Source: an uncultured Acetatifactor sp. (lineage in GTDB: Bacteria > Bacillota > Clostridia > Lachnospirales > Lachnospiraceae). From it: a stretch of 64,000 nt of DNA. The DNA is taken from the NCBI GenBank assembly GCA_944384205.1, contig CALWSL010000004.1, forward strand, positions 62,001-126,000. Reading direction: 5' to 3'. Numbering within the stretch: the first letter of the stretch is position 1; every line of letters begins with the position of its first letter. Below the pieces are notes generated by a model, which saw nothing but the letters and a program-made list of their open reading frames with translations, did not search any database and was not told the origin of the DNA. The position numbers were made by a program, and so were the translations under genes. This document shows, in pieces, positions 1 to 64,000 of the stretch.

Positions 1-1
1 A

Positions 2-871
2 GAGAATATTCACACACAGGAATCGATGGCAGCCCATACCACCTTTAAAGTGGGAGGGCTTGCCGACTGTTTGGTGGAGTTAGAGAACACAGAGCAGTTG
101 CAAAAAGTGCAGCATTACCTGAATCAAATAGAAATGCCCTATGTGGTATTGGGCAACGGCAGCAATGTGTTGGTCAGTGATGAAGGATATCGGGGAGTAG
201 TGCTTCAGATTGGAAATCGTATGAACCGCATCCTTGTGGAAGGAAATTATATGATTGCACAGGCGGGAGCGCTTTTGTCACAGGTGGCGCGAACCGCGAT
301 GGAACATGGCTTGACAGGAATGGAATTTGCTTCCGGTATTCCCGGAACTGTCGGCGGCGGCGTTGTCATGAATGCGGGAGCATACGGCGGCGAGATGAGC
401 CGGATCGTAACAAAGGTCACGGTAGTGAATTCCGAAGGGGAAATTCTGGAGCTGAGCAATGAGACCATGGAATTTGGTTATCGTCACAGTATAATCAAGA
501 GTCAGCCTTTTGTTGTGACAGAAGTGTCATTTGAGCTTGCGCCGGGGAATCCTGAGACCATCAGGGCAACTATGGATGAACTGGCAGCAAAACGCAGGGA
601 GAAACAGCCTTTGGAATACCCCAGTGCAGGAAGTACCTTTAAACGTCCGGAGGGGCATTTTGCAGGAGAACTGATTATGAAAGCGGGGTTGAGAGGCTTT
701 CAGATAGGCGGAGCAAGAGTGTCCGATAAGCATTGCGGATTTGTCATCAATACCGGAGACGCAACGGCAGCGGATGTGAGAAATCTGATTCGTGAGATTC
801 AGGCAAGAGTGAAAGAGAAATTTCAGGTAGATTTGGAGCCGGAAGTAATTTTTCTGGGTAAATTTTCCTGA
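2..871 (+). CDS. murB: UDP-N-acetylmuramate dehydrogenase MurB (5' end outside window)
   Basis: MurB reduces UDP-GlcNAc-enolpyruvate to UDP-MurNAc with NADPH and FAD in the cytoplasm, an early step of peptidoglycan synthesis. The reading frame is open from base 2 and reads ENIHTQESMAAHTTFKVGG; the HTTFKVGG motif that binds FAD is the usual MurB N-terminal signature and is normally preceded by 20-30 residues. The ATG at 26 is therefore internal and the true start lies upstream of the window. Further motifs are GNGSNVLVSDEGYRG, the FAD-binding ASGIPGTVGGGVVMNAGAYGG, and YPSAGSTFKRP with the catalytic serine. The protein ends with the usual LEPEVIFLG. rapZ and whiA follow, a typical clostridial order. 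Confidence 0.95.
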   Translation, partial: ENIHTQESMAAHTTFKVGGLADCLVELENTEQLQKVQHYLNQIEMPYVVLGNGSNVLVSDEGYRGVVLQIGNRMNRILVEGNYMIAQAGALLSQVARTAMEHGLTGMEFASGIPGTVGGGVVMNAGAYGGEMSRIVTKVTVVNSEGEILELSNETMEFGYRHSIIKSQPFVVTEVSFELAPGNPETIRATMDELAAKRREKQPLEYPSAGSTFKRPEGHFAGELIMKAGLRGFQIGGARVSDKHCGFVINTGDATAADVRNLIREIQARVKEKFQVDLEPEVIFLGKFS

Positions 872-956
872 TATATTAGGAAATACAGGTTTTATAATCA
901 GGGAATCGGGCGAAATGCTTTATAAAGCCGGATTCCTTCTGTGGGAATGAGGAAAA

Positions 957-1823
957 ATGAGATTTGTGATTGTAACCGGAATGAGCGGCGGCGGTAAAAG
1001 TACCGCCCAGAAAATGCTGGAAGATGCGGGTTTTTATTGTGTAGACAATCTTCCTGTTTCGCTCATAGAGAAGTTTGTAGAGCTGATTGCCATGCCGAAC
1101 AGTGAGATTACTAAGGTTGCGCTGGGGTTGGACGTGCGTGCGGATTCCTCTTTTGAGGATGCCACCAGAATATTGGAACAGCTTAAAGAAAAGGGCTATC
1201 AATTTGAAATTTTGTTTATGGATGCCAATGAAGCGGTGCTGATTAAACGCTATAAGGAAAGCAGGCGCGTACATCCGCTGGCAGAGGACGGCAGAATAGA
1301 AGAGGGCGTGCGCAGAGAGCGCAGAATATTACAAAATATTCGTAAAAATGCAGATTATGTGATTGACACCTCCAATTTGCTGACCAGAGAACTGAAAGCG
1401 GAGCTTGACCGTATTTTTATTAAGAATGAGGAATATAATAGTCTCATGGTTACTGTGATGAGCTTTGGCTTTAAGAACGGCATTCCCTCTGATGCGGATT
1501 TGGTATTTGATGTGCGATTCCTGCCCAATCCCTATTATATCGACGAGCTGAAGTCTATGACCGGTAATGATAAGCCTGTACGGGATTACGTTATGAAGGC
1601 GGAGGAGGCAGAAATTTTTCTGGAGAAACTGACGGACATGGTTGCTTTTCTGATTCCTAATTATGTCAAGGAGGGCAAATACCGGCTTGTGATTGCTATC
1701 GGCTGTACCGGAGGTCAACACAGAAGCGTGACTTTGGCAAATGAACTGTATGAGCGTATGCGGAATCAGGGCGGCTATGGGATGAAGCTGTATCACAGGG
1801 ACATCAGGGAGAGTACCCTTTAG
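957..1823 (+). CDS. rapZ: RNase adapter protein RapZ / YvcJ family nucleotide-binding protein
   Basis: This 288-residue protein belongs to the RapZ/YvcJ P-loop family. In Bacillus YvcJ binds and hydrolyses nucleotides; in enterobacteria RapZ controls glucosamine-6-phosphate synthase through small RNAs. A Walker A motif GMSGGGKS lies at residues 8-15 (most homologues have GLSGAGKS), and the C-terminal domain carries the family signature GCTGGQHRSV. The start ATG follows a weak purine-rich site (gaggaaaa). The gene sits between murB and whiA. In Bacillus and many clostridia a yvcK gene lies between rapZ and whiA; here only 50 bases separate them. The family is clear; the physiological partner in this organism cannot be read from sequence. 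Confidence 0.93.
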   Translation: MRFVIVTGMSGGGKSTAQKMLEDAGFYCVDNLPVSLIEKFVELIAMPNSEITKVALGLDVRADSSFEDATRILEQLKEKGYQFEILFMDANEAVLIKRYKESRRVHPLAEDGRIEEGVRRERRILQNIRKNADYVIDTSNLLTRELKAELDRIFIKNEEYNSLMVTVMSFGFKNGIPSDADLVFDVRFLPNPYYIDELKSMTGNDKPVRDYVMKAEEAEIFLEKLTDMVAFLIPNYVKEGKYRLVIAIGCTGGQHRSVTLANELYERMRNQGGYGMKLYHRDIRESTL

Positions 1824-1873
1824 AACGGATAGAGGGTAGTAAGCGCTAAGAGATAGAAAGGCAGGCTGACAAT

Positions 1874-2740
1874 ATGTCATTTTCAGGTAAAGTAAAAGAA
1901 GAGCTGACAAAGCATATCAGTCCTGCAAGGCATTGCCAGATTGCGGAATTAGCTGCAATCATGCACTTCTGCGGGCAATATGGCTGTGATAAGGATGGCA
2001 GGTATACCATAGGATTTCAGACAGAAAATGAAGCTGTAATCACAAAAGGCTTTACATTATTGAAAAAAACATTTAATATAGATGTTGATGGTTTTATAAC
2101 CGAAGAGCAGATGGCAGGTTTTTTATCCAAAATAGGAAATTTGGACGAGCCGGTCAGTGGACTTTTGCTTAAAAATTCCTGTTGTCAGCGGGCTTTTTTG
2201 CGAGGAGCGTTTTTGAGCGTCGGTTCCATGAGCGACCCCCAAAAAGGGTATCATCTGGAATTTGTATGTACCGAAGAGGAAAAGGCGGAGCAGTTGCGCG
2301 GTGTCATGCAGGGCTTTGGACTGGACGCCAAAATTGTACTTCGTAAGAAATATCATGTTGTGTATCTCAAGGAGGGTTCCTGCATCGTAGATTTGTTAAA
2401 TATCTGTGAGGCGCATAAAGCGCTGATGGATTTTGAAAATCTGCGTATAATTAAGGAAATGAGGAATTCTGTCAATAGACGGGTGAATTGTGAGACTGCC
2501 AATATTACAAAAACCGTAAATGCCGCGGCAAGGCAGATTGAGGATATTGAGTATCTGAGAGATCATTATGGATTTCAGAATCTTCCTGAGAATTTGCGGC
2601 AGATTGCAGAGGTTCGTCTGGACAACCCGGATGCACCGCTGAAGGAGCTTGGAAGCTATCTGAATCCGCCGGTGGGGAAATCCGGCGTGAACCATAGATT
2701 AAGGCGGATTAGCGAACTGGCAGATAGAATAAGAACCTGA
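1874..2740 (+). CDS. whiA: DNA-binding protein WhiA
   Basis: WhiA is a conserved Gram-positive protein with an N-terminal LAGLIDADG homing-endonuclease-like fold and a C-terminal helix-turn-helix. In Streptomyces it controls sporulation septation; in Bacillus it affects division and chromosome segregation. Evidence: N-terminus MSFSGKVKEELTKHI, the RAFLRGAFLSVGSMSDP segment typical of the endonuclease-like domain, and a C-terminal HTH region LKELGSYLNPPVGKSGVNHR. At 288 residues it is slightly shorter than the roughly 310 of Bacillus WhiA, but both ends align with the family. It is in an apparent operon with rapZ upstream and the Crh-like HPr 15 bases downstream. Confidence 0.93.
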   Translation: MSFSGKVKEELTKHISPARHCQIAELAAIMHFCGQYGCDKDGRYTIGFQTENEAVITKGFTLLKKTFNIDVDGFITEEQMAGFLSKIGNLDEPVSGLLLKNSCCQRAFLRGAFLSVGSMSDPQKGYHLEFVCTEEEKAEQLRGVMQGFGLDAKIVLRKKYHVVYLKEGSCIVDLLNICEAHKALMDFENLRIIKEMRNSVNRRVNCETANITKTVNAAARQIEDIEYLRDHYGFQNLPENLRQIAEVRLDNPDAPLKELGSYLNPPVGKSGVNHRLRRISELADRIRT

Positions 2741-2755
2741 AAGAGGAGGAAAAAT

Positions 2756-3016
2756 ATGACAAGCAGGAGTATCCAAATCAAATTGGAAAACGGTCTTGAG
2801 GCAAGACCTGTAGCACTGTTGGTACAGGAGGCAAGTAAGTATGAAAGTACCATTTACATTCAGTCCGGTGAAAAAAAGGTCAATGCCAAAAGTATTATGG
2901 GGATGATGAGTCTCGGGCTTGCTAACGGCGAAGCATTGGCGGTAACAGCAGAAGGCGCTGATGAGCAGGCGGCAGTGGACAACATCGAAAAATTCCTGAG
3001 CGCTCAGGAACAATAG
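2756..3016 (+). CDS. Crh-like HPr paralogue lacking the phospho-histidine
   Basis: An 86-residue HPr-fold protein. Normal HPr carries His15 (GIHARP), phosphorylated by enzyme I for sugar transport. Here the site reads GLEARP, so residue 15 is Glu and phospho-relay through His15 is impossible. The regulatory serine is kept: Ser46 in NAKSIMGMMSLG, the site of HPr kinase. This is the pattern of Bacillus Crh (Gln15), a co-effector of CcpA in carbon catabolite repression, and the neighbourhood rapZ-whiA-crh is also that of Bacillus. A strong ribosome site (gaggagg) precedes the ATG. The role as a catabolite co-repressor is inferred from residues and synteny; it could have another regulatory target. 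Confidence 0.9.
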   Translation: MTSRSIQIKLENGLEARPVALLVQEASKYESTIYIQSGEKKVNAKSIMGMMSLGLANGEALAVTAEGADEQAAVDNIEKFLSAQEQ

Positions 3017-3130
3017 GAAACAGGAAAATATATTTGCTTTTCCGGAAAAGTATGATATATTTTGAAAAGAGAAAAACAGTGCAACAAAAGCGCTGCTATT
3101 TACAACAAATATATAATGGAGGTATCTGAA

Positions 3131-3994
3131 ATGTTAGTTTCTGCAACAGAAATGCTTAAAAAAGCAAAAGCAGGCCACTATGCAGTTGGTCAGTTCAATA
3201 TCAATAACTTAGAGTGGACAAAGTCCATTCTTTTAACCGCAAAAGAATGCAAGTCTCCCGTTATCCTTGGCGTATCCGAGGGAGCAGGCAAATACATGGG
3301 CGGCTATCACGCAGTAGTGGGCATGGTGAATGGTCTTCTTAAGGATCTGGACATCGATGTTCCGGTAGCGCTTCATTTGGATCATGGCAGTTTTGAGGGC
3401 TGCTATAAATGTATTGAAGCCGGTTTTTCATCTATTATGTTTGACGGCTCCCACTATCCCATTGAAGAGAACGTTGCAAAAACTACGGAGTTAGTTGCTG
3501 CAGCTCATGGCAAGGGAATGTCTATCGAGGCAGAGGTTGGCTCCATCGGCGGCGAGGAAGACGGCGTTATTGGTGCAGGCGAGTGTGCTGATCCCAAGGA
3601 ATGTAAGGCAATCGCTGACCTTGGAGTAGATTTTCTTGCAGCAGGTATCGGTAATATTCATGGTAAATATCCTGAAAACTGGAAAGGCTTAAGCTTTGAA
3701 ACGTTGGATGCTGTACAGAAAGAGACAGGAGAGCTTCCTCTGGTTCTTCATGGCGGTACAGGAATCCCTGCTGACATGATTAAGAAAGCTATCAGTCTTG
3801 GCGTGGCTAAGATTAACGTGAATACGGAGTGCCAGCTTGCATTTGCTGAGGCTACCCGTAAATATATCGAAGCAGGTAAGGACTTGGAAGGCAAAGGTTT
3901 TGATCCTCGTAAGCTTTTGGCTCCCGGCGCAGAAGCTATCAAGGCTACCGTGAAAGAGAAGATGGAATTGTTCGGATCTGTTGGAAAAGCCTGA
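3131..3994 (+). CDS. fba: Class II fructose-1,6-bisphosphate aldolase
   Basis: Cytoplasmic zinc-dependent aldolase of glycolysis and gluconeogenesis that cleaves fructose-1,6-bisphosphate to DHAP and glyceraldehyde-3-phosphate. The 287-residue protein has HLDHGSFEGC with metal-binding His, FDGSHYPIEENV, the glycine-rich IEAEVGSIGGEEDG, and phosphate-binding LVLHGGTGIP and KINVNTECQLAF segments typical of class IIB enzymes. The reading frame is open from 3062, but the start at 3131 is chosen because it has a GGAGG site (3118-3122) and gives the usual N-terminus MLVSATEMLKKAKAGHYAVG. The gene ends just before a strong terminator. Confidence 0.96.
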   Translation: MLVSATEMLKKAKAGHYAVGQFNINNLEWTKSILLTAKECKSPVILGVSEGAGKYMGGYHAVVGMVNGLLKDLDIDVPVALHLDHGSFEGCYKCIEAGFSSIMFDGSHYPIEENVAKTTELVAAAHGKGMSIEAEVGSIGGEEDGVIGAGECADPKECKAIADLGVDFLAAGIGNIHGKYPENWKGLSFETLDAVQKETGELPLVLHGGTGIPADMIKKAISLGVAKINVNTECQLAFAEATRKYIEAGKDLEGKGFDPRKLLAPGAEAIKATVKEKMELFGSVGKA

Positions 3995-4035
3995 ATATCT
4001 GATTTTTTCTGAATAAAAAAGCCTGAAAAGGGAGG

Positions 4036-4067
4036 ATGCCAAGGAACAGGGTTCCTTGGCATTTATT
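4036..4067 (+). terminator. Rho-independent terminator after fba
   Basis: A perfect 12-bp stem (4036-4047 with 4051-4062) closes a 3-base loop and is followed by tttatt. It ends the murB-to-fba block. Confidence 0.85.
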
Positions 4068-4204
4068 ATGAAAAAGTTATTTATTAAACAATTAACTGTT
4101 ATTAGCTGTTTTATTGTTTCTATGATTTAAGTATAGGGGAAAGAAATGTCTAAACGATGTTGTGCAAATAAAAAAATCTTGAATGAATTATGAACAAAAT
4201 ATGA

Positions 4205-4230
4205 ACGGGCGGCACCCTAATGCCACCCGT
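4205..4230 (-). terminator. Probable terminator of the cyclophilin gene
   Basis: A 10-bp stem (4205-4214 with 4221-4230) with a 6-base loop; its one C-A mismatch on the + strand becomes a G-T wobble on the - strand, favouring - strand function. The downstream T-rich stretch on the - strand is interrupted, so strength is uncertain. Confidence 0.5.
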
Positions 4231-4248
4231 ACTTGTCAAAAAATATAT

Positions 4249-4776
4249 TTATTCAGATACTTTCTCAGGTTCGGGATAATCCACACCGAAAGTATCTACT
4301 ACAACCGTTTCCATAATCTGCGGCTCCAGAGGACGATCATTGTAATCTGTTGCAGTTTCCGCAATTTTGTTTACCACATCCATGCCCTCAATTACTTTGC
4401 CGAATGCTGCATAGCCGCCGTCCAGATGGGGAGAATTCTTGTGCATAATGAAAAACTGGCTTCCTGCGGAATCGGGGTGCATTGCTCTCGCCATGGATAA
4501 AACGCCCTCGGTATGTTTCAGGTTGTTTTCCACACCGTTCTGTGCAAATTCTCCCTTGATGGAATAACCGGGACCGCCCATTCCTGTGCCGTCGGGACAA
4601 CCGCCCTGAATCATAAAACCGCGGATAACACGGTGGAAAATCAGTCCGTCATAGAAATTGTGTTTTACAAGACTGATAAAGTTGTTTACGGAGATAGGCG
4701 CCACATCGGGATACAGCTCTAATTTGATTACATCTCCGCCCTTCATTGTAATTGTAACAACGGGATTCTGTGCCAT
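4249..4776 (-). CDS. Cyclophilin-type peptidyl-prolyl cis-trans isomerase
   Basis: A 175-residue single-domain cytoplasmic cyclophilin that catalyses proline isomerisation during protein folding. No signal peptide is present. The active-site block FHRVIRGFMIQGGCPDGTG contains the catalytic Arg, and GSQFFIMHKNSPHLDGGYAAFGKV holds the conserved Gln, Phe and His residues of the binding pocket. This is the only - strand housekeeping gene in the first 30 kb; it is monocistronic and diverges from the GNAT gene at 4870. Confidence 0.95.
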   Translation of the reverse strand: MAQNPVVTITMKGGDVIKLELYPDVAPISVNNFISLVKHNFYDGLIFHRVIRGFMIQGGCPDGTGMGGPGYSIKGEFAQNGVENNLKHTEGVLSMARAMHPDSAGSQFFIMHKNSPHLDGGYAAFGKVIEGMDVVNKIAETATDYNDRPLEPQIMETVVVDTFGVDYPEPEKVSE

Positions 4777-4869
4777 AATATTATCTACCTTTCTATTCCT
4801 GTATCGTGTATAATCAACAATATAATATCTTAAAATTGGGTTTACGTAAAGGGTAAAGTGTGAAAAGGA

Positions 4870-5697
4870 ATGACCTATAAAGTAAAAGAAGTAATTCTGA
4901 TATTAAAATCAGGCGCGGCGGCTCCGTATGTTATGCCTCTTATAAAAAAGTTAGAGAAAAAGGGGATTTCCGCACAGATTCTTTCGTCGGAGGATGCTCC
5001 GGCTAAGAAGGAAGCGCTTTATATTACCGATTGCGGAAGGACGGCGGCAGCATTACAGAAACGGGGACTTCCGGTGCTTGGATTTTTATATGAAGATGCA
5101 GAGCGGTTTCCGGAAATTGAATATGTCGTGGAATGCCTCGAAAATGTGGATGTGGACTATCTGGACAGAGTATACAGACGGTATCGGGATATTCCGTGGG
5201 ATATTTTGGAGACAGAGCGCTGTATGATAAGAGAGACTACCGTAGCGGATGTAGACAGCTTCTTTCAGATTTATTGTCATCCTGATATTACAAAATATAC
5301 AGAAAGACTTTCTGCCACAAAGGAGCAGGAAGCAGCGTATATCAGAGAATATATTGATAAAGTATATCGTTATTTTGAATTTGGCGTGTGGACAATCCTG
5401 TGGAAAGAAACCGGCGAAGTGATTGGGCGGGCGGGGTTCAGCGTCAGGGAGGGTTATAATCTTCCCGAACTGGGTTATGTGATTGGCGTGCCCTGGCAGG
5501 GCAAAGGTATCGCTTATGAAATATGCGGCGCCATACTGCAATACGGCAGGGAAGAGTATGAATTTGACCGCGTACAGACCCTTGTATTGCCAGAAAATCT
5601 TCCCTCCCTCATGCTCTGCCGCAAGCTTGGCTTTACGGCGAAAGAGCGGGTGAATGAGAATTTGCAGGAATATATTTTGTTGGAAAAGGCTCTGTAG
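4870..5697 (+). CDS. GNAT family N-acetyltransferase with an extra N-terminal domain
   Basis: The C-terminal part (about residues 117-275) is a RimJ/RimL-like GNAT domain: it begins ETERCMIRETTVADVDSFF, has the acetyl-CoA loop region VIGVPWQGKGIAYE (the Q-x-x-G-x-A/G motif) and ends with NLPSLMLCRKLGF. It should transfer an acetyl group from acetyl-CoA to an unknown amine. The first ~110 residues form an additional alpha/beta domain with ILSSEDAPAKKEALYITDCG and LPVLGFLYED, resembling a degenerate HAD/Rossmann-like fold; no catalytic residues can be assigned there. The ATG lacks a strong ribosome site (gaaaagga). Substrate unknown. Confidence 0.8.
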   Translation: MTYKVKEVILILKSGAAAPYVMPLIKKLEKKGISAQILSSEDAPAKKEALYITDCGRTAAALQKRGLPVLGFLYEDAERFPEIEYVVECLENVDVDYLDRVYRRYRDIPWDILETERCMIRETTVADVDSFFQIYCHPDITKYTERLSATKEQEAAYIREYIDKVYRYFEFGVWTILWKETGEVIGRAGFSVREGYNLPELGYVIGVPWQGKGIAYEICGAILQYGREEYEFDRVQTLVLPENLPSLMLCRKLGFTAKERVNENLQEYILLEKAL

Positions 5698-5745
5698 TCG
5701 TTGAGGTAAAATTTTATAAAATTTAGAAAAATTTTAAAATTACAG

Positions 5746-5774
5746 TTGACACTTCATTCTCAAGGTGCTATACT
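5746..5774 (+). promoter_or_regulatory. Sigma-A-type promoter of the amtB-PII gene
   Basis: TTGACA at 5746-5751 and TATACT at 5769-5774 are separated by exactly 17 bases, with an AT-rich upstream element. Transcription should begin near 5781, giving a leader of about 230 bases before the ammonium transporter. Confidence 0.85.
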
Positions 5775-5788
5775 CCCTTACATAAAGC

Positions 5789-5980
5789 AAAGGCGCTATG
5801 GAGAAATCCGTAGTGCCTTTATTTTTATCCGGTGAAGACTAGCGCGCGTAACCGGATAAAAAAATAAGGCAGATATAGTGGAAGGCTGTATATTTACACT
5901 GTATATATACAGTAGTATCTGCATAAGATGCGATGCGATGGGGCTTCGAAATGGAAAGGGTCCGTGTATCGCATTTTTTT
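5789..5980 (+). promoter_or_regulatory. Multi-hairpin leader of amtB-PII ending in a terminator-like hairpin
   Basis: This fills most of the 312-base gap before the transporter. Four helices are visible: 5789-5802/5807-5820 (14 bp, GAAA loop, then a T-rich stretch); 5825-5833/5851-5859 (9 bp); 5869-5875/5916-5922 (7 bp, containing a small ctgta/tacag hairpin); and 5928-5934/5968-5974 directly followed by T7 (5974-5980), which looks like an intrinsic terminator 30 bases before the start codon. A terminator between promoter and gene suggests regulated antitermination. ANTAR-domain regulators are known to act this way on nitrogen genes of Firmicutes; that assignment is inference. Confidence 0.6.
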
Positions 5981-6009
5981 ATTAAAAATTATTTGAGGAG
6001 GACAAAGTT

Positions 6010-7755
6010 ATGACGGATGAAATTTTAAGCGCTGTAAGAGGCGAAGTATTCGGTGTCTGGTTCCTGATTGGTGTCGCATTTGTATTCTGGATGCAGGCTG
6101 GGTTCGCAATGGTGGAGGCTGGTTTTACCAGAGCAAAAAATGCAGGCAATATTCTGATGAAGAATCTGATGGATTTCTGTATTGGTACTGTCGTATTTAT
6201 TCTGATTGGTTTTGGTCTTTTACTTGGTGAGGATTTGTTCGGACTTATCGGAAAACCCGGATTTGATATCTTCACTGCTTATGAAAGCTTTGACTGGTCC
6301 AGCTTTGTATTTAACCTGGTATTCTGCGCCACTACTGCAACAATCGTTTCCGGTGCGATGGCAGAGAGAACAAAGTTTTTATCCTACTGTGTTTACTCCG
6401 CAGTGATTTCCGCTTTGATTTACCCGATTGAAGCACACTGGATTTGGGGCGGCGGCTGGTTATCACAGCTTGGTTTCCATGATTTTGCAGGTTCCTGTGC
6501 AATTCACATGGTTGGCGGTATTTCCGCATTAATCGGCGCAAAAATATTAGGTCCCCGTATTGGTAAATTTGAAAAAGATAAGAGTGGAAAGATTGTAAAA
6601 GTAAATGCTTTCCCCGGACATAATCTCCCTATCGGCTGTCTCGGTGTATTTATTTTGTGGATGGGCTGGTATGGATTCAACGGTGCTGCCGCAACAAGTG
6701 TAGAGCAGTTAGGTTCCATCTTTTTAACAACAACGGTTGCGCCTGCAGTAGCTACTGTAGTATGTATGATATTTACTTGGATTAAATATGGAAAACCTGA
6801 TGTTTCCATGTGTCTCAACGCATCTTTAGCAGGTTGTGTGGCAATTACTGCGGGCTGTGATGTAACGGATTGTCTGGGTGCTGCAATAATCGGCGCTGTA
6901 GCAGGTTTGCTGGTAGTATTTGGCGTATGGCTCTTAGATTACAAATTACATATTGATGATCCGGTAGGTGCTGTGGCAGTTCACTGCGTAAACGGTATCT
7001 GGGGTACGATTGCAGTTGGTTTATTTGCAACCTCCAAAGCGCCTGAAAGCACCATTGACGGTCTTTTTTACGGCGGCGGATTTAAGCAGTTAGGTCTTCA
7101 GTTGTTAGGCTTTGCAACCGTTGCAGCATGGACTGTAGTGACTATTACTATTGCATTCCTCATTATTAAAGCAACAATAGGGCTTCGTGTAAGCGAGGAA
7201 GAGGAAATTGTGGGTCTGGATTCCACCGAGCATGGTCTTGCATCTGCGTATTCGGGCTTCAGTATCATGGATGTATCCGGTACCATGACGATGAGCGTAA
7301 ACGAAAATACCAGTCTGGGTGTCAGCGATTACGCACAGGCCTCCGAGACTATGAAGTCGGCATCTGTACAGGTTACGCAGGCTCCTGCGGTTGTTTCTAC
7401 CGGTATGTACAAGGTTGTTATTGTTGCTAAGTTATCCAGATATGATACTCTGAGAAAAGCCATGAATGACCTTGGCGTAACCGGTATGACGGTAACACAG
7501 GTTATGGGTTGTGGCGTGCAGAAAGGTGCAGGAGAGATGTACCGTGGTGTAGAAATGGATGCAACCCTGCTGCCTAAGGTAAAGGTTGAAGTAGTTGTCA
7601 GCAAGATTCCTGTAGAATCTGTGATTGAGGCGGCTAAGAAAGCATTGTATACCGGTCATATCGGTGACGGTAAGATTTTCGTATACAATGTTGATAAGGT
7701 AGTAAAGGTTCGTACCGGCGAAGAAGATTTTGCCGCTTTGCAGGACGTTGAATAA
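6010..7755 (+). CDS. amtB: Ammonium transporter AmtB fused to a PII signalling domain
   Basis: Residues 1-~400 form an Amt/Mep channel with about 11 membrane segments; the conserved pore histidines are in AIHMVGG and AVHCVNG, and FHDFAGS is present. After a ~60-residue hydrophilic linker, residues ~466-581 form a complete GlnK/PII domain (GMYKVVIVAKL, VTQVMGCGVQKG, TGHIGDGKIFV, VVKVRTGEE). PII normally is a separate trimer that plugs AmtB; here channel and plug are one chain. At the T-loop position of Tyr51, uridylylated in proteobacteria, the sequence is YRGVEM, so Met replaces Tyr and uridylylation there is impossible. Regulation by 2-oxoglutarate/ATP/ADP binding is inferred. A GAGGAGG site precedes the ATG. 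Confidence 0.95.
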   Translation: MTDEILSAVRGEVFGVWFLIGVAFVFWMQAGFAMVEAGFTRAKNAGNILMKNLMDFCIGTVVFILIGFGLLLGEDLFGLIGKPGFDIFTAYESFDWSSFVFNLVFCATTATIVSGAMAERTKFLSYCVYSAVISALIYPIEAHWIWGGGWLSQLGFHDFAGSCAIHMVGGISALIGAKILGPRIGKFEKDKSGKIVKVNAFPGHNLPIGCLGVFILWMGWYGFNGAAATSVEQLGSIFLTTTVAPAVATVVCMIFTWIKYGKPDVSMCLNASLAGCVAITAGCDVTDCLGAAIIGAVAGLLVVFGVWLLDYKLHIDDPVGAVAVHCVNGIWGTIAVGLFATSKAPESTIDGLFYGGGFKQLGLQLLGFATVAAWTVVTITIAFLIIKATIGLRVSEEEEIVGLDSTEHGLASAYSGFSIMDVSGTMTMSVNENTSLGVSDYAQASETMKSASVQVTQAPAVVSTGMYKVVIVAKLSRYDTLRKAMNDLGVTGMTVTQVMGCGVQKGAGEMYRGVEMDATLLPKVKVEVVVSKIPVESVIEAAKKALYTGHIGDGKIFVYNVDKVVKVRTGEEDFAALQDVE

Positions 7756-7817
7756 GCTTTTTACCTAATCCCTTAATTTGATAGATGTGCTTTGAGTGCT
7801 ATATTCATAAGAAGCAC

Positions 7818-7851
7818 AACCCCGGATGCTTCCACCATCCGGGGTTTTTTT
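7818..7851 (+). terminator. Rho-independent terminator after amtB-PII
   Basis: An ~11-bp GC-rich stem with a short loop is followed by seven T. It separates the nitrogen gene from the MATE-glycerol operon. Confidence 0.92.
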
Positions 7852-7915
7852 CCCTTGAAAAGCCGGAATGATAGTGTTACAATGCCCATAAATGCTATAG
7901 GCGGAGGGCAGAGTG

Positions 7916-9307
7916 ATGTCAGTGGATTTGAGTGAAGCAAAGGAATTATCGTCGGAAAAGTCCAATAAAATTACGGAAGGAGTTATCTGGAAACAGTTGC
8001 TCCTCTTCTTTTTCCCCATTTTATTCGGAACCTTTTTTCAGCAGCTTTATAACGCGGCGGACGCCATCGTTGTGGGACGGTTTGTGGGAAAAGAGGCATT
8101 GTCTGCGGTTGGCGGAGGAACCGGAGTGCTGATTCAGGTGCTGGTAGGTTTCTTTGTGGGGCTTTCCAGCGGCGCTACGGTTATTATTTCCCAGTATTAC
8201 GGTGCAAAACGTGAGGAAATGGTAGGATATGCAGTACATACCTCCATCGCCTTCAGTCTGGCGGCGGGTTTTGTGATGATGATAGGCGGCATTCTGGCGG
8301 CGCCCGCGCTGCTGCAGGCGATGGATACTCCTGCGGATGTTCTGGAACCGTCAATCCTTTATATCCGTATTTATTTTATAGGTATTATCGGAAACCTGAT
8401 TTATAATATGGGCGCCGGCATCCTGCGGGCAGTGGGAGATTCCAAGAGACCGCTTTATTTCCTGATAGCCGGATGCCTCACCAATATTGTGCTTGATCTG
8501 TTGTTTGTGGTGGTGTTTCGGATGGGTGTGGCAGGAGCCGCATTGGCAACAATTATTTCACAGGCGTTGAGCGCGGCACTGGTGATTATCGTCCTGATGC
8601 GCACGAAGGATATGTACAGGCTGGATATCCGCAAAATCCGATTTGACGGCAGAATGTTCCGGCGGATTATCAGAATCGGACTGCCCGCAGGGCTGCAGTC
8701 CATTATGTATAGCTCCTCCAATGTGATCATACAGGCGAGTGTCAATGCGCTGGGAACGGATACTGTGGCGGCGTGGACTGCCTACAGCAAGATAGACAGT
8801 GTATTCTGGATGATTGTCAATGCTTTTGGTATTTCCGTCACTACTTTTGTGGGACAAAATTACGGTGCGGGGAAACAGGACAGGATGCGCAAAGGTGTCC
8901 GTGTCTGTATGAGTATGACATTTGTGTCAACAATTGTGATTTCCGTTTTATTGTATTGTTTTGGAATTTACTTTTATCAGATGTTTACCACGGATGCCGC
9001 AGTCATAGAAATCGGAATCAATATGCTGAGATATCTGGTACCAACCTATTTTACCTATGTTGCCATTGAGATATTGTCGGGCGCCCTGCGCGGTGTAGGT
9101 GATTGCTGGATTCCTATGCTTTTGTCCTGTTTCGGCATCTGTGTCATTCGTGTTTTGTGGATTATGATAGCAGTTCCTATGCGCCCCGATATCTATAATA
9201 TCATGTTCAGCTACCCGTTGACATGGACTGTGACCAGTGTATTGTTTATTGTGTATTATTTGTTCTTTAGCCATATGAAAATGCTGAAAACAGGAGGGCT
9301 TACATGA
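7916..9307 (+). CDS. MATE family multidrug/Na+ antiporter
   Basis: A 463-residue integral membrane protein with about 12 transmembrane segments in two MatE repeats. The N-terminal repeat has FFQQLYNAADAIVVGRFVG, and the second repeat has GTDTVAAWTAYSKIDSVFWM, both typical of the MATE family, which exports cationic drugs or metabolites in exchange for Na+ or H+. The ATG at 7916 is preferred over the GTG three bases earlier because the GGAGG at 7903-7907 is then better spaced. Its stop codon overlaps the start of the next gene (ATGA at 9304), so it is translationally coupled to the glycerol-3-phosphate module. Substrate unknown. Confidence 0.9.
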   Translation: MSVDLSEAKELSSEKSNKITEGVIWKQLLLFFFPILFGTFFQQLYNAADAIVVGRFVGKEALSAVGGGTGVLIQVLVGFFVGLSSGATVIISQYYGAKREEMVGYAVHTSIAFSLAAGFVMMIGGILAAPALLQAMDTPADVLEPSILYIRIYFIGIIGNLIYNMGAGILRAVGDSKRPLYFLIAGCLTNIVLDLLFVVVFRMGVAGAALATIISQALSAALVIIVLMRTKDMYRLDIRKIRFDGRMFRRIIRIGLPAGLQSIMYSSSNVIIQASVNALGTDTVAAWTAYSKIDSVFWMIVNAFGISVTTFVGQNYGAGKQDRMRKGVRVCMSMTFVSTIVISVLLYCFGIYFYQMFTTDAAVIEIGINMLRYLVPTYFTYVAIEILSGALRGVGDCWIPMLLSCFGICVIRVLWIMIAVPMRPDIYNIMFSYPLTWTVTSVLFIVYYLFFSHMKMLKTGGLT

Positions 9308-10836
9308 AAAAATATGATGTAATCATTATCGGTGCAGGCGTCAGCGGATGCGCCATTGCAAGATGGCTGGCAAAGAAAGAGAGAACAATCGCCGTATTGG
9401 AAAAGGCTTCGGATGTCTGTGAAGGCTCTTCAAAGGCAAACAGCGGTATTGTTCATGCAGGGCACGACGCCCGGACAGGTACGCTCAAAGCGCGGTTAAA
9501 TGTGCGGGGAAATGAGATGATGGATGCCCTTTCCAAAGAACTGGATTTTCCGTTTCGGAGAAACGGTTCGCTGGTACTTTGTTTTGAGGAGATATCCAGA
9601 CCGAAATTAGAGGAATTAAAGGAGCGCGGTGAAAAAAACGGCGTGAAGGGATTGGAAATACTTTCTCCAGAGCAGGTACGGGAGCTTGATCCTGCTATTT
9701 CCGATGACATTGTGGCGGCATTGTACGCACCCTCCGGCGGAATCGTTTGTCCTTTTGGAATGAATATTGCGTTGGCGGAGAATGCAGCGGTAAACGGCGT
9801 GGAGTTTTATCTGAACCATATGGTGACGGAAGTAAAAAAGTGTGACGGATATATTATCACCGCAGCAGGAGAGAAATTTAGCGCCCCCGTGGTTATCAAT
9901 GCGGCGGGTGTTTACGCCGATGCTATACATAATATGGTAAGCGGACAAAAAATAAAGATTACGCCCAGACGGGGAGAGTATTGTCTGATGGATAAAAACT
10001 GCGGTAATCTGGTACATTCTACAGTGTTCCAACTGCCCTCTGAGTTGGGAAAAGGAATTCTGGTGACGCCGACGGTTCACGGCAATCTGCTGGTGGGACC
10101 CACTGCGGAGGACATTTTGGACAAAGAGGGCGTGGACACTACGGCAGAAGGACTTTCCAAAGTGATAGAGCTTGGAGGCAGAAGTGTAAATGGATTGGAC
10201 GGCAGACTGACGATTACCTCTTTTGCGGGGCTGCGGGCACATCTGGAATTACACGGAGAGGAAAAGCAGGACTTTATCATAGGAGAAGCGGAGGATGCGG
10301 AGGGCTTTTTTGATGTGGCAGGTATCGAGTCTCCGGGACTGACCTGTGCTCCTGCAATCGGGGAATATGTGGCAGCTATGGTGAATGAGAAATATCCCGC
10401 GCCCGATAAGAAGGATTTTATTGCCGTGCGGAAAGGCATTCCCAATATGGCGGAGGCAACGGACGAGGAGCGTCATAGGCTGATTGCGGCAAATCCTGCC
10501 TATGCCAATGTCATCTGTCGCTGTGAGATGGTGACAGAGGGTGAAATCGTGGAAGCGATTCACAGACCGGTGGGGGCGACCACTCTGGACGGTGTAAAAC
10601 GAAGAACACGGGCAGGCATGGGACGGTGCCAGTCGGGATTCTGTTCTCCCAAAACACTGGAAATTCTGGCGAGAGAGCTGGGTGTTGACCAGAGTAAAAT
10701 CACAAAAGCCGGAGGAAATTCAGCAATTCTTACCGGCTATACCAAGGATGTTGTGGAAAGCGCTGCGCAGGATAACGCAAGCATGGCAGGCAACGCTGGA
10801 AAACAGGCAGACGTTGGGAAAGGAGGCAGGGCATGA
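9304..10836 (+). CDS. GlpA-like FAD-dependent glycerol-3-phosphate dehydrogenase with BFD-type [2Fe-2S] domain
   Basis: A 510-residue flavoprotein. The FAD-binding motif GAGVSG lies near the N-terminus, followed by SSKANSGIVHAGHDA, typical of GlpA/LhgO-type dehydrogenases. The last ~100 residues contain a bacterioferritin-ferredoxin-like [2Fe-2S] domain with CRC and CQSGFC cysteine pairs, as in anaerobic GlpA. It probably oxidises glycerol-3-phosphate to DHAP together with the next two products. It overlaps the MATE gene by 4 bases upstream and the next gene by 4 bases downstream. The gene symbol glpA would fit but the exact substrate is inferred from glpK nearby. Confidence 0.85.
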   Translation: MKKYDVIIIGAGVSGCAIARWLAKKERTIAVLEKASDVCEGSSKANSGIVHAGHDARTGTLKARLNVRGNEMMDALSKELDFPFRRNGSLVLCFEEISRPKLEELKERGEKNGVKGLEILSPEQVRELDPAISDDIVAALYAPSGGIVCPFGMNIALAENAAVNGVEFYLNHMVTEVKKCDGYIITAAGEKFSAPVVINAAGVYADAIHNMVSGQKIKITPRRGEYCLMDKNCGNLVHSTVFQLPSELGKGILVTPTVHGNLLVGPTAEDILDKEGVDTTAEGLSKVIELGGRSVNGLDGRLTITSFAGLRAHLELHGEEKQDFIIGEAEDAEGFFDVAGIESPGLTCAPAIGEYVAAMVNEKYPAPDKKDFIAVRKGIPNMAEATDEERHRLIAANPAYANVICRCEMVTEGEIVEAIHRPVGATTLDGVKRRTRAGMGRCQSGFCSPKTLEILARELGVDQSKITKAGGNSAILTGYTKDVVESAAQDNASMAGNAGKQADVGKGGRA

Positions 10837-11837
10837 GCAGAAGGGAAGAAGAGGTAGTCATTATCGGCGGCGGTCCTGCGGGACTTGCAGCGGCTCTTTC
10901 GGCAAAAAAGGCGGGATGCGAACGGATTTTGATTCTGGAACGGGACAAGGAGCTGGGCGGTATCTTAAACCAGTGTATTCACAACGGTTTCGGACTTCAT
11001 ACTTTCAAGGAAGAACTGACCGGACCGGAGTATGCGGACAGATATATACAGATGGTGCTTGCGGAGGAGATTTCCTGTCTGCTCCGCACTATGGTGACAA
11101 ATATCTCATTGGAAGAAGACGGCTGGAAGGTGGTCACCGCCATGAATAAGGACCAGGGCTTGCTGGAAATCCGTACGAAAAGCGTGATTCTGGCAATGGG
11201 GTGCAGGGAACGCCCCAGAGGAGCGCTGAATATTCCGGGATACCGTCCCGCAGGAATTTACAGTGCGGGAACCGCACAGTATTATGTAAATATGGAGGGC
11301 AGAATGCCCGGCAGGACAGTAGTGATTCTCGGCTCAGGCGATATCGGTCTGATAATGGCGAGAAGAATGGTGCTGGAGGGAGCAAAGGTACAGTGTGTGG
11401 CGGAGCTCAGACCCTACAGCGGCGGTCTGAAACGAAATATTGTGCAGTGCCTTGATGATTTTGGGATTCCCCTGTATTTAAGTACTACCGTATCGGCGAT
11501 TCACGGCAGAGAACGTGTAGAGGGCGTTACCCTGACTCGGGTGGACGAGAATGGCAAACCCATACCCGGCTCGGAGTGGGAGGTGCCCTGTGACACCTTG
11601 CTGCTGTCCTGCGGACTGATTCCTGAAAACGAATTGACAGTAGGACTGGGGGCGCAGATGGATGCGAAAACCAACGGTCCCGTTGTAAATGAGCGGTTGG
11701 AGTGCAGCATTTCGGGGGTTTTCGCCTGCGGCAATGTTCTTCATGTGCACGAGCTGGTAGACCATGTATCCGCCGAAGCCGACAAAGCGGGCAGATTTGC
11801 CGCAGCGTATGTGCAGACGGAAGGGAGGTTAATATGA
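10833..11837 (+). CDS. NAD(P)/FAD-dependent oxidoreductase, partner of the GlpA-like protein
   Basis: A 334-residue pyridine-nucleotide-disulfide-type flavoprotein. It has two dinucleotide-binding motifs: IIGGGPAGLAAAL near residue 10 (FAD) and VVILGSGDIGLIMARR near residue 155 (NAD(P)H). VILAMGCRERPRG is typical of this family and the C-terminal SGVFACGNVLHVHELVD of FAD binding. No redox-active CxxC disulfide is seen. In clostridia this gene lies between a GlpA-like and a DUF1667 gene, replacing GlpB, and probably hands electrons from glycerol-3-phosphate to an acceptor. Start and stop overlap both neighbours by 4 bases, indicating tight coupling. Confidence 0.85.
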   Translation: MSRREEEVVIIGGGPAGLAAALSAKKAGCERILILERDKELGGILNQCIHNGFGLHTFKEELTGPEYADRYIQMVLAEEISCLLRTMVTNISLEEDGWKVVTAMNKDQGLLEIRTKSVILAMGCRERPRGALNIPGYRPAGIYSAGTAQYYVNMEGRMPGRTVVILGSGDIGLIMARRMVLEGAKVQCVAELRPYSGGLKRNIVQCLDDFGIPLYLSTTVSAIHGRERVEGVTLTRVDENGKPIPGSEWEVPCDTLLLSCGLIPENELTVGLGAQMDAKTNGPVVNERLECSISGVFACGNVLHVHELVDHVSAEADKAGRFAAAYVQTEGRLI

Positions 11838-12211
11838 CAGAGAACAAGACAAAAACCGTTGAAATGACCTGTATCTGCTGCCCCGTGGGCTGTGCATTGA
11901 AGGCAGAAATCCTTGCAGACGGTAGGGTACAGGTCACTGGCAATAAATGTCCCAGAGGGGCGGCATACGGGGAAAAGGAACTGATTAGTCCTACCAGAAT
12001 TGTCACCTCTACCGTCCGTGTGGCAGGAAGAAAGGATGCTGTGGTGGGGGTTAAGACGGCGTCTGATATTCCGAAGGAAAAAATAATGGAATGTATGAAA
12101 GCGTTACGGAACATTACGGTTACGCCGCCTGTTGCAATCGGTGATGTGGTGCTTAAAAATGTAGCTGACACGGGTGTCGATATTGTGGTGACGCGGGGAA
12201 TCAGGGAATAA
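11834..12211 (+). CDS. DUF1667 cysteine-rich protein, third component of the glycerol-3-phosphate module
   Basis: A 125-residue soluble protein with clustered cysteines near the N-terminus ([12 protein letters not shown] and [10 protein letters not shown]), which suggests an iron-sulfur or zinc site. It matches the DUF1667 family, found almost always beside the two preceding oxidoreductases and glpK. The frame is open from 11702, but the ATG at 11834 has an AGGGAGG site and overlaps the preceding stop by 4 bases, so it is chosen. It may take the place of the electron-transfer subunit GlpC; this is inferred from context. Confidence 0.85.
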
Positions 12212-12237
12212 AAAAGAAAGAGAAGGGAAGCAAGCGT

Positions 12238-13731
12238 ATGCAGAAATATATTATGGCTTTGGATCAGGGAACAACAAGCTCCCGCTGTATTTTATTTGAC
12301 AAAAAGGGCAATATCTGTTCCATGTCCCAGAAGGAGTTTACCCAGTATTACCCCAAACCGGGCTGGGTGGAACATAATCCAATGGAAGTATGGTCCTCAC
12401 AGCTTTCGGTTGCCACGGAATGTATGGCGATGCTGGGGGTGAGCGCGGAGCAGATTGAAGGAATCGGCATCACTAATCAGAGAGAGACCACGATTATCTG
12501 GGATAAAGAGACGGGAGAGCCCGTTTACAATGCAATCGTGTGGCAGTGCCGCCGTACCTCGGATATGATTGAAGCTTTGAAAAAGGACGGATTTGACAAA
12601 ATCATCCGGGAAAAGACGGGGCTGGTTCCGGATGCGTATTTCAGTGTTTCCAAGATTGCATGGATATTACAGAATATCCCCGGTGTCAGAGAGCGGGCGA
12701 AAAAGGGTGAGCTGCTGTTCGGAACGGTGGACACCTGGCTGATTTGGAATCTGACGAAGGGAGCCGTGCATGCAACGGATTACACCAACGCTTCCCGAAC
12801 GATGCTGTTTGATATTCACAGACGATGCTGGGACGAGGATATTATGGAGCGGTTTGACATTCCGGCGTCCATGCTGCCCAAGGTATGCCCTTCCGGTCAT
12901 ATCTTCGGACACACGGATGCTTCCATCTTAGGGGGTGAGATTCCCATTGCAGGTGTGGCAGGAGACCAGCAGGCGGCTTTGTTCGGACAGTGCTGCTTTG
13001 AACAGGGTGACGTAAAGAACACTTACGGAACGGGCTGCTTTTTATTGATGAATACCGGACATCAGGCAATTACATCCAATGCGGGACTTTTGACCACCAT
13101 TGCGGCGAGTACCTCCGACGAGGTGGAATATGCCCTGGAGGGAAGTGTCTTTGTAGCCGGCGCGGGCATTCAATGGCTCCGTGACAGTATGCGTATGTTG
13201 AAATCCGCATCCGCTTCCCAGGAGTATGCGGAGCGGGTGGAGGATACCGCAGGCGTGTACATTGTTCCTGCTTTTGCGGGCATGGGCGCGCCTTACTGGA
13301 ATCAGTATGCAAGGGGAACCGTGGTTGGTATTACAAGGGGCTGCACCAAAGAACATTTTATCCGCGCAACGCTGGAGTCCATTGCCTATCAGACGGCGGA
13401 CGTGCTGCGGGCAATGGAGCAGGACAGCGGACTTACGTTAAAGAGCCTGAAGGTGGACGGCGGCGCCAGCGCCAATGATTTCCTGATGCAGTTTCAGGCT
13501 GATATCATAAATACCACGGTGCATCGCCCGAAATGTATTGAGACTACCGCGCTGGGGGCTGCCTATCTGGCGGGTCTGACAGTGGGATATTGGAAGGATA
13601 AATCCGAAATTCGGGAAAACTGGCAGATTGGCGCCGTCTTTAAACCGGATATGCCGGAGGAAAAGCGCACCCGGCTTTTAAAGGGCTGGAAGAAGGCTGT
13701 AAAATGCGCGCTTGTCTGGGCAGAAGAGTAA
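12238..13731 (+). CDS. glpK: Glycerol kinase
   Basis: A 497-residue FGGY-family kinase that converts glycerol and ATP to glycerol-3-phosphate in the cytoplasm. Motifs: [15 protein letters not shown] at the N-terminus, [36 protein letters not shown] and the C-terminal [19 protein letters not shown]. The length is standard. It lies 26 bases after the DUF1667 gene behind an agaagggaag site, completing a glycerol-to-DHAP operon. In many Firmicutes GlpK is activated by HPr phosphorylation on a conserved His; no claim is made about that residue here. Confidence 0.96.
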
Positions 13732-13773
13732 GCTATCACTTGTAATGTAGTAAAAGTGTGATAAAATATAACT

Positions 13774-13904
13774 GTTCAGAGCCGGGCAGAAATATAAGAA
13801 AGGTGCAAGTAATGCTTGCATTAACGAGCACACTTTCTTATATTTCTATTTGGCGAAGCCAAATAACGAGGAAATCCGAAGGATTTTCGAGTTAGGCTCT
13901 GAAC
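13774..13904. repeat. Nested palindromic intergenic repeat element
   Basis: A 131-base imperfect palindrome. Outer arms 13774-13783 and 13895-13904 are perfect 10-bp inverted repeats (gttcagagcc). Inner arms 13788-13802 and 13833-13847 are perfect 15-bp inverted repeats. Small hairpins lie inside and beside them (aatgcttgcatt; ttggcgaagccaa; aatccgaaggatt). A short relative with the same end and centre sequence occurs at 15173-15220. No open reading frame is present, so this is a MITE- or REP-like element or a structured RNA. Confidence 0.7.
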
Positions 13905-13985
13905 GCAAAAAGGAAGAGCCAAGTCAGGCTCTGCATTATCTATTATTATTTTTTTAATGCGTAAAACCGCAGGAATGGAGAAACA

Positions 13986-15173
13986 ATGTTAGTACAGAAA
14001 TACAAGGATATGTTATCGGGTAAATCTGTAATCCGCCAGCTGTCGGAATGGGCTGCCGCAAGAGGGAATGAAATCGGCTATGAAAATGTATTTGATTACA
14101 GTCTGGGAAACCCTTCCGTGCCTGTGCCTCAGGAGTTTACGGACAGAATGATTCATATGCTGGCAACCAGAGAGTCCTCCGAGCTTCACGGCTACAGTCC
14201 GAGTCTGGGAATCACCAGCGTGCGGGAGGCGATTGCCGCTTCTTTGGAGAAGCGTTTTGGAATTCCCTACAGAAAAGAGCATATTTTCATGGCATCCGGT
14301 GCGGCAGGTGCGCTTGCACATGCGTTTCGTCTGGTGACGGAGCCGGGAGACGAGATTCTGACGTTTGCCCCGTTTTTCCCGGAGTATCATCCTTATGTGG
14401 ATTTGACGGGAGCGGTGCTGAAGGTGGTTCCTCCCGATACGGAGGCGTTCCAGATTAATTTTGAAGCCTTTGAGGAGATGTTGACGGAAAAGGTAATGGC
14501 AATTCTTGTGAATACGCCGAATAACCCCTCCGGTGTGGTATATTCCAAAGAGACGTTACAGAAACTGGCGGATATTTTGAGACAGAAGTCCGCCCAGTAC
14601 GGGCATGATATTTATCTGATTTCCGACGAGCCTTATCGCGAAATTATCTTTGAGGGAGTGGATGCGCCCTGCGTATCTTCTTTTTATGACAATACCATTA
14701 TGTGTTACTCCTTCTCCAAATCTTTGTCCTTGCCGGGGGAGCGTATCGGTTATGTGGCAGTCAATCCGGCATGTAAGGATGCAGAGGATATGGTGTATAT
14801 GTGCGGACAGATTTCCCGCGGAATCGGACACAACTGTCCGCCCTCCATCATTCAGCTTGCAGTGGCGCAGGTGCTTCACCAGACAGCAGATTTGAAGGTA
14901 TATGAGACCAATATGAATCTGCTTTACAGGGAACTGAAAAATTTAGGCTTTACCTGTGTGAAGCCGGGCGGAACCTTTTATATTTTCCCCAAGGCTCTTG
15001 AGGAGGATGCAAAAGTATTTTGTGAAAAGGCGTTAAAATATGATTTGGTGCTGGTACCGGGGGACAGCTTTGGAGCGCCGGGATTTTTCCGTATGGCATA
15101 CTGCATTGATACGGAGAAGGTGGAGCGCTCTCTGGCAGCGCTGCACAGATTTGTGGAAGCGGAGTATAGGTAG
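13986..15173 (+). CDS. Class I pyridoxal-phosphate-dependent aminotransferase
   Basis: A 395-residue fold-type I aminotransferase of the AspC group, cytoplasmic. Key motifs: VNTPNNPSGVVYS, LISDEPYREIIFE with the Asp that contacts the PLP ring nitrogen, and SFSKSLSLPGERIGY with the Schiff-base Lys and phosphate-binding Arg. The C-terminal GGTFYIFPKAL and FRMAYCI segments contain the carboxylate-binding Arg region. Specific substrate pair unknown. It stands between a palindromic repeat upstream and a short copy of that repeat which begins at its stop codon. The start is supported by gcaggaatggagaaac ahead of the ATG. Confidence 0.9.
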   Translation: MLVQKYKDMLSGKSVIRQLSEWAAARGNEIGYENVFDYSLGNPSVPVPQEFTDRMIHMLATRESSELHGYSPSLGITSVREAIAASLEKRFGIPYRKEHIFMASGAAGALAHAFRLVTEPGDEILTFAPFFPEYHPYVDLTGAVLKVVPPDTEAFQINFEAFEEMLTEKVMAILVNTPNNPSGVVYSKETLQKLADILRQKSAQYGHDIYLISDEPYREIIFEGVDAPCVSSFYDNTIMCYSFSKSLSLPGERIGYVAVNPACKDAEDMVYMCGQISRGIGHNCPPSIIQLAVAQVLHQTADLKVYETNMNLLYRELKNLGFTCVKPGGTFYIFPKALEEDAKVFCEKALKYDLVLVPGDSFGAPGFFRMAYCIDTEKVERSLAALHRFVEAEYR

Positions 15174-15220
15174 TTCGGAACCGGACAGAAATCCGAGGGA
15201 TTTTGAGTTTGGGACTGAAT
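15173..15220. repeat. Short relative of the 13.8-kb palindromic repeat
   Basis: A 48-base imperfect palindrome starting at the last base of the aminotransferase stop codon. It aligns with the ends and centre of the 13774-13904 element (gttc.g..ccgg.cagaaa, then tccga.ggatttt.gagtt, then ggactgaa) but lacks the inner 15-bp arms. This looks like a core unit without the inserted stem. Confidence 0.55.
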
Positions 15221-15250
15221 GTTGTTCTGAGTTTGGAAGGGAGAGTATTT

Positions 15251-16111
15251 ATGTATCAGGCAGGACTTGTTTTGGAAGGCGGCGGGATGAAGGGGATTTA
15301 TACCGCCGGAGTGCTTGATTTTTTTCTGGAGAAAGGACTTGAGTTTTCCAGTGTGTATGGGGTATCTGCAGGCGCCTGCCATATGTGCAGTTATTTGTCC
15401 AAACAAAAGGGGCGGGCGCTTGATATCAGTATTGATTATCTGGATTCCAAGAAATATTGCAGCGTGGAAAGCCTGTTGATGACGGGAGATTTATTTAATG
15501 TAAATACCTGTTATCATCTGATTCCCGACTATCTGTATCCTTACGACCACGATGCCTTTGAACAATATCAGGGGAAGGCGTACAGCGTAGTGACAAATAT
15601 TGCCACAGGGAAGCCGGAGTATCTGCGTCTGCGCGACTTGCGCAAGGATATTGTGAAGGTACAGGCGTCTGCTTCCCTGCCTCTGGTATCCCGAAATGTA
15701 AAAATTGACGGCAGTTATTATCTGGACGGAGGTATCAGCGATTCGATTCCGCTGCGGAAATCCATCATGGACGGCAATCGCAAAAACATTGTTGTCATGA
15801 CAAAAGAGACAGGCTATATCAGAGAAGCGACGGCGGGTGTGCAACTGGCACTCATAAAAGCGAGATATCTGAAATATCCTGAAGTATATAAGCTGATGGC
15901 AGAACGTCATATTCATTATAATGATACCCTGAAATATATTGAGAGACAGCAGGAGAACGGTCAGGCGTTTGTGATTCGCCCCAGGGAAAAGAGCAATGTG
16001 GGCCGGATTGAAAAGGATAAGGAAAAGCTGCTTGCACTTTATAAGGATGGGTATCGGGATGCGGCGGACTGCTATGAAGAGTTACTTGCTTATTTGGAAG
16101 AGAGAGAGTAG
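15251..16111 (+). CDS. Patatin-like phospholipase family protein
   Basis: A 286-residue patatin-fold serine lipase, probably acting on acyl esters or phospholipids in the cytoplasm or at the membrane. The oxyanion hole is GGGMKG (residues 10-15), the nucleophile elbow is GVSAG with the catalytic Ser, and the dyad Asp is in LDGGISDSIP. The length fits the bacterial YjjU/RssA-like class. The reading frame is open from 15203, but those first 16 codons lie in the repeat; ATG 15251 has a ggaagggagag site and gives the usual N-terminus. uppP starts three bases after its stop. Substrate unknown. Confidence 0.9.
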   Translation: MYQAGLVLEGGGMKGIYTAGVLDFFLEKGLEFSSVYGVSAGACHMCSYLSKQKGRALDISIDYLDSKKYCSVESLLMTGDLFNVNTCYHLIPDYLYPYDHDAFEQYQGKAYSVVTNIATGKPEYLRLRDLRKDIVKVQASASLPLVSRNVKIDGSYYLDGGISDSIPLRKSIMDGNRKNIVVMTKETGYIREATAGVQLALIKARYLKYPEVYKLMAERHIHYNDTLKYIERQQENGQAFVIRPREKSNVGRIEKDKEKLLALYKDGYRDAADCYEELLAYLEERE

Positions 16112-16113
16112 AA

Positions 16114-16965
16114 ATGTCAGAGATTATTAAAGCGATTATTTACGGTATTGTAGAAGGCATAACGGAGTGGCTTCCTATCAGCAGCACCGGTCATCTGATT
16201 TTGGTGGAAAGCCTGCTTCCCTTTCAGGAAACCAGCGAAAACTTTTTCGGAATGTTTGATGTAGTGATTCAACTGGGAGCAATTCTGGCGGTTGTAGTCT
16301 TATTCTGGAAGGAGATATGGCCCTTCGCCCTGACAAAAAAAGCCTGCGGCGGCAAAAGTGGTGTTGCTTCCTTTATCAGGATGGATATTATGACATTGTG
16401 GTTTAAGATATTAGTATCCTGTATTCCGGCAGCAGTTATTGGTATTTTGTTTGATGAAGTGTTTGAAAAATTGTTTTATAATCCGGTATCTATTGCGATT
16501 GCTTTGATTGTATTTGGCGTTGCCTTTATCATCATTGAAACATGGAACAAAGGCAGAAGCGCAAGGATTCATTCTCTGGCGGAAATTACGTATCAGGCTG
16601 CGCTTTTAATCGGTGTTTTCCAGTTGATTGCAGCAATTTTTCCCGGAACCTCCCGCTCGGGAGCCACCATTGTGGGAGCGCTTTTAATCGGCGTATCCAG
16701 AACCGTGGCTGCGGAATATACTTTTTTCCTTGCAATTCCCGTGATGTTTGGGGCAAGTCTTTTGAAGGTGGTAAAATTTGGATTTGATTTTACGGGTCAG
16801 GAGCTGATGCTCCTTTTCATAGGAACAGCAGTGGCGTTTATTGTTTCTCTTTTTATCCTGCGTTTTCTGATAGGATATGTTAAGAAGCATGACTTTAAGA
16901 TATTTGGCTGGTACCGCATTGTATTGGGCATTATTGTCCTTCTTTATTTCGGAATTTCTGTATAA
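16114..16965 (+). CDS. uppP: Undecaprenyl-diphosphate phosphatase UppP (BacA)
   Basis: Integral membrane enzyme that converts undecaprenyl pyrophosphate to the monophosphate lipid carrier for peptidoglycan and other wall polymers; overexpression is known to give bacitracin resistance. The 283-residue protein has the signature EGITEWLPISSTGHLILVE (catalytic Glu-rich motif) and PGTSRSGATIVGALL with the catalytic Arg, and about eight membrane segments. It starts three bases after the patatin stop codon, so the two are co-translated. Confidence 0.96.
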   Translation: MSEIIKAIIYGIVEGITEWLPISSTGHLILVESLLPFQETSENFFGMFDVVIQLGAILAVVVLFWKEIWPFALTKKACGGKSGVASFIRMDIMTLWFKILVSCIPAAVIGILFDEVFEKLFYNPVSIAIALIVFGVAFIIIETWNKGRSARIHSLAEITYQAALLIGVFQLIAAIFPGTSRSGATIVGALLIGVSRTVAAEYTFFLAIPVMFGASLLKVVKFGFDFTGQELMLLFIGTAVAFIVSLFILRFLIGYVKKHDFKIFGWYRIVLGIIVLLYFGISV

Positions 16966-17020
16966 TTTTTAAAATAGGAAAAAAACAGGAAGGTTAACGT
17001 TAAACGGGAATTTGCCGGTA

Positions 17021-17049
17021 TTGACTTTTTTTTGCGAATGAACTAAAAT
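17021..17049 (+). promoter_or_regulatory. Promoter of the DUF6465-type gene
   Basis: TTGACT at 17021-17026 and TAAAAT at 17044-17049 are spaced by 17 bases. A perfect TTAACGTTAA palindrome lies just upstream at 16994-17003 and could be an activator or repressor site. Confidence 0.75.
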
Positions 17050-17123
17050 AAAAGTTATCAGGTATATACAAGCCTGTGAGGAGACGAAACGATTGTCTAA
17101 GGACAAGGAAGGGAGAGGTCATT

Positions 17124-17582
17124 ATGGCACCTATTAAAAAAACAGTAGCCCCTGTAACCGAGAAGAAAGTGACAGAATCTGCTGCGGTGAAAGCACCTGT
17201 GGCGGAAGTGAAAAAAGCAGAAACAGCAGCAACGACAGTTAAGGCAGAACCTGCAAAAGAAGCAGTTGTAAAAGTAGAGACAGTAAAGAAAGAGGAGCCT
17301 GCAAAGAGAACTCCTGCAAAGAAGGAGCCTGTAAAAAAGGCTAAGACAACAACTGCTAAGAGTGCTCCTGCAAAGAAGGCAGAAGTAAAGAGCGCTTTAC
17401 ATATCCAGTTTGGAGGAAAATCTTACGCAGATGAGGACTTAATGAAGATTGCAAAGGATGTATGGAAATACGACCTGAAGCAGAAGGCAGGAGATCTTAC
17501 AAATGTAGAGCTCTATGTAAAGCCTGAGGAGAATAAGGTTTACTATGTAATGAATAGTATTACAGGAAGCTTTGATATTTAA
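17124..17582 (+). CDS. DUF6465-type protein with Ala/Lys/Pro-rich N-terminal tail
   Basis: A 152-residue protein in two parts. Residues 1-~90 are low-complexity and basic, with repeated PAKK/PVKK/KKAE units like those of histone H1-like and other nucleic-acid-associated proteins; no signal peptide is seen. Residues ~92-152 form a small conserved domain, LHIQFGGKSYADEDLMKIAKD ending in NKVYYVMNSITGSFDI, which I recognise as the DUF6465 type common in Lachnospiraceae. The ATG at 17124 follows a GGGAGAGG site. It has its own strong promoter and terminator, suggesting high monocistronic expression. Function unknown; nucleic-acid binding by the tail is inference. Confidence 0.8.
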   Translation: MAPIKKTVAPVTEKKVTESAAVKAPVAEVKKAETAATTVKAEPAKEAVVKVETVKKEEPAKRTPAKKEPVKKAKTTTAKSAPAKKAEVKSALHIQFGGKSYADEDLMKIAKDVWKYDLKQKAGDLTNVELYVKPEENKVYYVMNSITGSFDI

Positions 17583-17605
17583 GAATAGCTGCATAATCAA
17601 GGATG

Positions 17606-17648
17606 AAACCCCAAAGCGTTTAACGTAAGTTAGATGCCTTGGGGTTTT
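17606..17648 (+). terminator. Terminator after the DUF6465-type gene
   Basis: A 9-bp stem (17606-17614 with 17639-17647), a 24-base loop and a short T run. The loop is larger than usual. Confidence 0.65.
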
Positions 17649-17650
17649 AA

Positions 17651-17750
17651 GTTTACGCGGGTAACGATGAGAATGCCGCGCTTGCGTGAACATTCGAGGA
17701 GCACCGCGATAACGGGAAGAAACCCGTAAAGCGTGTTTTATCTCGTTTAC
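17651..17750. repeat. Structured spacer between DUF6465-type gene and hrcA
   Basis: This fills the middle of a 313-base gap. It contains an 8-bp stem (17651-17658 with 17684-17691) around a GC-rich inner stem, and a 5-bp hairpin (17712-17716 with 17723-17727). gtttac recurs at both ends. No coding potential is seen; it may be a further palindromic intergenic element. Confidence 0.4.
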
Positions 17751-17804
17751 AAAATCTGTATTTTCTGTTTAGAATTAATTTAGATTTATTTTCAATAAAA
17801 TCTG

Positions 17805-17833
17805 TTGACAATAGATAGGGTAAGTGATATTTT
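17805..17833 (+). promoter_or_regulatory. Promoter of the hrcA-grpE-dnaK-dnaJ operon
   Basis: TTGACA at 17805-17810 and TATTTT at 17828-17833 with 17-base spacing. The predicted start point near 17840 lies just upstream of the CIRCE operator. Confidence 0.82.
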
Positions 17834-17847
17834 ATGAATATAAGATG

Positions 17848-17874
17848 TTAGCACTCCCTTGAAATGAGTGCTAA
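17848..17874 (+). promoter_or_regulatory. CIRCE operator
   Basis: TTAGCACTC (17848-17856), nine bases, GAGTGCTAA (17866-17874): a perfect match to the consensus CIRCE inverted repeat bound by HrcA. It overlaps the start of transcription of the heat-shock operon and predicts auto-repression by HrcA. Confidence 0.98.
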
Positions 17875-17895
17875 CAACAAAAAAGGAGTGATGGA

Positions 17896-18924
17896 ATGCA
17901 GTTGGACGAGAGAAAAACGAAAATATTGCAGGCCATTATCCGGAACTATCTGGAGACGGGTGAGCCGGTGGGCAGCAGGACAATTTCAAAGTACACTGAC
18001 TTGAACCTGAGCTCCGCAACCATTCGCAATGAAATGGCAGATTTGGAAGAGATGGGATATATTCTACAGCCCCATACTTCCGCAGGAAGAATTCCTTCCG
18101 ACAAGGGTTATCGTTTTTATGTGGATGCGCTGATGGAAGAGAAGGAACGGGAAGTTGTGGAAATGAAAGAGATGCTGGTAGAACGGCAGGATAAGATGGA
18201 GACACTGTTAAAGCAGGTTGCAAAGCTCCTTGCGCAGAATACACAGTATGCCACCATGATTTCTGCTCCACAGACACAGCGCAACAAGGTGAAATTCATT
18301 CAGCTTTCCCGTGTGGACGACAATCAGATACTGGCTGTTATTGTGGTGGAGGGAAATGTAATTAAAAATAACATTCTTTCCGTAGAAGGGGGCTTGACAG
18401 ATGAGACGCTTTTAAAGCTGAATATTCTGTTAAACACAAATCTGAACGGCTTATCACTGGAGGAGATTAATCTGGGAATGATTGCAGGGTTGAAACAGCA
18501 GGCAGGCATTCATAGCGATATCGTAAGTGAAGTAATTGACGCTGTGGCAGAAGCAATCAGGGCAGATGAGGATTTGGAGATATATACCAGCGGCGCAAAT
18601 AATATCTTCCGGTATCCGGAGCTTGCCGATCAGGCAAAAGCCAGTGAACTGATTAATACTTTTGAGGAGAAGCAGCAGTTGCATGAGCTGGTAGTGGATA
18701 CTCTTGCAGATGAAAAAAATACCGGAATTCAGGTTTATATTGGAGATGAGACGCCGATTCAAAGCATGAAGGATTGCAGTGTGGTTACAGCCACCTATGA
18801 ATTAGGAGACGGCATGAGGGGTACGATAGGTATTATCGGTCCGAAGAGAATGGATTATGACAAGGTTGTCGGAACGCTGCGGACACTGCAGAACAGACTG
18901 GATGAGTTGTATAAGGATAAATGA
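17896..18924 (+). CDS. hrcA: Heat-inducible transcription repressor HrcA
   Basis: A 342-residue repressor that binds CIRCE and senses protein-folding stress through GroEL. The N-terminal winged helix-turn-helix is visible in LDERKTKILQAIIRNYLETG and LSSATIRNEMADLEEMGYI, and the family motif QPHTSAGRIPSDKGYRFYVD follows. The C-terminal GAF-like domain ends with GTIGIIGPKRMDYDKVV. It is the first gene of the operon, 21 bases after the CIRCE operator, behind an aaaggagtg site. Confidence 0.96.
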   Translation: MQLDERKTKILQAIIRNYLETGEPVGSRTISKYTDLNLSSATIRNEMADLEEMGYILQPHTSAGRIPSDKGYRFYVDALMEEKEREVVEMKEMLVERQDKMETLLKQVAKLLAQNTQYATMISAPQTQRNKVKFIQLSRVDDNQILAVIVVEGNVIKNNILSVEGGLTDETLLKLNILLNTNLNGLSLEEINLGMIAGLKQQAGIHSDIVSEVIDAVAEAIRADEDLEIYTSGANNIFRYPELADQAKASELINTFEEKQQLHELVVDTLADEKNTGIQVYIGDETPIQSMKDCSVVTATYELGDGMRGTIGIIGPKRMDYDKVVGTLRTLQNRLDELYKDK

Positions 18925-18938
18925 AAGGAACAGAAAGT

Positions 18939-19574
18939 ATGGCAGAACAGGAAAAGGAAATATTAGAGGAAGAGACTCTTTCCGGAGATATGGATACCGA
19001 TGACGGGGAAGTGATTTCCGAGGAAGCGGCGGAAGAAGAAACGGATGAGACATCTGAAGAGAAAGAAGGTGAGGAGCCGCAAACCCGGGCGGAAAAGAAA
19101 GCAGCCAGGAAACAGGCAAAGCAGGATAAGAAAGAAGATGCTTACAAGGAAAAAATTGATCAGCTTGAAGACAGGGTAAAGCGCCAGATGGCGGAATTTG
19201 AAAATTTCCGTAAGAGGACAGAGCGTGAAAAGCAGGCAATGTTTGAGACGGGAGCAAAGAGTGTCATCGAAAAGGTCCTTCCTATTGTCGATAATTTTGA
19301 GAGGGGACTGGCGACAGTGCCGGAGGAACAAAAGGAAGACCCGTTTGTAGACGGAATGAACCGCGTTTACAAACAGCTTCTAACAGAGCTTGAAAATATT
19401 GGTGTGAAGCCTATTGAAGCGGTTGGCTGTGAGTTTGACCCCAATCTTCACAATGCGGTGATGCAGGTGGAGAGTGAAGAATATGAATCCGGTGTTGTGG
19501 CGCAGGAGCTGCAGAAGGGTTATACGTATCATGATATTGTGGTAAGACACAGTATGGTTGCAGTTACATCGTAA
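18939..19574 (+). CDS. grpE: Nucleotide exchange factor GrpE
   Basis: Co-chaperone that releases ADP from DnaK. The 211-residue protein has a long acidic, Glu-rich N-terminal tail (residues 1-~75), a coiled-coil region with IDQLEDRVKRQMAEFENFRKR, and the beta-wing domain ending VVRHSMVAVTS. The ATG at 18939 is preferred, with AAAGGAA 8 bases upstream; an ATG at 18921 overlapping the hrcA stop is an alternative that adds six residues. Second gene of the CIRCE operon. Confidence 0.94.
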   Translation: MAEQEKEILEEETLSGDMDTDDGEVISEEAAEEETDETSEEKEGEEPQTRAEKKAARKQAKQDKKEDAYKEKIDQLEDRVKRQMAEFENFRKRTEREKQAMFETGAKSVIEKVLPIVDNFERGLATVPEEQKEDPFVDGMNRVYKQLLTELENIGVKPIEAVGCEFDPNLHNAVMQVESEEYESGVVAQELQKGYTYHDIVVRHSMVAVTS

Positions 19575-19608
19575 AAAGAATTTGATAACAATATAGTTAA
19601 AAATATAG

Positions 19609-21483
<1,875 letters not shown>

Positions 21484-21485
21484 GC

Positions 21486-21589
21486 GTGAGAAGAAGTTCT
21501 AATGGCTTTCAGCCATTTATGCTCACAGCAAAAGCTGTTTCGCAAAGAACTTCTATATCTCACACTGAAGGATGCCTTTGGCATTCTTC
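21486..21589. repeat. Structured spacer between dnaK and dnaJ
   Basis: A nested palindrome. Arms 21486-21500 and 21546-21563 pair as gtgaga/tctcac and agaagttct/agaacttct with a 3-base bulge. Inside are a 7-bp hairpin at 21501-21517 and a 5-bp hairpin at 21525-21538. A further 10-bp hairpin with a 3-base loop lies at 21567-21589. No reading frame is present. It could weaken read-through or set mRNA stability between dnaK and dnaJ. Confidence 0.6.
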
Positions 21590-21661
21590 GTCTGGCAAAA
21601 AGAACTTATATTGCATAATTTAACAAATTATGCTATTTTAGGATAGTATGTGAAAGGTGGG

Positions 21662-21687
21662 GCACAGGGCATGGTTATGCCCTGTGC
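21662..21687 (+). promoter_or_regulatory. Perfect hairpin just upstream of dnaJ
   Basis: An 11-bp perfect stem (21662-21672 with 21677-21687) with a GGTT loop lies 25 bases before the dnaJ start and is followed, after nine bases, by five T. It is a candidate attenuator or RNA-processing site that would set DnaJ below DnaK. Confidence 0.55.
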
Positions 21688-21712
21688 AAACCGCGTTTTT
21701 AGGAGGCTGGTC

Positions 21713-22891
21713 ATGGCAGAACAGAAGCGGGACTATTATGAAGTCCTCGGTGTAGATAGAAATGCAGATGAAGCTGCAATCAAAAAGGCATATCGTGTCC
21801 TGGCAAAAAAATATCACCCTGATGCAAACCCCGGTGACAAGGAAGCTGAGAAAAAATTTAAGGAAGCTTCAGAGGCATATGCCGTATTAAGCGATCCTGA
21901 GAAGAGACGTCAGTATGATCAGTTCGGTCATGCTGCTTTTGAAGGCGGTGCAGGCGGAGCCGGCGGGTTCGATTTCAGCGGTACTGATTTTAGTGATATC
22001 TTTGGCGATATTTTTGGAGACTTTTTTGGCGGAGGACGCAGCAGGGGCGCAGCTAATAACGGTCCCATGAAGGGAGCGAATATTCGTACCAGTGTACGCA
22101 TTACTTTTGAGGAAGCTGTGTTCGGCTGTAAGAAGGAGATTGAACTGACCGTAAAGGAGACCTGTAAAACCTGTAACGGCAGCGGCGCGAAGCCGGGAAC
22201 CAGTCCGGAAACCTGCAGCAAATGCGGCGGAAAAGGACAGGTGGTATTTACCCAGCAGTCTTTCTTCGGAACTGTCCGTAATGTACAGACTTGTCCCGAA
22301 TGTCAGGGTACCGGTAAGGTAATCAGGGAGAAATGTTCCGATTGTCGCGGAACAGGATATATCGCAATGAGGAAACGCTACTCTGTGGATATTCCTGCAG
22401 GTATTGATAACGGACAGTCCACAAGAATGCCCGGACTGGGCGAACCCGGCAAAAACGGCGGACCCAGAGGAGATGTTCTGGTGGAGGTTATTGTAAGCCG
22501 TCATCCTATTTTCCAGCGTCAGGATATCAACATTTTCTCAACGGTACCCGTGTCTTTTGCAGTAGCTGCATTGGGCGGCGAGGTTGTGATTGATACAGTG
22601 GACGGCAAGGTTATTTATGATGTGAAACCCGGAACCCAGACAGACACCAAGGTGCGTCTCAAAGGGAAAGGCGTTCCTTCCGTGCGCAATAAAGAAATCC
22701 GCGGTGACCATTATGTGACACTGGTGGTTCAGGTTCCTGATAAGCTGAAGCCTGAGGCAAAGGAATTGTTAAGACAGTTCGACGCTTTAACGGACGATTC
22801 CCTGAATGCTGCAAAAAGAGTAGCCGGACGGGAAGATACGGGTGAGACGAAGGAACCAAAAGAGGGCAAAAAGAAGAAATTTTGGAAATAA
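21713..22891 (+). CDS. dnaJ: Chaperone protein DnaJ (Hsp40)
   Basis: Type I J-protein that stimulates DnaK ATPase and delivers substrates. The 392-residue protein has the J domain with the [10 protein letters not shown] motif (HPD triad), a Gly/Phe-rich segment ([13 protein letters not shown]), four zinc-binding CxxCxGxG repeats ([32 protein letters not shown]), and the C-terminal substrate domain. The ATG at 21713 has AGGAGG upstream; the open frame starting at 21650 would add 21 residues that cover the upstream hairpin and is unlikely. Last gene of the heat-shock block. Confidence 0.96.
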
Positions 22892-22901
22892 TGAAAACAG
22901 C

Positions 22902-22942
22902 AAAAGGATTTCGGGGTATGGTGTCCTCGGAATCCTTTTTTC
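22902..22942 (+). terminator. Rho-independent terminator after dnaJ
   Basis: A 15-bp stem with wobble pairs (22902-22916 with 22925-22939), an 8-base loop and a run of T to 22942. It closes the heat-shock operon. Confidence 0.9.
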
Positions 22943-22964
22943 ACAAAAGAGGGGGATATGTAGG

Positions 22965-24491
22965 ATGGAAAGCGGCAGAAAAGAGTTTGTCGGACTGGTG
23001 TGCAATATTTATATGATTTTGCTTGCGGCGGCGCTGCCGTTGTATACACGGGGGAGTTACAATCAAATCGGAGACAGTAAGTATTTGCTTTTTCGGAATG
23101 TGTCATTGCTGTGCATCGGAATATGGCTGATAATGACCGCAGTCGGCGTTATCGGGAAAATGATATCAGGGATGAGGAATGCAATACGCACCGGAAAACG
23201 GCAGGATACAGGGATTCCGTGTGCAAAACAATGGAGCATGGTGGATAGTTGTATCCTTTTTTACGGAGTCTGTGCATTTCTCTCCGCTGTTATGAGTTTC
23301 TATCCGACAACGGCGTGGCTGGGATATCGGGAATGGTATATGGGAGCGGTATCACAGCTACTTTTTGTGGGAATTTATTTTATGGTGTCAAGAGAGTATA
23401 CAGGAAGCGCCTATCCTGTTTATTTTGGTGAGGCGGCATTATTCCTCGTTACACTGATTGCATTTTTGCAGCGGTTTGACTTAGATATTCTGGGTTTACT
23501 GGAACCCTTTCAGACAACGGATTGGGCATACAGCCATATGATTTCCACCGTGGGAAATATTAACTGGTTGTGCGGTTACTTAAGCGTTGCTGTTGTTTTC
23601 CCTGTTGTCGGCTATTTCTATGGCAGAAATAAGGGGAAAACAGCGATATGTTATGGAATTAGCGTGTCGGCGCTGGTACTGTTGCTGACACAGGGCAGCG
23701 ATATCGGCATGGTACTTACGGTAGCCTGTGTGGGGATGGGTTTGCTGTATGGCATTCGGAAGAAAGAAGTTTTTGCAAGAAGCATTCTGCTTGCTTTGGG
23801 AGTATGTGTATTGTGTCCTGTTATGGGATGGATTATGAGGTTTGTCGGTACACTGGAAATGCTACCCGCAGACGGATTTGTCAGCGGCATCATTTTGGAG
23901 CCGTTCTGGTGGGGCGCTGCTGTTATATTTGCAGTGCTGTATGTGCTGCAAAAAGTAATGTCAGACAAAGCGGTGAAGGTGCTGAATGGAACGCTGGTGG
24001 TAACGGGTGTGCTTGCAGCGGGTACACTGGCAATTCTCTATTTATACAGTATTCCGCAAGGCGCGGAATGGGGAAGCGGCAGAGGAGGGCTCTGGCAGGC
24101 AGCGTGGGCAGCTTTTTGCAGGGTGGATTTGTCCGGGAAGCTTTTGGGCGTGGGTCCTGACTGCTTTGCAGAATACATCTATAATGTTCCTTCTATATCA
24201 TCGCTAATTCAGATGGAGGGGCACTGGGCAGGGGCAGTGTTTACCAATGCCCACAATGAATGGCTGAATCTGCTGGTAAACGAAGGGATTTTCGGTTTGC
24301 TGGCTTATGTTGGTGTGTTTGCCTGCGCTTTCAGAAGATACCGGGGCATGCCGTTGGGGGTTATGGCGCTGGTACTGTACGGAATCAGCTCACTGGTAAG
24401 CTTTCAGCAGGTGATGAATACACCGTTGTTATTTCTGGTGTTGGGAATCTGTGAGAACAGGTATAGAAAAAGCGGCACCAAATTTATTTGA
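22965..24491 (+). CDS. O-antigen ligase/polymerase-like membrane protein
   Basis: A 508-residue integral membrane protein with about 11-12 hydrophobic segments. Near the C-terminus it has a large external loop with VGPDCFAEYIYNVPS followed by FTNAHNEWLNLLVNEGIFGLLAY, which is the Wzy_C/O-antigen-ligase (RfaL) signature including the His-Asn motif. Such proteins join or polymerise lipid-linked glycans outside the membrane. The ATG at 22965 is chosen because the longer frame would start inside dnaJ and read through the terminator. The next gene is another large membrane protein, but no glycosyltransferases are adjacent, so the substrate is unknown. Confidence 0.75.
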   Translation: MESGRKEFVGLVCNIYMILLAAALPLYTRGSYNQIGDSKYLLFRNVSLLCIGIWLIMTAVGVIGKMISGMRNAIRTGKRQDTGIPCAKQWSMVDSCILFYGVCAFLSAVMSFYPTTAWLGYREWYMGAVSQLLFVGIYFMVSREYTGSAYPVYFGEAALFLVTLIAFLQRFDLDILGLLEPFQTTDWAYSHMISTVGNINWLCGYLSVAVVFPVVGYFYGRNKGKTAICYGISVSALVLLLTQGSDIGMVLTVACVGMGLLYGIRKKEVFARSILLALGVCVLCPVMGWIMRFVGTLEMLPADGFVSGIILEPFWWGAAVIFAVLYVLQKVMSDKAVKVLNGTLVVTGVLAAGTLAILYLYSIPQGAEWGSGRGGLWQAAWAAFCRVDLSGKLLGVGPDCFAEYIYNVPSISSLIQMEGHWAGAVFTNAHNEWLNLLVNEGIFGLLAYVGVFACAFRRYRGMPLGVMALVLYGISSLVSFQQVMNTPLLFLVLGICENRYRKSGTKFI

Positions 24492-24574
24492 CAGGATAAC
24501 AAGTACGGTTTACAATTTTCATGTTATAGAGAGATTCAGAACGATAGTTGTTATCTGTGCGAAAGAGGGCGGCA

Positions 24575-26077
24575 ATGAAAAAGTGGAGATTGGAAGAGCT
24601 ACAGGTTAAAATATTGTGTGTGGGAATGATTTTGCTGCTGGCGGCGACATTGGTTCCGCTTTTTTGGATTTCTGCTTATAATTTTAAAAGTGTGGACGAT
24701 TATAGTTTTGCCCGTAATGCAGAAGAGGTCTGGGAGGAAAGCCATTCCGTTTTAAAAGTACTGGCAGCTCAGGCGACGGAAACGAAGGAGATTTACCGGA
24801 CCTGGCAGGGGACCTTTTTCAGCCAGTGGTTTGCTTCCAGTATGATGGGGATTTTTGGCGACAGCGCTTATTATGTGGGAACCTTTCTTTCGCTGGGAGC
24901 CTTTGTTCTTGCGGAGCTGCTGTTGTTTATGATGCTTCTGGTAAAGGGTCTCGGAGCTGATAAATGCAGGGCGGCGATTGTGTCCATTGGTTGTATTGTC
25001 CTGCAGATTCTTCTGACTCCTTATCCGGTAGAAGCTTTCTACTGGTTCTGCGGAGCAGTGGTCTATACTTTTATTTATGCGCTGGCTTTGTTGCTTCTGA
25101 CACTGTTATTTGTATTAAATAGAATGGAACATACAAAGAAATACAAAGTGGTTCTTACAGAGGTCGGAATTGTCCTGTTGTCGGTGGCTGTAGGCGGCAG
25201 TAATTACGTTACAGGTCTGACCATGCTGATTTTTTATTTTTTCTATCTGGTTTGGATGTTCTGGAAAAAGAAAAAATACAGGATTTTGGCATTGTGCAAT
25301 ATGCTGGTATACCTGCTGGTGTTTGGTGCGAATATTCTGGCGCCGGGCAATATGATGAGACAAGGGTCTGCAGGGGTGGAACGGGCGTCTGCCTTTTTCA
25401 GCATTCTGCAATCCATAAAGGAAGCGGCGACCTATTGCATTGTAAATATGAATCCGCCCTGCGTGATACTGGGACTTTTATTCCTTCCCATTTTTGTATC
25501 GATTGTAAAAAAGAAAAATTTCAGATATCCCATGCCTTTATTGGTGAGTGTGATATCCTTTGGCGTGTATGCGGCGCAGTTTACGCCGACTCTTTACGCG
25601 CTGCAGATTCTTGGCGCGGGTCGCGTACAGAATTTGTACCGGTTTAGTTTTTATGTATTATTGTATGCGAATGAGCTTTATTGGATAGGATGGCTGTGGC
25701 GCAGATGGACAGAAAGCCATGCCGCAGAGGAGATTGCTGCGAAAACCGGGGAAAACCGCACAAGCTTTCTTTTGCCCGGTTGGATTGTGGGAGGACTGTT
25801 GTTATGTCTCTCGCTGGTTTCCTGGGGTGGAAGCACTGTGACAACAGTGAGTGCAATACGCTCCCTGCGCAGCGGCGAGGCAGCGCAGTATCGTCAGGAC
25901 TATGAGGAACGCTTGGTATTGTTGGAGGACCCTTCCATCAAGGAGGTATATTTAGAGCCGTTCTCTGCAACGCCGTATCTGTTGTTTTTCGGCGACATTG
26001 TAGAAGATACGCAGGACTGGGTAAATCAGGCGGTTGCAACGTATTTTGACAAGGACGTTGTGGGTTTGAAGGAATAA
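24575..26077 (+). CDS. Polytopic membrane protein, DUF6056-like
   Basis: A 500-residue protein with about 11 membrane segments and a motif SAYNFKSVDDYSFARN in the first external loop. The Asp-Asp pair after the first membrane helix, followed by a TWQGTFFSQWF segment, is typical of GT-C-fold glycosyltransferase-like DUF6056 proteins of Clostridia. The C-terminal ~60 residues are extracellular. The ATG at 24575 follows gagggcgg. It lies 84 bases after the O-antigen-ligase-like gene, suggesting a shared role in cell-surface glycan assembly. The enzymatic function is inferred from fold-type only. Confidence 0.6.
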   Translation: MKKWRLEELQVKILCVGMILLLAATLVPLFWISAYNFKSVDDYSFARNAEEVWEESHSVLKVLAAQATETKEIYRTWQGTFFSQWFASSMMGIFGDSAYYVGTFLSLGAFVLAELLLFMMLLVKGLGADKCRAAIVSIGCIVLQILLTPYPVEAFYWFCGAVVYTFIYALALLLLTLLFVLNRMEHTKKYKVVLTEVGIVLLSVAVGGSNYVTGLTMLIFYFFYLVWMFWKKKKYRILALCNMLVYLLVFGANILAPGNMMRQGSAGVERASAFFSILQSIKEAATYCIVNMNPPCVILGLLFLPIFVSIVKKKNFRYPMPLLVSVISFGVYAAQFTPTLYALQILGAGRVQNLYRFSFYVLLYANELYWIGWLWRRWTESHAAEEIAAKTGENRTSFLLPGWIVGGLLLCLSLVSWGGSTVTTVSAIRSLRSGEAAQYRQDYEERLVLLEDPSIKEVYLEPFSATPYLLFFGDIVEDTQDWVNQAVATYFDKDVVGLKE

Positions 26078-26104
26078 AAGGGAAAGAAAGGTATCGGATA
26101 ATCT

Positions 26105-27091
26105 ATGAAGTGGGTAAAGTTCAGAGTAAAAACAATTACAGAGGCGGAGGACATTATTATCAGTACGCTGTATGATATTGGTCTTGAAGGTGCGCAGATT
26201 GAGGACAAGGTTCCGTTGACGGCACTGGAAAAGGAGCAGATGTTTGTGGACATTCTCCCTGACGGACCGGAGGACGACGGAATCGCTTACCTTAGTTTTT
26301 TTGTGGAGGAAAAGGAGGATGGCAGCCTGGAGGTACAGGGAATGCCCACCGACAGGGAAACCGTTCTCGCAGAGGTAAAGAGGGAATTGGAAGATTTGAG
26401 AATGTTCTGCGATATCGGTGAGGGAACCGTTACCGTGGATGAGACAGAGGATATTGACTGGATTAACAACTGGAAACAGTATTTTCATCAGTTCTATATA
26501 GATGACATTCTTGTCATTCCTTCCTGGGAAAAGATAAAGCCGGAGGATACGGACAGGATGGTACTGCATATTGACCCCGGAACTGCATTCGGAACAGGGA
26601 TGCACGAGACGACCCAGCTTTGTATCAGACAGCTTAGAAAGTATATTACCAGCGAAACTAAGCTTTTGGACGTGGGAACCGGAAGCGGAATTTTGGCAAT
26701 TCTGTCCCTGATGTTTGGCGCAAAGCACGCCGTCGGTACGGATTTGGATGTCTGCGCGGTGGAGGCGGTTGCCCAGAACTGTGAAGCGAACGGTATCAAT
26801 CCTGCACAGTTTGAAATGATGATTGGAAATATCATTACCGATAAGGAGATTCAGGATAAGGTGGGTTACGGGTGCTATGATATTGTGGTTGCAAATATTC
26901 TGGCAGACGTACTTGTGCCGCTGACCCCCGTCATTGTGAACCAGTTAAAGCCGGGAGGTATCTATATTACCTCCGGTATTATTGACGATAAAGAGCAGAC
27001 CGTTGTAGATGCTGTGAAAGCGGCAGGGCTTAAGGTGCTTGAGGTTACTTATCAGGGAGAGTGGGTGAGTGTCACAGGACAAAAAGTTTAA
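26105..27091 (+). CDS. prmA: Ribosomal protein L11 methyltransferase PrmA
   Basis: SAM-dependent enzyme that trimethylates ribosomal protein L11. The 328-residue protein has the N-terminal substrate-recognition domain (MKWVKFRVKTITEAEDIIISTLYD style), the central HIDPGTAFGTGMHETTQLC, the SAM motif LLDVGTGSGILAI, and the catalytic-site motif IVVANILADVLVPL. Its last codons (QKV stop) lie inside the first of three hairpin repeats. The rsmE gene follows after these repeats, the usual Firmicutes order (dnaK-dnaJ-prmA-rsmE), here interrupted by two membrane-protein genes. Confidence 0.96.
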   Translation: MKWVKFRVKTITEAEDIIISTLYDIGLEGAQIEDKVPLTALEKEQMFVDILPDGPEDDGIAYLSFFVEEKEDGSLEVQGMPTDRETVLAEVKRELEDLRMFCDIGEGTVTVDETEDIDWINNWKQYFHQFYIDDILVIPSWEKIKPEDTDRMVLHIDPGTAFGTGMHETTQLCIRQLRKYITSETKLLDVGTGSGILAILSLMFGAKHAVGTDLDVCAVEAVAQNCEANGINPAQFEMMIGNIITDKEIQDKVGYGCYDIVVANILADVLVPLTPVIVNQLKPGGIYITSGIIDDKEQTVVDAVKAAGLKVLEVTYQGEWVSVTGQKV

Positions 27092-27136
27092 CTAAGACGG
27101 TAAAGTACGCCGTCTAAGTTAAACTATATTTTGTCC
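27077..27136. repeat. Conserved-loop hairpin repeat, copy A1
   Basis: A long hairpin: outer stem ggacaaaa/ttttgtcc, a 16-pair inner stem with one A-A mismatch, and the loop TAAAGTACG (27101-27109). It begins within the last codons of prmA. Positions 27079-27136 are identical to 27196-27253. Confidence 0.85.
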
Positions 27137-27195
27137 TACAAAAATAAACTCTAGGGTGGTAAAGTACACCACCCAAGAGTTTCTAATTTTGTCCC
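27137..27195. repeat. Conserved-loop hairpin repeat, copy B (covarying stem)
   Basis: It has the same architecture as its neighbours: an acaaaa/ttttgt outer stem, an inner stem aaactct-A-gggtgg paired with ccaccc-A-agagttt including the same A-A mismatch six pairs from the loop, and the loop TAAAGTACA. The stem sequence differs from copy A but stays base-paired, so the structure, not the sequence, is conserved. Confidence 0.85.
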
Positions 27196-27253
27196 ACAAA
27201 AAGTTTAACTAAGACGGTAAAGTACGCCGTCTAAGTTAAACTATATTTTGTCC
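27196..27253. repeat. Conserved-loop hairpin repeat, copy A2
   Basis: A 58-base exact duplicate of 27079-27136 placed 117 bases downstream, in the spacer before rsmE. The identity suggests recent duplication or gene conversion. Confidence 0.85.
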
Positions 27254-27298
27254 GCAAAAATAAGGCGTACATGCTGGAATTAAAATTGAGGAGATAAT

Positions 27299-28045
27299 AT
27301 GTACCAATTTTTTGTCCAACCAACCCAAATTAATATAGATGACAAACGTGTCACAATTCTCGGCAGTGACGTAAACCATATCAGGAATGTGCTGCGCATG
27401 AAAATCGGCGAGGAGATTGCGGTCAGCAACGGGCAGGACGGAAAGGAATACCGCTGCGGGATTCTTTCTTTGGAGGAGGACTGTGTTCTCTGCGAGCTGC
27501 GCTTTGTGAAAGAGGACGGGGTGGAGCTGCCCTCCAAGGTGTATCTGTTTCAGGGGCTGCCGAAGGCGGACAAGATGGAGCTGATTATCCAGAAGGCGGT
27601 GGAGCTGGGCGTCTATCAGGTCATTCCCGTGGCGGCGAAGCGCTGCGTGGTAAAGCTGGATGACAAGAAAGCCAGGTCCAAAATCGCCAGATGGCAGAGC
27701 ATTGCGGAGGCAGCAGCCAAACAGAGCAAACGGGGCATTATCCCCAAAGTGACAGAGGTTATGAGCTTCCGGGACGCAGTGAAGCTGGCGGCAGATATGG
27801 AGGTGCACCTGATTCCCTATGAGCTGGCAGAGGGAATGGACAGAACCAAAGAAATCATTTCGGCATTGCAGCCCGGACAGGATGTGGCGGTTTTTATCGG
27901 ACCGGAGGGCGGTTTTGAAGAATCGGAGATTCGGGAAGCGGTGGCGCAGGGTATGGAACCCATCACTTTGGGCAGACGAATCCTTCGCACGGAGACAGCG
28001 GGACTTACGGTGCTTTCATGGATTATGTATCAGTTGGAAGTGTGA
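27299..28045 (+). CDS. rsmE: 16S rRNA m3U1498 methyltransferase RsmE
   Basis: A 248-residue SPOUT-class methyltransferase that modifies U1498 in helix 44 of 16S rRNA. It has an N-terminal PUA-like domain (MYQFFVQPTQINIDDKRVTI, HIRNVLRMKIGEEI) and the knotted SAM domain with VFIGPEGGFEESEI and LGRRILRTETAGLTVLS, both standard family motifs. A gaggag site precedes the ATG. Its separation from prmA by three hairpin repeats may make its expression partly independent. Confidence 0.96.
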   Translation: MYQFFVQPTQINIDDKRVTILGSDVNHIRNVLRMKIGEEIAVSNGQDGKEYRCGILSLEEDCVLCELRFVKEDGVELPSKVYLFQGLPKADKMELIIQKAVELGVYQVIPVAAKRCVVKLDDKKARSKIARWQSIAEAAAKQSKRGIIPKVTEVMSFRDAVKLAADMEVHLIPYELAEGMDRTKEIISALQPGQDVAVFIGPEGGFEESEIREAVAQGMEPITLGRRILRTETAGLTVLSWIMYQLEV

Positions 28046-28145
28046 GAAAAAGAGCGCAGAAACCTATCTTTTGCATATGATAAATATGAGGAAGTAGCTT
28101 CTCGTTTCAGGGGAACCGGAGAGCTAAAAGTAAAAGGAGAAAAAA

Positions 28146-29315
28146 ATGGAAGTGTATTTGGACAATTCAGCTACAACGAGAGTGTTTCCCGAAGTGGCGG
28201 AGTTGATGACGAAAATAATGTGTGAAGATTACGGGAATCCTTCCAGTCTGCATATGAAAGGACTTGAGGCGGAACAATATCTGCGGTATGCGAAGGAGAC
28301 ATTGGCGAAAATTCTCAAAGTCAGTGAGAAGGAGCTGTTATTTACCTCCGGGGGGACGGAATCCGATAATATGGCGTTGGTGGGTTGCGCCATGGCAAAC
28401 CGCAGACGTGGAAATCATTTGATTACCACCCAGATTGAGCATCCTGCCGTTTTGCAGACGATGCACTATCTGGAAAGCCGGGGGTTTCGGGTGACTTATC
28501 TTCCGGTAGACGACAGCGGACAGATTGTTCCGGAAGAACTGATGCGTGCCATGACGCCGGAGACCATTCTGGTGTCGGTAATGCACACCAATAATGAAAT
28601 TGGTACGGTACAGCCCATCGCGCAGATTAGCGATATGATGAAAAGGAGGAATCCGTATACGTTGTTCCATGTGGATGCGGTACAGGGTTTTGGCAAGGAT
28701 AAGATTTATCCCAAGCAGATGGGGATTGATTTGCTTTCTGCCAGCAGCCACAAGATTCACGGTCCCAAAGGTGTGGGATTATTATATATCAGTGACAGGG
28801 TAAAAATACAACCCATTATTTATGGTGGAGGACAGCAGCAGAATCTTCGTTCCGGTACGGAAAATGTACCGGGAGCAGCGGGAATGGCAAAGGCTGCAGA
28901 GCTTTTGTATCAAAATCTGGAAAAGGACAGAGAGCATCTGTATCAAATCAAACGTCATTTTATCGAAGGCGTCCGCAGGATGGAAGGCATACATGTGAAC
29001 GGACTGCCGGAGGGCGACGAATATGGTATGCGGTCCGCGCCCCATATTGTCAGCGTATCCTTTAAGGGGGTGCGGAGTGAAGTGCTTCTGCACGCTTTGG
29101 AGGAAAAAGGAATTTATGTTTCCGCAGGAAGCGCCTGCTCGGCACACAAGCCGCAGCCGTCAGCAACGCTGAAGGCAATCGGCGTGGAAAAGTCAATACT
29201 GGAATCTACCATACGATTCAGCTTCTCCGTGTTTACCACAATGGAAGAAATAGACTATACATTGCAGGTTTTGTATGATAAAATTCCTATGTTGCGTAAG
29301 TTTACACGCAGATAA
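28146..29315 (+). CDS. Cysteine desulfurase (NifS/IscS-like), partner of ThiI
   Basis: A 389-residue PLP enzyme that removes sulfur from cysteine. N-terminus MEVYLDNSATTRVFPEV, PLP-binding Lys in SASSHKIHGPKGVGLLY, and the active-site Cys in SAGSACSAHKPQPS. The presence of two or more residues between GSACS and the next conserved block is typical of the group I IscS/NifZ type. It lies 43 bases before thiI, so it most likely supplies persulfide for 4-thiouridine in tRNA, as Bacillus NifZ does. AGGAG precedes the ATG. Confidence 0.94.
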   Translation: MEVYLDNSATTRVFPEVAELMTKIMCEDYGNPSSLHMKGLEAEQYLRYAKETLAKILKVSEKELLFTSGGTESDNMALVGCAMANRRRGNHLITTQIEHPAVLQTMHYLESRGFRVTYLPVDDSGQIVPEELMRAMTPETILVSVMHTNNEIGTVQPIAQISDMMKRRNPYTLFHVDAVQGFGKDKIYPKQMGIDLLSASSHKIHGPKGVGLLYISDRVKIQPIIYGGGQQQNLRSGTENVPGAAGMAKAAELLYQNLEKDREHLYQIKRHFIEGVRRMEGIHVNGLPEGDEYGMRSAPHIVSVSFKGVRSEVLLHALEEKGIYVSAGSACSAHKPQPSATLKAIGVEKSILESTIRFSFSVFTTMEEIDYTLQVLYDKIPMLRKFTRR

Positions 29316-29358
29316 CGAGACATGCAAAATGTCGTTTAAGAGGATAGAGAGGAAAGAT

Positions 29359-30537
29359 ATGTTTACAGCTTTTTTGATTAAATATGCCGAAATCGGTATC
29401 AAGGGAAAGAACCGCTATTTGTTTGAGGATGCTTTGATTCATCAGATGAAATATGCGCTGAAAAAATGTGAAGGACAATTCCTGATTCATAAGACTCAGG
29501 GGCGTATTTACGTGGATGCACAGACGGAATTTGATTTTGATGAAGTGGTGGAGCATTTGAAAAAGGTGTTTGGTATCTCCGGTATTTGCCCGGTAGTCCA
29601 CGTCGAGGACGAGGGCTTTGAAAAGCTGTGCGACACAATTATCCAATATATTGCCGACGTATATCCTGAACGAAATAAGACCTTCAAGGTACAGGCAAGA
29701 CGTGCGCGCAAAAATTATCCCAAGGATTCCATGACCATCAATATGGATATGGGAGAGGCGATTTTGAAAGCGTATCCGGAAATGAAGGTGGATGTGCACA
29801 ATCCTGATATTCTGCTGAATATTGAGGTGCGTGAGAAGATTTATATTTATTCCGAAATTATTCCGGGACCGGGCGGAATGCCTGTGGGTACAGGCGGAAA
29901 AGCAATGCTGCTGCTATCCGGCGGCATTGATTCCCCGGTTGCCGGTTATATGATAGCAAAGCGCGGCGTAAAAATTGACGCTGTTTATTTTCATGCGCCG
30001 CCGTATACCAGCGAGAGGGCAAAGCAGAAGGTGGTGGACCTTGCAAGACTGGTATCCCGCTACACGGGTCCGATTTATCTCCATGTAATCAATTTCACGG
30101 ATATACAGATGTATATCTATGAAAAATGCCCCCATGAAGAGCTGACCATTATTATGCGCCGTTATATGATGCGCATTGCGGAGCATATTGCAGAGGAAAC
30201 CGAGTGCCTTGGATTAATTACCGGCGAAAGTATTGGACAGGTTGCTTCTCAGACAATGAATTCCCTGATTGCCACAAATGAGGTCTGTGAACTGCCTGTA
30301 TATCGCCCCCTGATTGGCTTTGATAAGCAGGAAATTGTAGAAGTGTCTGAGAAAATCGGCACCTATGAGACGTCTATTCTGCCGTTCGAGGATTGTTGTA
30401 CCATATTTGTTGCCAAGCATCCCGTGACGAAACCAAATCTCAATGTCATCCGCCGTCATGAGCGCAATCTGGATGAGAAAATTGACGAGCTGGTGGAAAC
30501 CGCGCTTAAGAATGACGAAGTAATTGTTGTGGAATAA
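29359..30537 (+). CDS. thiI: tRNA 4-thiouridine synthase ThiI (no rhodanese domain)
   Basis: A 392-residue enzyme that adenylates U8 of tRNA and inserts sulfur to give 4-thiouridine; it can also serve thiamine synthesis. It has an N-terminal ferredoxin-like and THUMP region (MFTAFLIKYAEIGIKGKNR, FKVQARRARKNYP) and the PP-loop LLLSGGIDSPVAGYMIAKRG. The C-terminal rhodanese domain of E. coli ThiI is absent, which is normal for Firmicutes. The start at 29359 is chosen over the open frame from 29275 because of the gagaggaaag site and the family N-terminus. Confidence 0.95.
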   Translation: MFTAFLIKYAEIGIKGKNRYLFEDALIHQMKYALKKCEGQFLIHKTQGRIYVDAQTEFDFDEVVEHLKKVFGISGICPVVHVEDEGFEKLCDTIIQYIADVYPERNKTFKVQARRARKNYPKDSMTINMDMGEAILKAYPEMKVDVHNPDILLNIEVREKIYIYSEIIPGPGGMPVGTGGKAMLLLSGGIDSPVAGYMIAKRGVKIDAVYFHAPPYTSERAKQKVVDLARLVSRYTGPIYLHVINFTDIQMYIYEKCPHEELTIIMRRYMMRIAEHIAEETECLGLITGESIGQVASQTMNSLIATNEVCELPVYRPLIGFDKQEIVEVSEKIGTYETSILPFEDCCTIFVAKHPVTKPNLNVIRRHERNLDEKIDELVETALKNDEVIVVE

Positions 30538-30539
30538 AA

Positions 30540-30573
30540 AATGTCTCAAAGTGATTGCGAACTTTGAGACATT
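30540..30573 (-). terminator. Terminator between thiI and the HPr-like gene
   Basis: A 12-bp perfect stem (30540-30551 with 30562-30573) and a 10-base loop. On the - strand it is followed by a T5 run, so it mainly serves the HPr-like gene; it may also slow transcription from thiI. Confidence 0.8.
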
Positions 30574-30602
30574 CCGTTCATGCTTATGTATTTTGATTTC
30601 GA

Positions 30603-30833
30603 TTAAACCATGTAGGGTTTTAATGCTTCCAGGACATCTTCAATGCCGTCCTCTGCATGGATGTTTAAGTCGATGGGTTTGGATAAATCCAGACTGAAAA
30701 TACCCATGATGGATTTTGCATCGATAACATATCTGCCGGATACTAAATCGAAATCGTAATCGAATTTGGTAATATCATTCACAAATGACTTTACTTTGTC
30801 AATGGAATTTAAAGAAATCTGTACTGTTTTCAT
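30603..30833 (-). CDS. HPr-family regulatory protein without an active-site histidine
   Basis: A 76-residue protein with the HPr serine-site motif DAKSIMGIFSLDL (Ser41, equivalent to HPr Ser46) but with no counterpart of the HARP active site; that N-terminal region reads SIDKVKSFVND. It therefore cannot act in phosphotransfer from enzyme I but could be phosphorylated by HPr kinase. It is monocistronic on the - strand with a GGAGGT ribosome site and its own terminator. Together with the Crh-like protein at 2756 it is the second His-less HPr in this window. Function unknown. Confidence 0.85.
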   Translation of the reverse strand: MKTVQISLNSIDKVKSFVNDITKFDYDFDLVSGRYVIDAKSIMGIFSLDLSKPIDLNIHAEDGIEDVLEALKPYMV

Positions 30834-30934
30834 ATAAGTTACCTCCTTATGTTTGTCATACCTTCTGCATTCATATTAACGGCTTGACGGACAAAAGTCA
30901 AGGAGAAAACACTACAAAAAAAGAGAGGAATAAT

Positions 30935-32296
30935 ATGAAAAATGTAGCATTGCATAACCTTGGGTGCAAAGTAAATTCCTATGAAATAGATGTAATGCAA
31001 CAAATGTTACAAGAAAAAGGCTATAATATTGTACCATTTGATGAAGTTGCTGATATTTATATTGTGAATACCTGTACCGTCACCAATATTGCGGACAGAA
31101 AGAGCAGGCAGATGCTTCATCGTGCGAAGCAGAAGAATCCCAACGCCGTGGTTGTGGCGGTGGGGTGCTATGTGCAGACCGGCAAAAAGGCGGTGGAGGA
31201 GGATGCGTGTATTGACCTTGCCATTGGCAATAACCGCAAAAAGGATATGGTCTCTATTCTGGAGGAATATCTGGAGCAACGGGACAAGAACTTCTGTGAC
31301 AAGACATTACATGACACAAGTGTCATAGATATAAATAATACCTATGAATATGAGGAAATGACCCTGCGTCAGACGGCGGAGCATACCCGTGCCTACATCA
31401 AGATACAGGACGGCTGTAATCAGTTCTGCTCCTACTGTGTGATTCCGTTTGCCCGCGGCAGGGTGAGAAGCCGCCGGGCAGAGGATATTATAAAAGAAAT
31501 AAAAGGGATTGTGGCAGCGGGTTATCAGGAGATTGTGCTGACGGGAATCCACATCAGCTCTTATGGTATTGATTTTGAAGAGAGGCGTGATTATTCCGGG
31601 AACAGCAAGCTGTTGGATTTAGTGGAACAGATTCATGCCATTGAAGGACTGAGCCGGATTCGTCTCGGCTCTCTGGAGCCCCGCATCGTAACGGAGGAGA
31701 CGGCAAAAAGACTGGCTGCACTGCCCAAAATCTGCCCGCATTTTCATTTATCCTTACAGAGCGGCTGCGACGAGACCCTGAAAAGAATGAATAGACACTA
31801 TACCACGGGGGAATACTTCCAAAGTGTAGAAAACCTGCGAAAAGTGTTTGATTATCCGGCGATTACTACCGATGTCATTGTGGGCTTTCCCGGCGAAACG
31901 GAAGCGGAATTTGCTGAAACGAAGGAGTTTTTGGAGAAAATTTTCTTTTATGAGATGCACATTTTTAAGTATTCCAAGCGCGCAGGAACCCGCGCGGCAG
32001 CGATGCAAAGTCAGGTGCCGGATCAGACCAAAACCCTGCGCAGCAAAGAATTGCTTGCTATGGAAAAACGACAGTCCAGGGAATTTCGGAGCCGCTATCT
32101 CGGCAAAACGGTGGAGGTGCTGTTGGAGGAGAGCAGGGAAATCGGCAGGAAACGGTATTTTATCGGACATACAAAGGATTATGTGAAGGTGGGAGTCCCC
32201 GTTTTGGAGGGAAAGGCTGTGCCGGCATCCAACAAAATTGTGAAGATAACGGCAGTGGATTTCCTTACCGACGATATTTTGCTGGGTGAACTGTAA
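30935..32296 (+). CDS. mtaB: tRNA t6A37 methylthiotransferase MtaB
   Basis: Radical-SAM enzyme that converts t6A37 to ms2t6A37 in tRNAs reading ANN codons. The 453-residue protein has the UPF0004 domain with three cysteines (NLGCKVNSYE, NTCTVTNIADRKSRQ, VAVGCYVQ) for one [4Fe-4S] cluster, the radical-SAM motif CNQFCSYC for the second, and a C-terminal TRAM domain. The ASRKSRQ-like motif ADRKSRQ separates MtaB from MiaB. The start at 30935 follows AGAGAGGAA; the longer frame from 30785 would run into the divergent HPr-like gene. Confidence 0.93.
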   Translation: MKNVALHNLGCKVNSYEIDVMQQMLQEKGYNIVPFDEVADIYIVNTCTVTNIADRKSRQMLHRAKQKNPNAVVVAVGCYVQTGKKAVEEDACIDLAIGNNRKKDMVSILEEYLEQRDKNFCDKTLHDTSVIDINNTYEYEEMTLRQTAEHTRAYIKIQDGCNQFCSYCVIPFARGRVRSRRAEDIIKEIKGIVAAGYQEIVLTGIHISSYGIDFEERRDYSGNSKLLDLVEQIHAIEGLSRIRLGSLEPRIVTEETAKRLAALPKICPHFHLSLQSGCDETLKRMNRHYTTGEYFQSVENLRKVFDYPAITTDVIVGFPGETEAEFAETKEFLEKIFFYEMHIFKYSKRAGTRAAAMQSQVPDQTKTLRSKELLAMEKRQSREFRSRYLGKTVEVLLEESREIGRKRYFIGHTKDYVKVGVPVLEGKAVPASNKIVKITAVDFLTDDILLGEL

Positions 32297-32376
32297 CTAT
32301 TGAATTTTCTCTGTAAATGAGTTAAGATAATAGACAACAGAACAAAGCTACGTTTTTTTGAGAATGAGAGGAAAAT

Positions 32377-32640
32377 ATGCAGGACCTGGGAAATACGCAA
32401 TACTTCAAAGTGGAGACAGAGCCTGAAACCGGAGTAAGGGTGGTACTGTCTACTGTGTATGAAGCACTGACCGAAAAAGGATACAATCCCGTAAATCAGA
32501 TTGTGGGATATATTATGAGTGGCGATCCGACCTATATTACCAGTCACAAAAATGCAAGAAGCCTGATTATGAAGGTGGAACGGGACGAGCTGGTAGAGGA
32601 GCTTCTGACGGAGTACATTCGTAATAATAAATGGCAATAG
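32377..32640 (+). CDS. ireB: IreB family regulatory phosphoprotein (DUF965)
   Basis: An 87-residue protein, [13 protein letters not shown] at the N-terminus and [28 protein letters not shown] in the core, the family signature. In Enterococcus faecalis IreB is phosphorylated by the Ser/Thr kinase IreK and controls cephalosporin resistance; one Thr (residue 7) in the N-terminal tail is a plausible phosphosite here. It is the first gene of the conserved ireB-ruvX-DUF1292 trio, with ruvX ten bases downstream. Confidence 0.92.
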
Positions 32641-32650
32641 GAGGAAGTCC

Positions 32651-33082
32651 ATGAGAATTATGGGGCTGGATTTCGGCGCCAAAACTGTGGGGGTGGCAGT
32701 GAGCGACAGTCTGCTTCTGACCGCGCAGGGTGTGGAAATTATCCGAAGAAAAGAAGAAAATAAATTACGTCAGACATTAGCCAGAATCGAAGAGCTGATT
32801 GTAGAATACGAAGTGACAGAAATCGTGCTGGGACTTCCGAAGAATATGAATGCAACGGAAGGTGTCCGCGTGGAGCTGACGAACGAATTTAAGGAGAAGC
32901 TTGAGAGAAGGACCGGACTGCCTGTGACGATGTGGGACGAGCGTCTCACCACGGTAGCAGCGGATAAGATTATGATGGAAGCAGGTATCCGCAGAGAGAA
33001 CCGCAGGGAGTATGTGGATAAGATAGCGGCTGCGCTGATTTTGCAGGGATATCTGGACAGAAAGAGCATGGAGAAGAAATGA
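32651..33082 (+). CDS. ruvX: Holliday junction resolvase-like protein RuvX (YqgF)
   Basis: A 143-residue RNase H-fold protein. It begins [19 protein letters not shown] with the first catalytic Asp, has [13 protein letters not shown] in the middle and the C-terminal [12 protein letters not shown] with acidic catalytic residues. The family is linked to 16S pre-rRNA 5' processing and to Holliday junction cleavage. It lies between ireB and a DUF1292 gene, with short spacers, behind an AGGAGG site. Confidence 0.93.
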
Positions 33083-33091
33083 GAAAAAGAG

Positions 33092-33361
33092 ATGAGTAAA
33101 TTAGAAAAGATTACTTTTAATCCGGAGGGCGAAGAGCCTGTGGAATTTTATGTTTTGGAGCAGACCAGAATCGGAGGCTGCAGCTATATTCTTGTGACCG
33201 ATGCGGAAGAGGGAGACGGAGAGGCGCTGATTCTGAAGGACTTATCCAAAGACGGAGAGGAAGAAAGCCTCTTTGCGATTGTTTCGGACGATGAAGAACT
33301 TAAAGCAGTAGCCGGCGTTTTTGAGAATATGCTGGATGATGTGGAGTTCGTTCAGGAGTAA
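33092..33361 (+). CDS. DUF1292 family acidic protein
   Basis: An 89-residue, strongly acidic protein (MSKLEKITFNPEGEEPVEFYVLEQ and a C-terminal DDVEFVQE). DUF1292 (YrzB) proteins follow ireB and ruvX in most clostridia and bacilli; no biochemical function is known. The start is ten bases after the ruvX stop. It ends ahead of a terminator-like hairpin. Confidence 0.88.
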   Translation: MSKLEKITFNPEGEEPVEFYVLEQTRIGGCSYILVTDAEEGDGEALILKDLSKDGEEESLFAIVSDDEELKAVAGVFENMLDDVEFVQE

Positions 33362-33363
33362 TA

Positions 33364-33400
33364 GATTGAAAAATCATTCTGATGAGCTGATTTTTCAATC
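33364..33400 (+). terminator. Probable terminator after the DUF1292 gene
   Basis: A perfect 13-bp stem (33364-33376 with 33388-33400) with an 11-base loop. The T run is in the stem rather than after it, so efficiency is uncertain. The remaining ~230 bases to the RNase J gene hold a TATAAT box at 33428-33433 without a clear -35 box. Confidence 0.6.
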
Positions 33401-33631
33401 GGAAAAATAAATTTTTCACACATAAATTATAATAAAGTTACATAGTTGACGGATGAGCAGCATCCAATCAGCCATTTTTAACGCAAATAACGGTCCGTGA
33501 GCCGTAAGACGGGGAGTGCTTGCGGCAGGAGATGTTGTGCTGTTGTTGTGCATTAAAATGCGGGATGATTTCTTTTTGCTGATTGAGAGGCTTATGCTTT
33601 GGAGTGGCTGTGTAGAATGGAGGAAATTTGA

Positions 33632-35308
33632 TTGAAGAAGAAAAAAGAGAATAATGGCGATTCCAAGCTGAAAATCATCCCTTTAGGAGGCTTGGAACAG
33701 ATTGGTATGAACATTACTGCCTTCGAGTATGAGGACAGTATTATTGTGGTGGACTGTGGTTTGTCTTTCCCGACGGATGATATGCTGGGAATTGACCTGG
33801 TGATTCCGGATGTTACCTACCTTAAGGATAATATTGACAAGGTGAAGGGCTTTGTGATTACTCATGGTCATGAGGATCATATCGGGGCGCTTCCCTATGT
33901 ACTGCGGGAGGTCAACGTGCCCGTTTATGCTACTCGTCTTACGATGGGTATCATTGAAAATAAGTTAAAAGAACATAACCTGATGAAAGGTACCAAGCAT
34001 AAGGTAGTAAAATTCGGACAGTCTATCAATTTGGGACAGTTCCGTGTGGAATTTATCAAGACGAATCACAGTATTGTGGATGCTGCCGCGCTTGCAATTT
34101 ATTCTCCTGCCGGTGTCGTGGTTCATACCGGAGATTTTAAAGTAGATTATACTCCCGTATTCGGTGATGCCATTGATTTGCAGCGTTTTGCGGAAATTGG
34201 CAAAAAAGGCGTGCTGGCGCTGATGTGCGATTCCACCAATGCAGAGCGTCCCGGCTTTACGCCTTCCGAGAAAACCGTGGGAAAAACCTTTGACACTTTG
34301 TTTGAGGAGCACAAAAATACAAGAATTTTTGTGGCAACCTTTGCATCTAATGTGGACCGTGTGCAGCAGATTATTAATACCGCATATAAATTTGGCAGGA
34401 AGGTGTCCGTGGAAGGACGCAGCATGGTCAATATTATCGAGACTGCCAGAAATCTGGAATGTTTGAATATCCCGGAGAATACGCTGGTGGATATTGACCA
34501 GATGAAAAATTATCCCGACGAACAGCAGGTTATAATTACGACGGGCAGCCAGGGGGAAAGCATGGCGGCGCTGAGCCGTATGGCAAATAATATGCACCGT
34601 AAGATTACCATTGGTGCAGGGGATACGGTTATCTTTTCGTCCAACCCGATTCCCGGAAATGAAAAATCGGTTACAAATATTATCAATGAGCTTTTAAGAA
34701 AGGGCGCGGACGTTATTTTTCAGGATGCCCATGTATCCGGGCATGCCTGTCAGGAGGAAATCAAGCTGATTTACACCCTGATTCACCCCAAATATGCAGT
34801 TCCCGTACATGGCGAGTACAAGCATTTGAAAGCGCAGGCGAAGATTGCGGAAGGTCTGGGAATGGACAAGGAAAATATCTTTATCCTCTCCTCCGGTGAT
34901 GTGCTGGAGATTAGCGATGAGGACGCCTCCGTCACAGGAAAAGTACCTACGGGCGCAATCCTGGTGGACGGTCTTGGCGTAGGTGATGTAGGGAATGTGG
35001 TGCTGCGTGACCGCCAGCATCTTGCAGAGGACGGTATCATGATTGTGGTTATGAGTCTGGACAGGGTGAGCGGACAGTTGGTGGCAGGACCCGATATCGT
35101 GTCCCGTGGTTTTGTCTATGTCCGTGAGTCGGACGAGCTGATCGAGGAGGCACGCATCAAAGTGGATGAGGCGCTGCAGACATGTCTTGACCGTGGTATC
35201 ACTGACTGGGGCAAGTTAAAATCCACCACCAAGGATGTGCTTGGCGATTATGTATGGAAAAAGACGAAGAGACGACCTATGATACTGCCGATTATTATGG
35301 AAGTGTAA
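33632..35308 (+). CDS. Ribonuclease J
   Basis: A 558-residue beta-CASP metallo-beta-lactamase RNase with endonuclease and 5'-3' exonuclease activity in mRNA decay and rRNA maturation. The zinc motif is ITHGHEDHIGALPYV, followed by HTGDFKVDYTPV, and the beta-CASP region has VSVEGRSMV and TTGSQGESMAAL. The end of the protein is KKTKRRPMILPIIMEV. The start codon is TTG at 33632 with GGAGG at 33619-33623; no ATG alternative keeps the conserved N-terminus. Whether it is RNase J1 or J2 cannot be told here. Confidence 0.93.
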   Translation: MKKKKENNGDSKLKIIPLGGLEQIGMNITAFEYEDSIIVVDCGLSFPTDDMLGIDLVIPDVTYLKDNIDKVKGFVITHGHEDHIGALPYVLREVNVPVYATRLTMGIIENKLKEHNLMKGTKHKVVKFGQSINLGQFRVEFIKTNHSIVDAAALAIYSPAGVVVHTGDFKVDYTPVFGDAIDLQRFAEIGKKGVLALMCDSTNAERPGFTPSEKTVGKTFDTLFEEHKNTRIFVATFASNVDRVQQIINTAYKFGRKVSVEGRSMVNIIETARNLECLNIPENTLVDIDQMKNYPDEQQVIITTGSQGESMAALSRMANNMHRKITIGAGDTVIFSSNPIPGNEKSVTNIINELLRKGADVIFQDAHVSGHACQEEIKLIYTLIHPKYAVPVHGEYKHLKAQAKIAEGLGMDKENIFILSSGDVLEISDEDASVTGKVPTGAILVDGLGVGDVGNVVLRDRQHLAEDGIMIVVMSLDRVSGQLVAGPDIVSRGFVYVRESDELIEEARIKVDEALQTCLDRGITDWGKLKSTTKDVLGDYVWKKTKRRPMILPIIMEV

Positions 35309-35349
35309 TAAAAATAAAACTTGAAAAAATGTGGGAGTGAAGATACAAT

Positions 35350-35670
35350 ATGAGCAAGCTGGACAATGCAGTGGAGCGGTTGATAGAAGCAATTCTTGAT
35401 TCGGAGATTTACCGTGAATATGACGCACAGCGAAACAGGGTAAATCAGTATCCTGAATTGAAAGCCCAGATTGATGAATTTCGGAAAAGAAACTTTCTGC
35501 TCCAGAGAAGTGAGGATAATGCCTTTGAAAAAATTGAACAGTTTGAAAAAGAATATGCAGATTTCAGGGAAAATACTCTGGTGTCTGAATTTCTGGCGGC
35601 GGAGCTTGCATTTTGCAGAATGATGCAGGATATCAATCTTCAGGTGACGGAAGCCGTGCATTTTGAGTAA
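35350..35670 (+). CDS. YlbF family regulator
   Basis: A 106-residue all-helical protein (MSKLDNAVERLIEAILDSEIYREYDAQ, FEKEYADFRENTLVSEFLAAE). It belongs to the YlbF/YmcA family; in Bacillus these proteins form the Y-complex that assists RNase Y in mRNA maturation. Its location directly after RNase J fits an RNA-processing role, but it could have another partner. Confidence 0.85.
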   Translation: MSKLDNAVERLIEAILDSEIYREYDAQRNRVNQYPELKAQIDEFRKRNFLLQRSEDNAFEKIEQFEKEYADFRENTLVSEFLAAELAFCRMMQDINLQVTEAVHFE

Positions 35671-35706
35671 CCGCAAAAAAATTTTATTTGTAAGGATGTG
35701 AGAGAT

Positions 35707-36087
35707 ATGGATTATGGCAATGTCGTAAGCGCCGTATTGGGAACAATTTTAAAGGTGTTGGCTGTTGTGGCAGTCGTTTTCCTGATTTATCGGGGGGCGG
35801 AGATTTGCTATGAGTATGGATACCGGGTTTTTACGGAAGAGCCGGTTTCAAGCGCGGGCGGCAGAACGGTCACGGTGACGGTCACAGAGGATATGTCTCC
35901 CTTACAAATCGGAGAGCTTTTTGAGGAAAAGGGACTGGTGAGAGATTCAAAATTATTTGCAATGCAGTATCTTCTGTCTGAATTTCGTGCAGATGTTGCG
36001 CCCGGTGAGTTCGAGCTGAGTACTGACATGACGGCGGAAGAAATGATGGAGGTTATGGCTTCCGGACAGACCGAAGAGGAAGAGTAG
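35707..36087 (+). CDS. Short MltG/YceG-like membrane protein lacking the catalytic domain
   Basis: A 126-residue protein with one N-terminal membrane segment (residues ~10-33) and an extracellular LysM-like domain (VTVTEDMSPLQIGELFEEKGLV, APGEFELSTDMTAEEMMEVM). This matches the N-terminal part of the endolytic transglycosylase MltG, but the ~200-residue catalytic YceG domain with its active-site Glu is absent. In Bacillus the full mltG gene (yrrL) sits directly before trmR and trhP, so this appears to be a shortened form at the same locus. ATG 35707 is preferred over the GTG at 35698. Role unknown, possibly glycan-strand sensing. Confidence 0.75.
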   Translation: MDYGNVVSAVLGTILKVLAVVAVVFLIYRGAEICYEYGYRVFTEEPVSSAGGRTVTVTVTEDMSPLQIGELFEEKGLVRDSKLFAMQYLLSEFRADVAPGEFELSTDMTAEEMMEVMASGQTEEEE

Positions 36088-36094
36088 GATAACA

Positions 36095-36736
36095 ATGATA
36101 GTTGATGAGAGAATGTCTGCCTTTATCGATTCGCTGGATAGAGGCAACACTCCTTTTTTGGATGAAATTGAAAAATCCGCTGTAGAAACGCAGGTTCCCG
36201 TTATTCGCAAATCCATGCAGAGCCTGTTGAAGTTTCTGTTAGCGTACGCAAAGCCGAAGAACATCCTCGAGGTAGGAACTGCTGTCGGCTTTTCTGCGTT
36301 ATTGATGAGTGAATATGCGCCGGAAGGCTGTCATATCACTACGATTGAAAAATATGAGAAGCGAATCCCCATTGCAAGGGAGAATTTTAAGCGTGCCGGA
36401 AAAGAGGACAGCATTACGCTGCTGGAAGGAGATGCTACGGAAATTCTGCATGAGTTGCAGGGCACTTATGATATGATTTTCATGGACGCCGCAAAGGGAC
36501 AGTACATTCATTTCCTGCCGGATATCCTGCGTCTTTTGCCCGCCGGAGGACTGCTGATATCGGATAATGTGTTACAGGACGGAGACGTCATCGAGTCACG
36601 TTTTGCAGTGACCCGCCGCAACCGTACGATTCACGCCAGAATGCGGGAGTATCTCTATGAGCTGAAGCATAATCCCTGTCTTGAAACTGCCATTCTGCCT
36701 GTCGGGGACGGTGTGACGCTGAGTACGAAACTATGA
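36095..36736 (+). CDS. trmR: tRNA 5-hydroxyuridine methyltransferase TrmR / O-methyltransferase
   Basis: A 213-residue class I SAM O-methyltransferase (family 3). Motifs: ILEVGTAVGFSALLMSEYAPEG for SAM binding, YDMIFMDAAKGQYIHFLPD with the metal-binding Asp, and LISDNVLQDGDV. In Bacillus, TrmR (YrrM) methylates 5-hydroxyuridine at position 34 of tRNA to give mo5U, using the hydroxyl installed by TrhP. The next gene is a TrhP-like U32 protein, which supports this assignment over a small-molecule methyltransferase. Confidence 0.85.
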   Translation: MIVDERMSAFIDSLDRGNTPFLDEIEKSAVETQVPVIRKSMQSLLKFLLAYAKPKNILEVGTAVGFSALLMSEYAPEGCHITTIEKYEKRIPIARENFKRAGKEDSITLLEGDATEILHELQGTYDMIFMDAAKGQYIHFLPDILRLLPAGGLLISDNVLQDGDVIESRFAVTRRNRTIHARMREYLYELKHNPCLETAILPVGDGVTLSTKL

Positions 36737-36751
36737 TTATAGGAGAATGAA

Positions 36752-38104
36752 ATGGAACGGAAGAAGCCGGAATTACTGATACCAGCCAGCAGTCTGGAGG
36801 TTTTGAAAACTGCGGTCATCTTTGGCGCAGATGCGGTATACATTGGCGGAGAAGCCTTTGGACTGCGGGCAAAAGCAAAGAATTTTTCCATGGAAGAGAT
36901 GGCGGAGGGGATTGCCTTTGCCCATGCTCATAAGGTAAAGGTGTATGTGACCGCCAATATTCTTGCCCACAATGATGATTTGGAGGGAGCTGCAGCATAT
37001 TTTGAGGAATTAAAAAATATGAAGCCTGACGCGCCGGATGCGCTGATTATTTCAGACCCAGGCATGTTTACCATTGCGAGGGAGGTATGGGAGGACGTTG
37101 AAATCCATATTTCCACCCAGGCGAACAATACCAACTACCAGACCTATCTGTTCTGGTGGAAGATGGGGGCAAAGCGCGTGGTGTCCGCGAGAGAACTGTC
37201 CCTGAAGGAAATCTGTGAAATTCGCGACCACATTCCTGCGGAGATGGAGATTGAGAGCTTTGTTCACGGAGCCATGTGTATCTCTTATTCGGGGCGCTGC
37301 CTTTTGAGCAATTACTTTACGGGCAGAGACGCCAATCAGGGAGCCTGTACCCATCCCTGCCGCTGGAAATATGCCGTGGTGGAGGAAAAAAGACCGGGCG
37401 AATACCTCCCTGTTTACGAGAATGAGCGGGGAACCTATATTTTTAACTCCAAGGATTTGTGCATGATTGAGTATCTTCCTGAGATTGTGGCGGCGGGCAT
37501 TGACAGTCTGAAAATCGAGGGGCGCATGAAAACTGCGCTGTATGTGGCAACGGTGGCGAGAACCTACCGCAAAGCCATTGATGATTATTTTACCTCTGAG
37601 GAAACCTATCGCGCCAACATGGACTGGTACAAGGCGGAGATTTCCAAGTGCACCTATCGAAAGTTTACCACGGGCTTTTATTTTGGAAAGCCTGATGAAA
37701 ATACCCAGATTTATGACAATAATACCTATGTAAATGAATATATTTATCTTGGCATTATAGAGGAAATACGGGAACATGCTGTGATAGAGCAGGCTGCAGC
37801 AAAGCAGGACGGCGGGGGCGTACAGCCACAGAATGTCTCCGTGGAGCGGACACTTGCCCGTACCACGCAGCGCAACAAGTTTTCCGTGGGAGAGACGATT
37901 GAAATCATGAAGCCGGACGGGACGAATCAGCTCACGGAGGTGCTTGCCATGTACAACGGCGAGCTGGAACCGGTGGAGAGCTGTCCCCATTCCAGGCAGG
38001 TAATCTGGCTGGAGCTTTCAAAGCAGCCGGAGAGATATGATATTTTGCGCAAAAAAGCCGACAACGGTACAAACAGTAGGAAAAGGAGTAGTAACGATGA
38101 GTGA
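36752..38104 (+). CDS. trhP: U32 family protein TrhP, tRNA uridine-34 hydroxylation
   Basis: A 450-residue U32-family protein. TrhP uses prephenate-dependent chemistry to hydroxylate U34 of tRNA. Motifs: [26 protein letters not shown] (N-terminal barrel), [35 protein letters not shown] with the conserved cysteines (split in text by me: [13 protein letters not shown] and ACTHPCRW), and IEGRMKT. It lies 15 bases after trmR, giving a complete two-step mo5U34 pathway. Its last 8 bases overlap the first codons of the GS-III gene. Confidence 0.88.
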
Positions 38105-40208
38105 GGCATTCAATGTAGAGGAAATTTTTGCCAGCAAGGTATTTACCCTTGGCAAAATGAAGGAAAGACTGCCGAAAGGTATCTATAAAGAGGTGGTACA
38201 GGTTATGGATCAGGGCGGAGAGCTGTCACTGGCAACTGCCGATGTGGTAGCGAAAGCAATGAAGGACTGGGCGGTGGAAAACGGCGCCACCCATTATACG
38301 CACTGGTTCCAGCCTTTGACGGGTATTACGGCAGAGAAGCATGACGCCTTTGTGACCCATCCTGACGAAAGCGGCAGAATGATTATGGAGTTTTCCGGTA
38401 AGGAGCTGATTAAAGGCGAACCCGATGCTTCCTCCTTCCCCTCCGGCGGTCTGCGTGCCACCTTTGAGGCGAGAGGCTATACCACATGGGATATCACATC
38501 CCCTGCATTTATCAAGGAGACGGCTACAGGTCCGACCCTGTGCATTCCCACGGCATTCTGTTCTTATACGGGAGAGGCTTTGGATAAAAAAACACCGCTG
38601 CTTCGTTCCATGGAAGCGCTGAGCAAACAGGCAATCAGAATTGTCCGTCTGTTTGGCAATACAACGGCAAAAAAAGTAGTGCCGTCTGTGGGTGCAGAGC
38701 AGGAATATTTTCTTGTGGATGCGAAAAAAGCATTGCAGAGAGAGGATATTATTTTTTCCGGCAGAACCCTGTTTGGCGCGCCTGCGCCTAAGGGTCAGGA
38801 GATGGATGACCATTATTTCGGCGTCATCAGAGAGCGTGTGGGTGGTTTTATGCACGATGTCAATATCGAGCTTTGGAAGCTGGGCGTGACCGCCAAGACA
38901 CAGCACAATGAGGCTGCCCCTGCACAGCATGAGGTAGCTCCGATTTACGAGTCCGCCAATGTGGCAGTCGACCATAATCAGCTTGTGATGGAAACCTTGA
39001 AACGTGTGGCAGGAAAGCATGGCTTGCGCTGTATGCTGCACGAGAAGCCTTTTGCGGGCGTGAACGGTTCCGGGAAGCACAATAACTGGTCCATTACCAC
39101 GGATGACGGCGTGAATCTGTTGGAGCCGGGTCAGACCCCCAATGAAAATATCCAGTTCCTTCTGGTACTGGCTTGTATTATGAAAGCGGTAGACACCCAT
39201 GCGGATTTGCTCAGACAGAGCGCGTCCAATGTGGGTAATGACCATAGATTAGGGGGTTACGAGGCGCCCCCTGCGATTATTTCCATTTTCTTAGGCGAGC
39301 AGCTTGAGGATGTGGTAGAGCAGTTGGTGGAGACAGGAAAAGCAGACTCTTTGAAGGAAGGCGGTGTGCTGAGAACCGGTGTATCCACTCTGCCCGATTT
39401 TGTAAAGGATGCGACAGACCGCAACCGTACTTCTCCCTTTGCTTTCACCGGTAATAAATTTGAGTTCCGTATGGTAGGAAGCGAGGATTCTATCGGAAGT
39501 CCTAACACAATCCTGAACGCCATCGTTGCGGAGGCTTTCTGCGAGGCGGCAGACAGACTGGAACATGCGGAGAATTTTGAACTTGCGGTACATGACTTGA
39601 TTAAGGAATATATGACGAAGCACCAGAGAATTATTTTTAACGGCAACGGCTATGCAAAGGAATGGGAGGAGGAAGCGGCAAGACGAGGACTTCCCAATAT
39701 TCCTTCCATGGTGGAGGCGGTTGGCACGCTGACCACGGAGAAAGCAATCAGGCTGTTTGAAAAGTTTGGAATCTTTACGGAAGCAGAGCTGCATTCTCGC
39801 GCAGAGGTTTTGTATGAAACCTATGCAAAGACTATCAATATCGAGGCGCTGACCATGATTGATATGGCAAATAAGCAGATTATTCCTGCGGTAATGCGTT
39901 TCAGCAAATCTCTTGCAGATACCGTTGTGGCAGTTCAGGCGGCAGGCGGAGATGCAACGGCGCCTTCCAAGCTTCTGAAAACAATTACGACAATCCTGTC
40001 AGAAATGCAGGCTGCGGCAGAGCATCTGCAGGAGGTGGAGAAAACCGCTTCCGCTATGAAAGAGGGCAAGGAGCAGGCATTTTATTACAAAGAGAGCGTT
40101 GTCACTGCAATGAACGACCTGCGCAGACCCGCTGACGAGTTAGAGAAGCTGGTAGATAAGGAGTACTGGCCTTTCCCTACCTATGCAGATTTGCTGTTCG
40201 AGGTGTAA
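38097..40208 (+). CDS. glnN: Type III glutamine synthetase, copy 1
   Basis: A 703-residue GS-III enzyme (ATP + glutamate + ammonia to glutamine), forming large dodecamers. Motifs: [32 protein letters not shown] with a metal-binding Glu pair, [36 protein letters not shown], and the ATP-site [20 protein letters not shown]. The start at 38097 has an AAAGGAG site and overlaps the trhP stop, so this copy is probably transcribed with the tRNA-modification genes and lacks its own nitrogen leader. It is highly similar to the next gene but diverges in the last ~120 residues. Confidence 0.95.
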
Positions 40209-40251
40209 AAGGGTTTCTTTTAACTGAGGAAAAAATTTTTTAAATTAGGTA

Positions 40252-40279
40252 TTGCATTTTTAAAAAAATGATGTATAGT
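40252..40279 (+). promoter_or_regulatory. Promoter of glutamine synthetase copy 2
   Basis: TTGCAT at 40252-40257 and TATAGT at 40274-40279, spacing 16. The upstream block (40236-40256) is almost identical to that of the tRNA-Gln promoter at 44455-44476. Confidence 0.7.
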
Positions 40280-40290
40280 ATAGAACCATA

Positions 40291-40428
40291 GAGAGGGAAC
40301 TCTCATAAGTGAATAGGATTTTTTGAAAAACGAAGGCGTTTACACAGATAGTGTAGCGCCTTTTTTGTGTGGCGGCGAAGGAAATGCTTCGTGGAATGTG
40401 AGCTTTACAGCCGGCTCTTCAAAAAATC
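40291..40428 (+). promoter_or_regulatory. Structured leader of glutamine synthetase copy 2
   Basis: The leader contains a small hairpin (40291-40304), a terminator-like hairpin (40333-40362, bulged stem, followed by T6 at 40361-40366), and a hairpin with a 6-base loop (40376-40391). An 11-base segment, 40317-40327, is perfectly complementary to 40418-40428 and would enclose both inner hairpins; the downstream strand can alternatively form a local hairpin before the ribosome site (40441-40446). This suggests transcription antitermination responding to nitrogen, possibly by an ANTAR protein. Confidence 0.6.
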
Positions 40429-40454
40429 GAAAAGAGAGACAGGAGGATTAGTGT

Positions 40455-42566
40455 ATGTGTGAAGTTTTGAATGTGGAAGAGATTTTTGCAAGTAAAGTGT
40501 TCACGTTGGGTAAGATGAAGGAAAGATTACCGAAGAACGTGTACAAAGAAGTCAAAAGAATTATGGACAAAGGCGGCGAGTTGTCCTTGGCAACCGCAGA
40601 TGTTGTTGCAAAGGCAATGAAGGATTGGGCGGTAGAAAACGGAGCAACCCACTATACTCACTGGTTCCAGCCTTTGACCGGAATCACGGCAGAAAAGCAT
40701 GATTCATTCGTAACACATCCCGATGAAGAAGGAAAGATGATTATGGAGTTTTCCGGCAAGGAGCTGATTAAGGGCGAGCCTGATGCTTCTTCCTTCCCCT
40801 CCGGTGGTCTTCGTGCTACTTTTGAGGCGAGAGGTTATACTGCATGGGATATCACTTCCCCCGCATTCCTGAAAGAAGATGCTACCGGCGTTATCCTTTG
40901 CATTCCTACCGCGTTCTGCTCCTATAAAGGAGAGGCGCTGGATAAAAAAACACCGCTGCTTCGTTCCATGGAAGCAATCAGCGAGCAGGCGCTTCGTATT
41001 GTCCGTCTGTTTGGCAACACTGAGGCTACCAAGGTGGTAGCAAGCGTGGGACCCGAGCAGGAATACTTCCTGGTAGACAGAGAGAAATATCTGAAACGTG
41101 AAGATTTGATTTTTGCAGGACGCACCCTTTTTGGTGCACCCGCTCCTAAGGGACAGGAGCTTGAGGATCACTACTTCGGTACTATCCGCGAGAGAATCGG
41201 TTCTTATATGAAAGACTTAAACGTAGAGCTGTGGAAATTAGGTGTTACCGCAAAGACCCAGCACAACGAGGTTGCTCCTGCACAGCACGAGCTGGCTCCC
41301 ATTTATGAGACGGCAAACATTGCGGTTGACCACAACCAGCTTGTTATGGAGACCATGAAAAAGGTAGCAGGACGCCATGGCATGACCTGTCTGCTTCATG
41401 AGAAGCCTTTCGCAGGCGTGAATGGTTCCGGTAAACACAACAACTGGTCTTTGGGTACCGACAACGGTGTGAACCTGCTTGATCCCGGCGATACTCCCAA
41501 CGAAAATATCCAGTTCCTGCTGGTACTGGCTTGTATCCTGAAAGCGGTTGATACTCATGCCGATTTGCTTCGTCAGAGTGCATCTGATGTAGGAAACGAC
41601 CACAGACTTGGAGCAAACGAGGCGCCGCCTGCAATTATTTCCGTATTCCTTGGCGAGCAGCTTGAGGATGTTGTAAAGCAGTTGGTTGAGACCGGTGAGG
41701 CTACTCACTCCATTCAGGGCGGTAAATTGCTGACAGGTGTATCTACTCTGCCTGATTTGAATAAAGATGCAACGGATCGTAACAGAACTTCACCGTTTGC
41801 TTTCACAGGAAACAAATTTGAGTTCCGTATGGTAGGCAGCTCCGATTCTATCGCAAGCCCGAACACCACATTGAATGCTATCGTTGCAGAAGCTTTCTGC
41901 GAGGCAGCAGACATTTTGGAGAAAGCTGATGATTTCGATGTTGCAGTACATGATTTAATTAAGAAATATCTGACCGAGCATCAGAGAATTATTTTCAACG
42001 GCAACGGCTATTCCGATGAATGGGTGGCAGAAGCTGAGAGACGCGGACTTCCTAACATCAAGTCCATGGTAGAGGCTTCCGCAACTCTGACCACTGATAA
42101 GGCTATTAAGCTGTTTGAGAAATTTGGTATCTTTACCAAAGCTGAGTTGGAATCCCGCGAGGAGGTTCTGTATGAAACCTATGCCAAGACAATCAATATT
42201 GAAGCACTGACAATGATTGATATGGCAAAGAAACAGATTCTTCCCGCAGTTATCAAATATACAAAATCTCTTGCAGATACCGTTATCGCGGTAAAAGAAG
42301 CAGGTGCGGACGCATCCGTTCAGGCGGAAGCTTTGAGCGAGGTATCCGGCAAGCTTGCTGAAGCGAAGAAAGCATTGGCTGTACTGGAAGAGAAGGTTGC
42401 TAAGGCTGGAACCATTGAATGCCAGAAAGAGCTTGCATTCTTCTTCAAGGATGAAGTTTTTGAAGCAATGAACGCTTTGAGAACTCCTGTAGATGAGCTG
42501 GAAATGCTGGTTGATAAGAGTGTATGGCCGATTCCTACCTATGGCGATTTGATTTTTGAAGTTTAA
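40455..42566 (+). CDS. glnN: Type III glutamine synthetase, copy 2
   Basis: A 703-residue GS-III with the same motifs as copy 1: [46 protein letters not shown] and [20 protein letters not shown]. The two proteins are of equal length and near-identical over the core; they differ mainly near residues 590-680. Unlike copy 1 it has its own promoter, a long hairpin leader and an AGGAGG site, so it is the likely nitrogen-regulated form. Codon choice is also slightly different: more A/T-ending optimal codons than copy 1, suggesting stronger expression. Confidence 0.95.
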
Positions 42567-42601
42567 TTTGCCCGTTACTTTTCCTTTATCATCATATGAC
42601 G

Positions 42602-42633
42602 GAACCTGTGTCCTCCGGGATGCAGGTTCTTTT
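42602..42633 (+). terminator. Rho-independent terminator after glutamine synthetase copy 2
   Basis: A 12-bp stem with wobble pairs (42602-42613 with 42618-42629), TCCG loop and four T. Confidence 0.85.
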
Positions 42634-42653
42634 ATGTACAAAATTATATTTGG

Positions 42654-42681
42654 TTGAAAAAGACGCAAAATATGATATGAT
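42654..42681 (+). promoter_or_regulatory. Promoter of the GtrII-like gene
   Basis: TTGAAA at 42654-42659 and TATGAT at 42676-42681 with 16-base spacing, 36 bases before the start codon. Confidence 0.6.
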
Positions 42682-42717
42682 TTTGTAGAAGACTTATTTT
42701 GGGACAGGTTTGAAAAT

Positions 42718-44403
42718 ATGAAGAGATTACTGAGTGATGTCAAAGTTTTCTGCCAGTGTAAGGCTTATGTAATTGGGCTGACACTGCTTGCGGTATGCGC
42801 TTATGGCTACGCGGTTACCCATTATGCAATCGGAATGGATGATACGGTGATTCCCCTGTATTTTGAGGAGGGACTGGCGCCTTATGTGGGCAGATGGAGC
42901 TTGTTTGTCCTTAACAAAATTTTTCATATTGCGGATTTTGTACCCTGGATGGTGGAGCTGGTCAGTGTGCTGATTCTGATGCTGTCCGTTACCCTGTGGT
43001 GCGTGCTGTGGAAACGGATTTGTGAGCCGCGGATTGTGCTTCCTGCATGGAGCTATGTCTTTGTGGCGGGAATTTTTCTGTCCTGCCCGCTGATTAGTGA
43101 GGTGTTTGTTTTTTATCTGCATAACGGCATCTGTCTGGGCTACGGTGTGGTCGCACTTGCGCTGCTTTGCCTTATGAACGGCTTATCGCTGAAAAAATCA
43201 CGAAAGTACCGTTTGGGACAACTGGTGTTGTCGGCGGTGCTGGCTGCCGTTGCTATGGGATTTTATGAGTCTTTTCTCATCGTGTATATTATGGGCGCGG
43301 TGATGTGCTTTTTCCTGATTCGCAGATTTTATGGGAAAAAGGATGGAGATTCTGAATATTCGTCGAAGCTGCTTTCCTGGATAGGGAGCGGAGTTTTGAT
43401 TGTTTTGGCGGGGCTGATGATTCGCACGGTGGTGCTGGCGGTTTTAAAGGCGGTGTACCATTTGGAAGAGCTTGGTCGCTATGATGTGCTGTACCGCAGT
43501 CTGTTCGGTGATGTTTTCACAGCGGAAGGCGAGCTGGTGATGACGCTGAAACGCTTTTTTGTGAAATATTATGTAAATGCCATTGTGTATCTGCCGATTG
43601 CGGTGCTGGTATTTGCGCTGGCGTTTCTCGGAATTTATTCGCTGTACCACGGCATTCAGAGAAAGGATATTCTGCTGCCGGTATGTACAGCTGCGCTGGT
43701 GGTGCTTCCTGTTTTTATGAGCCTTGTGGAAGGCTTGGCAACAAGATATCGTTCTGCCCAGTATGTGCCTGTTGTGGGTGCCTTTGCCGTGCTTTTGGCA
43801 ATGCTGGAGTTTCGTCTGCATAAGCTGCCGAAATGGGTTCCTGCGCTGGGTGCTGTGTGTATGGGAGTGCTTCTTTTTAACCAGTGTACGGATATGAATA
43901 AGTGGTTTTATCTGGATGTTTTGAAATATCAGGATGCAAAGGAGGTTATGAGCCGGATTGCTTATGATTTGGAAAAAGAATGCGATATCTCAAAGCCCAT
44001 TGTGTTCCGGGGGGCGTATACTGTTCCCTATGAGATTTCTGAGGATGCCTATGTCAGCTTTTCTTCACCGCAGTATCAGTGGATTTGCAGGCTGACGGAC
44101 TGGCTGGACCCTCATTTGAAGGAGAAATTCTTTGCGGAAAACGGACAGGGCTATGTCTTTGCGGAGACTCCTGTGGTGTCCACCCTGCAATGGGGCGTTA
44201 CTGCCTTTGACGGCACTTCCGGGCAGCTTATAGAGTTTTGGAAGATGCACGGATACGATGATTTCCGCTGTGAGACGGATTTAGATGTGATAGAGGATGC
44301 GGAGCGGATTCGCAAGGAGGAAAATATGCCCGGATATCCGAAAGCGGGATATATTAAGGAATGTGACGATTATATCATTGTAAATTTTTCGGATGCAGAG
44401 TAA
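42718..44403 (+). CDS. GtrII-like glucosyltransferase membrane protein
   Basis: A 561-residue integral membrane protein with about ten membrane helices and a ~170-residue extracellular C-terminal domain. The first external loop has HYAIGMDDTVIPLYFEEG and later YVGRWSLFVLNKIF; the paired Asp after helix 1 and the GRW motif match the GtrII/GT-C glucosyltransferase family, which uses polyprenyl-phosphate sugars to decorate surface glycans outside the membrane. It has its own promoter. Donor and acceptor are unknown. It resembles the DUF6056-like protein at 24575 in general plan. Confidence 0.7.
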   Translation: MKRLLSDVKVFCQCKAYVIGLTLLAVCAYGYAVTHYAIGMDDTVIPLYFEEGLAPYVGRWSLFVLNKIFHIADFVPWMVELVSVLILMLSVTLWCVLWKRICEPRIVLPAWSYVFVAGIFLSCPLISEVFVFYLHNGICLGYGVVALALLCLMNGLSLKKSRKYRLGQLVLSAVLAAVAMGFYESFLIVYIMGAVMCFFLIRRFYGKKDGDSEYSSKLLSWIGSGVLIVLAGLMIRTVVLAVLKAVYHLEELGRYDVLYRSLFGDVFTAEGELVMTLKRFFVKYYVNAIVYLPIAVLVFALAFLGIYSLYHGIQRKDILLPVCTAALVVLPVFMSLVEGLATRYRSAQYVPVVGAFAVLLAMLEFRLHKLPKWVPALGAVCMGVLLFNQCTDMNKWFYLDVLKYQDAKEVMSRIAYDLEKECDISKPIVFRGAYTVPYEISEDAYVSFSSPQYQWICRLTDWLDPHLKEKFFAENGQGYVFAETPVVSTLQWGVTAFDGTSGQLIEFWKMHGYDDFRCETDLDVIEDAERIRKEENMPGYPKAGYIKECDDYIIVNFSDAE

Positions 44404-44471
44404 TTATGGAAGAGGAATTGTACCTATTGCGTAAATTATTTCAAAAAAAATTTATTTTTTAAATTAGGGTA

Positions 44472-44500
44472 TTGCAAAATGGAAAAACATCATGTATAAT
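44472..44500 (+). promoter_or_regulatory. Promoter of tRNA-Gln
   Basis: TTGCAA at 44472-44477 and a perfect TATAAT at 44495-44500, spacing 17. Positions 44455-44476 repeat, with one inserted G, the block upstream of glutamine synthetase copy 2. Confidence 0.85.
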
Positions 44501-44519
44501 ACATCAAGTAATAAGAAAT

Positions 44520-44591
44520 AGCGCTATCGCCAAACGGTAAGGCAACGGACTCTGACTCCGTCATTTCAAGGTTCGAATCCTTGTAGCGCTG
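44520..44591 (+). tRNA. tRNA-Gln (anticodon CUG)
   Basis: A 72-base cloverleaf. The acceptor stem pairs agcgcta (44520-44526) with tagcgct (44584-44590); discriminator G 44591. The anticodon arm is acgga-ctctgac-tccgt, anticodon CTG, reading CAG. The T arm has ttcgaat. No CCA is encoded. It is a single tRNA gene with its own promoter and terminator, not part of a cluster. Confidence 0.95.
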
Positions 44592-44596
44592 CTTTT

Positions 44597-44631
44597 AAAA
44601 TCTCATGAGCCAGTGCTTGTGAGATTTTTTT
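44597..44631 (+). terminator. Terminator of tRNA-Gln
   Basis: A 9-bp stem (44597-44605 with 44620-44628), a 14-base loop and a run of seven T. Confidence 0.85.
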
Positions 44632-44772
44632 GATTTGGGAACAGATTTTTTCTGTTTATAAAAAATTAAATATTTTCCAGTTGAAACGATACACTTTTCC
44701 TGTAGAATAGGGTAAGAAAAGGAACTGAAAATGGCAAAAAAGAACTGTTCTATTACAGTGGAAAGGAGAACA

Positions 44773-46707
44773 ATGAAACGAATAACAGTGAAACAAATTA
44801 TGGCACTGCTCCTTGCGATGGTGATAACGTGGTCCGGTGTCCCCGTAGAGATACAGGCGGAAGAACAGACAGGACAGGACGCGCCGGAACTGTGGACTTC
44901 GGAGCAGGAGGTCAATGGACTGACTACGCTGCCGGAAGACCCGGAATTTGTTAAGCTTTTGGAACAGGAGCAGGAAGGATTGCGGATGTCGTCAGTGCAA
45001 AGTCTTACAGGGGCGACCTATACGCATAATGCCCGATTCGCAGACTGCACTGTCCGCAACGGTATTGATGTGTCCTACTATCAGGGAAATATTGACTGGA
45101 ATGCGGTAAAAAGCAGCGGAGTGGAATTTGTGTTCGTCCGTGTAGGATACCGGGGCTATTCTACAGGACAGCTGGCGATGGATACAAAGGCTATGGATAA
45201 TCTGCGCGGAGCAATCAATGCAGGCTTAAAGGTGGGCGCTTATATCTTTTCTCAGGCGATTACACCGCAGGAGGCAAGGGAGGAAGCACAGTATGCTTTA
45301 AATCAGGTATCGGGATTTTCGATTTCCATGCCTATTGTGATAGATTATGAATATGCGGCAACGGGAGTGGGACGGCTTTACAATGCAAATCTCAGTCGGG
45401 AGCAGGCAACGCAAATCGTAAATACATTTTGCGAATACATCAATCAGGCGGGCTATGAACCCATGATATACGCCAACAAGAGTATGCTGGAAACCTCTCT
45501 GAATGCAGGAAGTATTCCCCATAAAATATGGCTTGCAAATTATACGACAAAGACGCAGTATCAGGGCGCTTATGAATTTTGGCAGTACTCAAGCCGCGGA
45601 ACCGTGAATGGAATCAGTGGAAACGTGGACAGCAATTTCTGGTATGATTCTGCAGAAGAAAATTATACGAAAACTATTGAAAACGGTATTTATATTATTG
45701 AATCTGCTTTGCAGAAGGACAAGGTGGTAGACGTAAACGGCGGCGTGGAGGACAACGGCGCGAACATCCAGCTTTGGACCCGTAATGATAACAGTTCCCA
45801 GAAATTTAAAGTGATGTACGAAGGGGACGGAACTTATTCCATTATGGCGCTTTGCTCCAAAAAGTATCTGGACGCAGAAAACGGCGGCAATACTCAGGGA
45901 ACTAATGTCATTCAATATCAGTCAACCAACGGCAAAAACCAGAGATGGCACATCAAGGACGAAGGAGACGGCACTTACTCTATTATTTCCGCTTCCAGCG
46001 GCTTGTATCTGGACGTCTATGACAACCGTACTGCGGACGGTACCAATATCCAGCTTTGGTTTAATACCGGCGGTAATGCACAGCGGTTCCGGTTTTTAAC
46101 CGCGACAGACAGCTCTCAGGGTGGGGACAACGAAAATCAGGATTCCCCTGAGGCAAGAAACGGGTGGTACACGGAAAACGGCAAAAAATACTGGTATGAC
46201 AACGGCGTTATGGCGCGTGACAAAGAGGCTTATGACCCGGCTTCCGACGCATGGTACTGGTTTGACGCGGACGGTACGATGGCGACGGACAAGGATGTAT
46301 TTATTCCCACGAATGCGGAACGCACCGAGGGGAAATGGGTGCGCTATGACAGCAACGGCTGGATGGTAAAAGGGGAGGATTACCGTTATGGCGGCTGGTA
46401 CTGGTTTGACCCTACTACCGGAGAGATGATGAAGGGCTTTGTCCATATTCCCGTGGTCGGCGATTCTGAGGGAAAATGGGTTTACTATGATGAAATAGAC
46501 GGACAGATGCACCATGGAGAAAGCTGCATCAACGGAAACTGGTATTATTTTGACGATTACACGGGCAAAATGGTGCACGGAGAATATCAGAGAAACGGCA
46601 ACTGGTATTATTATGATCAGATTACCGGAATCATGGCGCATGGATGGACAACCCTGCCGGATGGACGGTATGTATATTACGATGATATTACCGGAATCAG
46701 AAGATAA
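44773..46707 (+). CDS. Secreted GH25 lysozyme with ricin-type and cell-wall-binding repeats
   Basis: A 644-residue secreted muramidase. Residues 1-~29 form a signal peptide. A GH25 domain (about 97-300) begins GIDVSYYQGNIDWNAVKSSG and has the catalytic DYEYAA region and FWQYSS. About 306-440 is a ricin-B-like lectin domain with QLWTRNDNSSQKF and QLWFNTGGNAQRF (QxW repeats). Residues ~452-644 are aromatic cell-wall-binding repeats (GWYTENGKKYWYDNG, NWYYFDDYTGKM, NWYYYDQITGIM). It should cut the MurNAc-GlcNAc backbone, in wall turnover or competition. The ATG 44773 has an AAAGGAG site; the frame upstream is not conserved. Confidence 0.92.
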   Translation: MKRITVKQIMALLLAMVITWSGVPVEIQAEEQTGQDAPELWTSEQEVNGLTTLPEDPEFVKLLEQEQEGLRMSSVQSLTGATYTHNARFADCTVRNGIDVSYYQGNIDWNAVKSSGVEFVFVRVGYRGYSTGQLAMDTKAMDNLRGAINAGLKVGAYIFSQAITPQEAREEAQYALNQVSGFSISMPIVIDYEYAATGVGRLYNANLSREQATQIVNTFCEYINQAGYEPMIYANKSMLETSLNAGSIPHKIWLANYTTKTQYQGAYEFWQYSSRGTVNGISGNVDSNFWYDSAEENYTKTIENGIYIIESALQKDKVVDVNGGVEDNGANIQLWTRNDNSSQKFKVMYEGDGTYSIMALCSKKYLDAENGGNTQGTNVIQYQSTNGKNQRWHIKDEGDGTYSIISASSGLYLDVYDNRTADGTNIQLWFNTGGNAQRFRFLTATDSSQGGDNENQDSPEARNGWYTENGKKYWYDNGVMARDKEAYDPASDAWYWFDADGTMATDKDVFIPTNAERTEGKWVRYDSNGWMVKGEDYRYGGWYWFDPTTGEMMKGFVHIPVVGDSEGKWVYYDEIDGQMHHGESCINGNWYYFDDYTGKMVHGEYQRNGNWYYYDQITGIMAHGWTTLPDGRYVYYDDITGIRR

Positions 46708-46788
46708 CAAATTAGTAAAAAGCTTGTAGGAGAGTCTGTTTTGTGATATCCTGTTTTTGTATTTTTATTTTTTGAGGAGAGATTACAA

Positions 46789-47805
46789 ATGGGAGAAACA
46801 AGTGAGGTAATGACTGTGGAAACCTCAGAGATTAGAAAACATTTTTCTAAGCTGGGGCTGATGTTCTTTTTGGGAACCGTGATTATTTATGCAGTACAGA
46901 TTGGCATAAGCCAGTTGGTACAGTGGCTGAAGCCGGAATGGCTGGAAAATGCCGATATCAGTCTGATGGTATCGATTCTGCCAATGTATCTGATTGGTAT
47001 GCCGATTCTGATTGCTCTGGTGAAAAGGGTGCCTGCAACAGCACCGGAAAAGCACACCATGAAGGTGTGGCAGCTCCTGCTGGCGATTGTTATGTGTTTT
47101 TGCGTTATGTATTGCAGTAATATTGTGGGAAATATTATTACAGCAATAGTCGGCATGCTGAAGGGCGGCGTGGTGAATAATGTGATTCTTGATATTGCCA
47201 CCAGCACCAGTCTGATTGTGAATTTTGTGTATATGGTAATCTGTGCGCCGATTATGGAAGAATTTATTTTCCGCAAGCTGATTGTGGACAGAACGGTGCG
47301 CTATGGACAGGGAGTTGCCATTCTGATTTCGGGTATCATGTTTGGTTTATTTCATGGTAATCTGAATCAGTTTGTCTATGCTACAACCATGGGAATGTTT
47401 CTTGCCTTTCTGTATGTGAAAACAGGCAACATCAAATATACAATTGTTATCCATATGATTGTAAATTTCTTTGGAAGCATTGTCAGCGTATGGCTGCTGG
47501 AGGCAATGAATTATGAAGGATATATGGAAGCGGTTCTTTCGGGAGCCGGAATGGAAGAGCTGATGGAGCTTGTTATGGCGTCGCTGCCCGGCTGGATTGC
47601 TTATATGATTTATGCCTGCATGATTTTTGGTATGATGATAGCGGGGATTGTGCTGTTTATCGTATTCAGAAAGCGGTTCGCAACGGAGAAGGGTGAAGTG
47701 GAGATTCCAAGAGGAAAGGGTTTTGGTACTGTTTTTCTAAATATCGGTATGGGTCTGTATGTCATTTTCTGGCTGGTTGTCATTGTATGGCAGTTGTTTA
47801 TGTAG
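46789..47805 (+). CDS. CPBP family intramembrane glutamic endopeptidase
   Basis: A 338-residue membrane protein with about eight helices. The Abi/CPBP motifs are present: EEFIFRK (motif 1, Glu-Glu and Arg), FGLFHGN (motif 2, His) and HMIVNFFGS (motif 3, His/Asn). The family includes Rce1 CAAX protease and bacteriocin-immunity proteins. The substrate is unknown and no bacteriocin genes are adjacent. A GAGGAGAG site precedes the ATG. Confidence 0.88.
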   Translation: MGETSEVMTVETSEIRKHFSKLGLMFFLGTVIIYAVQIGISQLVQWLKPEWLENADISLMVSILPMYLIGMPILIALVKRVPATAPEKHTMKVWQLLLAIVMCFCVMYCSNIVGNIITAIVGMLKGGVVNNVILDIATSTSLIVNFVYMVICAPIMEEFIFRKLIVDRTVRYGQGVAILISGIMFGLFHGNLNQFVYATTMGMFLAFLYVKTGNIKYTIVIHMIVNFFGSIVSVWLLEAMNYEGYMEAVLSGAGMEELMELVMASLPGWIAYMIYACMIFGMMIAGIVLFIVFRKRFATEKGEVEIPRGKGFGTVFLNIGMGLYVIFWLVVIVWQLFM

Positions 47806-47858
47806 AAAGGATACAGTGCAGTTCTGCCATTTATTTTAAGAATAGAGTGTGATAAAAA

Positions 47859-48569
47859 ATGTATTTTTTTAATGCCAAAATCCGATACAGTGAGACGGAT
47901 TGTGACGGCAAACTTTCCATGGCTTCCCTGTTGAATTATTTTCAGGATTGTTCCACCTTTCAATCGGAGGAAGCGGGTGTGGGTATAAAATATCTGGAGG
48001 AGAATCATCGGGCTTGGGTCTTGTCCTCCTGGCAGATTGTTGTAAACCGTTACCCCAGACTGTGTGAAGAGGTAAAGGTGGGAACCTTCCCCTATGATTT
48101 TAAGGGTTTTTTAGGGTATCGTAATTTTCTGATGCAGACATTGGGCGGCGAGATGCTGGCAATGGCAAACTCTTTGTGGAGTCTGATTGACCTGGACACG
48201 GGGAAACCTGTGGCGCCTTCAGAGGAGATGCTTGCCGGATATCCTATGGAAGAAAGGCTTTCCATGAATTATGCGCCCCGTAAAATTGCAATTCCCGAGG
48301 GCGGGGTTTTGGAAGATGCCATTGTGGTAAAGAAACATCATTTAGATACCAACCACCACGTAAACAACGGTCAGTTTGTGGATATTGCAATGGAATTTCT
48401 GCCGGAGAACTTTGTAATCGGACAACTGCGGGCGGAATATAAGAAGCAGGCGTTTCTGGATGACGTATTTTATCCTTATGTGTCGCTTGATAATGACAAG
48501 TGTGTCGTAAATCTTGCCGATGAGAACGGAAAGACTTATGTGTCTGTGGAATTTCTGCGGAAGGAGTAG
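47859..48569 (+). CDS. Acyl-ACP thioesterase
   Basis: A 236-residue double hot-dog protein of the FatA/FatB-like bacterial family; it hydrolyses acyl-ACP to free fatty acid. Key segments: KIRYSETDCDGKLSMASLLNYFQ in the N-terminal hot-dog, and LDTNHHVNNGQFVDIAMEFLP in the second, containing the catalytic Asn-His pair (DxNxHVNN). It is followed 8 bases later by the CvfB-like gene. Chain-length preference cannot be predicted. Confidence 0.9.
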   Translation: MYFFNAKIRYSETDCDGKLSMASLLNYFQDCSTFQSEEAGVGIKYLEENHRAWVLSSWQIVVNRYPRLCEEVKVGTFPYDFKGFLGYRNFLMQTLGGEMLAMANSLWSLIDLDTGKPVAPSEEMLAGYPMEERLSMNYAPRKIAIPEGGVLEDAIVVKKHHLDTNHHVNNGQFVDIAMEFLPENFVIGQLRAEYKKQAFLDDVFYPYVSLDNDKCVVNLADENGKTYVSVEFLRKE

Positions 48570-48577
48570 TAAAAACG

Positions 48578-49414
48578 ATGATTAGATTAGGTGAGAAGCA
48601 GAAACTCGTCATTGTGAAGAAAGTATCCTTCGGGGTATATCTGGCGGTTCCCGGGGAACGGCAGGAGGAAAGGGTTCTTTTGCCGGCAAAGCAGGTGCCT
48701 GAAGACAGTGATTTGGGGGATGAGATAGAGGTATTTATCTATCGCGATTCCAGCGACAGACTGATAGCGACCACGAAGGAACCGAAGCTGGTCATGGGAA
48801 GCGTGGCGGAGCTTACTGTGGCACAGGTAGGGAAATTTGGAGCCTTTTTGGATTGGGGACTGGAAAAGGATTTGCTGCTGCCCTTTAAGCAGCAGGCAAA
48901 AAAAGTCAATGCAGGCGATAAGGTGCTGGTATCCCTCTATATTGACAAGAGCGGACGGCTCTGTGCGAGCATGAACGTGTATGAGAATCTGCGGACGGAC
49001 AGCCCTTATGAGAAAGACGCGCATGTTACAGGCAGAGTTTATGAAATCAGTGATAATTTCGGTGCGTTTGTTGCGGTTGACAATATGTATTCCGCACTGA
49101 TTCCCAAAAAGGAATTGTACGGGCATGTGGAAATCGGAGAGGATATCAGTGCCAGAGTAGTGCAGGTGCGTGAAGACGGCAAGCTGACACTGAGCATCCG
49201 TGACAAGGCTTACCTGCAGATTGGCAGGGATGCTGAAGAAATACTGAAAATTATAGACAGCTATGACGGTGTGCTTCCGTTTAATGATAAGGTGTCCCCT
49301 GAAATCATTAAGCGAGAGACGGGTATGAGCAAGAATGAGTTTAAGCGTGCCGTGGGAAATCTTCTGAAAGCGGGAAAAATAGAAATCAAAGAAAAGGTTA
49401 TTCGCAGAATTTAA
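48578..49414 (+). CDS. CvfB family S1 RNA-binding protein
   Basis: A 278-residue cytoplasmic protein with tandem S1-type OB domains: an N-terminal YitL-like domain (KKVSFGVYLAVPGERQEERVLLP), further S1 repeats (VAQVGKFGAFLDWGLEKDLLLP, and GRVYEISDNFGAFVAVDN), and a C-terminal winged-helix (GMSKNEFKRAVGNLLKAGKIEI). In Staphylococcus, CvfB affects virulence gene expression through RNA. It is co-directional and close to the thioesterase gene. Confidence 0.88.
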   Translation: MIRLGEKQKLVIVKKVSFGVYLAVPGERQEERVLLPAKQVPEDSDLGDEIEVFIYRDSSDRLIATTKEPKLVMGSVAELTVAQVGKFGAFLDWGLEKDLLLPFKQQAKKVNAGDKVLVSLYIDKSGRLCASMNVYENLRTDSPYEKDAHVTGRVYEISDNFGAFVAVDNMYSALIPKKELYGHVEIGEDISARVVQVREDGKLTLSIRDKAYLQIGRDAEEILKIIDSYDGVLPFNDKVSPEIIKRETGMSKNEFKRAVGNLLKAGKIEIKEKVIRRI

Positions 49415-49515
49415 TGGTAGCATTTTCGGTTAAGGAATGTTATAATATATGTGATACGAAGGTTTAACTTTTAAGGGCAGGCATACAAAAGCGAACGGTA
49501 GAAGGAGGGACGGAT

Positions 49516-49707
49516 ATGGATATTGCAGCACTTTCAACATCATTGTCAACCGGATCTATTCAATCTCAGGTAAGCATAGCAGTGCTTGATAAGACGATGG
49601 AGGCTAATGAATCTTTGGGAGCCGGATTGGTGCAAATGATTGATTCGGCAGCGATGGAGAGAAGCGTGAACCCTCATATCGGCTCCAATCTGGATTTGAG
49701 AATTTGA
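49516..49707 (+). CDS. YjfB family putative motility protein
   Basis: A 63-residue protein starting MDIAALSTSLSTGSIQSQVSIAVLDKTM, the YjfB family pattern. In Bacillus the gene belongs to a sigma-D/motility-linked set, but the function is unknown. It has a GGAGG site and its own downstream terminator; a TATAAT box lies at 49441-49446 without a good -35 box. No flagellar genes are in the window. Confidence 0.8.
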   Translation: MDIAALSTSLSTGSIQSQVSIAVLDKTMEANESLGAGLVQMIDSAAMERSVNPHIGSNLDLRI

Positions 49708-49734
49708 CGTATAGGAAGTTTACAAAGCGAGGGG

Positions 49735-49764
49735 ATGTCTGGAAGTTTTGCTTCCAGACATTTT
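49735..49764 (+). terminator. Rho-independent terminator after yjfB
   Basis: A perfect 11-bp stem (49735-49745 with 49751-49761), a 5-base loop and TTTT. Confidence 0.9.
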
Positions 49765-49882
49765 CTGTTGGCAGAAATTTGAAAAAGTGCATAAAAAACT
49801 ATTGCTTTTTTGTCGAATTTTTTGTAAATTTGTTATATAGCGAATCATTGGGAAAATGTGAGCCAAAGGAGCGGGAGTATAT

Positions 49883-50971
49883 ATGATATCGAATCAAATT
49901 TTACAGAACACAATTGAAGGATTAAAAGGAATTGCCAGGGTGGAGCTGTGTGTTATGGATTTAGACGGGAAAGAAGCTGCGGCAACCATGGACATGAGCA
50001 GCTGTTCCAGAGCGGCGGTTGATTTTGCCGCATCTCCGGCAGATTCACAGGAGATTCAGGGATATCAGTATTTTAAAATATACGATGAGCAGCAGTTGGA
50101 GTATATTCTGATTGCAGGAGGAACCGGCGAAGATGTTTACATGATTGGCAAGATGGTGGCGTTTCAGATTCAGAATCTGCTGGTTGCCTATAAGGAGCGT
50201 TTTGATAAGGATAATTTTATTAAGAATCTGTTGTTGGACAATCTGCTGCTTGTAGATATCTACAGCCGTTCAAAAAAGCTGCATATTCAGACAGATGTAC
50301 CGCGTGTGGTTATGATTTTGGAATCAGGAAATGGCAAGGACAATAATGCACTTGAACTGACAAGGGTACATTTTGGAAATAATAGTAAAGATTTCATAAC
50401 CGCAGTGGATGAAAACAATGTTATAGTAGTGAAGGAACTGGCAGAGACAGACACAGGCGGTAAGGAAATTGAAAAATGTGCAATCGCTCTGAACAGCTTT
50501 TTGCAGAAGGAAGGAATTAAGGAAATTCGCATTGCTTACGGTACGGTAATTCATGAGATTAAAGAAGTGAGCCGTTCCTATAAAGAGGCGAAGATGGCTC
50601 TGGATGTAGGAAAAATTTTCTTTGATGACAGGGATATTGTCGCCTATAGCGAGCTGGGAATCGGACGTTTGATTTATCAGCTGCCCATCCCTTTGTGCAA
50701 GCTGTTTATCCGTGAGATTTTTGGCGGAAAGAGCCCGGACGAATTTGATGACGAGACGCTGACAACAATTTATAAATTTTTTGAAAATAGTTTAAATGTG
50801 TCAGAAACTTCCAGACAGCTCTTTATTCACCGCAATACCCTGGTATATCGCCTTGATAAGCTGCAGAAGAGTACAGGGCTTGATTTGCGCGTATTTGAGG
50901 ATGCCATCACCTTCAAAATTGCCCTGATGGTAGTAAAATACATGAAATATATGGAAACATTGGAATACTAA
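49883..50971 (+). CDS. CdaR/PucR-type transcriptional regulator
   Basis: A 362-residue regulator. The N-terminal ~130 residues match the sugar-diacid-recognition domain type (MISNQILQNTIEGLKGIARVEL), the middle is a GGDEF-like CdaR domain, and the C-terminus carries the PucR-type helix-turn-helix (FFENSLNVSETSRQLFIHRNTLVYRLDKL). Such proteins activate uptake or degradation genes in response to small organic acids, but no such genes lie next to it. It has a GGAG site and is separated from ftsE by a palindrome. Confidence 0.82.
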   Translation: MISNQILQNTIEGLKGIARVELCVMDLDGKEAAATMDMSSCSRAAVDFAASPADSQEIQGYQYFKIYDEQQLEYILIAGGTGEDVYMIGKMVAFQIQNLLVAYKERFDKDNFIKNLLLDNLLLVDIYSRSKKLHIQTDVPRVVMILESGNGKDNNALELTRVHFGNNSKDFITAVDENNVIVVKELAETDTGGKEIEKCAIALNSFLQKEGIKEIRIAYGTVIHEIKEVSRSYKEAKMALDVGKIFFDDRDIVAYSELGIGRLIYQLPIPLCKLFIREIFGGKSPDEFDDETLTTIYKFFENSLNVSETSRQLFIHRNTLVYRLDKLQKSTGLDLRVFEDAITFKIALMVVKYMKYMETLEY

Positions 50972-50992
50972 GTTGCGTTATATAATATAACA

Positions 50993-51028
50993 TGCTATTC
51001 CGGGAAAATATGTTATTCCGGAATAGCA
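50993..51028. promoter_or_regulatory. Inverted repeat upstream of ftsE
   Basis: An 11-bp perfect inverted repeat (50993-51003 with 51018-51028, tgctattccgg) with a 14-base spacer that holds a third ttattcc copy. No T run follows, so it is more likely a protein site or mRNA structure than a terminator. Confidence 0.5.
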
Positions 51029-51058
51029 GGAAATACAGGAGATTGGTGACAGATATAC

Positions 51059-51802
51059 ATGGCAAATAAGGAATTGTTGAGAAAAAAAAGGGAACAAATG
51101 ATAGAGGAAAAGGGCATTATTTACCTCAATAATGTAAATAAATCATATTCCACCGGAGTTCCTGCACTGAATGGAATCAACCTGACTATTGGTCGGGGAG
51201 AATTTGTATTCATTGTGGGTGACAGTGGTTCCGGGAAATCTACCTTAATCAAACTTCTGCTGCGGGAACTTACGGCTACCAGCGGCAGTGTTTATGTTAT
51301 GGGGTGTGATTTGGCAAAGCTGAAGCATAGACAGATACCGAAATTCAGACGGAATTTAGGCGTGGTATTTCAGGATTTCCGTCTGTTAAATGACAGAAAT
51401 GTATATGAAAATGTGGCGTTTGCCCAGAGAATTGTGCAGACGCCTGCAAATGAAATCAGAAGGAATGTGCCGGCAATTCTTGCGACAGTGGGGCTGGCAG
51501 GTAAATATAAGGCTAAGACGAAGCAGTTGTCCGGCGGTGAACAGCAGAGAGTGGCTCTTGCAAGAGCGTTGGTGAATAATCCGTCTATTCTGCTTGCGGA
51601 CGAGCCTACCGGAAATCTTGACCCTAAGAATTCATGGGAAATTATGAAGCTCCTGGAGGAAATCAATGAGGCAGGAACTACGGTTATCGTGGTTACTCAT
51701 AACAGGGAGATTGTCAATGCGATGCAGAAGCGCGTTGTAACGATGAAAAAAGGTGTGATTGTAAGCGACGAGGAGAAAGGTGGATATATTGATGAAGATT
51801 AA
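51059..51802 (+). CDS. ftsE: Cell division ATP-binding protein FtsE
   Basis: A 247-residue ABC ATPase. Walker A GDSGSGKST, Q-loop VVFQDFRLLNDRNVYENVAF (typical of FtsE), signature LSGGEQQRVALARAL, Walker B LLADEPTGNLDP, and the switch His in VVTHNREIV. With FtsX it controls peptidoglycan hydrolases at the septum or sidewall through a periplasmic-side coiled-coil protein. It has about 18 extra N-terminal residues compared with Bacillus FtsE. ftsX starts within its last codons. Confidence 0.95.
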   Translation: MANKELLRKKREQMIEEKGIIYLNNVNKSYSTGVPALNGINLTIGRGEFVFIVGDSGSGKSTLIKLLLRELTATSGSVYVMGCDLAKLKHRQIPKFRRNLGVVFQDFRLLNDRNVYENVAFAQRIVQTPANEIRRNVPAILATVGLAGKYKAKTKQLSGGEQQRVALARALVNNPSILLADEPTGNLDPKNSWEIMKLLEEINEAGTTVIVVTHNREIVNAMQKRVVTMKKGVIVSDEEKGGYIDED

Positions 51803-52727
51803 TACCTTATTTTATACCATCAAACAGGGATTCGTTAATATTTTCCGCAATAAATGGTATTCTCTGGTGTCCGTGGCAACGATTTCTGCCTGCCTGTTTC
51901 TGTTCGGTCTTTTTTTTGCAATTCTTGCGAATTTTGAGAATATATTGAAGACGGCGGAAGAAGGAGTATCCGTTACCGTGTTCTTTCACAGTGAGGCAGA
52001 TGACTGTGCCAGTCATGAAGAGGGTCAGATACCCTCAGACCAAAGGATTGCGGAAATCGGTCAACTGATTGCCAGCCGCGTGGAGGTTTCCGAGGTGAAA
52101 TTCCTTTCCGATGATGAAGTGTGGGCAACCTTTGGACCTGATTATTTTGGTGAAGGTTATGCGGAAGGATTTCCTGAGAACCCTTTGGAGGGTGAAGATA
52201 ATTATGAGATATTCTTAAGCGATGTCTCTATGCAGAATGCACTGGTCACCTGGCTGCAATCCATCCCGGAGGTGCGCAAGATTAACTATTCGGAAATGAC
52301 GGCAAGTACCTTAAGCGGTGTGAATTTGTTGATTGCCTATGTGTCGATGGGTATTATTGTTATTCTGTTGGCGGTCAGTATCTTCCTGATTAGCAATACT
52401 GTTGCTGTTGGAATTTCTGTCCGCAAGGAAGAGATTAATATTATGAAGTATATCGGCGCCACTGATTTTTTTGTACGCGCCCCCTTCGTGGTGGAAGGTA
52501 TGCTGATTGGATTGATAGGAGCAGCAATTCCCCTGTGGATTATCTATACAATTTATAATTATGTATTGAATTATATTGTGGAACGCTTTGCAATATTAAG
52601 CGGTTTTTTGAATTTCCTGTCGGTAGAAGAAATTTTTGATTTCTTGACACCGGTGTCATTAATTGTCGGGGTAGGAATTGGTTTTTTGGGAAGTATTGCT
52701 ACTGTGAGAAAGCATTTGCGCGTATAG
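51792..52727 (+). CDS. ftsX: Cell division permease FtsX
   Basis: A 311-residue protein with four membrane helices: the first around residues 20-42 (WYSLVSVATISACLFLFGLFF type), then a large external domain, then three helices near the C-terminus. It contains the FtsX motif VRKEEINIMKYIGATDFFVRAPFVVEG. The external domain binds murein hydrolase activators; the following EnvC-like gene is the probable partner. The ATG at 51792 overlaps ftsE by 11 bases and matches the usual N-terminus; a GTG at 51780 is less likely. Confidence 0.93.
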   Translation: MKINTLFYTIKQGFVNIFRNKWYSLVSVATISACLFLFGLFFAILANFENILKTAEEGVSVTVFFHSEADDCASHEEGQIPSDQRIAEIGQLIASRVEVSEVKFLSDDEVWATFGPDYFGEGYAEGFPENPLEGEDNYEIFLSDVSMQNALVTWLQSIPEVRKINYSEMTASTLSGVNLLIAYVSMGIIVILLAVSIFLISNTVAVGISVRKEEINIMKYIGATDFFVRAPFVVEGMLIGLIGAAIPLWIIYTIYNYVLNYIVERFAILSGFLNFLSVEEIFDFLTPVSLIVGVGIGFLGSIATVRKHLRV

Positions 52728-52785
52728 CGCGAAAAGAATATCTAAGGCGACTAAGTACATCGCCTTAGGTACTCTAAGTTTCGCG
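52728..52785. repeat. Conserved-loop hairpin repeat, copy C
   Basis: A hairpin with outer stem cgcgaaa/tttcgcg, inner 9-bp stem (52742-52750 with 52760-52768) and loop CTAAGTACA (52751-52759). It resembles the copies at 27.1 kb in loop, inner stem and layout, though the outer stem is different. It starts at the last codon of ftsX. Confidence 0.75.
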
Positions 52786-52811
52786 ATGAAGAATCGCAAG
52801 AGATTCTTCAT
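52786..52811 (+). terminator. Hairpin after ftsX
   Basis: A 10-bp perfect stem (52786-52795 with 52802-52811) with loop GCAAGA. It is not followed by a T run, so it may reduce rather than stop transcription into the EnvC-like gene. Confidence 0.4.
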
Positions 52812-52843
52812 GAATGGTTGGAGTATAGAATGATTGGAGTATA

Positions 52844-54064
52844 ATGAAAAAACGGATAGGAATGTGTTTTGCGGTATGTCTGTTACTGGCTGCAATGGCG
52901 CCTGTGACAACGACTGCAACAAGTATGTCTTCCATTACTTCTGACAGCATTCAGGAAAAGGAAGATCAGATTTCTAAGGCAGAGAATGAAAAAAAGCAGT
53001 TGGAAGAAAATCTGAGTGACCTGCAGGAGATAAAAAAAGAGCTGGAGAGTCAGAAAACGGATTTGAAAAATTACGTCAGTGTGTTGGATGGCAATCTGGC
53101 AAAAATCGAGCAGAATATAGCGGATTTGAAAGTGCAGATTGCTGCCAAGGAAACAGATATCGCACAGACAGAGGCTGAACTGGAAGCTGCGATGGAAAAA
53201 GAAGAAAAACAGCAAAAATCCATGATCGCCCGCATAAGATTAATGTATGAAAAGGGAGATTCCTACATAATAGAAATGCTTTTGCAGGCGCAAAGCTTCG
53301 GCGATTTTCTGAATCGGGCTGATTATATGGAAAAAATCATGACTTATGATAAGCAGAAGTGGGAGGAATACACAGAGAACCGCCAACTGATTGAGCTGTG
53401 CAAGGAAGAACTGGAGCTTGAAAAGGAAATTCTGGATCAGGCAAAGGCAAATGTGGAAACAGAGCAGAGTAATCTGGAAATATTGATTGAACAAAAGAAT
53501 CAGGATATTCTCAGTTATGAGTCTGATATCAACAACAAGGAACAGGCAATCAGGGAGTACGAAGAAGAAATAGCGCAGCAGAATGCAGAAATAGAAGCGT
53601 TGGAGGCTGCCATTGCCGAAGAAAAGAAAAAATTGCTGGAAAGCAGCGGGACAGTGCTGACCTATGACGGCGGTGTGTTTAAATTTCCGTTGGCGAGCTA
53701 TACCAGGGTATCGGATGATTACGGCTATCGAATCCATCCGATTCTGGAGGTAGAACAGTTTCATAACGGCGTGGATTTTGCGGCGCCAAAGGGGACTGCC
53801 ATCTATGCGGCGTATGACGGTAAAGTGGTTGCGGCTACTTACAGTGCGACCATGGGGAATTATGTAATGATAGATCATGGAGATGAGTTATATACCATTT
53901 ATATGCACGCATCGGCACTATACGTCCAAAAGGACGATATTGTTGTCAGAGGAGAGACGATTGCGGCGGTAGGTTCCACGGGACGTTCCACCGGCAATCA
54001 TTTACATTTCAGTGTGCGTAAAGACGGTGAATACGTATCGCCGTGGAATTATTTGTCAGAATAA
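52844..54064 (+). CDS. EnvC-like murein hydrolase activator / M23 peptidase
   Basis: A 406-residue secreted protein. Residues 1-~27 form a signal peptide. A long coiled coil (about 30-260) is rich in Glu, Lys and Gln. The C-terminal LytM/M23 domain (about 275-406) has YGYRIHPILEVEQFHNGVDFA and NHLHFSVRKDGEYVSPWNYL. The zinc-binding His/Asp of HNGVD and the HLH motif are retained, so it may be an active endopeptidase, unlike E. coli EnvC. Its place after ftsEX makes it the likely effector of that complex. Confidence 0.92.
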   Translation: MKKRIGMCFAVCLLLAAMAPVTTTATSMSSITSDSIQEKEDQISKAENEKKQLEENLSDLQEIKKELESQKTDLKNYVSVLDGNLAKIEQNIADLKVQIAAKETDIAQTEAELEAAMEKEEKQQKSMIARIRLMYEKGDSYIIEMLLQAQSFGDFLNRADYMEKIMTYDKQKWEEYTENRQLIELCKEELELEKEILDQAKANVETEQSNLEILIEQKNQDILSYESDINNKEQAIREYEEEIAQQNAEIEALEAAIAEEKKKLLESSGTVLTYDGGVFKFPLASYTRVSDDYGYRIHPILEVEQFHNGVDFAAPKGTAIYAAYDGKVVAATYSATMGNYVMIDHGDELYTIYMHASALYVQKDDIVVRGETIAAVGSTGRSTGNHLHFSVRKDGEYVSPWNYLSE

Positions 54065-54119
54065 CGCAATAAAATAAGGCGATGAAAGGAAACTGTACTT
54101 ACAGTATGGGAAAAAGAAA

Positions 54120-55418
54120 ATGGAAGCAAACAGAGACAATAACAATGACATGGACCCAAAAAAGAGATTTGAGCTTGAGGAAATGAGGAGCAAAAAGCTG
54201 GATCAGAGCTTTACGGGGATGTTTCTCACCGGTTTGATAATGGGGGTGCTGGGAACCGTGTTTCTTATCGCCGGCTTTCTTTATATATTCAGAGACTCTG
54301 ATAACAGGCTTGTTTTTTCACAGGATTCTGCAATTACAAAGCAGTTAGTAAAGAAGCTGCAGCTTTTAGAGGATACGATAGATAAATATTACTATCTGGA
54401 TGAAGTGAGCAATGAGGAGCTGGACGACGGTATCTATAAGGGAATGCTGGATGCGTTGGGAGATCCTTACTCCGAGTATTATACGGAGGAGGAACTGACT
54501 GAAATGCTGGAGCAGAGTCAGGGTATCTATTATGGTATCGGTGCTTATGTGTCGATGGACACGGAAACCTCTTTGCCCCAAATTACGGGTATTATTGAAG
54601 GTTCGCCCTCAGAGGAGGTTGATTTACGCATCAATGATATTATTTATGAGATTGACGGCACCTCTGTTTTTGGAATGAGTCTCGTCGAAGCGGTAAATCT
54701 GATTAAAGGCGAGGAAGGCACGGAGGTTGTGCTCACCATTATCCGTGAGGGTGAAAACGATTATCAGGAAGTGGCAGTAACCAGACGCAAGGTGGAGAGT
54801 CCTACCGTAAATTTTGAGATGCTGGATGAGACAACTGCATATATTCAGATTATAGAATTCGATGATGTAACGATTGACCAGTTTGCGGAGGCTCTGGCTA
54901 TGGCGAAGGGTTCCGGCATGGAAGGTCTGATTCTCGATTTGCGCTCCAATCCGGGAGGAAACTTAACTGCGGTGGTAGAAATAGCGAGAATGATGCTGCC
55001 CGAAGGAATCATTGTTTATACAGAGGATAAGTATGGCGAGCGTACGGAATATACCTGCAGCGGTGAAAACCAGTTGGACGTTCCGCTGGTAGTGCTGATA
55101 AATTCAAGCTCAGCCAGTGCGTCTGAAATACTTGCCGGAGCCATTAAGGATTATGGTATCGGAACATTGGTAGGAACAACTACCTATGGTAAAGGTATTG
55201 TACAGAAAATCATGCCGCTCAGTGACGGTTCCGCACTGAAGCTTACAATAAGCAGTTATTTTACACCCAATGGAAACAATATTCATGGTATCGGTATAGA
55301 GCCTGACGTGGCAGTTGAATTTGATTGGCAGACCTACAACAATACGGAAGAAAAGTATGACAATCAGTTGGAAAAGGCGAAAGAAGTATTGTGGGAAAAG
55401 ATGGGAAACAATTCTTAG
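54120..55418 (+). CDS. S41 carboxy-terminal processing peptidase (CtpA/CtpB-like)
   Basis: A 432-residue membrane-anchored serine protease. One membrane helix lies at about 33-55, a PDZ domain at about 135-215 (YYGIGAYVSMDTETSLPQIT), and the protease core has the nucleophile Ser331 in NSSSASASEILAGA and the general base Lys358 in TTYGKGIVQ. CtpB in Bacillus cuts regulators during sporulation; here the enzyme follows ftsEX and the EnvC-like protein, so wall hydrolase processing is a plausible role. Its stop overlaps that of the convergent XRE gene by 4 bases. Confidence 0.93.
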   Translation: MEANRDNNNDMDPKKRFELEEMRSKKLDQSFTGMFLTGLIMGVLGTVFLIAGFLYIFRDSDNRLVFSQDSAITKQLVKKLQLLEDTIDKYYYLDEVSNEELDDGIYKGMLDALGDPYSEYYTEEELTEMLEQSQGIYYGIGAYVSMDTETSLPQITGIIEGSPSEEVDLRINDIIYEIDGTSVFGMSLVEAVNLIKGEEGTEVVLTIIREGENDYQEVAVTRRKVESPTVNFEMLDETTAYIQIIEFDDVTIDQFAEALAMAKGSGMEGLILDLRSNPGGNLTAVVEIARMMLPEGIIVYTEDKYGERTEYTCSGENQLDVPLVVLINSSSASASEILAGAIKDYGIGTLVGTTTYGKGIVQKIMPLSDGSALKLTISSYFTPNGNNIHGIGIEPDVAVEFDWQTYNNTEEKYDNQLEKAKEVLWEKMGNNS

Positions 55419-55777
55419 TCACCCGCTGCTTCTGTCCGTTCCTGAAGCTTAAGAAGCAGGGCATATTCCGTTAAAGAATTCCTGCGCTTTGGGGAAAGAT
55501 CCAGAGAGATATTGATAAAATCAGAAACGGTATAATTGTCTGTAAAGGGACGGCACAGTTCTTCGGGATTATACCGAAAGCTGTTTCTTTCCAACAGATA
55601 ATCAACAGTAACGCCGAAGTATTCTGCAATTTTGCACAGAGTTGCCTGGTCGGGAAAATGACGGTCCTTTTCATAGTTGGACACGGTACCGATTGATACT
55701 TTCAGATATGAAGCGAGTTCTTTCTGATAGACGCCTTTTTCATTGCGAAGCCTGACCATGGTGCTCCCGAAGCTCAT
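55415..55777 (-). CDS. XRE-family helix-turn-helix regulator
   Basis: A 120-residue protein with an N-terminal HTH_3 domain: STMVRLRNEKGVYQKELASY, SIGTVSNYEKDRHFPDQ, LCKIAEYFGVTVDYLL. The C-terminal half (residues ~66-120) is helical without a recognised domain. A GGAGG site precedes its ATG. It lies between the CtpA-like gene and the helicase island and reads away from the island; it could regulate either side, but nothing in the sequence settles that. Confidence 0.88.
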   Translation of the reverse strand: MSFGSTMVRLRNEKGVYQKELASYLKVSIGTVSNYEKDRHFPDQATLCKIAEYFGVTVDYLLERNSFRYNPEELCRPFTDNYTVSDFINISLDLSPKRRNSLTEYALLLKLQERTEAAGD

Positions 55778-55994
55778 TGCAGTTCCTCCTTCCTGTCAAG
55801 CTATAGGTTTACTAAATTGTATTTTATATTATTTTATCTTTGTGAAAACAACTTTATAGACAACCAATAAAATTTATAAAAACGATATTTGCGTTATAGT
55901 GTTCTTAAATCATTATTAAGCAAAATTGGAAGGAAAACGGATTAGACCCTGACGATTTTGGCTTCTAATTCTGCTGTAAGAAAGGACTGAGACA

Positions 55995-58900
55995 ATGAAC
56001 GCAATTAATTCAAATGCACAGATGATACAGAAAATTAACGAAGTTCTTCAGGCTAAGAAACATGCTGTTGTCAATATTGTAAATGACAAGCTGACTATCT
56101 CAGTCTTTTCGTTGCTTGAAAAAAATCTGCAAAATGTGAGGGAGATTAATTTTGTTATAAGAGATGTGAAATTCCTGCCACATCAGTCGGAGATAAATCA
56201 TGAATTTGAGATTAATCCAACAGATATATTGTTTAATACCTATGATATTACAGAGAAAAATAAGCTACAGCACTTCTCAAAAGCGAGAAGTATGCACGAT
56301 TTTATTGAAAATCATGTGAATATCCGCAAGGTAAATGCAGGTATCCGTATCGGAGGAAATATTCTGATTATAGATGACGATTTTATGATTCAGGGTTCTT
56401 CTTCCCTTGAGGTGTTCCAGAAACATAACAGGGATTCTTTTAATAATATTAATTTCGACACGATTCTGACTGGAAGTGCTGATAAGGAGCAGATACTGGT
56501 TGCTTTGAATACTTTTAAACAGATATGGTTCAATAAGCAGATTTCGGCTGATTACAAGGAAGAACTGCTTACCAGTCTGCAATATGTTTATAGAGAGCAT
56601 GCACCCGAGTTTTTATATTATTTTACGTTGAATGAGTTATTTGGGAATCAGCTCGATACCGGTGTGGAGCGTTTTGAAAAGGATAGTGTCAGATTTAAGA
56701 AAACGGAAATATGGAATGCTTTGTATGATTTCCAGAAAGACTGTGTAGTGTCAGCAATTCGTAAGCTGAATACATATGGTGGGTGTATCATTGCAGATTC
56801 TGTTGGACTTGGTAAGACGTTTGAGGCACTTGCAATCATTAAGTATTTTGAAATTGGTATGAATAGAGTATTAGTTCTGACACCTGCCAAGCTGTATGAC
56901 AACTGGAACTCATTTCGTGGAGACTATAAAGATTCATTTCTGCATGAAACATTCAACTACAGAATCATGTTTCATACAGATTTGTCCAGATATAGTGGTA
57001 TGTCACGTTCAGGACAGGATTTGAAGAAGTTTGACTGGGGATTATATGACCTTGTCGTGATTGATGAGTCACATAATTTCCGTAACAGAAATGACAGATA
57101 TGATGAAAATGACCAGCTTGTAATGACCCGATATGCAAGGCTTATGCAGGATGTCATTAAGCGTGGCAACAATAATACGAAAGTGCTTATGCTCTCCGCA
57201 ACGCCAGTAAATAACAGTCTTGTAGATTTAAAAAATCAGATTAGCATTATCACAAGAGATACCGATGCAGCTTTTGAGGAGGAAGGGATTCCAAGTATTG
57301 AAAATCTACTTAGAAGGACGTCAGCCAGCATCAACGCATGGGAGAAACAACCGGGGCATCAGAAGGATGAATTACTGGATAGTTTATCGTCTGACTTTTA
57401 TAAACTGTTGGAAATGATGACAATATCCCGAAGTCGAAAGCATATTACAAGCTATTACGGCAATGAGGGTGTAGGTCAGTTCCCTGAGAAGAATAAGCCG
57501 GATACATGGAATAGTGATATTGATACAAAAGGTGAACTGTTGCACTTCAAAGAGACCAATGAGCTTTTGGAAGCTCTGATATTAAGTGTTTACACACCTA
57601 CCAGATACATTAAGGAAGAATATAAAAAGCTGTATATTGAAAAGTATTCACTCAAGGGTAAGCATGGTGGAGACATGAATTTTGAGACACAATCGAGTGG
57701 TATGATTGTTCTCCACAGATTTAATCTTTTTAAGCGTTTGGAAAGTTCTGTATATTCCTTTGAAGAGACTTTGCGTAGATTGCTGGAGAAAATTGAGCGG
57801 ACAGAACAGTTGTTACTGAAAGGAATGGGAAATGTATCGGAGGAGGATGCTGATTTTGGCGAGGACGATTTAGAAGACGTATATATCGAGGGAAAATACG
57901 AGATCGATGTGCGTCATTTAAGAATTGATGACTATCTGGAAGATTTAGCTTCGGATAAATGCATTATTGCTGAGATACATAAAAGTGCGAAGAAGGTATT
58001 GGATGAAGATAGAGACCAGAAACTGCAAGACCTTATGGGCGTACTTAAAAAGAAGGTTTTGGAAACGCCATATAACGAAGGTAATCGTAAGGTGCTTGTG
58101 TTTACTGCGTTCGCAGATACTGCTGATTATTTATATAAAAAGCTGTCTGACGAGATGTTGAAGCTGGGTGTTTACACAGCCTGCGTAACAGGGAAGGGCG
58201 TAGTTACCAATAATAAACTTGTAGATAAGGATTTTAATTCAGTATTATGTGCGTTCTCTCCAGTTTCAAAAATGAAAAAGGAAATTCCTGTTAATGAGCA
58301 GATAGACTTGCTGATTGGTACTGACTGTATATCGGAAGGTCAGAATTTGCAGGATTGTGATACTGTCATTAACTTTGATATCCAATGGAATCCGGTATCT
58401 CTGATTCAGCGTTTTGGTCGTATCGACAGAATTGGAAGTAAGAATAGCCATATTCAGATGATTAACTTCTTCCCTGCAATGGAGCTGAATGAGTATTTAG
58501 GTCTTGAAGCAAGGGTAAAAGGCAAAATGACCACGCTTAATCTGGTATCAACAGGCGATGAGGATGTGCTGACCCCGGAGATGAATGATTTCTATTTCAG
58601 AAAACGTCAGCTTGAGCGATTGCGTGATGAAGTCATCGATATTGAGGATGCCAATGATAATATATCTCTGACAGATCTCAACATGAACGAGTATCTGAAT
58701 GAGTTGTCAGAGTATATCCAAAATGTGCCTGAAATCAAGAAGGTTCCGAAAGGTGTATATTCTGTAACGGATGGAGAAAGTCAGGGGGTACTGTTCTGCT
58801 TTAAGCATCGTAACGATGCCAATAAACCGAAGTCAGACAGTTCCCTGTATCCATACTATCTGATTTATATGAAAAATGATGGAGAGGTACTCTATGGAAA

Positions 58901-59177
58901 CGGACAAGCCAGAGAAGTGGTAAAGCAGTTCCGTAAATTATGCTATAGCAAAGATAAACCTGTGATGGAACTGTTCCAGAAGTTCTTTGTGCGGACAAAT
59001 AATGCGAAAGATATGCAGTTTTATTCAGATTTACTGAACAAAGCGATTAAATCCATCAAAGGTGAGGAAGAGTCAAAGGCAACACAGATGATGTTTGATT
59101 TCGGAGGCTTTCATAACGCATTTGCAGATGAGACCGCAGATGACTTTGAACTGATTTCATTTTTGGTTGTGGAGTAG
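55995..59177 (+). CDS. SNF2-type helicase with degenerate PLD-like N-terminal domain
   Basis: A 1060-residue superfamily 2 ATPase. Residues ~1-190 contain a segment NILIIDDDFMIQGSSSLE that looks like a phospholipase-D HKD motif without its His and Lys. The helicase core has ADSVGLGKTFEAL (Lys274), VVIDESHNFRN (Asp357-His360), LSATPVNN (Ser401), TDCISEGQNLQDCD and QRFGRIDRIGS (from Gln805), so both RecA lobes look active. This domain order occurs in helicases of defence islands. It starts a four-gene block with a DUF4391 gene and two type III methyltransferases. Translocation on DNA is inferred. AT-rich codon use differs from the genes before 55.8 kb. Confidence 0.88.
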   Translation: MNAINSNAQMIQKINEVLQAKKHAVVNIVNDKLTISVFSLLEKNLQNVREINFVIRDVKFLPHQSEINHEFEINPTDILFNTYDITEKNKLQHFSKARSMHDFIENHVNIRKVNAGIRIGGNILIIDDDFMIQGSSSLEVFQKHNRDSFNNINFDTILTGSADKEQILVALNTFKQIWFNKQISADYKEELLTSLQYVYREHAPEFLYYFTLNELFGNQLDTGVERFEKDSVRFKKTEIWNALYDFQKDCVVSAIRKLNTYGGCIIADSVGLGKTFEALAIIKYFEIGMNRVLVLTPAKLYDNWNSFRGDYKDSFLHETFNYRIMFHTDLSRYSGMSRSGQDLKKFDWGLYDLVVIDESHNFRNRNDRYDENDQLVMTRYARLMQDVIKRGNNNTKVLMLSATPVNNSLVDLKNQISIITRDTDAAFEEEGIPSIENLLRRTSASINAWEKQPGHQKDELLDSLSSDFYKLLEMMTISRSRKHITSYYGNEGVGQFPEKNKPDTWNSDIDTKGELLHFKETNELLEALILSVYTPTRYIKEEYKKLYIEKYSLKGKHGGDMNFETQSSGMIVLHRFNLFKRLESSVYSFEETLRRLLEKIERTEQLLLKGMGNVSEEDADFGEDDLEDVYIEGKYEIDVRHLRIDDYLEDLASDKCIIAEIHKSAKKVLDEDRDQKLQDLMGVLKKKVLETPYNEGNRKVLVFTAFADTADYLYKKLSDEMLKLGVYTACVTGKGVVTNNKLVDKDFNSVLCAFSPVSKMKKEIPVNEQIDLLIGTDCISEGQNLQDCDTVINFDIQWNPVSLIQRFGRIDRIGSKNSHIQMINFFPAMELNEYLGLEARVKGKMTTLNLVSTGDEDVLTPEMNDFYFRKRQLERLRDEVIDIEDANDNISLTDLNMNEYLNELSEYIQNVPEIKKVPKGVYSVTDGESQGVLFCFKHRNDANKPKSDSSLYPYYLIYMKNDGEVLYGNGQAREVVKQFRKLCYSKDKPVMELFQKFFVRTNNAKDMQFYSDLLNKAIKSIKGEEESKATQMMFDFGGFHNAFADETADDFELISFLVVE

Positions 59178-59210
59178 GCTGCGATTTATATTATTTGGAG
59201 GTGGTACTGT

Positions 59211-59930
59211 ATGTTCAACTTACCTGATACATACAGGACGGGTGTTAAGGTAGCTTTAAAGGATTTCATTCCAAAGAATGTAAAGCCAAAAGACAAGAAA
59301 AGAATTAAGGATGCTGTAAAATCTGTAAAGCTGGAATACCAGATTGCAGGAGAAGAGATTCCATCTGTGATAAATAAGGATTATAGGTGTCAGGTCATCC
59401 AGTTCTACAACATAGAAGTGGAAAATATTGAGGATGCAAATTTTTTGGCATCTATTTACCAAAACCTTATAAAGCCATTCTGTGTATTACATATGTATGA
59501 TACGAAAGACGAAGTTTATTCTTTGGCAATCAAGCGACTAAGTCTAACGGATGATACACAGATTGTGATTGAGAACAGTCTGGTAACACAGCCATTTATG
59601 CTAAATGTACCAGATAGTTCAAAAAACAGATTTTTAGCATATGTGGATTTCATGCAGACCAAAAACAAACTGGACAAAGTAAGCCTGTATAAGGAATGGT
59701 TTTACAAGGTATATATGCTACAAAATGAAAAGGCGTATGCCAAGGTGGATATAGTACTGGAAAGCAATTTCTGGTATGATTCCGGTAGAACTGCTCAGAT
59801 AGCTTTGAAATATATGGAGCTTGTAAAGCAAAGGGAGAGCCTGAAAAAAGCAGTTACCAATGCAGAACGTATGAAGGTTAACAAATCAATAAAAACGACA
59901 ATTGCCAGTTTGGATTGTGAAGATTTGTAA
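59211..59930 (+). CDS. DUF4391 domain-containing protein
   Basis: A 239-residue protein starting MFNLPDTYRTGVKVALKDFI, with FYNIEVENIEDANFLASIYQ and a C-terminal Lys/Glu-rich helix. I recognise the DUF4391 pattern, a family found next to SNF2-like helicases and type III mod/res genes. No catalytic motif is evident. It is 33 bases after the helicase and 63 before the first mod gene, in the same direction, so it probably acts in the same system. Function unknown. Confidence 0.82.
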   Translation: MFNLPDTYRTGVKVALKDFIPKNVKPKDKKRIKDAVKSVKLEYQIAGEEIPSVINKDYRCQVIQFYNIEVENIEDANFLASIYQNLIKPFCVLHMYDTKDEVYSLAIKRLSLTDDTQIVIENSLVTQPFMLNVPDSSKNRFLAYVDFMQTKNKLDKVSLYKEWFYKVYMLQNEKAYAKVDIVLESNFWYDSGRTAQIALKYMELVKQRESLKKAVTNAERMKVNKSIKTTIASLDCEDL

Positions 59931-59993
59931 TGCTAAAGCATTGGAAAATTATAAAGATTAAGATAGACCATTACCTTAAGGAGGTTTCAGATA

Positions 59994-61841
59994 ATGAACG
60001 AGACAAAAGTATCAAAGAACATAAATGATGTGGTAGGCGATAATATTAAGAAACTTGCACAGCTATTCCCGTCAGCAGTAAAGGATGGAGAGGTTGATTT
60101 TGAGGCTCTGAAGGAAGAATTAGGTCAGTTTACGGAAGTTGGTAGTGAAAAATATGAGCTTACTTGGGCTGGTAAGAAGAATGCGAAAAAGATTGCGCAG
60201 GAAGATGTAGTCGGAAGAACTTTGAAATTTATTCCAGAGGATAGCAAGGATGCAGATACTACGGAAAACCTTTATATCGAGGGTGATAATCTGGAAGTAT
60301 TGAAGTTGCTTCGCCAGAATTACTATGGTGCAATTAAGATGATTTATATTGACCCACCGTATAATACAGGAAATGATTTTGTGTATAATGATTCTTTTTC
60401 TGATGAAAAGACAAAATCTGATATTGCAGAAGGTTTTGCAAGTGAAACGGGAGATCGATACATTAAAAATATTAAATCCCAAAATCGTTATCATGCAAAA
60501 TGGTTAAGTATGATGTATCCGCGCTTGAAACTTGCTAAAGATTTATTGAGAGATGATGGAGTGATTTTTATTTCCATAGATGATAATGAACAAAGCGATT
60601 TAGTAAAAGTGTGTGATGAAATCTTTGGTGAAGAAAATAGTATTGGCCCTTTAATACAAAATAAGCAGAATGCTAAAAATGATGCTCTAAATATTCAAAA
60701 AAATCATGAATTTATACTAGTGTATAGGAAACAAAAAGTAGAGAATGATTCATCAGTTAAGGCAAGCCTATCCAGAACAATTAAAAGATACCGTGATGCA
60801 TATGAAGAGAATGGAAAATTTTATTATATTAATGACGCTATTACCACGAGAGGTGATGGAGGAACATTAAAAGCAAGACCTAATTTGGGATATACAGTAT
60901 ATTATAAACCTGATACGAAAGATAAGATTGCAGTTATGGATTACGACATTACGTTAGCAAAAAAATCCAATGAGATTGGAAAAGTATATTCAGACAATTT
61001 GGAATTAATTTGTCAAGGATATGTACCTATTCGTCCACCGATGGTACGTGGTAATTTAGGATGTTGGACGTGGTCATTGGAAAAATTTAATGAAGAAAAA
61101 GAGAATATAATTATTACAGGAAAAGAAGGAAAGTATGCAGTAAAAAAGCGTACTTTTGTAGACAAAAAAGATATTATTGAAAATGATGGTAAATTTCAGT
61201 ATGTTTCTAAAGTTGAGAGCAATTCTAAAAGTATTATAGAATTTTCAACAAATGAAGGAACAAATTTACTCTCGGATATTATGAAGCATGGTGGGTTATT
61301 TAGCAATCCGAAAAATACTAACATGATACAGTATTTCGTTGAATTGATTAAGGATCAAGAATGCACAGTACTTGATTTTTTTAGTGGTTCTTCAACAACA
61401 GCACAAGCTGTAATGCAACAAAATAACTTGGATGGAGGGCATAGAAAATGGATTATGGTTCAATTAGATGAAAAATGTGCAGAGGAAACGGAAGCATACA
61501 AATATGGATTTGACAATATACCAGAGATTGCTAAAGAGCGTATACGCCGAGCAGGGGACAAGATAAAGCAGGAACACCCGGACTCCAACCTTGACATAGG
61601 ATTTAAAGTATTCAGGGTTGCAGATACAAATATTAAATGGAATTCACTGATAGATATTGGACAGATTGATATAGCACAGATGGAAACATCACCGGACACA
61701 ATAGATTTTATGCCAAATGTAAAGGATGTGGATGTAGTGTATGAAATAATGTTAAGGCAAAGAAATGTACCATTATCATCAAAAATCGAACATATATTCT
61801 GGGGGGGGGGGGTACTCTCGTACTTATCTTTATGCAGATAG
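59994..61841 (+). CDS. Type III DNA methyltransferase Mod1, in a frameshifted (phase-off) state
   Basis: A 615-residue beta-class DNA-adenine/cytosine methyltransferase. Motif IV DPPYNTGNDF begins at residue 120 and motif I (SAM) DFFSGSSTTAQAVM at about 461; the ~340 residues between them are the likely target-recognition domain. A G12 run (61801-61812) shifts the frame so translation ends at 61841, 11 codons later. Deleting one G would join the frame that follows (YSRTYLY... to 62049), giving 684 residues with a C-terminus like Mod2. All catalytic motifs lie upstream of the break, so the short form may keep partial activity but lose the C-terminal, probably dimerisation, region. An AAGGAGG site precedes the ATG. 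Confidence 0.9.
   Translation: MNETKVSKNINDVVGDNIKKLAQLFPSAVKDGEVDFEALKEELGQFTEVGSEKYELTWAGKKNAKKIAQEDVVGRTLKFIPEDSKDADTTENLYIEGDNLEVLKLLRQNYYGAIKMIYIDPPYNTGNDFVYNDSFSDEKTKSDIAEGFASETGDRYIKNIKSQNRYHAKWLSMMYPRLKLAKDLLRDDGVIFISIDDNEQSDLVKVCDEIFGEENSIGPLIQNKQNAKNDALNIQKNHEFILVYRKQKVENDSSVKASLSRTIKRYRDAYEENGKFYYINDAITTRGDGGTLKARPNLGYTVYYKPDTKDKIAVMDYDITLAKKSNEIGKVYSDNLELICQGYVPIRPPMVRGNLGCWTWSLEKFNEEKENIIITGKEGKYAVKKRTFVDKKDIIENDGKFQYVSKVESNSKSIIEFSTNEGTNLLSDIMKHGGLFSNPKNTNMIQYFVELIKDQECTVLDFFSGSSTTAQAVMQQNNLDGGHRKWIMVQLDEKCAEETEAYKYGFDNIPEIAKERIRRAGDKIKQEHPDSNLDIGFKVFRVADTNIKWNSLIDIGQIDIAQMETSPDTIDFMPNVKDVDVVYEIMLRQRNVPLSSKIEHIFWGGGVLSYLSLCR
61801..61812 (+). repeat. Poly-G (G12) tract in mod1, candidate phase-variation switch
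   Basis: Twelve consecutive G inside the coding region. Such mononucleotide runs change length by slipped-strand mispairing. With 12 G the 3' part is out of frame; 11 or 14 would be in frame. The equivalent place in mod2 has no such run. Confidence 0.9.
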
Positions 61842-62049
61842 TTACTTGGTTTGTCTTGAGACAAAAATTACAGAGGAATTAATTGATAAGTTGGCAGGGA
61901 TAGACCCGTTGCCAATAAAATTCATTTTCAGAGACTCGGCATTCCAAGATGATATCGCAATGAAGGATGAAACATTCCGTAGACTAAAAGCGCTGATAGA
62001 AAAAAATAATGGAATGAATAAGATGGCATACACAGTAGAGTTTATCTGA
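61842..62049 (+). other. Out-of-frame 3' part of mod1
   Basis: In the +1 frame relative to mod1, this segment encodes the C-terminus found in Mod2: VCLETKITEELIDKLAG, FIFRDSAFQDDIAMKDETF and ending YTVEFI. It has no start codon or ribosome site of its own, and its codons and protein sequence are conserved against Mod2, so it is intact coding sequence waiting for the right frame and not decayed DNA. Confidence 0.88.
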
Positions 62050-62121
62050 TGTTGTGATATATCTGATTTGCTTGAAGTATGCCAGGGTCATAGTGCTGAA
62101 AATGAAAAATTGGAGGACACT

Positions 62122-63984
62122 ATGGAATATAAAAAAGTAAATCAGAGTATGAACAACATTGTAAATGAGCAGGTTAGAAAATTGGAAAGTTTGTTTCCGT
62201 CAGCGGTGAAAGATGGAGAAGTGGATTTTCAGGCTCTGAAGGAAGAATTAGGTCAGTTTACAGAGGTTGGAAATGAAAAATACGAACTGACATGGGCTGA
62301 AAAAAAGAATGCGAAAAAGATTGCACAAGAAGATATTGTGGGAAAGACACTGAAATTCGTTCCTGAAGATAGTAAGAATGCAGATGCGACAGAGAATCTT
62401 TATATAGAGGGTGATAATCTGGAAGTATTGAAGTTGCTTCGCCAGAATTACTTTGGTGCGATAAAGATGATTTATATTGACCCACCGTATAATACAGGAA
62501 ATGATTTTATTTACAATGATTCTTTTGATATCTCTCAAGCTGAAAGTGATATTGCAGAAGGGGATATGAATGATTTGGGAGTTAGATATACTGTTAATAC
62601 AAAATCGAAAAATAGGTTTCATGCTAAGTGGTTGAATAATATTTATGCGAGACTAAAAATAGCGAAGGATTTACTGACTGAAGATGGTGTTATTTTTATT
62701 TCGGTTGATGACAATGAAGTTACCAATTTGAGAAAACTTTGTGAAGAGATATTCGGAGAAGATAATTTTGTTGCACAGTTTATCTGGAAATCTAAATTAG
62801 GAAAGGTAGGTACTACGTCCACAATTTCTACGGTACATGAATATATATTGTGTTATTCAAAAAGTATTAATAATGTACAATTTAAAATGATTGAGACTCC
62901 GAATGATGGAAGAAAAGAGAATTTGAGACAATGGGGAATTGCTGATAGACGAGAGGATAGACCGTCTATGTGGTATCCTATTAAAATTGATGGGATTGAG
63001 GTATATCCATATAAGGAGGATGGTACAGAGGGAAGATGGCGAGTTGGCGAAGATATGGCAAAGGAATTGTTAGCTGATGGAAAACTTGAACTTGTTAAGA
63101 AAGGAAGTACATATAATATATATAGAATTTTTGATTCTGGAATATCTGTTACACCATATGACACGTTACTTTTAGATGATATTGGCACGACAGCAAGAGG
63201 GGCGATTACCCTTAAGGCTTTAGAGATGTCCAAGATATTTGACTATTCTAAGCCGGTAGAGTTGATAAAGCATTTTTTGGTGTTAGCCACAGACAAAGAA
63301 GATGTAATATTGGATTTTTTCTCTGGTTCTTCAACGACAGCGCATTCTGTTATGGAATTAAATTCAGAGAATGATACAAGTAGAAGAAAGTGGATAATGA
63401 TTCAATTAGGAGAAAAGACAGATGATAAGTCAGAGTCTTATAAAAATGGATATTATCGGATTTGCGATATAGGAAAAGAACGAATCAGACGTGCAGGCGA
63501 AAAGATTAAATCAGAACATCCAGATGCAGATATTGATATAGGATTCAAAGTATTCCGAGTAGCAGACACTAATATCAAATGGAATTCTCTTATGGATGCA
63601 GGGCAGTTAGACATGACACAGATGGAGTACAATCCAGACCTTATAGATTTTATGCCAGATGCAAAAGATGTCGATATTGTTTACGAAATCATGCTTCGCC
63701 AGCGTAATGTAGCATTATCTGAGTCTTTAGAACTGTTATCTGACATTGGTAATCGTACATATCTCTATGCAGGCAGTTTCCTTGTATGTCTCGAAACAGA
63801 GATTACAGAGGTATTGATTGGAAAGCTGGCAGAACTTGACCCTTTACCGATTAAGTTTATTTTCAGAGATTCTGCTTTTAAGGATGATATTGCCTTAAAG
63901 GACGAGACTTTTAGAAGGTTGAAAGCGCTCGTGGAGAAAAATGCAGGAACCAATAAACCTGTTTATACTGTAGAGTTCATATAA
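62122..63984 (+). CDS. Type III DNA methyltransferase Mod2
   Basis: A 620-residue beta-class methyltransferase with intact reading frame. Motif IV DPPYNTGNDF begins at residue 120 and motif I DFFSGSSTTAHSVM at about 398, leaving ~278 residues for target recognition. Residues 1-~135 and the last ~150 closely match Mod1; the centre is unrelated, so the two should methylate different sites. The C-terminal region (TYLYAGSFLVCLETEITEVL, ending YTVEFI) is the one cut off in Mod1. ATG 62122 has TTGGAGGA upstream; the frame from 62068 has none. A res gene is expected downstream. Confidence 0.92.
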   Translation: MEYKKVNQSMNNIVNEQVRKLESLFPSAVKDGEVDFQALKEELGQFTEVGNEKYELTWAEKKNAKKIAQEDIVGKTLKFVPEDSKNADATENLYIEGDNLEVLKLLRQNYFGAIKMIYIDPPYNTGNDFIYNDSFDISQAESDIAEGDMNDLGVRYTVNTKSKNRFHAKWLNNIYARLKIAKDLLTEDGVIFISVDDNEVTNLRKLCEEIFGEDNFVAQFIWKSKLGKVGTTSTISTVHEYILCYSKSINNVQFKMIETPNDGRKENLRQWGIADRREDRPSMWYPIKIDGIEVYPYKEDGTEGRWRVGEDMAKELLADGKLELVKKGSTYNIYRIFDSGISVTPYDTLLLDDIGTTARGAITLKALEMSKIFDYSKPVELIKHFLVLATDKEDVILDFFSGSSTTAHSVMELNSENDTSRRKWIMIQLGEKTDDKSESYKNGYYRICDIGKERIRRAGEKIKSEHPDADIDIGFKVFRVADTNIKWNSLMDAGQLDMTQMEYNPDLIDFMPDAKDVDIVYEIMLRQRNVALSESLELLSDIGNRTYLYAGSFLVCLETEITEVLIGKLAELDPLPIKFIFRDSAFKDDIALKDETFRRLKALVEKNAGTNKPVYTVEFI

Positions 63985-63993
63985 GGGGCATAT

Positions 63994-64000
63994 ATGTTGA
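63994..64000 (+). CDS. Start of next gene (truncated by window end)
   Basis: An ATG follows a good AAGGGG site ten bases after the mod2 stop. Only two codons are visible. By context it should be the type III restriction subunit Res, but nothing in the sequence shown proves it. Confidence 0.4.

Follow-up and report, generated by a model that had tools for sequence, protein, structure and literature searches.

Towards the end of the window, as we call the whole stretch of 64,000 nucleotides analysed from an uncultured Acetatifactor sp., begins a locus with the gene order SNF2 helicase, DUF4391, mod1, mod2, DUF1016/YhcG nuclease-like gene and Res. The first gene (55995..59177, forward strand) encodes an SNF2-type helicase of 1060 amino acids, with the Pfam domains SNF2-rel_dom and Helicase_C and a PADLOC match to C3a139 'HKD+Snf2' of 721 bits. 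It is followed by a gene (59211..59930, forward strand) for a protein of 239 amino acids that matches DUF4391 (PF14335, 5.8e-36) and for which a search of plasmids gave no match. The Res partner belongs to the same locus (L009:9714-12809) and displays the matches of a type III restriction subunit with its DEAD helicase and endonuclease, namely ResIII, RE_endonuc and PADLOC REase_III (8e-187). Enzymes of this type characteristically mark one strand at short asymmetric sites and, using ATP, cut where two such sites stand inverted. In the relatives L060, L101, L102 and L104, an SNF2 helicase and a DUF4391 protein likewise adjoin mod and res. The position of these two genes beside mod-res suggests a type III system enlarged by two components.

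The YhcG-like gene lies just downstream of the window (L009:8558-9433). A TAG in frame closes it, and reading on past this codon gives DVGQMDMYIRMYDE. As the match to Pfam YhcG_C is confined to positions 2-85 of 157 and the frame is interrupted by this TAG, the gene may be a truncated accessory gene.

The two methyltransferase genes stand side by side on the forward strand. mod1 (59994..61841) starts with an ATG at 59994 that is preceded by AAGGAGG and specifies, in the frame as given, 615 amino acids. The sequence-only reading had called its product a type III Mod, and profile searches agree (PADLOC MTase_III, 3e-166; Pfam N6_N4_Mtase, 5.9e-30). The protein has the motif order of a beta-class N6/N4 methylase, with the catalytic DPPY (codons 120-123, 60351..60362) before the central recognition region and FFSGSSTTA, an AdoMet-binding motif of the form FxGxS/T (codons 462-470, 61377..61403), after it. 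mod2 (62122..63984), with GGAGG before its ATG, encodes an intact second type III Mod of 620 amino acids. Both Mods have their N- and C-terminal parts in common and differ in the middle, the region responsible for DNA recognition in type III Mods. A profile built from 70 Mods aligns with residues 11-636 of EcoP15I Mod (4zcf_A, E 4e-125) and the phage P1 Mod is 33% identical over 535 query residues, which places the EcoP15I/EcoP1 Mods among the homologues. The EcoP15I/EcoP1 system is not known to have a poly-G tract or an SNF2 or DUF4391 partner.

The G12 tract in mod1

A run of twelve G occupies positions 61801..61812 of the forward strand, exactly the place and length that the sequence-only reading had given. 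The frame opened at the mod1 ATG passes through this run, is broken there as had been proposed, and stops at 61841. Behind the run, in the +1 frame relative to mod1, 61813..62049 holds 78 codons and a stop, which together make up the 79 codons counted earlier; the other numbers of that reading were also correct. The translated frame was said to resemble the Mod2 C terminus, and it does so with 80.5% identity over 77 amino acids. A tract of 11 G, proposed as the length that restores the frame, would give a loop as long as that of the orthologue described below. The repeat is long and improbable by chance, its length sets the reading frame, and the downstream frame is intact and free of decay, as is typical of SSR phase-variable genes. 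The features of C-terminal phase variation are present as well, with a tract at codon 603, a predicted product of 615 amino acids and 78 more codons in another frame. Since the tract comes late in mod1, out-of-frame states would still give most of the protein.

Its place in the protein can be read from the alignment with EcoP15I. In that enzyme, the methyltransferase domain ends at residue 516 and holds motifs I-VIII and X, and the C-terminal domain spans residues 539-644 (PMC4490356). The tract lies inside the coding region of the C-terminal domain and maps to about residues 566-568 of EcoP15I Mod (4zcf_A), the LGG of a stretch that reads LGGY there, some 50 residues behind the methyltransferase domain. 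On this map, a truncation at the tract removes 76 of the 106 residues of the C-terminal domain (~70%). The motif order along mod1, with DPPY at codon 120, FFSGSSTTA from 462 and the tract from 603, upholds the earlier statement that all catalytic motifs precede the run. That the tract is unusually late stands only in part: it is later than the tract of Helicobacter pylori modH, but a position behind the recognition domain is not unique, being found in modH too (PMC5700931).

No G run in the genome, an assembly of 3.15 Mb in 44 contigs, is longer than G12; runs of at least 9 G are found at two places and runs of at least 8 at five. A first-order model, with rates taken from the 64,000-nt window itself, predicts 0.34 runs of at least 12 G and about 18 runs of at least 9 G on both strands of 3.15 Mb, against one and two observed. 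Long G runs are therefore under-represented in this genome, with G12 as the extreme. A chance origin of G12 was accordingly rejected, the run being too long for its own genome. The second place with at least 9 G is an intergenic G10 on contig C17 (G000:C17:18994-19003; L010:9495-9504), about 190 bp before the ORF of a SAM-dependent methyltransferase; it is possibly a promoter-type tract.

Other origins of the tract and of its downstream frame were also considered. Poly-G artefacts at contig ends, as in the relatives L052 and L054, do not account for G12, whose contig (186,839 bases) extends on both sides of it. A separate C-terminal protein starting from the ATG at 61765 is unlikely, with only a weak AAGG in front and an orthologue that forms one continuous protein. 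Copying from mod2 by gene conversion was rejected, as mod2 has no tract and the post-tract part is nearer to the orthologous Mod1 (91%) than to mod2 (80.5%).

Orthologues and poly-G tracts in relatives

The comparisons of orthology, constraint and tracts were made with one genome per species. Among the 138 genomes of the genus searched, a single one (G064) has the same gene order with both mod genes, at identities of 85% for SNF2, 53% for DUF4391, 50% for mod1, 61% for mod2 and 80% for Res; the YhcG-like gene has no match in the stretch of G064 examined. The G064 mod1 is full length and carries, at the exact site of G12, an in-frame G7 coding FFSGGYRRTYLYA. Against this orthologue, the earlier claim that the downstream part shows no decay is well founded: 72 of its 78 residues are those of G064 Mod1 (91%), as compared with 21 differing residues in the 60 codons before the tract. 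Nucleotide differences behind the tract amount to 41, of which 31 fall at third positions, and dN is 0.04-0.05 with a dS of 0.9-2.2 that is near saturation. Residue conservation and third-position bias together indicate that selection has maintained the post-tract frame for most of the period since the two species diverged. An old pseudogene was rejected because the downstream frame is conserved. This constraint rules out old decay but is compatible with a recent, fixed frameshift.

The long run itself has a much narrower distribution than the frame around it. At the loop of the tract, the G run is at most 4 in 68 of the 70 aligned Mods, the exceptions being G064 (7) and the window (12). Six further genomes whose Mods share this kind of C terminus (G259, G249, G182, G476, G276 and G626) all lack a run of at least 7 at this loop. 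The G12 tract is a local invention and not a conserved feature of the Mod family. Related SNF2-DUF4391-mod-res loci are close in their other genes, with Res identities of 80-82% in G064, L101 (Lachnospiraceae S26_Bin3) and L114 (Petralouisia muris), and SNF2 identities of 85% in G064 and 82% in L101. In L101 and L114, the mod-res loci have one mod, and no G run of at least 6, in the stretches examined. G064 shares the two mod genes with our locus, but its G7 is in frame.

Runs in other mod genes were counted over 138 loci with Mod relatives, in 139 gene clusters on 137 loci, with neighbouring mods merged, runs assigned to the gene if they lay no more than 150 nt upstream of the match, and some contigs, recognised by their equal lengths, present twice under different handles; of one set of 80 loci, most entered the run scan and the alignment only. 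G or C runs of at least 8 in or just before mod genes gave eight tracts at five loci besides the window, against two tracts in 767 kb of flanking DNA. This corresponds to a rate ratio of about 11 (p 0.0006 by tract and 0.017 by locus) for an enrichment that rests on five loci, with some tracts upstream of the start and several in frame. The run of L138 is a C9; in G208, a G8 stands in frame and a G10 precedes the mod gene. In G231, the frame of a Mod gene is split by a G9 at about codon 60, in its N-terminal part; G403 has a G9 at the same place, in frame and with a stop codon upstream. A third gene with this arrangement, in G1039, is related to the Mods (E 1.5e-120 against Mod2) and has its frame split by a G10. 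The N-terminal tract pattern was found in two of the 392 genomes of the order (G231 and G403) and in one of the 391 of the class (G1039), and such tracts are thus rare; the reversed pattern, used as a control, had no match in these three genomes. The tract with its following motif had no match in viral_contigs, and the viral Mod relatives (4 loci) have no G or C run of at least 7.

Further details of these genes deserve mention. The G231 locus (L201, G231:C4:113500-119775) comprises two adjacent Mod genes. In both, the loop that follows the AdoMet motif is encoded with an in-frame G9 and reads HTGGGIGHRKF; one of the two also bears the frame-splitting G9 near its N terminus. In G1039, which belongs to another family of the class, the G10 (L237:1501-1510, contig G1039:C1) lies near the N terminus just before a YQFTW motif, as in the G231 Mod.

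Long G runs also interrupt genes of a different kind. A survey for G9 or longer covered 61 genomes, of which 36 had a match, and yielded 29 loci of the same genus or order besides those of the own genome; ten were inspected for frame. Two of these ten are clear frame splits, both in acyltransferase genes of the same genus, by a G9 in G033 (L043:1501-1509) and a G10 in G134 (L059:1501-1510). The tracts at the remaining inspected loci keep the frame, lie between genes or at their junctions, or stand at contig ends. In the two split genes, Acyl_transf_3 is matched at positions 2-60 before the tract (E 3e-4 and 2e-11, the former failing Pfam's own cut-off) and at positions 68-316 and 76-318 after it. 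Another of the ten is an in-frame G10 in an MBOAT acyltransferase gene of G090 (L051). Acyltransferase genes are well known as contingency loci elsewhere among bacteria, and the tracts of G033, G134 and G090 look like surface-modification contingency loci. Frame-splitting tracts in relatives make switching by poly-G slippage plausible for the lineage studied here.

Probable phase variation of mod1 and its alternatives

Slippage-driven phase variation of mod1 is the reading that we favour, with a probability of about 0.7; we infer that the tract varies in length and that this variation switches the gene, a view that fits the observations better than decay does. G12 would be a slippage-prone contingency tract, probably grown from a short run of Gly-Gly codons such as the one that the orthologue retains with its in-frame G7. 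Whenever replication added or dropped a G, translation would shift between full-length Mod1 and versions that end in short alternative tails. Judged by the homologous EcoP15I, the 615-residue form made from G12 would keep the N-terminal, catalytic and target-recognition domains and lose most of the Res-contacting C-terminal domain (about 70%), and its docking of Res may be lost or weakened. Mod2 should stay unaffected by the length of the mod1 tract.

The consequence of such a switch for the enzyme could take two forms, of which an ordinary on/off switch is somewhat the likelier. Here the truncated Mod1 would be unstable or inactive, and methylation and restriction at Mod1 sites would be lost together, as happens with known phase-variable mod genes, an outcome to which we give a little less than an even chance. 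The extent of the truncation, with 76 of 106 residues of a domain removed, points in this direction. So does H. pylori modH, a type III Mod with a poly-G tract of 8 to 15, in which the tract lies behind the recognition domain and the out-of-frame truncated protein is inactive (PMC5700931). The parallel is incomplete, as the modH tract comes 104 bp after the recognition domain (PMC5700931), whereas the mod1 tract begins 141 codons after the start of FFSGSSTTA, inside the C-terminal domain and, on the EcoP15I map, behind the whole methyltransferase domain, in a clostridial locus with two mod genes.

The other form, which we put forward tentatively and hold to be rather doubtful, is a switch of restriction only: cutting at Mod1 sites would toggle and Mod1 methylation would persist. 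In EcoP15I, the C-terminal domain of ModA makes extensive contacts with Res, and the two Mods dimerise through their N-terminal and methyltransferase domains (PMC4490356). Contacts with Res are also made by the methyltransferase domain of ModA in the published structure (PMC4490356), so that loss of the C-terminal domain need not abolish docking, which slightly lowers the odds of a restriction-only switch and raises those of an ordinary on/off switch. Loss of most of the C-terminal domain may, moreover, simply destabilise Mod1.

Three further explanations were weighed. It is unlikely, though the strongest of them, that the homopolymer was miscounted in sequencing or assembly and that mod1 is in frame in the sequenced cells. 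Homopolymers as long as G12 are error-prone in assemblies on most platforms, so the recorded length could be off by one, and the loop length of the orthologue would fit the in-frame length. Even with such an error the tract would remain: shortened by one G, it would still exceed the next longest G run of the genome, a G10.

It appears more improbable still that mod1 is a recently dead gene with a single fixed frameshift and that mod2 is the working Mod. mod2 is indeed intact and adjacent, and the early in-frame stop of the YhcG-like gene in the same locus may mean that parts of the locus are decaying. Against a dead mod1 speak the site of the break, which coincides with the genome's longest run of G, and the conservation of the part downstream of it. 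If RNA polymerase or the ribosome slipped on the tract, any tract length would give a mixture of proteins and there would be no heritable switch. This is very improbable, for although homopolymer runs can cause transcriptional slippage, the phenomenon is best known on A/T runs and the orthologue does without it, its G7 being in frame.

Known systems and meaning for gut Clostridia

Phase variation of methyltransferases by repeats has well-described precedents, to which mod1 can be compared. Repeats are common in type III mod genes: according to a survey quoted in PMC7394358, which mentions commensals, 17.4% of these genes contain SSRs. In a Gram-positive, modS of Streptococcus suis is reported to be the earliest methyltransferase demonstrated to be SSR-variable (PMC6265453). 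The HsdS subunit of NgoAV in Neisseria gonorrhoeae offers a parallel to the proposed mod1 switch, the length of a poly-G tract deciding between a full-length and a truncated working subunit (PMC6789123, PMC7394358), but it is a type I specificity subunit and the change affects target specificity. C-terminal phase variation in Helicobacter canadensis is alike in that late homopolymer tracts alter only the C terminus (PMC2823697). The length changes described there are mostly of few residues (PMC2823697), whereas 78 domain residues are at stake in mod1, and the late-tract genes presented in the available part of PMC2823697 include no type III Mod.

Set beside these systems, mod1 differs in the combination of a clostridial two-mod system with a tract inside the domain expected to contact Res. 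The name phasevarion, which implies that switched methylation alters the expression of many genes, would be premature for it. Beyond what the sequence-only reading had noted, the analysis brought out poly-G tracts that split the frames of two acyltransferase genes within the genus and of two more mod genes from Clostridia.

Restriction that is switched back on is dangerous if methylation of the chromosome was lost, and a tract in the Res-contacting domain could avoid this danger. If the restriction-only switch proves true, the lineage would drop and regain one arm of its phage defence without exposing unmethylated sites of its own to Res. Such a phase-variable defence would be safe for its bearer, unlike phasevarions, where methylation itself switches. 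On a broader scale, the frame-splitting tracts found in acyltransferase genes within the genus, and in mod genes elsewhere in the order and class, suggest that Clostridia of the gut type use slippage-driven contingency loci.
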